The notes under the pieces are model-generated. The model saw only the letters and a program-made list of their open reading frames with translations. It ran no database searches and was not told the DNA's origin. From a virus, in IMG/VR virus record IMGVR_UViG_3300048123_000042, positions 1-21,217 of that record: a stretch of 21,217 nucleotides of DNA; one strand, written 5' to 3'. A program made the translations under genes and the position numbers. How positions within the stretch are numbered: position 1 is the stretch's first letter; each line of letters opens with the position of its first letter. Below, one piece after another: positions 1-21,217 of this stretch.

Positions 1-1499
1 CCTGTTAGGTCGTTTTGGCTATTATTGTACGCTAACAAACCCCAGGCTTTATTTTCTATTTCGCCATATTTATTTGCTAAAAAACTTTTAGTGTCTGCAA
101 ACTCAAATTTAACTTGACGGTAGGGTAACGCCGCATCTACGCTACTTTTTTCTATTCCTACATATTCTGTAATGTCTCTATAGGTAGGGTTTTCATTGTA
201 ATACTCGTTTAGAGGCTGTACTTTTATTTTGCCGTCGTCTTGTACAAAAGCTGTTAAATTAAACATACGAAATAAGCCGCTTAAAAAATTCAAAACAGTT
301 ATGTCTGGCATTTGTTTTGCGTAGTCAAATAAAAATTCAGAGCCAGTATTTATAACGCCTGTCTGTAATAGCCAGGTGTCAGAAACGGTGGTAGGAAATG
401 TAGGCTGGTAATAGTCGCCGTCCCATCGTATGTTTGAAAAAACTACGTTTCCTGTAGTTATAACATATACTTGTAACACGACTTGCGGTAATTGTATATT
501 TAAGTCGCTTTCTTGTATTGTTAAATTACCGTTTTGTATTCCGCTGTCATATATTACGTTGTTACCAAACGTTCTTATTTGTACTTTGTAACTACCACCA
601 GAGCTTTTAAAAAAAGTATAGTCCCAGTCTTGTACGTATTGCCATTGTGCGCTAAAACTTAGCTCAATAAAGCCGTATTGTGAGCTAAAAATATTATTTG
701 GCGACGATCCAGACGGAAACACAATAAGCGTTTCGGTTTCAAACTCGCCGCTTAAATTTTCTACAGCGCCAGACTTACGAGACAACCACATAAAAAGTTT
801 GTTAAATTTAGGGTTGTTAGTGTTTTTGAAAAAGTCGTCTGTAAATTCTAGTTGCGGAAACGTATTCTCTATAGCCTCTATAATTTTATTAACTCGCATA
901 GCTGGTTTTAACTCATTCCATTTTACGCCATGAGTGTTTGATCCAGGCGCTAGGTTTCCGCTACCGCTTACAGAGCTGCCGCTATCGTAGTAAAGCCTTT
1001 GCGTGTGTGTAATAAGTGGCACAACCTCTGTAAAATTTAAGTTGCTAGCGTCTCTTTGTAGCATATTTATAATATTACTAGAACTGTAAAACGTAGAGCC
1101 TAAACCTACTAAGTCAGACAATTTGCTTTCGCCTATGGCATCTTTAAGTTTTACTATTTCGCCAAAAAATGTTACCCTATAAGCGTAAGGTATATTGTCT
1201 TTTAAGTCGACGCCCTCTAATTTTATAAAACCACGTCTAAACGGCAAACTGTTTAACTCAATATTAGCTTGCGTTTTTATACGAGCGTCAAAAGCGTAGT
1301 TTGCCTCAATGTTAAAATTGTAGTAATGTTTTAAAATTTTATTGTTTGTTTTACTTGCTGGCAAATTAAACGACTGGCTAAACGATGTAAATATTTTTTC
1401 AAAGTCTCGCACGTTTTGTATGCTATCTGTTAGCGTAACGCTTTCGTCTTTAAAAGTGTCTACTCTTTGCCCTTTTATGTAAAGCTGCATTTCTAACAT
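1..1499 (-). CDS. Phage tail structural protein, partial (3' end off window)
   Basis: I translated this frame directly: it opens at an ATG at 1499 and stays open to the window edge, giving about 499 visible residues, so the C-terminus is missing. The N-terminus begins MLEMQLYIKG, and the early part carries a FSQSFNLPAS segment that I recall from large tail-associated proteins of flavobacterial phages. The rest is mixed beta-rich sequence with aromatic residues, without a signal peptide or transmembrane segment. Its start shares one base with the stop of the upstream 318-residue gene (TAATG), so the two are probably translationally coupled. It lies at the end of a run of connector and tail genes, which supports a distal tail or baseplate role. 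The exact function is inferred from context and is not proven. Confidence 0.75.
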   Translation of the reverse strand, partial: MLEMQLYIKGQRVDTFKDESVTLTDSIQNVRDFEKIFTSFSQSFNLPASKTNNKILKHYYNFNIEANYAFDARIKTQANIELNSLPFRRGFIKLEGVDLKDNIPYAYRVTFFGEIVKLKDAIGESKLSDLVGLGSTFYSSSNIINMLQRDASNLNFTEVVPLITHTQRLYYDSGSSVSGSGNLAPGSNTHGVKWNELKPAMRVNKIIEAIENTFPQLEFTDDFFKNTNNPKFNKLFMWLSRKSGAVENLSGEFETETLIVFPSGSSPNNIFSSQYGFIELSFSAQWQYVQDWDYTFFKSSGGSYKVQIRTFGNNVIYDSGIQNGNLTIQESDLNIQLPQVVLQVYVITTGNVVFSNIRWDGDYYQPTFPTTVSDTWLLQTGVINTGSEFLFDYAKQMPDITVLNFLSGLFRMFNLTAFVQDDGKIKVQPLNEYYNENPTYRDITEYVGIEKSSVDAALPYRQVKFEFADTKSFLANKYGEIENKAWGLLAYNNSQNDLT

Positions 1500-2455
1500 T
1501 AGCGTATTTTATTTATTGTATCAAAGGCGTATTTAAAACCTATTTGGTATTGTACTAGTTTGTCGTTGTTTAGTGTCTTTTTTTCTAGCGTCTTTGTAGT
1601 ACACACTACAGGCAAAACTTGGCTGTTTTCAGTAACCCATATTTTTTTTGACAGCATTAACTCTTCTAGCGTTTCGTTAAACTCTTCGTTTACAAAAGGC
1701 GTATTTAATGTAAAGCTGTCGTTTCCCTGGAAATTAAACGTTTTAGTTTGGTGCTGGTTAATACTGTAGCCGCCTGTACTATTAACAATATTTCTTTTAA
1801 ATGTTTCGTGTTTTGTTTGTACACTGTCGCGTCTCATTAAAGTAAAATATATGTCTTGCAACGCGCCAAATTTATTTACAAATGTAATTTTATACGGATC
1901 AAACCTAGGCTCGCATACGCGTACAATTTTCCATACTACGCCGTTAATGGTTTTTGTTGTTGCTGTCGCTGTAAATTGACTGTAAGTAAAACCTGTTGCC
2001 GAAAACACAGGCACGTACCCAGCTGTATTTTCTGGTACATATAACGTTCTCGTTGTAATTGCTGGCGGTGTGCCTGTTACTATAACATTTGCGCCCTCTT
2101 CAAAATTAGTATAACCGTCAACGCCTCTAAAATTAAACGTACTTGGAAATGGTGTAATAGAGCCTGTGCTGTCATAAAAATTTATGTTTGCCTGGCATTG
2201 TAAACTTTGCGAGGTATAGCTACCGCTAAAATTTATATCTAAGTAGTCGCTAAATAATTCGCCTACCTCAAAAAAAGCTTCCTCTATTTCTATGTTTCCA
2301 TTTGGTTGCTCTACTGCATTTTTTCTAACTTCATATAAAGGCGTCGATGATCCGTTTATAAAAAGTTGTAATAAAGCGTAACCGTTAAGTACAGGCGTAC
2401 CGCCGTTATTTGCATATAAATTTATTGAACTTCGTAAATACCTTTTGTCTGCCAT
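1499..2455 (-). CDS. Phage tail structural protein (318 aa, conserved in Bacteroidota phages)
   Basis: The 318-residue product has no catalytic motif I recognise. It is rich in Thr, Asn, Phe and Tyr and looks beta-structured, as expected of a virion protein. A central segment reading YKITFVNKFGALQD, followed by a Lys/Arg-rich stretch and a later LNTPFVNEEFNE, resembles a conserved tail protein seen in flavobacterial phages. The ATG at 2455 overlaps the stop of the HK97-gp10-like gene by one base, and its own stop overlaps the next gene by one base, so it sits inside a coupled chain. I infer a tail tube, baseplate or distal tail component. It could also be an adhesin-support protein. I am fairly sure it is a real virion gene, less so of its position in the particle. 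Confidence 0.75.
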   Translation of the reverse strand: MADKRYLRSSINLYANNGGTPVLNGYALLQLFINGSSTPLYEVRKNAVEQPNGNIEIEEAFFEVGELFSDYLDINFSGSYTSQSLQCQANINFYDSTGSITPFPSTFNFRGVDGYTNFEEGANVIVTGTPPAITTRTLYVPENTAGYVPVFSATGFTYSQFTATATTKTINGVVWKIVRVCEPRFDPYKITFVNKFGALQDIYFTLMRRDSVQTKHETFKRNIVNSTGGYSINQHQTKTFNFQGNDSFTLNTPFVNEEFNETLEELMLSKKIWVTENSQVLPVVCTTKTLEKKTLNNDKLVQYQIGFKYAFDTINKIR

Positions 2456-3027
2456 TACCTACGTTTTTTTCGTTTTTTCTTTTGCTCTTCTTTTATTTGG
2501 TCTTCTATGTCTTTTGCGTATGCCTTTGCAAATTTTCGTTGTATACCTCGGCTTTCGCTTTCCTGTGCTTTTTCAAAAAAGTATGTTGGCTTAATTCCAG
2601 TATTCCATATACTACGTGTCATTAAATAAACCAAAGACTTACGTTTTATAAACTTACCTTTTTCGTCGCGTGCCGCTGGTATGCCTTTTTGTACAACCCA
2701 TTTGTCAATAGCACCCCTAAGACTGCCGCTGCCTGTGCCTGTACCAAATTGGTACGGACTGCCTGGTGCTTTATTGTACCTAGCTAGCGCGCCTGGCGGT
2801 TGCGCCTGTGGATCATTACCTTGGACGCCTTGGTCTACAAACTTGCCGTAGTCTAAACCGTAAAACTCTAGTATAGGGTTGTCAACGTCTTTTTCGTTTA
2901 TGTCGTATGTAAGGCTTTCAGACAACGCGCCAGAGCTGTTGCTTTTTTCTAAGTTTGCTTTTGCCTTAGAAATTGTATTGACGCCTAGGGCGTTCATTTC
3001 CTTAATTACGTTTTTTAGCTTTGGCAT
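2455..3027 (-). CDS. HK97 gp10-like head-tail connector/tail component
   Basis: The 190-residue product has the features of the HK97 gp10 family: an N-terminal Lys-rich helix (about 1-30), a central segment LDYGKFVDQGVQG (about 59-71) followed by a Pro/Gly-rich loop, and a C-terminal segment with an aromatic SYF-like motif, here PTYFFEKA (about 152-159). The C-terminus is extremely basic (KKKRKKRR), which is unusual and could contact DNA or the acidic virion interior. It starts 13 bases inside the preceding gene and ends by a TAATG overlap. Family members act in head-tail joining or tail-length completion. The family call rests on motif layout and position between the tail-terminator-like gene and the tail proteins. 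Confidence 0.6.
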   Translation of the reverse strand: MPKLKNVIKEMNALGVNTISKAKANLEKSNSSGALSESLTYDINEKDVDNPILEFYGLDYGKFVDQGVQGNDPQAQPPGALARYNKAPGSPYQFGTGTGSGSLRGAIDKWVVQKGIPAARDEKGKFIKRKSLVYLMTRSIWNTGIKPTYFFEKAQESESRGIQRKFAKAYAKDIEDQIKEEQKKKRKKRR

Positions 3028-3491
3028 ATAAATAAGTCGTTTTTAACCATTACGTCAAATGTAAATGCCCAGCCAGCAAGGTTGTTGCTAAAACGTTCTA
3101 CAAAAGGCTCACAGTTTGCCTCGCCGTCTACTTGGTAACCGTCTAGTCTTACTTGCCCATTATGCAAAAGTTGGTACAGCCTATTGCCTACAGCTAATTG
3201 AGTATTTAATACGTAATGCTCGTGTGTATGTCTTTCAAAAATGTTTGCAGCTTTTTCGTCTTGTGCGTTTACCACGTCCATACATAAAACCGTTACGTTA
3301 AAACTCATAGTCTGGCTGTCGTTTGTAGCTTGGTTTACTATAATGTGCGACAACGGAAATATAGTTTGTTTGTTTAAGTCTATGTCCGACAGGTCGCCGT
3401 ATGTTACACTGCTTACATTTTCGTCCGCAAGTAAAGTATCTTTTATTGTGTCTAGCATTAAATAAAATGCTCGTGCGCCGTTGTTTGCCAT
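3015..3491 (-). CDS. Putative tail terminator/tail completion protein (158 aa)
   Basis: The product has 158 residues. Residues 1-25 form a helix (MLDTIKDTLLADENV), followed by a strand-rich middle containing IFPLSHIIVNQATN, and a C-terminus with a FSNNLAGWAFTFDVMV stretch. This helix-then-beta layout, the length and the position just before a gp10-like gene match tail terminator or minor tail proteins of flavobacterial siphophages. The assignment is by layout and recollection, with no diagnostic motif. The ATG at 3491 overlaps the stop of the 46-residue gene (TAATG). Its end overlaps the next gene by 13 bases. Alternative: a neck or head-completion protein. Confidence 0.5.
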   Translation of the reverse strand: MANNGARAFYLMLDTIKDTLLADENVSSVTYGDLSDIDLNKQTIFPLSHIIVNQATNDSQTMSFNVTVLCMDVVNAQDEKAANIFERHTHEHYVLNTQLAVGNRLYQLLHNGQVRLDGYQVDGEANCEPFVERFSNNLAGWAFTFDVMVKNDLFICQS

Positions 3492-3631
3492 TACTTTTTA
3501 AATTTACTTTTTATATAATTGTCTTGCACTTCGTCTTTTTGTTTTACGTATGTCAAATATGTTAGGCAATTATGTACGTTTTTTTCAGCTACAACCTCTA
3601 AGTCTAAAAACCTGTTGTCTGCTAGCCTCAT
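3491..3631 (-). CDS. Small hypothetical protein (46 aa)
   Basis: I found this short frame by reading the gap between two larger genes. ATG at 3631 overlaps the stop of the 204-residue gene as ATGA (3628-3631), and its TAA shares a base with the ATG of the next gene at 3491. It therefore fills the gap exactly and keeps the overlap pattern of the whole cluster, which is the main argument that it is real. The product begins MRLADNRFLDLEVV and ends in a Lys-rich tail (KSKFKK). It is predicted soluble and mostly helical. I do not recognise a family. Position suggests a tail-assembly accessory protein. Confidence 0.6.
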   Translation of the reverse strand: MRLADNRFLDLEVVAEKNVHNCLTYLTYVKQKDEVQDNYIKSKFKK

Positions 3632-4242
3632 GAAACTGTGATACCACCCCCATTGTTTGTTAAAGTTGTCTGCTCTTCCTGTTGTACTGGTGTTACCGCT
3701 TGATCCGAATAGGCTAGTGTAACTTTCAGTAAGTCGTTTTCTAAATGAAAAAAAAAATTGATAGCCGAAACCGCAACGCTGGCTGGCATGTTTAACATAG
3801 CATCGTGCCAGCTGTCGCCTCTGTAGTCTTCAATTTCGTATTTTTTACCTACGCGTTGTTTTACTGGTCGGTATAAAACTGCCATAGCTTTGTGCATAGT
3901 TTCCCAGTCGCCTACATTGTTTTCAATGTCTACAAACTCGCCAAACGTCAAGTCGTCTAGTTGCGGTACAAAACCAAACTCGGTATTGCCCAGCTTAAAC
4001 CTAGTAATTAGTAGGGGTTTTTCAGACAGAGCCTTATTTAACTTTGCCGTTATTTTTTTCATGTCGCCTATTTTAATTTTAAGCGCATCGTTTAATTTTA
4101 AGCCACAGAAAATTTCTAGCATTTTAGTTGCTGCGTAGTCTTCGTTTAAGTCGTCTATATCTTCAAACGTTTTAATGAATTTCTGGTACTGGTGTAAGGG
4201 TATGTCGTACAACGACGTAGGTACTCGTATGTCTAGTTTCAT
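3628..4242 (-). CDS. Conserved Bacteroidota-phage protein (204 aa), possible tail-assembly factor
   Basis: The product opens MKLDIRVPTSLYDIPLHQYQ, a start I associate with a recurrent protein of flavobacterial phages placed just upstream of tail genes. It is soluble, with alternating acidic and basic helices, a segment FGFVPQLDDLTFGEFVDIE (about 109-127) and a Gln/Thr-rich tail. No catalytic motif is visible. It is the first gene after a strong Rho-independent terminator (4290-4315), with a 47-base leader but no clear promoter in it, so its expression probably depends on read-through. The size and position suggest a tail-assembly chaperone analogue, but this is inference. The stop overlaps the following 46-residue gene by four bases. 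Confidence 0.6.
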   Translation of the reverse strand: MKLDIRVPTSLYDIPLHQYQKFIKTFEDIDDLNEDYAATKMLEIFCGLKLNDALKIKIGDMKKITAKLNKALSEKPLLITRFKLGNTEFGFVPQLDDLTFGEFVDIENNVGDWETMHKAMAVLYRPVKQRVGKKYEIEDYRGDSWHDAMLNMPASVAVSAINFFFHLENDLLKVTLAYSDQAVTPVQQEEQTTLTNNGGGITVS

Positions 4243-4289
4243 TATCTAGTGTTTAATATATAACGTAAAAATACTAGAATTGAGCGTAT

Positions 4290-4315
4290 AAAAAAAAGGC
4301 AACCTTTCGGCTGCC
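4290..4315 (-). terminator. Rho-independent terminator with GAAA tetraloop
   Basis: On the minus strand a 7-bp stem (GGCAGCC with GGTTGCC, one G-U pair) closes a GAAA loop (hairpin 4298-4315) and is followed directly by eight T (4297-4290). It lies between the 56-residue ORF and the 204-residue tail gene, so it ends the transcript from the promoter near 4832-4863 or attenuates transcription into the tail genes. It has no matching T-run for the plus strand. Confidence 0.88.
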
Positions 4316-4340
4316 CTCTTATTATTAAACAAAAAAAAAC

Positions 4341-4511
4341 TTAGCTTGTTTCTATGACTGGCTCTGCATGCTCGGCTTGTCTAATTTGTAGAGCCTCTAG
4401 CGCAAGCCTAGCTCTAAATAAATTGCTTTCGGCTTTGTCATATTGACCTTGATAAAATTTAACGTCAAAGGTTGCGTCTTCAATTAGTTTTGTGTAGTCG
4501 TAATTTTTCAT
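4341..4511 (-). CDS. Small hypothetical protein (56 aa)
   Basis: The frame could start at ATG 4538 (65 aa) or ATG 4511 (56 aa). I prefer 4511 because the product then begins MKNYDYTKLIEDATFDVKFY, a normal soluble start, while the longer form adds a basic stretch without obvious role. The protein is a predicted amphipathic helix with many Ala, Glu and Gln residues (SNLFRARLALEALQIRQAEH), so a short coiled coil is likely. It is not recognised as a family. It stands alone between a roughly 300-nt structured non-coding leader and a terminator, so it forms a one-gene transcription unit. It may be a small regulator, an anti-host peptide or an accessory virion protein; nothing in the sequence decides. 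Confidence 0.55.
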   Translation of the reverse strand: MKNYDYTKLIEDATFDVKFYQGQYDKAESNLFRARLALEALQIRQAEHAEPVIETS

Positions 4512-4539
4512 TATATCGAATTTTAGTTTACTAACCATA

Positions 4540-4830
4540 TTTAGTAGTTTAAGTCGCTCGCCTGGTTGGCTTAGGCTTGACTGCTATTTTTCGTATAACT
4601 ACGGCTTTCAGTCTTACTGTTTGCTTTTAACACTAGCTAGGTTATTTTCCCTACTTTGCCTGTCCAGGCTGGCTCGCAAGCCTACTTCAATACCTATAAA
4701 TTGAAACCAGGGTACATATACATAGGACGTTTATATTATGTTTTAAATGTATCTGGCGTATTTACTTTAAGTTTCTGCTTAAAATTGCTAGTCAAAATGT
4801 TAAAGAGCGTGTCTGCTTACTCGCGACATT
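4540..4830 (-). ncRNA. Structured non-coding leader or RNA downstream of terL
   Basis: This stretch has no convincing ORF on the minus strand (only about 9-codon frames). It is preceded by a promoter-like element (4832-4863). Four inverted repeats lie within 130 bases: 4671-4682 (GGCT stems, UNCG-type loop), 4658-4669 (GCCT/AGGC), 4579-4583 with 4609-4613 enclosing a second hairpin at 4592-4603, and 4560-4563 with 4573-4576. This part looks less AT-rich than its surroundings. I infer a structured RNA or long 5' leader of the 56-residue gene. A DNA role such as a packaging recognition site beside the terminase gene is the main alternative. No known RNA family was recognised. Confidence 0.4.
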
Positions 4831-4831
4831 T

Positions 4832-4863
4832 GCAATATACAACAAAAAAAGTTACCAACCAAA
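4832..4863 (-). promoter_or_regulatory. Bacteroidota-type promoter
   Basis: On the minus strand TTTG (4863-4860) is followed after 20 bases by TATATTGC (4839-4832). This resembles the Bacteroidota primary-sigma consensus TTTG, about 19-21 bases, TAnnTTTG, with the -7 element slightly off. The same two elements recur at 12206-12236 with 19-base spacing. It lies just after the large-terminase stop and would start transcription near 4825. Confidence 0.55.
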
Positions 4864-4874
4864 TGTTTATAAAG

Positions 4875-6047
4875 CTATCTTATTGCGTACCTGGCTACGT
4901 TTGGTCTTGACAGTTTTGTAAAAATACTATAGCGCACCGCGTCAATGCTATGGTCGTTTTTTGGCTCTGGTTTATTTAGTAGCATGCCGTTTTTGTCTTC
5001 GAGCCATTTGTAGTTTCTAAATTCCTGTATTGTGTTTGTGCTACGACTTGTAACAAATATGTTATACCTCTTCATTAAGTCGATGCCCATTAAAATACTG
5101 TCTTTGCCTTTTGTAGACGGTTTGCAATTCCAGCCGTAGCGGTGTAACTCGTCAATACTTTTTGGCTCGCTGTTGTCAGCAAAAATTTCGTCGTTTCGTT
5201 TTAAGCCTAGCTCTAGTAGTTTGTTATGTATGTCGCGGTTTGTCATTCCGTACTGGTAAAACTCTTCGTCTATATATAGGTTGTTGTCTAGTAGGTAGGT
5301 TGCCACCTGACAGCTTGGATCGTTCACAAACCCCCAGTCTAAGCCTCTAGCTACTAGCTTGGCTCTGTCTGGTATTTCGTTACATTCGCTAAACTTAAAA
5401 ACGGTTGCTCGGTTTCGTCCGACTTGCCCTAGACCGTATACGCGCCAGTAGTCCTCGTCGGTTTCTTTTAGACGCTCTATTTCGTCTACTAGGCTTTGCT
5501 CTAAAAATTTATTGTCTTTGTATGTAGTAATGTGAAACGCTGCGTCTTCGCGTGTTTTAATTCTAGTGTATATATAGCTGTACTCGTCGCTAGGGTTGTA
5601 GTCTAAAATTATAGACGGTGCGCCTGGCGTGCCTACTGTCCTAAATAAAACCTGGCTGTAAGAGCTGTAGCTAAATTCGTTTGCCTCGTTTAAAAATGCT
5701 AGGTTTCGTTTCCGACCTTTTAAGCGGCTTGCCTGGTCTATGCTTACAAACTCAAATAGGTTACCGTTTAGTCTGTACTCGCTATTGCTTTTGTTATGGT
5801 GCGCCTCGTTGTATAAGTCGTATTTATTAAGTATGTCGAAAAAGTCTCGCATTACGGTTGCGCGTAAAGCTGGGTAGGTTGCGCGGAAAATAGTTATAGT
5901 CTTGCCTGTATACTTTTGGCAATAGGAAAATATAAGCCAGAGCAAAGTATTGTAGGTTTTGCCAGACCTAGTACCCCCTTGCATTATGACAATTTTTTTG
6001 TCTGTATGCTCTAGGTGTTTCCAAACTACGTTTGTTTCTATTTGCAA
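4875..6047 (-). CDS. terL: Terminase large subunit (packaging ATPase/nuclease)
   Basis: The 390-residue protein powers DNA packaging into proheads and cuts the concatemer. Residues 24-31 are a Walker A (GGTRSGKT), with a Walker B-like LAFLNEANE near 117-124. The RNase H-fold nuclease half shows acidic positions D237 (GLDWGF), D291 (FADNSEP) and D365/D369 (KNDHSIDAVRY). The length is normal for a phage terminase of this class. The start codon is TTG at 6047: an in-frame stop lies at 6083-6081 upstream with no ATG or GTG between, and the next Met is inside the Walker region, so the TTG start is well supported. An AGG lies six bases before it. The Cys-rich gene ends two bases upstream. Confidence 0.95.
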   Translation of the reverse strand: MQIETNVVWKHLEHTDKKIVIMQGGTRSGKTYNTLLWLIFSYCQKYTGKTITIFRATYPALRATVMRDFFDILNKYDLYNEAHHNKSNSEYRLNGNLFEFVSIDQASRLKGRKRNLAFLNEANEFSYSSYSQVLFRTVGTPGAPSIILDYNPSDEYSYIYTRIKTREDAAFHITTYKDNKFLEQSLVDEIERLKETDEDYWRVYGLGQVGRNRATVFKFSECNEIPDRAKLVARGLDWGFVNDPSCQVATYLLDNNLYIDEEFYQYGMTNRDIHNKLLELGLKRNDEIFADNSEPKSIDELHRYGWNCKPSTKGKDSILMGIDLMKRYNIFVTSRSTNTIQEFRNYKWLEDKNGMLLNKPEPKNDHSIDAVRYSIFTKLSRPNVARYAIR

Positions 6048-6048
6048 A

Positions 6049-6219
6049 TTATGCCTCGTTTTTCCAGTAATACTCGCAAGTCATGCCGTCATGCTGTTGG
6101 CTTGCTTTTAGCGGCGGCTCTGTAAAATACGACTGCCTTTCGCCGTCTGGTGCTGTATACCTAAAACAGCTGTCTTTTACTATGCAGCCAGTACCCTGGC
6201 ATTTTGTTATGTCTGCCAT
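6049..6219 (-). CDS. Small Cys-rich protein (56 aa) between terS and terL
   Basis: This frame was read by hand. ATG 6219 shares a base with the stop of the small terminase (TAATG), and TAA ends just before the TTG start of the large terminase. The product begins MADITKCQGTGCIVKDSCFRY and later has MTCEYYWKNEA, giving four Cys residues (CxxxxC, C, C) that could bind a metal ion. I recall similar 50-60-residue proteins next to phage terminase genes in Bacteroidota phages, function unknown. The exact fit into the gap and the overlap pattern make the gene convincing. A role in packaging is suggested by position only. Confidence 0.7.
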   Translation of the reverse strand: MADITKCQGTGCIVKDSCFRYTAPDGERQSYFTEPPLKASQQHDGMTCEYYWKNEA

Positions 6220-6554
6220 TATTCAATTACTTTTACTGTAAATTCTTTTGTGTCTTGCACCTCTAGCTGTTGGCGCTCTACGTAGCCTCGATGTTTTGCC
6301 TTACTCTTTAAATAGAAAATAATGCTAGCGGTGTCTTTGTCCTTTATTTTTTCGTACAATTTGCTTTCGACAAAGTCTATTGCGCTTTCGTGTATGTCTT
6401 GCACGTATGCCTTATACTCTTCGTCCTCTTGTACCCAGCGGTAGTGTGTTGCTCTACTTACGCCAGCGCTTGCGCACGATGTAGAAACGATGCCTAGGTT
6501 GTACTCTAGAGCCTCTAGCATCTTTTTTTTACTGTCTTGTGTGTCTCGTACCAT
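6219..6554 (-). CDS. terS: Terminase small subunit-like DNA-binding protein
   Basis: The 111-residue product has an N-terminal helix-turn-helix around residues 20-42 (IVSTSCASAGVSRATHYRWV), typical of the phage small-terminase/resolvase-like HTH used to recognise the packaging site. The helical C-terminal half contains ESKLYEKIKDKDTASIIFYLKSK, the kind of helix that oligomerises in TerS rings. It lies two genes upstream of the large terminase with one 56-residue protein between. The family call rests on the HTH pattern plus context. A stand-alone transcription factor is less likely. It starts 21 bases after the end of the DnaA-like gene. Confidence 0.8.
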   Translation of the reverse strand: MVRDTQDSKKKMLEALEYNLGIVSTSCASAGVSRATHYRWVQEDEEYKAYVQDIHESAIDFVESKLYEKIKDKDTASIIFYLKSKAKHRGYVERQQLEVQDTKEFTVKVIE

Positions 6555-6574
6555 ACTTATATAACGTAACTTTT

Positions 6575-6979
6575 TTAAACTTTGGCTGGCTCTTGTAATA
6601 TGTCTGTCATATACTTACGAAATTTGCGTATTTGTTTTTGGTTTTTAATTTGGCTTATTAGTAAATATGCGTTTTGGTATTGCCTTACTGTTATTTCAGT
6701 CTCTAGTATGTTTTTGTAGTATTCGTTTAAGTCTTTACGCCTGTGCCTTATTTCGTTTTCAAAGTTTTTAACGCTATATATCATTACGTCATGCTTTCGT
6801 TTTTTACCGTTTTTCCTATAATGATCCGTAATACTTTGGTATGTTACTTTGTAGTCTTCGCGCATTATGTATTCAAACAACGCCCTGGCGTCTACTATTG
6901 GTTGCGTTCTACGTTTGCTGTATATGTTTTCGCCTGTATATTTAACTACTAGGTCTGCTATTTTTTTGTGCTGGCTCAT
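6575..6979 (-). CDS. DnaA domain IV-like DNA-binding protein
   Basis: The 134-residue protein resembles the C-terminal DNA-binding domain of DnaA. Residues 26-50 read QPIVDARALFEYIMRED, followed by YQSITDHYRKNGKKRKHDVMIY (about 48-69), which matches the pattern of a helix-turn-helix with the DHxT signature position occupied by HDVM. No AAA+ ATPase domain is present, so it is not a full initiator. It may bind the replication origin or act as a transcription factor. It sits upstream of the terminase genes and downstream of the nuclease genes. The start overlaps the end of the small coiled-coil gene by 38 bases. Assignment is by pattern and is tentative. Confidence 0.55.
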   Translation of the reverse strand: MSQHKKIADLVVKYTGENIYSKRRTQPIVDARALFEYIMREDYKVTYQSITDHYRKNGKKRKHDVMIYSVKNFENEIRHRRKDLNEYYKNILETEITVRQYQNAYLLISQIKNQKQIRKFRKYMTDILQEPAKV

Positions 6980-7094
6980 TGTGTGTCAGTTTTTTAATTA
7001 GTTTACTATTGGTTTGTATTTCAATATATAGTTTTGCGACTACTCGCTCTAAGGTTTCTATGCGTTGTTGTTGTGTTAGCTTTTTTTGTCTCAT
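6942..7094 (-). CDS. Small coiled-coil protein (50 aa)
   Basis: ATG 7094 overlaps the stop of the PD-(D/E)XK gene (ATGA). The stop lies 38 bases inside the next gene. The product begins MRQKKLTQQQRIETLERVVA and continues with a Leu/Ile-rich amphipathic helix, so a short coiled coil is likely. The tail is polar (EPAQKNSRPSS). No family is recognised. It may be an oligomerisation or adaptor peptide for the DnaA-like protein, judged only from the overlap. Overlaps of this size are unusual here, so I am less sure of this gene than of those with 1- or 4-base overlaps. Confidence 0.5.
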   Translation of the reverse strand: MRQKKLTQQQRIETLERVVAKLYIEIQTNSKLIKKLTHNEPAQKNSRPSS

Positions 7095-7432
7095 AAGTAT
7101 ATGTCTCTTATTGGTAATTTTATGCCTTTGGACGTGTCGTTGTCGCCGCCTAGTATGTCTCGCTTTGTCTTAAAGTACGGCTTACATAATTTTTTAAGTT
7201 TTGCGGTTTCTATAATTACAAAAGACTTATTTAAAACTATGCAATAGTAGTCGGCTTTGCTGGTGCTTATGCCAGACGGTTTGCCTCGGCTTTCGTACTC
7301 AATAAAAATACTGCTAAATGCGTCCGTACATTTTTTAACCTCAACAGTTTTGTTTTCTAGTATGTCGGCTAGCTCGCGCTCTTTAACTTGCCCTACTTTT
7401 AGATCGTACTCGAAATTGTTACTGTATTCCAT
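7091..7432 (-). CDS. PD-(D/E)XK nuclease-like protein (113 aa)
   Basis: The 113-residue protein has a restriction-endonuclease-like arrangement: VKERELAD (about 16-23, conserved Glu), VEVKK at 30-34 giving the E-x-K half motif, then FIEYESRGKPSGISTSKADYYCIVL (about 43-67). I have seen this motif set in small phage nuclease or resolvase-like proteins. Expected function: a metal-dependent nuclease acting on branched or nicked DNA during replication or recombination. No tight biochemical assignment is possible. The gene follows the RecE-like exonuclease with a TAATG overlap, which fits a shared recombination module. Confidence 0.6.
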   Translation of the reverse strand: MEYSNNFEYDLKVGQVKERELADILENKTVEVKKCTDAFSSIFIEYESRGKPSGISTSKADYYCIVLNKSFVIIETAKLKKLCKPYFKTKRDILGGDNDTSKGIKLPIRDIYL

Positions 7433-8235
7433 TATAGCGTACCCTGTATTGTATAGTCGTTTATGTCAAAGTCTGGACGTATATAAGTCTCATATAGGTT
7501 TAAGCCTTTGCGTAATTCCTGGCGTCCGTATTCTATAAATGCCTCGCTACATTTCCATACGCCAATATCTAGGGTGTTTTTAGAAATGCAAAGAAACGTA
7601 AAGTCTTCATGCGTTAGCGGTTTTTCTGGCGTGCTAAATAGCTCTAAATAAATTGCAGCCTGTAAATGGTATTTGTATTTAAAAGCGGACTTGTCAAAAC
7701 TCTGTACGTCTTGCGTTGTTTTTATGTCAACGATGCCGCCGCTATTTTTTAGTACGTCTGCCTTGCCTCTAAATGGGTAGCCAGTATTTAGGACTTCGCC
7801 TATTGCTGGCACTTCGGTTTTACAGTCGCCTATAAGCTCAACAGCTTTTGGGTTTTTAAAAAAGGCATCTATAAGTCTGTTGTTGTCGTCGCGCTCTTTT
7901 GCTGTAAATACTTCGCCATGCTCGGCAACCGCCTCTTTAAACGCTTTGGCATTTCTACTTTGCACCTCTATAAATTTGACTTGCTCGTATTTTTGTGGCT
8001 CTAGTATTGCTAAATGGAAAAGGTGTCCGCTACGTAAAGCGGCTGTCGTTTCGTTCTGTCCATACTTATTGACATAGTAGTATGTCTTTGGACTGTCTAA
8101 AAGTAATTTAAGGCTAGAGCTACTTAAAGCTAGTTTTGACAGCTCGCCGTAATAAAAACTGTCGTCAGTCATTTTAGCTAGTAGCTGTTGTTTTCCGTAG
8201 ACGTTTCCGTCTAGTAGTGTAATTTGGTCTGTCAT
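7432..8235 (-). CDS. RecE-like PD-(D/E)XK exonuclease (DUF3799 type)
   Basis: The 267-residue product has the order of motifs of the exonuclease VIII C-terminal/PF12684 group: SSSLKLLLDSPKTYYY (38-54), RSGHLFH (68-74), KTEVPAIGEV (139-148, Glu141), RGKADVL (156-162, Asp160), GIVDIKTT (167-174, Asp170 and Lys172) and YHLQAAIY (189-196, Gln192). These give the metal-binding Asp/Glu/Lys and the Gln of the QxxxY motif. Members digest one strand of double-stranded DNA ends for homologous recombination. No RecT-like annealase was identified in the window, so the partner may be the SSB-like or OB-fold-like protein. The gene begins just after a 55-residue small gene and ends in a TAATG overlap. Confidence 0.8.
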   Translation of the reverse strand: MTDQITLLDGNVYGKQQLLAKMTDDSFYYGELSKLALSSSSLKLLLDSPKTYYYVNKYGQNETTAALRSGHLFHLAILEPQKYEQVKFIEVQSRNAKAFKEAVAEHGEVFTAKERDDNNRLIDAFFKNPKAVELIGDCKTEVPAIGEVLNTGYPFRGKADVLKNSGGIVDIKTTQDVQSFDKSAFKYKYHLQAAIYLELFSTPEKPLTHEDFTFLCISKNTLDIGVWKCSEAFIEYGRQELRKGLNLYETYIRPDFDINDYTIQGTL

Positions 8236-8237
8236 AT

Positions 8238-8405
8238 TTAAGTTGTTATGTTAAATTTTTTTGCGTTAAATGGCGCAACAAGTTTAGCTTTTTCTATTGC
8301 CTGTTTTGGACTTATAGCCTCAACGTTAATGATGTCAAACTCGTAACCCTCTAGGTCTTCGCCGCAATAAGCTAAATACATATACTCTACTTTATATTTT
8401 TTCAT
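8238..8405 (-). CDS. Small hypothetical protein (55 aa)
   Basis: This frame was found by translation of the gap before the RecE-like gene. ATG 8405 overlaps the upstream stop as ATGA (8402-8405), and the stop lies three bases before the next ATG. The product begins MKKYKVEYMYLAYCGEDLEG and has a helix with SPKQAIEKAKLV near residues 32-43, which looks like a small alpha/beta fold. I do not recognise it. The exact placement within the coupled chain supports reality. Confidence 0.55.
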   Translation of the reverse strand: MKKYKVEYMYLAYCGEDLEGYEFDIINVEAISPKQAIEKAKLVAPFNAKKFNITT

Positions 8406-8545
8406 AGGTATTTTTTTATATTAAGTATGTCGCGCTCTCGTTTTATAAAAGCCTGTTTTAATTTGTCGCCTACAGCACCCTCAAATTTAATAAACTTTAA
8501 ATTGTACTGTATTTGGTTTAACTCTTTATCTAATTTTTCTATCAT
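8402..8545 (-). CDS. Small hypothetical protein (47 aa)
   Basis: ATG 8545 overlaps the upstream gene (ATGA) and the stop overlaps the downstream gene (ATGA). The 47-residue product is highly charged and helical, beginning MIEKLDKELNQIQYNLKFIK and ending in IKKYL, probably a short coiled coil. It has no recognised family. Being flanked by two four-base overlaps makes it a good gene call despite its size. Any function would be guesswork, except that its neighbours act in DNA metabolism. Confidence 0.55.
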   Translation of the reverse strand: MIEKLDKELNQIQYNLKFIKFEGAVGDKLKQAFIKRERDILNIKKYL

Positions 8546-8868
8546 AATTCTAGTTTATAGTCTTTTAATTCCTCTAAGGCTTTTTTAGCCTTTGCCTCTG
8601 CCTCTAGCTTTGCCATACGAAACCTACCTAGCTGTACGTTAAACTCGCGCTGGCGAGCTTGCATTTGGTTTACATATATTCCTATACGTGCTAACGCGTT
8701 AGCGCATTGTTGTAGCTCTTTTAGTGTTTCGGTGCTTTGTGCTTTGTGTGCTTTTTGTTTCCAGTTTATAAGTAAACTGCTGGCTAGCTCAAACTCGCCA
8801 TAGTACGCCATTTCCTCGACGTCTAAAACGTTGTTTTCTATTTCTTTTACTATATCGTTTTTTTGCAT
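8542..8868 (-). CDS. Helical/coiled-coil protein (108 aa), unknown function
   Basis: The product is almost entirely helical, with charge-alternating segments and a C-terminal half (about 70-108) rich in Ala, Glu, Lys and Gln, including AKLEAEAKAKKALEELKDY, a likely coiled coil. No nuclease or binding motif is visible. The ORF is in the run of recombination and nuclease genes, and its end overlaps the 47-residue gene by four bases. It starts 51 bases after the previous stop, a gap wide enough for an internal promoter but in which I see only a weak candidate. Function unknown. It may be a scaffold or accessory protein for the nucleases. Confidence 0.55.
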   Translation of the reverse strand: MQKNDIVKEIENNVLDVEEMAYYGEFELASSLLINWKQKAHKAQSTETLKELQQCANALARIGIYVNQMQARQREFNVQLGRFRMAKLEAEAKAKKALEELKDYKLEL

Positions 8869-8919
8869 AGGTCAATTTACTAAAAAATTTGTTAATACCT
8901 AAGGCGTATTGTGAAAAAC

Positions 8920-9399
8920 TTATTTATTGCGTCTTTTAAAATACTCGTCCCAGATGCTTTTTTCTGGGCGCTCTGGCTGGTTTACGTTTACAATACTAGC
9001 TTTACTCTCTGGTAATAAATATATTTCTTTTTTAGCGTGTCCGTTATTCCATAGCGTTGTTTTACGTATGTCTTTTGTTTCTGTCTCTGGCATATTTATA
9101 CCGTTTAACCAAAACAAATAGTTTCCTTTTGGATCATTAACAAAGTACAGCTTTATTATGTCGTCGTCTAAAGCCATAAGCTCGTCGTACTTACTTTTTT
9201 CTATTAGCTTTTTTTCGTAGTATTTTTTACGAAACTTCATCTCTATAACGCAACGCGTACGCTTGCCGTTTTTTTCTGGCGTTAAACCCTCGGCATCGTA
9301 AAGACTGTTTGTTTCGCCTGTCCACGTCAGCTGCCAGTCGTCAAAGTTTAAAATTGTTACAACGGCTTTTTCTAGGTTATGCGTTATTTCTATGCTCAT
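8920..9399 (-). CDS. Conserved phage protein, possible PD-(D/E)XK fold (159 aa)
   Basis: The open frame extends to 9474, but the first 25 residues overlap another gene and look unlike protein, whereas the ATG at 9399 gives MSIEITHNLEKAVVTILN, so I chose that start. The middle contains SLYDAEGLTPEKNGKRTRC followed by VIEMKFRKKYYEKK, an Asp then E-x-K arrangement that resembles PD-(D/E)XK nucleases. A later segment TTLWNNGHAKKEIYLL is conserved in my memory of Bacteroidota phage proteins of this size. The nuclease idea is inference from one motif. The C-terminus is Pro/Glu-rich. The start overlaps the previous gene by 23 bases. Confidence 0.55.
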   Translation of the reverse strand: MSIEITHNLEKAVVTILNFDDWQLTWTGETNSLYDAEGLTPEKNGKRTRCVIEMKFRKKYYEKKLIEKSKYDELMALDDDIIKLYFVNDPKGNYLFWLNGINMPETETKDIRKTTLWNNGHAKKEIYLLPESKASIVNVNQPERPEKSIWDEYFKRRNK

Positions 9400-9586
9400 T
9401 ATATAATGTATTAAGGTCGTCAATAAAACGCTGTATGCCTTTTGGGTTGCACGTACAGGGCAAATAGTAAGCATGCTCTTTAAGCCTGGCGTGCATTTCG
9501 GCTATTGTTTTAAACTCTTCTTTGCTTATTTTATTAGACTTGTTTGCTCGAAACTCTGCCCAGTATTTATAGTCTTTTTCAGTCAT
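9377..9586 (-). CDS. Small CxC-containing phage protein (69 aa)
   Basis: The 69-residue product begins MTEKDYKYWAEFRANKSNKI and has a C-terminal LPCTCNPKGIQRFIDDLN motif (about 43-60) that I recognise from short proteins of Bacteroidota phages. The two Cys residues in CTC could bind metal or form a disulfide, but no enzyme is implied. It overlaps the start of the downstream 159-residue gene by 23 bases and is itself overlapped by 8 bases by the preceding 53-residue gene. Function unknown. Confidence 0.6.
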   Translation of the reverse strand: MTEKDYKYWAEFRANKSNKISKEEFKTIAEMHARLKEHAYYLPCTCNPKGIQRFIDDLNTLYNEHRNNA

Positions 9587-9740
9587 TACGTCTAAATGTT
9601 AAATTGTCTAGTTTGTCGCGTCGTTTTTCGCAACCGCAAGTCTCAAAACCTAGCCAGTCAATTACTATTTTTTTTACTAGCCACTTGACGCCTGTATACT
9701 TAAATATCGTCTCTAGTATTGTGCCTATTTTTATATTCAT
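9579..9740 (-). CDS. Small CGCEKRRDKL-type protein (53 aa)
   Basis: The frame was read from the sequence. ATG 9740 gives MNIKIGTILETIFKYTGVKW, then an aromatic/basic helix, then a conserved-looking GFETCGCEKRRDKLD motif (about 33-47) with two Cys residues. This motif recurs in small phage proteins from Bacteroidota that accompany CTCNPK proteins like the neighbour. The gene begins inside the sigma-like gene (41-base overlap) and ends 8 bases into the next gene, so it is not fully clean but is supported by the motif. Function unknown. Confidence 0.5.
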   Translation of the reverse strand: MNIKIGTILETIFKYTGVKWLVKKIVIDWLGFETCGCEKRRDKLDNLTFRRND

Positions 9741-10290
9741 TTTTTATCTGTCTTTTAATAGTCTTCAACGTATTGCGTAGCGACCAGTAAGTTATTTTAG
9801 TCTCGCGGCTAAATTTTGCTAGTTTTTTGCCGTCTAGGTATACCTCTTTAAAAATTCTACGTAAATAGTAAAGGTGCATTTTGTCGCTGCTAAACTCTTC
9901 TAAATAAGTCTCGTTTTCTAGCATGTCTAAATACTCTTGTTTTTCGTACCATTGTATAATAGACTTTAATTTTTCGTAAGCGTCTGGCTCTTCTATATAG
10001 TCATTGTCTTGCTGTAAGTCTAGCCGCTCGTTTATTTGTAAGTAGGTTACTTTTTTTTCTTTGCGCTTTAAGTCGTAGACTAAGTTGCGTAGACATATAT
10101 ATATAAAATAGTAATTTATTTCGTTGCCATTAAAATATATGTCAGCGCCTTTTTCCTTTACGTGTTTCTGTACGTTTACATACATTTCGGAAACAACGTC
10201 TTGCGATGTCTCGGCATTGACGCTAAAACTCTGTACAATGTCTAGCCAAATTTTATGACTTTTATAAATTTCTTTTAGTACGCATTTCAT
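9700..10290 (-). CDS. ECF-like/phage sigma-70 family factor
   Basis: The 196-residue product has the two-block layout of a minimal sigma factor. The N-terminal block (about 10-80) contains SQDVVSEMYVNVQKHVKE and later YFIYICLRNLVYDLKRKEKK, as in region 2. A spacer with acidic residues follows, then a C-terminal block (about 145-185) with LAKFSRETKITYWSLRNTLKTIKRQIK, a helix-turn-helix like region 4. Such proteins let a phage redirect host RNA polymerase to late promoters. It lies downstream of the helicase-like ATPase. The family call is by overall pattern, and sequence identity to any characterised sigma factor is likely low. Confidence 0.65.
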   Translation of the reverse strand: MKCVLKEIYKSHKIWLDIVQSFSVNAETSQDVVSEMYVNVQKHVKEKGADIYFNGNEINYYFIYICLRNLVYDLKRKEKKVTYLQINERLDLQQDNDYIEEPDAYEKLKSIIQWYEKQEYLDMLENETYLEEFSSDKMHLYYLRRIFKEVYLDGKKLAKFSRETKITYWSLRNTLKTIKRQIKNEYKNRHNTRDDI

Positions 10291-10324
10291 ATACGCATAA
10301 AAAGGTACAACAAAACACTAAGGT

Positions 10325-11230
10325 TTAAAAGGGTGCGCGCTCTAGTTTAAGTTTTTTTACTAGACTTTCGTTGTTAATAGAGTACCCTACATTGTTGGTA
10401 ATTGCTTTTAAAATTATGGGGTTGTCTAGGCTGGTGCAACGACCACCAGACGAAATGCTTTTTACTTTTTTTATATGTAGCTGGCTATTCATAAACAAAA
10501 CAGGGTGTTGAATAAAACGATGACAGCAAGCGAAAAAGTCAGAGCGGTTAACGAATTTTCCGCCGCCCTCAATACTCGAACTCTCTGGCACTTTTGGGTA
10601 GCCTTGAAACTCGCCGTCTCTATATACTTGTCGTATTGCCTCGGTGTTTGCATGCGTACATAGCCAGACAGTAACTTTATGTTTTTTACAAAATAGTCTT
10701 ATGTCGGTTGTTGCCTCGTAGTCGTACTCGTGTACGCCCAAACCTTTTAGCATTTCTTTGTCCTTTGCCAAACTATTGTACGGATCAATAAGGAAACCGT
10801 CATACTTAAATATTGTCCTATGGTTTTGCGCCTCTTGTAAAAGCTCTTTGTATGTATATAGTCTAGTATTGTCTATAAATTGAAAATGTTTTTTTATCCA
10901 GTCTATGCCCTGGTTAAAGTCTGTAGGTATTATTTTGTTTATTGGTTGCTCTAGTATAAACTCTAGTAATTTTTGTATAAGCTCAAAAGGCTCGTTTTCG
11001 CTAGAATAAATTAAAAACTTTTGGTCGTGTTTTATAGCGTACAAAAGCATTAAGTAAATAGTAAGGCTTGTTTTACCTACGTTTGCATGCCCTAGCCATA
11101 TTCCAAAGTCTTGCGGTTTCATAACAAAATACTCGTCAATTTCTGGTATGTCTAGCTTTAAGCCTTGCTTTAATTTTCCTGTACGTAGGTTTGATAGTGT
11201 TTGTATTTGGTCGTTGTAGTTTACTAGCAT
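10325..11230 (-). CDS. RecA-fold ATPase, probable DnaB/Twinkle-like replicative helicase
   Basis: The 301-residue protein has a Walker A at 47-55 (GHANVGKTS), a Walker B at about 145-150 (FLIDPY with Asp149), an ENE acidic spot at 78-80 and a THAN sensor-like motif at 192-195, in the order of DnaB/RadA-type RecA-fold ATPases. It lacks the N-terminal primase-binding domain of full-length DnaB, so it resembles compact phage helicases. Expected role: unwinding DNA ahead of the fork. It follows the SSB-like genes but is separated from them by a terminator (11253-11280), and the sigma-like gene follows. A recombination ATPase is the alternative. Confidence 0.72.
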   Translation of the reverse strand: MLVNYNDQIQTLSNLRTGKLKQGLKLDIPEIDEYFVMKPQDFGIWLGHANVGKTSLTIYLMLLYAIKHDQKFLIYSSENEPFELIQKLLEFILEQPINKIIPTDFNQGIDWIKKHFQFIDNTRLYTYKELLQEAQNHRTIFKYDGFLIDPYNSLAKDKEMLKGLGVHEYDYEATTDIRLFCKKHKVTVWLCTHANTEAIRQVYRDGEFQGYPKVPESSSIEGGGKFVNRSDFFACCHRFIQHPVLFMNSQLHIKKVKSISSGGRCTSLDNPIILKAITNNVGYSINNESLVKKLKLERAPF

Positions 11231-11252
11231 ATCGTTTGTTTTGGTTAAAGAT

Positions 11253-11280
11253 AAAAAAAAGGTAGCATTTCTACTACCTT
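11253..11280 (-). terminator. Rho-independent terminator between SSB-like and helicase genes
   Basis: On the minus strand a stem of about 9 bp (one G-U pair) encloses a GAAA loop (hairpin 11259-11280) and the T-run is eight bases (11260-11253). No promoter was seen between it and the helicase start at 11230, so the helicase probably relies on read-through. It uses the same GAAA-capped design as the terminator at 4290-4315. Confidence 0.85.
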
Positions 11281-11302
11281 GTTATTACATTGTACCTATT
11301 AT

Positions 11303-11632
11303 TTAAAACGGTAGGTCTTCGTCGTTTTTTACTGCCTGTCTGTCTGGCATAAACTCGGACGTTTCCACTTTTTGCTGTTCAGCTTTTAAAGCCTGTTTGT
11401 TTATTTTAGTAAACTTAGCGTACATTTTTGTACGGTCTTTTTGCGCTCTTAAAATATCTATTGACATAAAGCCGTTGTTTTCGTTTATATGCTCTTTATG
11501 TTTTTTTAAAAACTCTACAAACTCGCTGGCTTTTATATGCAGCTTTGCTGTGATCCAGTCGTATTTTGGCTCGTCTCTAACAACGAAACTATTTACAAAC
11601 TCGCTTTGGTATTTACTATTTGTGTTATTCAT
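11303..11632 (-). CDS. SSB-like protein with acidic C-terminal tip (109 aa)
   Basis: The 109-residue product has a charged N-terminal half, a basic middle (ILRAQKDRTKMYAKFTKINKQ) and ends in NDEDLPF. The final DEDLPF is almost identical to the acidic tip (DDDIPF) of bacterial single-stranded DNA-binding proteins, which recruits replication and repair partners. The middle is too divergent for me to see an OB-fold with certainty. I infer a phage SSB or SSB-tip protein that feeds the helicase, NinG and RecE-like proteins. It follows a 126-residue gene by one base and is followed by a terminator. Alternative: a small SSB-partner protein that merely copies the tip. Confidence 0.6.
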   Translation of the reverse strand: MNNTNSKYQSEFVNSFVVRDEPKYDWITAKLHIKASEFVEFLKKHKEHINENNGFMSIDILRAQKDRTKMYAKFTKINKQALKAEQQKVETSEFMPDRQAVKNDEDLPF

Positions 11633-11633
11633 A

Positions 11634-12014
11634 TTATTGTGTTACCCAGTTAAACATTATTTCCGCATCGTTAATTATATTACTAACGTCAACTGCGGTA
11701 CGTTGAGCGTTAAATTCAGCTGCCGCCTTTATACAAGTTTGTCGTATTATAAGCGTGTCTTTGCTGGTTGTACTGTAATTTGCCTTTGGCGTGTCATTTG
11801 CGCCGCTGTCTTTTTTGTAAGCATCTAGCGGTATTTTAGCGTTTCGATACTCTTCGTTTGTTACCTCGTAGTTTAATGTTTCGCCGACGGAAAACTTAAA
11901 GTCGCCTTTTGCAAAAAACGTATACTGGTTGCCGTCTGCAAACGTTACTTTATACTTTGTTAGACCATTCCATTGACCGCCTTGGTCTATATGGGTAATT
12001 TTACCTGTTTTCAT
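11634..12014 (-). CDS. OB-fold-like protein (126 aa), possible ssDNA-binding factor
   Basis: Residues 1-55 alternate strands and Gly (KITHIDQGGQWNGLTKYKVT, then ADGNQYTFFAKGD), which is the style of an OB-fold barrel. The C-terminal third is helical (TLIIRQTCIKAAAEFNA, then NIINDAEIMFNWVTQ). I recall this two-part layout in phage DNA-binding proteins encoded beside SSB genes. It is tightly linked to the SSB-like gene (one base between stop and ATG) and follows a 50-residue coiled-coil gene by 19 bases. A role in recombination or replication is likely, but no catalytic motif is visible. Confidence 0.5.
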   Translation of the reverse strand: MKTGKITHIDQGGQWNGLTKYKVTFADGNQYTFFAKGDFKFSVGETLNYEVTNEEYRNAKIPLDAYKKDSGANDTPKANYSTTSKDTLIIRQTCIKAAAEFNAQRTAVDVSNIINDAEIMFNWVTQ

Positions 12015-12033
12015 TTTGTTAAGGGTTTAAGGG

Positions 12034-12186
12034 TTATATAAATAAATATGCCTCATTGACTGCCGTTTCAAGCATTTCAATTTGAGCTTTTAGAAATTCA
12101 ATATTTTGATCTTGGGTTTTTAGCTTTTTTTCTAGCGCTGTTATACGCGCTTGCAAATATGCTTTTTGGCTATTATTGCTATTCAT
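12034..12186 (-). CDS. Small coiled-coil protein heading the SSB operon (50 aa)
   Basis: The frame opens at ATG 12186, 20 bases after the promoter-like TATATTGC element, which supports it as the first gene of a transcript. The product begins MNSNNSQKAYLQARITALEK and has a heptad pattern (ITALEKKLKTQDQNIEFLKA) consistent with a short coiled coil of about 35 residues. It has no recognised family. The next gene starts 19 bases after its stop. It may be an oligomerisation or regulator peptide for the SSB-like proteins. Confidence 0.6.
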   Translation of the reverse strand: MNSNNSQKAYLQARITALEKKLKTQDQNIEFLKAQIEMLETAVNEAYLFI

Positions 12187-12205
12187 ATCGTATCGTATTA
12201 CGACT

Positions 12206-12236
12206 GCAATATAAACAAATTGTTGATAAAAACAAA
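12206..12236 (-). promoter_or_regulatory. Bacteroidota-type promoter for the SSB-like operon
   Basis: TTTG (12236-12233) then 19 bases then TATATTGC (12213-12206), in front of the ATG at 12186. This is the same element pair as at 4832-4863. The -33 element lies within the end of the preceding terminator, a compact terminator-promoter arrangement. Two ATCGT direct repeats and a GTAATAC-type half-palindrome just upstream of the start could be a regulator site, but they are too short to be sure. Confidence 0.6.
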
Positions 12237-12260
12237 GAGCAGCTTATAAAAACTGCCCTT
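12228..12260 (-). terminator. Rho-independent terminator before the SSB operon
   Basis: On the minus strand a stem of up to 11 bp (two G-U pairs) from 12260 to 12235 encloses a TTAT loop and is followed by T-G-TTTTT (12234-12228). It would stop transcripts from the ninG side and isolate the SSB-operon promoter, with which it overlaps. Confidence 0.75.
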
Positions 12261-12297
12261 GCCTACGATATAATAGAAATTGTAGCAAGTCTGCTAC
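12228..12297 (-). ncRNA. Candidate promoter-to-terminator small RNA (about 70 nt)
   Basis: Between the TATATTTG element at 12302-12309 and the terminator at 12228-12260 lies about 70 bases without an ORF. The start is near 12295, immediately at a perfect 6-bp inverted repeat (GTAGCA, 4-base loop, TGCTAC; 12282-12297), giving a 5' hairpin plus 3' terminator hairpin, the usual shape of a small RNA. This is inferred from the layout alone. The segment could simply be a leader or operator region. Confidence 0.35.
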
Positions 12298-12301
12298 GAT
12301 G

Positions 12302-12309
12302 CAAATATA
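12302..12309 (-). promoter_or_regulatory. -7 element TATATTTG immediately after ninG
   Basis: The minus-strand octamer TATATTTG (12309-12302) is a perfect match to the Bacteroidota -7 consensus TAnnTTTG and directly follows the ninG stop codon. I found no good TTTG element at the expected 19-21 bases upstream, so this is a weaker promoter call than those at 4832 and 12206. Confidence 0.4.
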
Positions 12310-12717
12310 CTACATTTTTAGTAGCTCTTCTAGTTTATTGGTATATAATTCGATAAGGTCTTGTAAGTCAGCTACAGTATTTTTTTGCGTCTGTCTACTT
12401 TTTTGTAGTAAAGCGTCGCTTGTACCCTTGCCAAATTGTTTGTCTAGGTTTTTGCCAAACTCAAACTGTCTGCCGTAAAAATGACAATTACAGCTGTAGC
12501 ACTGGGGTTTGACGTTTTGCTCGTCGAAACGCGTAGCTGTATGTTTTCTTGACATAAAATGTCCAGCTTGCATACCGTCTTTTTCCCAGTATTTTTTTAC
12601 GCCGCAAGTGTAACATTTAACGTAACCTTTTTTGTCTGCATTACTAAGGCGTACATATTTACTAAATACAGTGTCTAGTTTCTTTTTTAACTTGCTTACT
12701 GTTGGTTTGGCTGGCAT
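12310..12717 (-). CDS. ninG: NinG/Rap-type Holliday-junction endonuclease
   Basis: The 135-residue protein shows the NinG (lambda Rap) zinc-finger/HNH-like layout: CYTCGV at 35-40, GMQAGHFMSR at 48-57 (with the AGHF motif), TRFDEQNVKPQC at 62-73 and CYSCNCHF at 73-80. Cys35, Cys38, Cys73 and Cys76 form the likely zinc site. NinG proteins cut branched recombination intermediates such as Holliday junctions, helping phage recombination and packaging. The C-terminal helix is Gln/Lys-rich. It follows the 75-residue gene without a gap. Confidence is high for the family, moderate for substrate. Confidence 0.85.
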   Translation of the reverse strand: MPAKPTVSKLKKKLDTVFSKYVRLSNADKKGYVKCYTCGVKKYWEKDGMQAGHFMSRKHTATRFDEQNVKPQCYSCNCHFYGRQFEFGKNLDKQFGKGTSDALLQKSRQTQKNTVADLQDLIELYTNKLEELLKM

Positions 12718-12945
12718 CTAGCATTGTGTAAATAGTAGCTCTTTACCTAGGTTTTCGTCTATGCTTTTTATAGCTCTATAAATAAAACGGCTGTCTTTTT
12801 TTGTACGATCTATTTCTGTTTTTGTACTGTCTATGCCTAAATTAGTGTAAGCTGTAGCGTCAATTTCTAGTAGCGCATCGACCTTTTTTTTGTCCGACCA
12901 GGTTTTATACCCTACAATTTTCAATACTCTGTCTTGTAATTCCAT
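12718..12945 (-). CDS. Conserved small phage protein (75 aa) upstream of ninG
   Basis: The open frame extends to 13008, but the first 21 residues are a Phe-rich stretch from an AT-rich spacer, so I choose ATG 12945 giving MELQDRVLKIVGYKTWSDKK. It continues with a TAYTNLGIDSTKTEIDRTKK segment and SRFIYRAIKSI, a small helical protein that I recall as conserved in flavobacterial phages beside replication genes. Its stop abuts the ninG start. Upstream lies the AT-rich repeat gap, so it is the first gene of the replication block. Function unknown. A role in replication is suggested by position. Confidence 0.55.
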   Translation of the reverse strand: MELQDRVLKIVGYKTWSDKKKVDALLEIDATAYTNLGIDSTKTEIDRTKKDSRFIYRAIKSIDENLGKELLFTQC

Positions 12946-13035
12946 AAGTGTAAATGTAAATATTAAATAATTAAAAAAAAACTCAAAAAAAAATTTGCCG
13001 TTAAGCAAAATATCTATATTTTTTACTACTATATA

Positions 13036-13126
13036 ATAGTATACTAGCTATATACTAGACTACTATATAAATATACTACCATATACTAGTATACTCGTAT
13101 ATACTAGTATAAGCGCTTGTAAGCGC
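13036..13126. repeat. Phased TATACTAG repeat array, candidate origin or operator
   Basis: Exact TATACTAG copies start at 13040, 13051, 13082 and 13100. One-mismatch copies start at 13072 (TATACTAC) and 13090 (TATACTCG). Successive distances are 11, 21, 10, 8 and 10 bases, close to whole DNA turns. Two 12-base palindromes (TATACTAGTATA, 13082 and 13100) and a TAGTATACTA palindrome at 13037-13046 overlap the copies. An AAGCGC direct repeat follows at 13111-13126. There is no gene from 12946 to 13132. This looks like iterons or an operator array between the lysis and replication blocks. No binding protein is identified. Confidence 0.55.
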
Positions 13127-13132
13127 ATTAAA

Positions 13133-13528
13133 TTACTTTTTGGTGCTAGCGTATTCCTTAGCTATTTTTTCGCCTGTACGCCCTATAACATAGCCGCCTA
13201 TGCCTATTTGTAGTAAATTCCAAAACTCGTTCTCTAACTCTGGTATTTTAAAGTCAAATAATGGTGCTATAAACTTTACATAAATGACTATAAACCCAAA
13301 CGCTAGCATTAAGATAGGACGCCAGCTGCGTTGTAGCCAGTTTCCGTTTGCCTCGGCTACTATAATTTCTGTTTGTAAGCGTTGCAATTCTAGCTGTTGC
13401 TCTTTTAAAACTTTTAGCATTTCGTTTTTAGCTTGCATGCGCTCTTCGTCGCTAGTAAATAAGTTGTCTATAACTTTGTTTATTTCGCCTATTACGCCTG
13501 TAGAAAACCAGTTTATTATTTTTTTCAT
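13133..13528 (-). CDS. GTA-type holin-like membrane protein (131 aa)
   Basis: The 131-residue product has an amphipathic N-terminal half with a coiled-coil stretch (about 28-60, including EERMQAKNEMLKVLKEQQLE). It then has a WLQRSWRPILMLAFG motif leading into a transmembrane helix (about 71-91) and a second hydrophobic segment (about 103-116, with GIGGYVIGRTGEK). This matches the GTA-holin 3TM-like family found in phages, which forms holes in the inner membrane so that the endolysin reaches the wall. It is the last gene of the lysis block and overlaps the preceding 51-residue gene by four bases. Two clear hydrophobic segments rather than three are visible. Confidence 0.65.
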   Translation of the reverse strand: MKKIINWFSTGVIGEINKVIDNLFTSDEERMQAKNEMLKVLKEQQLELQRLQTEIIVAEANGNWLQRSWRPILMLAFGFIVIYVKFIAPLFDFKIPELENEFWNLLQIGIGGYVIGRTGEKIAKEYASTKK

Positions 13529-13680
13529 ATTGCGGTGTTTGCCCAGCGAAATTTTAGTTGTATAAAAAGTAAATATAAATTAACCTCGCTGTAATTATTT
13601 TCTACGTCTCTAGGGTAATACGCCCAGCCTAGGATCATTCCTGTAGGTATTAAAGACATTATGCTAAATTGGTATGCCAT
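13525..13680 (-). CDS. Small hydrophobic protein in lysis block (51 aa)
   Basis: ATG 13680 shares a base with the amidase stop and the stop overlaps the holin-like start (ATGA). The product begins MAYQFSIMSLIPTGMILGWA, an N-terminal hydrophobic segment (about 4-21), followed by YYPRDVENNYSEVNLYLLFIQLKFRW. I recall this motif from small flavobacterial phage proteins near lysis genes. It may be a short membrane protein such as a spanin or holin regulator, but it could also be soluble with an amphipathic start. The exact fit between two overlaps makes the gene convincing. Confidence 0.6.
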   Translation of the reverse strand: MAYQFSIMSLIPTGMILGWAYYPRDVENNYSEVNLYLLFIQLKFRWANTAI

Positions 13681-14102
13681 TAAAAACGGTAACTTATATT
13701 TTCGTATTCAGTTTTTGCGTCAAAACTAGGACAGGCTTTTTCGCTAAAGTCTCTATGTCCGTAAACTGTACCGCCGTAACAGTCATGCAGCTGGCATAGT
13801 AAGTCTACAAAACTGTCTTTTTGTTCGTCTGTACGCGTGTCTTTTGGCTCTGTCATATCTTTTGACATTCCGCCAGCGTAAGCAATTCCGATGCTGTCCC
13901 AATTATGCCCTCGCGTATGCGCGCCTGTCATTTCTATAGGTCTACCCTCTTCGACTGTACCGTCTAAACGTATTAAAAAATGATAGCCTACGTCGCGCCA
14001 GCCTCGCTCTTTTACGTGCCAGCGTCTTACTTCGTCAATACTTACGTCTCTACCCTCTGGCGTAGCCGTACAATGAATAATTATTTTATTGACTTTGCGC
14101 AT
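13680..14102 (-). CDS. N-acetylmuramoyl-L-alanine amidase (endolysin)
   Basis: The 140-residue protein has the T7-lysozyme/amidase_2 layout: IIIHCTATP at 7-15 (zinc ligand His10), GYHFLIRLDG at 39-48, GAHTRGHNWDSIGIAYAGG at 60-78, YGHRDF at 114-119 (His116) and KACPSFD at 122-128 (Cys124). The zinc triad His10, His116, Cys124 is complete, so the enzyme is predicted active on the peptidoglycan amide bond. It has no signal peptide, consistent with holin-dependent release through the neighbouring holin-like gene. Length is normal for a single-domain endolysin without a wall-binding domain. Confidence 0.93.
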   Translation of the reverse strand: MRKVNKIIIHCTATPEGRDVSIDEVRRWHVKERGWRDVGYHFLIRLDGTVEEGRPIEMTGAHTRGHNWDSIGIAYAGGMSKDMTEPKDTRTDEQKDSFVDLLCQLHDCYGGTVYGHRDFSEKACPSFDAKTEYENISYRF

Positions 14103-14115
14103 ATTAAACTTTTAG

Positions 14116-14271
14116 CTATTTCTTTTTTCTAATTTCTAGCCATTTTGTAATGGTGTAGCCTATTGTAACTAAAAGTAGTAAAATTTTCAAACTGTCCTCT
14201 AAGATATTAAGCGAGCTAACGGTCATAGCCGAAATGTTAAAACTATATATTTTTAGGCTTGTTGCGTCCAT
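14116..14271 (-). CDS. Small single-TM protein, possible holin (51 aa)
   Basis: The frame read from the sequence gives MDATSLKIYSFNISAMTVSS, a Leu-rich hydrophobic helix (about residues 24-42, ILEDSLKILLLLVTIGYTI), then a basic tail (KWLEIRKKK). This is the shape of a small phage holin or pinholin-like protein and I recall close relatives beside the amidase in flavobacterial phages. It lies immediately upstream of the amidase. Whether this or the 131-residue protein is the holin cannot be decided by sequence reading. Both may take part. Confidence 0.55.
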   Translation of the reverse strand: MDATSLKIYSFNISAMTVSSLNILEDSLKILLLLVTIGYTITKWLEIRKKK

Positions 14272-14277
14272 AATAAA

Positions 14278-14553
14278 TTATTTTTTTTTGGTTTTTGTTT
14301 TAGCCTTTGGTTTCGTCTCTTCTTTTTCTGAATTATGCTCTTTTATTAGTTTTTCCGTCCAGACGCCCTCGGCGTAAGGTTGTAACCTTTTTGGTAGTTT
14401 TTTTATTTCTTGTATTTCAAAAGTATTGCGTTCATATTTAGATGAAACTATTTCGCCGTTGTCTACAATGTCAATTCTAACGCGCTCTTGCAACCATTTT
14501 GATCCATTTATAAACTCTACTTTGTCTTGGGTTTCTATTGTTTTTATACTCAT
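14278..14553 (-). CDS. Small fibre-associated protein B (91 aa)
   Basis: The frame is open to 14595, but ATG 14553 (MSIKTIETQDKVEFINGSKW) avoids overlap with the preceding gene and a Tyr/Lys start, so I choose it. The protein has a PYAEGVWTEKLIKEH motif near its C-terminus and ends in a basic KTKTKKK tail. The PY-VWTEKL pattern is shared with its neighbour (PYVTNVWTDELV), suggesting paralogy after duplication. Function unknown. Position right after the fibre suggests a fibre-associated or assembly protein. Confidence 0.55.
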   Translation of the reverse strand: MSIKTIETQDKVEFINGSKWLQERVRIDIVDNGEIVSSKYERNTFEIQEIKKLPKRLQPYAEGVWTEKLIKEHNSEKEETKPKAKTKTKKK

Positions 14554-14563
14554 TTTATAATAT

Positions 14564-14863
14564 TTATATGTTTTCGATATTTTCAATATAAGCATTTACT
14601 AGCTCGTCTGTCCAAACGTTAGTAACATACGGCACAAAGTCGTCTGGTAATTGGTCGGTATAATATTCTTTGCCGTCGTCGTCTGTACCTAAAAGCCTAG
14701 GGTTTAATTGGTCTGGCTGGTACGTTTTTCTGTCATAAGTTTGCGACAAAATAGTTTGTTCGCCGTCTATTGTTTCAATATATTCTGTTAATTCTCTAAC
14801 TTCTAGTATTTTATAAAAACCAGAAAACGCTATACTGTCAAATTTACTGTGTTTAGTTATCAT
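14564..14863 (-). CDS. Small fibre-associated protein A (99 aa)
   Basis: The 99-residue product begins MITKHSKFDSIAFSGFYKIL and ends DFVPYVTNVWTDELVNAYIENIENI. The C-terminal PYVTNVWTDELV pattern resembles the end of the next protein. The middle is acidic (GTDDDGKEYYTDQLPDD). No known domain is seen. It starts ten bases after the fibre stop. I infer a structural or assembly partner of the fibre because of position, with low certainty. Confidence 0.55.
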   Translation of the reverse strand: MITKHSKFDSIAFSGFYKILEVRELTEYIETIDGEQTILSQTYDRKTYQPDQLNPRLLGTDDDGKEYYTDQLPDDFVPYVTNVWTDELVNAYIENIENI

Positions 14864-14873
14864 TTTTTTTTAT

Positions 14874-17800
14874 TTAAGAATTTGTTTCGTATGTAAATTG
14901 CAACAACAAACGGTTTGAGCCACTTCCACTTTTTAAGCCATTTGTAGGAAATTGCGAACTTGAATTATCCGATGTAAAGTAAATATAATTGCTATTAATT
15001 ATAGGCGAATAATTACCTAAACTTACTTGAAACGAATAGTTATAGCCTTTTGAGCCGCCAGTTGACTGCGACGCATTAAAAGGCAACCCTTGTATTCTCA
15101 AACTACCACCAGCATAATTTAAAGCGCTTGTACCTAAGGAAATAGATAAGTGTACTATTCTGCCTATTTTTACATATTTGCCTACTTGTATATCGTGCGT
15201 TACTGAAATACCGCTACTACCTTGATAATAAGGTGTAAAAGTACCCTCTTCGTAGTCGTCTAATTCATTTGCCGTACTATTTGCACCTATTCTAATTGCA
15301 TCATTAAAAAATGCGCTTGTACTTTGTAAAGTTAATATGGGCGACGTAGACTGTGAACCTCTTCTAAATTCTAAATTGCTAGAGCTATTTAACTGCACCG
15401 ACGCTTGGTCACCACTCATTACTGTACCAAAACTTAACTTAGATCGCGTGCCGCTAAAATTGTTGTTTCTTATTTCAATTTCTGCGTTTTGGTAATTTAC
15501 ATTTAATTTTCCTGTCATTGTACCGCCAGAAATAGGCACAAAATTACCTCCACCGCTACCGTTAGACGCTGCCGTAATTCTGCCTTGCGCATCTACTGTT
15601 ATGTCTGCCGTAGTATAGCTGCCAGCTGTTACTGCTGTGTTAGCTAAACTTAAAGTAGCATTACCAGACGTTGCACCGCCGCTTAAACCTGTGCTAGCTG
15701 TTACGCCTGTAATATCGCCATTTCCTGTGCCAGCGCCGATTAAACTACGCATTTCGCTAGCCGAAATACCAGTGTTTAAACTTGGTGTGCTACCGTTAGA
15801 CAAAACAGCTGGCGTGCCTGTGTCTGGCGCTGTGTTTGTAATTGTAATTGTACCACCGCTTGACGTAGACGTCATTTCAGACTGTATGCCTGTACCCTGT
15901 GCTATTGTTAAAGTTTCTCCGTTTGTTACCGACGTGCTTTCAGTACCGTTACCCTCTTTAATAGTCCATGAAGACATACTACCGCTACCGTTACCAGTAC
16001 CAGCGCCGATTAACGTTCTAACTTCTGCGGCTGTAATACCACTATTTAAGCTTGGTGTTGAGCCATTAGACGTTATTGCTGGCGTGCCTGTGTCCGATAC
16101 CTTAGCATTGTTAGCTAGTATGTTGTTAGCTTGCGTTGTTGTAATACCTACCTTGCCATTGTTTGTTGCTATATTGTTTGCCTGTGCCGTAGTTATAGTT
16201 GTAGTGTTACCAGCTAGAGCTGTGCTAGAGGTTGTACCTAGTTGTAGTAAGGCGGTATTTCCAGCTAGGGCTGTCCCAGACGTCGTACCTAAAACCATAC
16301 TTACTTTTGCATTATTAGCGGTTATGTCGCTAGCTTGTTGGCTTGTAATTCCTGTCTTAGCTGTATTAGCCGATACAGCCGAATTTGCGGCTACTCTAGC
16401 GTTAGTAAAATATAGGTTACTTGATCCCTCGGAAATATCGTCGCTATCTAAAACAACCGTACCAGTTTGAGTGTTTACACTATCTACAGCGCCGCCGCCT
16501 GTTACTTGCGCCCAACCTTGGTTTTTACGCGCGTATTGGTTGCCGTCATTCGGCGCCTCTGGAAACGAAACCTTAGCGGTATTGTTAGTTATAGCTGTAG
16601 CTTGACTATTTGTAATACCGACCTTAGCATTGTTAGACGTTATGTCGCTAGCCTGTTGCGTGCTTATTCCTACTTTGGCGTTGTTAGCTACAATGTCGTC
16701 TGCCTGTGAAGTAGTTATGCCTACTTTCGCGTTGTTTGCTGTTATGTCGCTAGCCTGTTGCGTAGTAATACCTACTTTTGCTGTGTTGGCGGTTATCGCA
16801 TTAGTTTGTGCTGTTGTAATTCCTGTCTTAGCATTATTTGCTGTAATGTCGTCTGCCTGTGTTTGGGTTATACCAGTTTTAGCTGTGTTAGCTGCCACAG
16901 TTGAATTTGCACTTACTCTAGCGTCTGTATAATATAAATTACTAGTACCCTCTGAAATGTCGTCTGTATCTAAAACTACAACGCCTGTATCGCCATTAAC
17001 ACTGTCAACAGCGCCAGAGCCACTGCCAGCGCCTATGTTTGCAAGTATAGCGGTTTTGTCATTTGTAGAAATACTAGTTGCCGCGACTAAACCAGCCGTA
17101 ACGTTGTCAGCGTCCGTTACGTCTGCATTTTGTTCTATAGTAGCAAGTTTATTTTCGTCTACCGTTGGGTAACTTCTTTTAGCTGTATTTAAAGCTATTG
17201 CTGTTGCATTTGTTGTAATGTCAGCAACGTTGCCAGAAATGTCGCTTGCGTTTTGTGTAATACTAGACGTGTTTGCTGCTATGCTGTTTTCTGCCGCTGT
17301 TATGTCTGTTTCATTTGTTGAAACCCTACCGTCTAGCGCTGTGATGTCAGTATCGTTGCTACTTATATTCGTAGCGTTTGTAGCAATATTTGTTACGTTT
17401 GTAGCAATACCAGACGCATTTGTTGCTATATTGCCTGTATTAGTACCTATGTTTGTAGTATTTGTCGAAATTCCGCTAGCATTACTATTTATATTTCCTG
17501 TATTAGTAGATATATTAGACGTGTTAGTTGAAATATTAGACGCATTTGTAGTTATGTTTGATCCGTTGCTTGAAATTGCCGACGTATTTGTAGATATATT
17601 CCCAGCGTTTGTAGAAATACCAGACGTATTAGTAGCAATTTGACTAGTGTTGCTTGCAATATCGCCCTCGGCTGTAGAAATATCATTTGTATTAGCTAAA
17701 ATATTATTTGCGTTCGTTGTAATATTTGTTGTATTGCCAGAAATATTTGTAGCATTTGTAGAAATATTACTAGTATTTGTAGCTATTGCACTTGTATTAG

Positions 17801-18917
17801 CCGTAATGTTTGATGTATTTGCGGCTATGTCCGTATCATTACTAGCTATGTTTGCAGCGTTTGTTGTTGCTTGCGCGGTGTTTGTAGCTATGTTTGATGC
17901 GTTAGTAGAAATATTACCAGTATTAGCCGAAATACTACTTGTATTGTTTGATATATTCGTGTTGTTTGTCGAAATATTACTAGTGTTTGTAGAAATAGCG
18001 CTTGTGTTGTTTGCTATGTCGGTGTCGTTGCTAGAAATATTTGTAGAATTTGTTGCAATATTAGACGCGTTACTAGCAATATTACTAGTGTTTGCAACAA
18101 CGTCAGCGTCAATACTAGAAATTTCAGATGTATTAGCCGCAATATTACTTGTATTTGTTGCTACAGATGTTTGTAAATTTGAAATGTCAGTATCGTTACT
18201 TGAAATGTTAGCCGCGTTAGTTGTTATGTTATTTGCGTTAGTTTGTATGTTTGTAACGTTAGTTGCTATTCCGCTAGTATTGCTACTTATATTGGTGGTG
18301 TTAGTAGCTATGTTTGTAGCGTTTGTCGAAATATCTGTATCGTTGCTAGATATATTAGTAGCATTTGTTGCAATATCTGTAGCGTTAGTAGAAATGTCAG
18401 ACGTGTTTGTTTGTATGTCAGTAACGTTAGTCGCTATGTCTGTCGTATTAGTGTTTATAGCCGTTTGTAGCGTACTTCCGTCAATATCTAGCGTATTATC
18501 TAACGCGGTTGTAGTTATGCCGTTAGAGCCTGTTATTTCAAATGTTTCGCTATCTAGGTCAACGTCGCCTATGCCGCCATTACCGCTAAAGTCTAAGTCG
18601 GCGGCTGTCAATGTTTGATCCACGTAATTTTTTACAGCGGCGCTCGTTGGTAGGCTTGTGTCGTTGTCGTTGTTTTCTATGCCGTCTGCCTCGTCTACAA
18701 ATTTGTCTACTGTAATATTTTCGCCAGCGTCTTTAAGGCTGCCAAACTCTACGGTATTATTTACTTTTAAGTTTCCGCTGTTGTCTAATAGTACGCCAGA
18801 ATTATTGCCGTCGCCGTCAGTTATAGCCTTAGGCGTTGCCGATAGTGTACTTTCGTCAGATGTTTTTAGTAAACCTTTGTAGGTTGAGCTAATTTGTTTG
18901 TTTGTTAATGTACTCAT
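14874..18917 (-). CDS. Long tail fibre / receptor-binding protein (1347 aa)
   Basis: The product starts MSTLTNKQISSTYKGLLKTS, with an N-terminal attachment region to about residue 150. Residues of about 150-578 are a regular heptad stalk of the type N-T-S-N-I-S-T, here some 60 repeats, which fits a trimeric coiled fibre. Then come two copies of a VDSVN-TG-VVLD-DDISEG-SNLY module (about 636 and 810) linked by AKVGIT-Q-QASDITANN repeats. Two copies of a DTGTPA-SNGSTPSLN module follow. A C-terminal domain begins with DYEEGTFTP (about 1217) and supplies the probable receptor-binding tip. No intramolecular chaperone cleavage motif (S74 type) was seen. Confidence 0.88.
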   Translation of the reverse strand: MSTLTNKQISSTYKGLLKTSDESTLSATPKAITDGDGNNSGVLLDNSGNLKVNNTVEFGSLKDAGENITVDKFVDEADGIENNDNDTSLPTSAAVKNYVDQTLTAADLDFSGNGGIGDVDLDSETFEITGSNGITTTALDNTLDIDGSTLQTAINTNTTDIATNVTDIQTNTSDISTNATDIATNATNISSNDTDISTNATNIATNTTNISSNTSGIATNVTNIQTNANNITTNAANISSNDTDISNLQTSVATNTSNIAANTSEISSIDADVVANTSNIASNASNIATNSTNISSNDTDIANNTSAISTNTSNISTNNTNISNNTSSISANTGNISTNASNIATNTAQATTNAANIASNDTDIAANTSNITANTSAIATNTSNISTNATNISGNTTNITTNANNILANTNDISTAEGDIASNTSQIATNTSGISTNAGNISTNTSAISSNGSNITTNASNISTNTSNISTNTGNINSNASGISTNTTNIGTNTGNIATNASGIATNVTNIATNATNISSNDTDITALDGRVSTNETDITAAENSIAANTSSITQNASDISGNVADITTNATAIALNTAKRSYPTVDENKLATIEQNADVTDADNVTAGLVAATSISTNDKTAILANIGAGSGSGAVDSVNGDTGVVVLDTDDISEGTSNLYYTDARVSANSTVAANTAKTGITQTQADDITANNAKTGITTAQTNAITANTAKVGITTQQASDITANNAKVGITTSQADDIVANNAKVGISTQQASDITSNNAKVGITNSQATAITNNTAKVSFPEAPNDGNQYARKNQGWAQVTGGGAVDSVNTQTGTVVLDSDDISEGSSNLYFTNARVAANSAVSANTAKTGITSQQASDITANNAKVSMVLGTTSGTALAGNTALLQLGTTSSTALAGNTTTITTAQANNIATNNGKVGITTTQANNILANNAKVSDTGTPAITSNGSTPSLNSGITAAEVRTLIGAGTGNGSGSMSSWTIKEGNGTESTSVTNGETLTIAQGTGIQSEMTSTSSGGTITITNTAPDTGTPAVLSNGSTPSLNTGISASEMRSLIGAGTGNGDITGVTASTGLSGGATSGNATLSLANTAVTAGSYTTADITVDAQGRITAASNGSGGGNFVPISGGTMTGKLNVNYQNAEIEIRNNNFSGTRSKLSFGTVMSGDQASVQLNSSSNLEFRRGSQSTSPILTLQSTSAFFNDAIRIGANSTANELDDYEEGTFTPYYQGSSGISVTHDIQVGKYVKIGRIVHLSISLGTSALNYAGGSLRIQGLPFNASQSTGGSKGYNYSFQVSLGNYSPIINSNYIYFTSDNSSSQFPTNGLKSGSGSNRLLLQFTYETNS
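17185..18470 (-). repeat. Heptad-repeat coding tract of the fibre stalk
   Basis: The DNA encodes about 60 tandem seven-residue units with repeated codons for Asn, Thr, Ser and Ile. The unit varies slightly, so the DNA repeats are imperfect 21-base units. The antisense strand stays open across this tract because of the same codon bias, producing long plus-strand frames (323 and 141 residues) that are not genes. The tract is a likely site of length change by unequal recombination. Confidence 0.8.
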
Positions 18918-18929
18918 ATCTTTTTTTTA

Positions 18930-19052
18930 TTAAGGTCTAAAACAGCTAGGTTTACTACTTATATTTATACTGTCTGTATTTTCAATGTTACCCCAGCTGC
19001 TATTTGTAACCATTTGACAGTAAACATTACCCCAGTTTGTTGTATTTGACAT
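18930..19052 (-). CDS. Small TNWG-type phage protein (40 aa)
   Basis: ATG 19052 gives a 40-residue product beginning MSNTTNWGNVYCQMVTNSSW, with a second SSWGN echo, and ending SCFRP. I have seen near-identical short TNWG-type starts in flavobacterial phages just upstream of fibre genes. Two Cys residues (about 12 and 37) might form a disulfide. It overlaps the preceding 33-residue gene (19027-19052) and precedes the fibre by 12 bases. Function unknown. Virion or fibre-assembly role is inferred from position. Confidence 0.55.
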   Translation of the reverse strand: MSNTTNWGNVYCQMVTNSSWGNIENTDSINISSKPSCFRP

Positions 19053-19128
19053 TTTTTTTGTTTTGCTTTTGTAAATAGCTTACTAGCTTTTTTACGTTAA
19101 TACTTTTTATTTTATACTGTTTTTTCAT
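19027..19128 (-). CDS. Very small basic protein (33 aa)
   Basis: ATG 19128 overlaps the stop of the DUF6712-like gene (ATGA), giving the basic peptide MKKQYKIKSINVKKLVSYLQ and KQNKKNVKYNKLG. It is 33 residues and Lys-rich, with no recognisable domain. The overlap pattern supports translation. Its small size keeps confidence low. It may simply be a relic or an upstream leader peptide for the 40-residue gene. Confidence 0.4.
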   Translation of the reverse strand: MKKQYKIKSINVKKLVSYLQKQNKKNVKYNKLG

Positions 19129-19649
19129 AATACCCAGCCTGTAAACGATGCGCTTTTTTCTGGCTGCATTTGCTCGTTTCTATTTTCGTAATATTTAGGA
19201 AATTTAGCCGATGCGTTAAAACTCATATAATCAATAAAACGCCTGGTATAAAATTCGGCACTACTCCTATGCTTTTGCACTAAATAGTCGACCTCGTCTT
19301 TATTTACATTTGCGCCTGTTTCGCTAGTTGTTTTAAACAAACCGCCATTTTTAATTTGGTACGAGCAAAAAGGCAAATAATCTACCATACTAAAATGGAT
19401 TAGCATAGGCTGCAAAAAGTCATTAAGTAGCGCTTTTGTGTCAGCGTCTATAGGTACAGGGTTAACTGCCGCTTGACTAGCAAGTATTTTATTTGAAATT
19501 TCGTCGTACAATGCCGAGCCGCAATACTGTAAAACGTGCGTCTGCTGCGCCAGCTTTACCGACTGTAAAAAAAGGTCGGTATCTACATTTCCGTTTATTA
19601 TAGTGTTTTTAACTAAGTCTGTCCTATTTATAAATAATGCTGTCGCCAT
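19125..19649 (-). CDS. DUF6712-like head-tail adaptor protein (174 aa)
   Basis: The 174-residue product fits the DUF6712 family of Bacteroidota phage structural proteins. It has an N-terminal FINRTDLVKNTIINGNVDTD (about 6-25), a central NDFLQPMLIHFSMVDYLPFCSY (about 76-97), and a C-terminal ARG/TYR-rich helix with YTRRFIDYMSFNA and a SFTGWVL end. Such proteins sit in the neck between portal and tail. It is four bases downstream of the portal gene, which agrees with an adaptor. Its stop overlaps the next small gene by four bases. The family identification rests on remembered motifs. Confidence 0.75.
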   Translation of the reverse strand: MATALFINRTDLVKNTIINGNVDTDLFLQSVKLAQQTHVLQYCGSALYDEISNKILASQAAVNPVPIDADTKALLNDFLQPMLIHFSMVDYLPFCSYQIKNGGLFKTTSETGANVNKDEVDYLVQKHRSSAEFYTRRFIDYMSFNASAKFPKYYENRNEQMQPEKSASFTGWVL

Positions 19650-19653
19650 AATT

Positions 19654-21217
19654 TTAATTGTAATAACCGTTGTTTGGCATATTTGCTGGGTACATAGCTA
19701 CCTCTTTTGGGTTTTTAACGATGCGCGCCTCTTTGCGTAAGCTAGGATCAAGCTCGTTAATTTTCTTAATAGCTTCGGTAACCGTAATTTTTTTGTTGTT
19801 TTTCTTTAAATACGTTCTGCGCTCAAAATAATGTCTACAGTTTGCACCGCCTTTATATAAAAATATATTGTAATTGTCCGCACCGCCTATTCCTAAGCCT
19901 GGGTTAACGCCGTTTGCATTACCGTTGTAATTTGGGTTGTCGCTGTCTAAGTCTTCGACGCGGTATATTTTTTTTGCGTCCCACATTTTTTTACAAAAGT
20001 CTCTTTGTGGGTTGTTGTTTCCCATATAAGCATAACGTACTTTTATTATAAGTGTGTCTTGGTCGCTTTTTTTGTTTGGCGTACTCTTTACTGTACTAGC
20101 TAAATTTAAACCACCCCTTACGTCTGCATCGTATTCGTTTGCTGGTCTAGCGTCTATTAAGTCGTAATTTTCTAGGTCTTCGTCTTCGCCCATTTCCATT
20201 AACTTACTGTAAAGCTCTTCGCGCATTTTGTCCGCTTCCGACAGCGGTACGCAATTCGGTACTTCTTTACCGTCTTTTATTTTTGTACCTATTTGCTCGT
20301 AGCCGTCCCAGCAAGGTGCTTTTAAATTATGGCTTTCGCATGGCATATACCAGGTTTTACCGTCTTCGTCTTCGTGTTCGTGGTAACCGCCGCAGCCCAT
20401 TTCTTTTGCTACTGCTTCTGCCTCTTCTTTTGTGTCAAACGCTGTCCTACCGTCTATTTGTTTTGTTGCTAGAGACAATTTTTGCCCTGTTTGCTCTTCG
20501 ACCTCTTGTTTTGTATTTGCGTTTTCTAAGTCTACAAACTCTAGCGGCTGTAGTGTCTTAATATATAGCTTTAAACTAACGTCGTTAAATGCTAGTATAG
20601 CGTCAAACGCTTTTAGTATTAAGTCTTGAAACGGTCTAATTACGGTATTGTCAAATAAAATAGAGCTGTTTTTTAGCTCGTCGGCATTTGACGAAAAACC
20701 GTTGCCGTCGCTTTTAATTCCTAGCAATAAAGGACTAGTTATTCTATGAGAAACCAAAATTTTCGCGCCGCTCTCTCGACTTAAAAACTCATATTGTTGG
20801 TGCGCGTCCGATAGTTGTACAGTTTCGATAGTCGCTTGCTCTTCTGCGCCATTGTTAAAGGCTAAAATTATACGACCACTATTTGACGTACCAGTATATT
20901 TTTGGTAAATTTTTTGTTCAATTTCGCGCTGGGTGTCTTCGTCTGGAATACCGCTATTCATATTCATTAAAAGGCTAGGCGACATGCCGTTTAGTAAGCT
21001 GTTTAAATGAAAATTGCTTATTTCGGTTTCCATCTCTATGTACTGACTTCCCCCCTGGTAGTCTGGCGGAGAAAAATATACGAAACCAGGTTTATATGGT
21101 TTTATACAATATATTTCTAACGCCTCTGTTGACATTCCAAAAGCTGGTAAACGTTTTAATTCGCTTTTATTTTTTACGTCTGCCCAGTCGTTACTATAGT
21201 AGTATGCCTCAATGTCG
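19654..21217 (-). CDS. Portal protein, partial at 5' end, with extra C-terminal region
   Basis: Translation stays open to the window edge (about 520 residues visible), so the true start lies outside. The internal ATG at 21135 is not the start, since the preceding frame reads AYYYSNDWADVKNKSELK as in portal proteins. Portal-like motifs are KPYKPGFVYFSPPDYQGG, PDEDTQREIEQKIYQKYTGT, VQLSDAHQQYEFLSRESGAK and a HRITSPLLLGIK block. The portal ring admits DNA into the capsid. After about visible residue 250 there is a long tail with a HEHEDEDGKTW segment and a late GGANCRHYFERRTYL, unlike a plain HK97 portal, perhaps a fused head-morphogenesis domain. Confidence 0.85.
   Translation of the reverse strand, partial: DIEAYYYSNDWADVKNKSELKRLPAFGMSTEALEIYCIKPYKPGFVYFSPPDYQGGSQYIEMETEISNFHLNSLLNGMSPSLLMNMNSGIPDEDTQREIEQKIYQKYTGTSNSGRIILAFNNGAEEQATIETVQLSDAHQQYEFLSRESGAKILVSHRITSPLLLGIKSDGNGFSSNADELKNSSILFDNTVIRPFQDLILKAFDAILAFNDVSLKLYIKTLQPLEFVDLENANTKQEVEEQTGQKLSLATKQIDGRTAFDTKEEAEAVAKEMGCGGYHEHEDEDGKTWYMPCESHNLKAPCWDGYEQIGTKIKDGKEVPNCVPLSEADKMREELYSKLMEMGEDEDLENYDLIDARPANEYDADVRGGLNLASTVKSTPNKKSDQDTLIIKVRYAYMGNNNPQRDFCKKMWDAKKIYRVEDLDSDNPNYNGNANGVNPGLGIGGADNYNIFLYKGGANCRHYFERRTYLKKNNKKITVTEAIKKINELDPSLRKEARIVKNPKEVAMYPANMPNNGYYN

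What the first reader, a model, noticed from the sequence alone, without database searches (positions are those of the whole stretch)
13036..13126. Helically phased TATACTAG array between lysis and replication genes
Seen: six TATACTAG or one-mismatch copies at 13040, 13051, 13072, 13082, 13090 and 13100, spaced 11, 21, 10, 8 and 10 bases, with overlapping palindromes and an AAGCGC direct repeat after. The spacing near one helical turn suggests cooperative protein binding on one DNA face. Inference: replication origin iterons or an operator, possibly bound by the DnaA-IV-like protein encoded at 6575-6979.
Basis: partly seen in the sequence, partly recalled or inferred. Interest (0 to 1): 0.65.

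Follow-up and report, generated by a model that had tools for sequence, protein, structure and literature searches.

The report
Conserved phage repeat array, probable origin
A stretch of about 90 bases packed with copies of a short TATACTAG-like word sits just before the DNA-replication genes of a family of uncultivated marine phages; it is conserved and is most likely where their DNA copying starts, or the switch beside it, an ordinary kind of element although its sequence is new.

Summary
The repeats are real: six exact TATACTAG words (both strands) in 89 bp, against 0.8 expected in shuffles. They persist in every relative that has the same neighbouring genes. The gap is 90-92% identical where fourfold sites of adjacent genes are 62-64% identical. 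Copy number and spacing change, and distant relatives have a different word at the same place. The array stays with the replication operon when the lysis cassette is swapped. In five complete 27-31 kb genomes it is the most repeat-dense 150-bp window and lies at or next to the least stable one, just upstream of NinG, OB-fold/SSB-like and DnaB-like helicase genes. Best reading: an initiator-binding iteron array plus unwinding region (phage origin), probably doubling as the early-operon control region (0.5). The 'AAGCGC direct repeat' is a covarying stem-loop after the holin. The 6575-6979 protein is a stand-alone DnaA domain IV by fold, but related phages without this array carry it too, no DnaA boxes occur near the array, and nothing ties it to these repeats. 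Binding and origin activity are untested.

The parts
13024..13112 (-). Repeat array (89 bp): CTAGTATA / TATATAGTAG / TATACTAGTATA units; on the gene-sense (-) strand TAGTA outnumbers TACTA about 5:1 across relatives
13113..13126 (-). Stem-loop GCGCTTACAAGCGC just after the holin stop; stem sequence covaries among relatives; terminator-like end of the lysis genes (belongs to the holin side, not to the array)
   Evidence: absent in the lineage with another lysis cassette
13004..13026 (-). Conserved A/T-rich flank TAGTAAAAAATATAGATATTTTGC at the 3' (operon) end of the array; candidate unwinding region together with the array
12985..13009 (-). TTTGCTTAACGGCAAA followed by nine T: weak terminator-like hairpin, present only in part of the relatives
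   Evidence: the generic terminator scan did not flag it
12951..12958 (-). TACATTTA: TAnnTTTG-like -7 promoter box 5 nt before the ATG of the first early gene; TAnnTTT(A/G) in 14 of 16 relatives
   Evidence: consensus TAnnTTTG in PMC9723704
12718..12945 (-). 75-aa four-helix protein, first gene after the array; missing in several relatives that keep the array
12310..12717 (-). NinG/Rap-type junction endonuclease, start of the conserved replication/recombination operon
10325..11230 (-). DnaB-like helicase in the operon downstream of the array
6575..6979 (-). Stand-alone DnaA domain IV protein, candidate (unproven) binder
13133..13528 (-). Holin (GTA_holin_3TM), end of the lysis genes upstream of the array

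Best explanation
The array is a cis-acting, initiator-binding iteron array that with its A/T-rich flank forms the replication origin (or its core) of a family of 27-35 kb marine, probably flavobacterial, phages. A phage protein, possibly the stand-alone DnaA domain IV or another early product, would bind the TAGTATA-type units, melt this least stable stretch of the genome and let the phage DnaB-like helicase load. The same region probably helps time the early operon, whose likely start (a TAnnTTTG-like box) lies 70-90 bp downstream. Shown: presence, conservation, uniqueness, position and low stability. Inferred: protein binding, melting, origin activity and the identity of the binder.
For: Conserved at the same place in all close relatives. 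The gap is 92% and 90% identical where fourfold-degenerate sites of flanking genes are 64% and 62%. In five circular genomes the array gap is the most repeat-dense 150-bp window, and the least stable window is this gap or overlaps its edge. Nearly all genes of the circles lie on one strand and the array sits between lysis genes and the NinG / OB-fold / SSB-tailed / helicase operon. It stays with the replication operon when the lysis cassette and its stem-loop are replaced and when the first gene is missing. Copy number varies while both ends are conserved. Distant relatives carry a different but also palindromic word at the same place, as expected for a coevolving initiator/iteron pair. The architecture (repeats plus AT-rich tract at replication genes) is like the lambda origin (PMC7466680).
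Against: No replication data exist. GC skew shows no switch at the array, although one-strand coding makes that test weak. No initiator is identified: the DnaA-IV protein family also occurs in phages without the array, and canonical DnaA boxes are absent. An operator/promoter region would share position, conservation and much of the low stability.
Confidence: 0.5

Rival explanations
1. The array is a multi-site operator/activator region for the early operon: a phage regulator binds the repeated palindromes and represses or activates the promoter just downstream; it has no role in replication initiation.
For: The array is directly upstream of the first early gene. A TAnnTTT(A/G) box is found 12-14 nt before its start in most relatives, 14 of 16 against 2.7 in shuffles. 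Palindromic units are typical of dimeric regulators. In L068 the array runs to about 12 nt before the NinG start. A distant sigma-70-like protein is encoded in the operon.
Against: The array spans 60-110 bp with strongly variable copy number and in most relatives ends 70-90 bp above the promoter-like box. No repressor-like gene was recognised by Pfam or PHROGs, though many small genes are unknown. It is the least stable, most repeat-dense site of each genome, more than an operator needs.
Confidence: 0.28
2. The array acts as RNA: the lysis transcript runs through it and the self-complementary repeats form a long hairpin in the 3' UTR or early leader (terminator, stability element or attenuator).
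For: The sense strand folds better than shuffles (z about -2 to -5 in many relatives) and better than the antisense strand. Real stem-loops flank it.
Against: The predicted fold differs between relatives. Natural variants keep folding energy equally well on the antisense strand, as expected of DNA-level dyad repeats. The covarying stem-loop is a separate element that follows the holin.
Confidence: 0.1
3. Partition/centromere-like site or packaging (pac/cos) site.
For: Tandem palindromic repeats occur in parS and some pac sites (general knowledge).
Against: No ParA/ParB was recognised among the window proteins scanned. Terminase genes are 6-7 kb away.
Confidence: 0.05

Closest known systems
Lambdoid phage origin (O-binding iterons plus AT-rich tract)
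   Same: Several short, roughly 18-bp repeats in direct orientation beside an easily melted AT-rich tract, at the replication genes; iteron number varies between phages (4 in lambda, 6 in Stx phages; PMC7466680)
   Different: Lies between genes, not inside an initiator gene; repeat sequence unrelated; no O or P homologue recognised; units irregularly spaced (8/10/18) and the array itself is the low-stability region; initiator unknown
Bacterial oriC basal unwinding system (DnaA boxes plus DnaA-trios, 3'-GAT-5')
   Same: TAG-rich strand ending TAG-TAG-TAA in most relatives; phage encodes a DnaA domain IV
   Different: No DnaA box adjacent; the phage protein lacks the AAA+ domain that binds trios; TAG runs are at most two or three long
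Multi-site phage operators upstream of early promoters
   Same: Position before the early operon, palindromic units, nearby promoter-like box
   Different: No known repressor; array longer and variable in copy number

Membership tests
Iteron-type phage replication origin | Several specific repeats clustered at one place in the genome, beyond chance and conserved | tested here: met
Iteron-type phage replication origin | Adjacent AT-rich, low-stability unwinding region | tested here: met
   Least stable 150-bp window is the array gap in G004, G005, G006 and G027 and overlaps its edge in G013
Iteron-type phage replication origin | Linked to replication genes | tested here: met
Iteron-type phage replication origin | Identified initiator protein that binds the repeats | tested here: inconclusive
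   DnaA-IV candidate only; its family also occurs without the array
Iteron-type phage replication origin | Replication starts there | not testable with these tools
   No read depth; GC skew uninformative
DnaA-dependent origin (oriC/BUS type) | DnaA boxes (TTATNCACA) next to the unwinding element | tested here: not met
   No cluster in four circles or the window, none beside the array
DnaA-dependent origin (oriC/BUS type) | Run of at least three DnaA-trios placed by a box | tested here: inconclusive
   TAGTAGTAA ends the array but no box positions it; consensus from PMC8287927
Helically phased cooperative operator array | Spacing at multiples of about 10.5 bp, kept in relatives | tested here: not met
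   Lags 8, 10, 18, 26, 28 dominate; mean cos 0.25 at 10.5 bp versus 0.44 at 9 bp
DnaA domain IV (6575-6979 protein) | DnaA-IV fold with the H of the DHTTV signature | tested here: met
   Bac_DnaA_C below Pfam's cut-off but matched by 9 of 13 members; PDB profile hits to DnaA; Foldseek 1j1v TM 0.79, 2.1 A; invariant H63

The most novel reading that the evidence does not exclude
A widespread group of Bacteroidetes phages starts replication with a stand-alone DnaA domain IV that has left DnaA boxes behind and recognises strand-biased TAG/TATACTAG iterons, an origin in which DnaA's DNA-binding domain works without its AAA+ motor.
Probability: 0.15. Interest if true: 0.65.

Novelty: new member of a known kind. 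Interest (0 to 1): 0.36.

Why it matters
It pinpoints a conserved, testable candidate origin/early control region in an uncultivated marine phage lineage, and sets out a clean question: whether the small DnaA-domain-IV proteins common in these phages are initiators for non-DnaA-box iterons.

Tried and rejected
Helical phasing: rejected as a family property. AAGCGC as direct-repeat iterons: rejected, it is a covarying stem-loop that goes with the holin. Conserved RNA structure of the array: folds differ between relatives and antisense behaves the same in the substitution test. DnaA boxes or a BUS-type unwinding element: no adjacent box. GC skew as origin evidence: no switch, uninformative because nearly all genes are on one strand. 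Co-occurrence of the DnaA-IV protein with the array: not specific. 75-aa protein as obligatory partner: missing in relatives that keep the array, and present in many phages without it; its four-helix model has no informative PDB match. Named phages: no nucleotide relative and none with the 75-aa or DnaA-IV protein. An exact array pattern scan of viral contigs returned nothing because the pattern was too strict. Rfam: nothing at gathering score. Papers on origins in phages of this group: none found in the library.

Full report
WHAT WAS CHECKED. Counting both strands, six exact TATACTAG words lie within 89 bp (13024-13112), against a mean of 0.84 in dinucleotide shuffles of the array itself and none of 1000 shuffles reaching six. 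Tandem Repeats Finder independently reports overlapping arrays of period 8, 10, 16, 18 and 34 at 13024-13111. Two details are not: helical phasing, and the AAGCGC direct repeat.

CONTEXT. The window is a 21,217-bp virus record whose recognisable genes all lie on the minus strand. Profile searches recognise a holin (13133-13528), amidase (13680-14102), NinG-type junction endonuclease (12310-12717), DnaB-like helicase (10325-11230), exonuclease VIII-like protein (7432-8235) and small terminase subunit (6219-6554). The large terminase is 4875-6047. The 109-aa product at 11303-11632 ends in DEDLPF, like the tip of single-strand-binding proteins (sequence, inference). No named phage matches at nucleotide level; the terminase is closest to Flavobacterium phages at under 40% identity. 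Four relatives are closed circles of 27-31 kb, judged from 91-127-base terminal overlaps, and a fifth shows a 123-base overlap. Nearly all ORFs in the four mapped circles are on one strand, and the array gap lies between the end of the lysis genes and the first replication/recombination gene.

CONSERVATION. The same gap with the same kind of array is found in every close relative fetched. Against two relatives the gap is 92% and 90% identical, while fourfold-degenerate sites of six flanking genes are 64% and 62% identical; it is therefore held by selection. The two ends of the array are conserved (start TTATACTAGTATAT, end TATATAGTAGTA followed by an A tract) while the interior gains and loses units; one relative holds three 18-bp tandem units. 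Across 15 relatives TAGTA occurs 138 times on the gene-sense strand against 28 for its complement, and TATAGTAG 44 against 2: the units are mostly direct repeats that also contain palindromes.

SPACING. Autocorrelation over the relatives peaks at lags 8, 10, 18, 26 and 28, with 18 strongest, and is negative at 9, 11 and 17. Coherence of successive unit spacings is 0.25 at 10.5 bp and 0.44 at 9 bp, and the phasing of the six window sites at 10.5 bp is matched by 8.8% of random spacings. A one-face, one-turn arrangement is not a property of the family.

SURROUNDINGS. Right after the holin stop a stem-loop (GCGCTTACAAGCGC here) is kept with different stems (GAGCTT/AAGCTC, GGCTT/AAGCC, GCCC/GGGC, AAGGCC/GGCCTT, AAACGT/ACGTTT and others). 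This is compensatory change and marks an RNA stem-loop, most simply the end of the lysis transcript. It disappears in a lineage with another lysis cassette, whereas the array remains before the 75-aa gene and the replication operon. Downstream of the array is a conserved A/T-rich flank, in some relatives a hairpin with nine T, and a TAnnTTT(A/G) box at a near-fixed distance before the first early gene in most relatives (14 of 16 against 2.7 in shuffles). TAnnTTTG is the flavobacterial sigma-A -7 consensus (PMC9723704).

GENOME-SCALE PROPERTIES. In all five closed circles the array is the most repeat-dense 150-bp window. The least stable 150-bp window by nearest-neighbour energy is the array gap itself in four (G004, G005, G006, G027) and starts 38 bases before it in G013. 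These properties, with the position upstream of the helicase operon, are what an iteron-type origin shows. GC skew gives no switch there, but with nearly all genes on one strand that test has little power.

DISTANT RELATIVES. Genomes whose helicase is about 50% identical carry, at the same junction, arrays of a different palindromic word (for example GTACAATAGTACTATTGTAC, TATACTATTGTATA). A 35-kb lineage with helicase 60% identical has ATAGACTAGTAT units. Position and character persist while the word drifts, as expected for sites coevolving with their binding protein.

CANDIDATE BINDER. The 6575-6979 product is a stand-alone DnaA domain IV. A profile of the family hits solved bacterial DnaA chains at E 1e-5 to 8e-4; the AlphaFold model (mean pLDDT 86.8) matches 1j1v, DnaA domain IV bound to a DnaA box, at 2.1 A with target TM 0.79; the signature histidine is invariant. 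But 39 of 50 examined contigs of related phages encode the family, many of them without an array of this kind, DnaA boxes do not cluster in these genomes or near the array, and in the window the gene sits next to the terminase. It is a candidate, not an identified initiator. The 75-aa protein is absent from several relatives that keep the array and is common in phages without it.

ALTERNATIVES. A multi-site operator for the early promoter explains position and conservation almost as well and is the main rival (0.28). An RNA role is less likely: the sense strand folds well, but the fold is not the same in relatives and the antisense strand does as well in the substitution test. Partition or packaging roles lack supporting genes or position.

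VERDICT. A real, conserved, functional DNA element, most likely an iteron-type origin or combined origin/early control region of an uncultivated phage family. It is a new member of a known kind. Protein binding, melting, origin activity and the identity of the initiator are inferred, not shown.

Noticed in passing
4539-4874 (-): About 336 non-coding bases between the large terminase and a 65-aa ORF; similar gaps of 278-292 bases in two circular relatives. Folds slightly better than shuffles (z -1.7); only a weak, implausible Rfam hit. Possibly a phage non-coding RNA.
   Followed up: partly
9700-10290 (-): 196-aa protein that looks like a very divergent ECF-type sigma factor: Sigma70_r2 E 0.067 here, Sigma70_r4_2 E 0.004 and 0.008 in relatives.
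   Followed up: partly
6575-6979 (-): Stand-alone DnaA domain IV proteins are widespread in related phages (39 of 50 contigs), also in ones without this array; I found no study of their function.
   Followed up: partly
14874-18917 (-): 1347-aa fibre-like protein with a very long run of NTS/ISSN-type repeats; the gene at the same place in circular relatives is much shorter (505-703 aa).
   Followed up: no
L198, L199, L202, L205, L212: In the lineage with another lysis cassette the 44-aa gene just before the array has two AGACTAG words 18 bp apart inside its codons, so the array may reach into coding sequence.
   Followed up: no
12718-12945 (-): 75-aa all-helical protein family conserved directly upstream of NinG in many phages, no database family.
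   Followed up: partly
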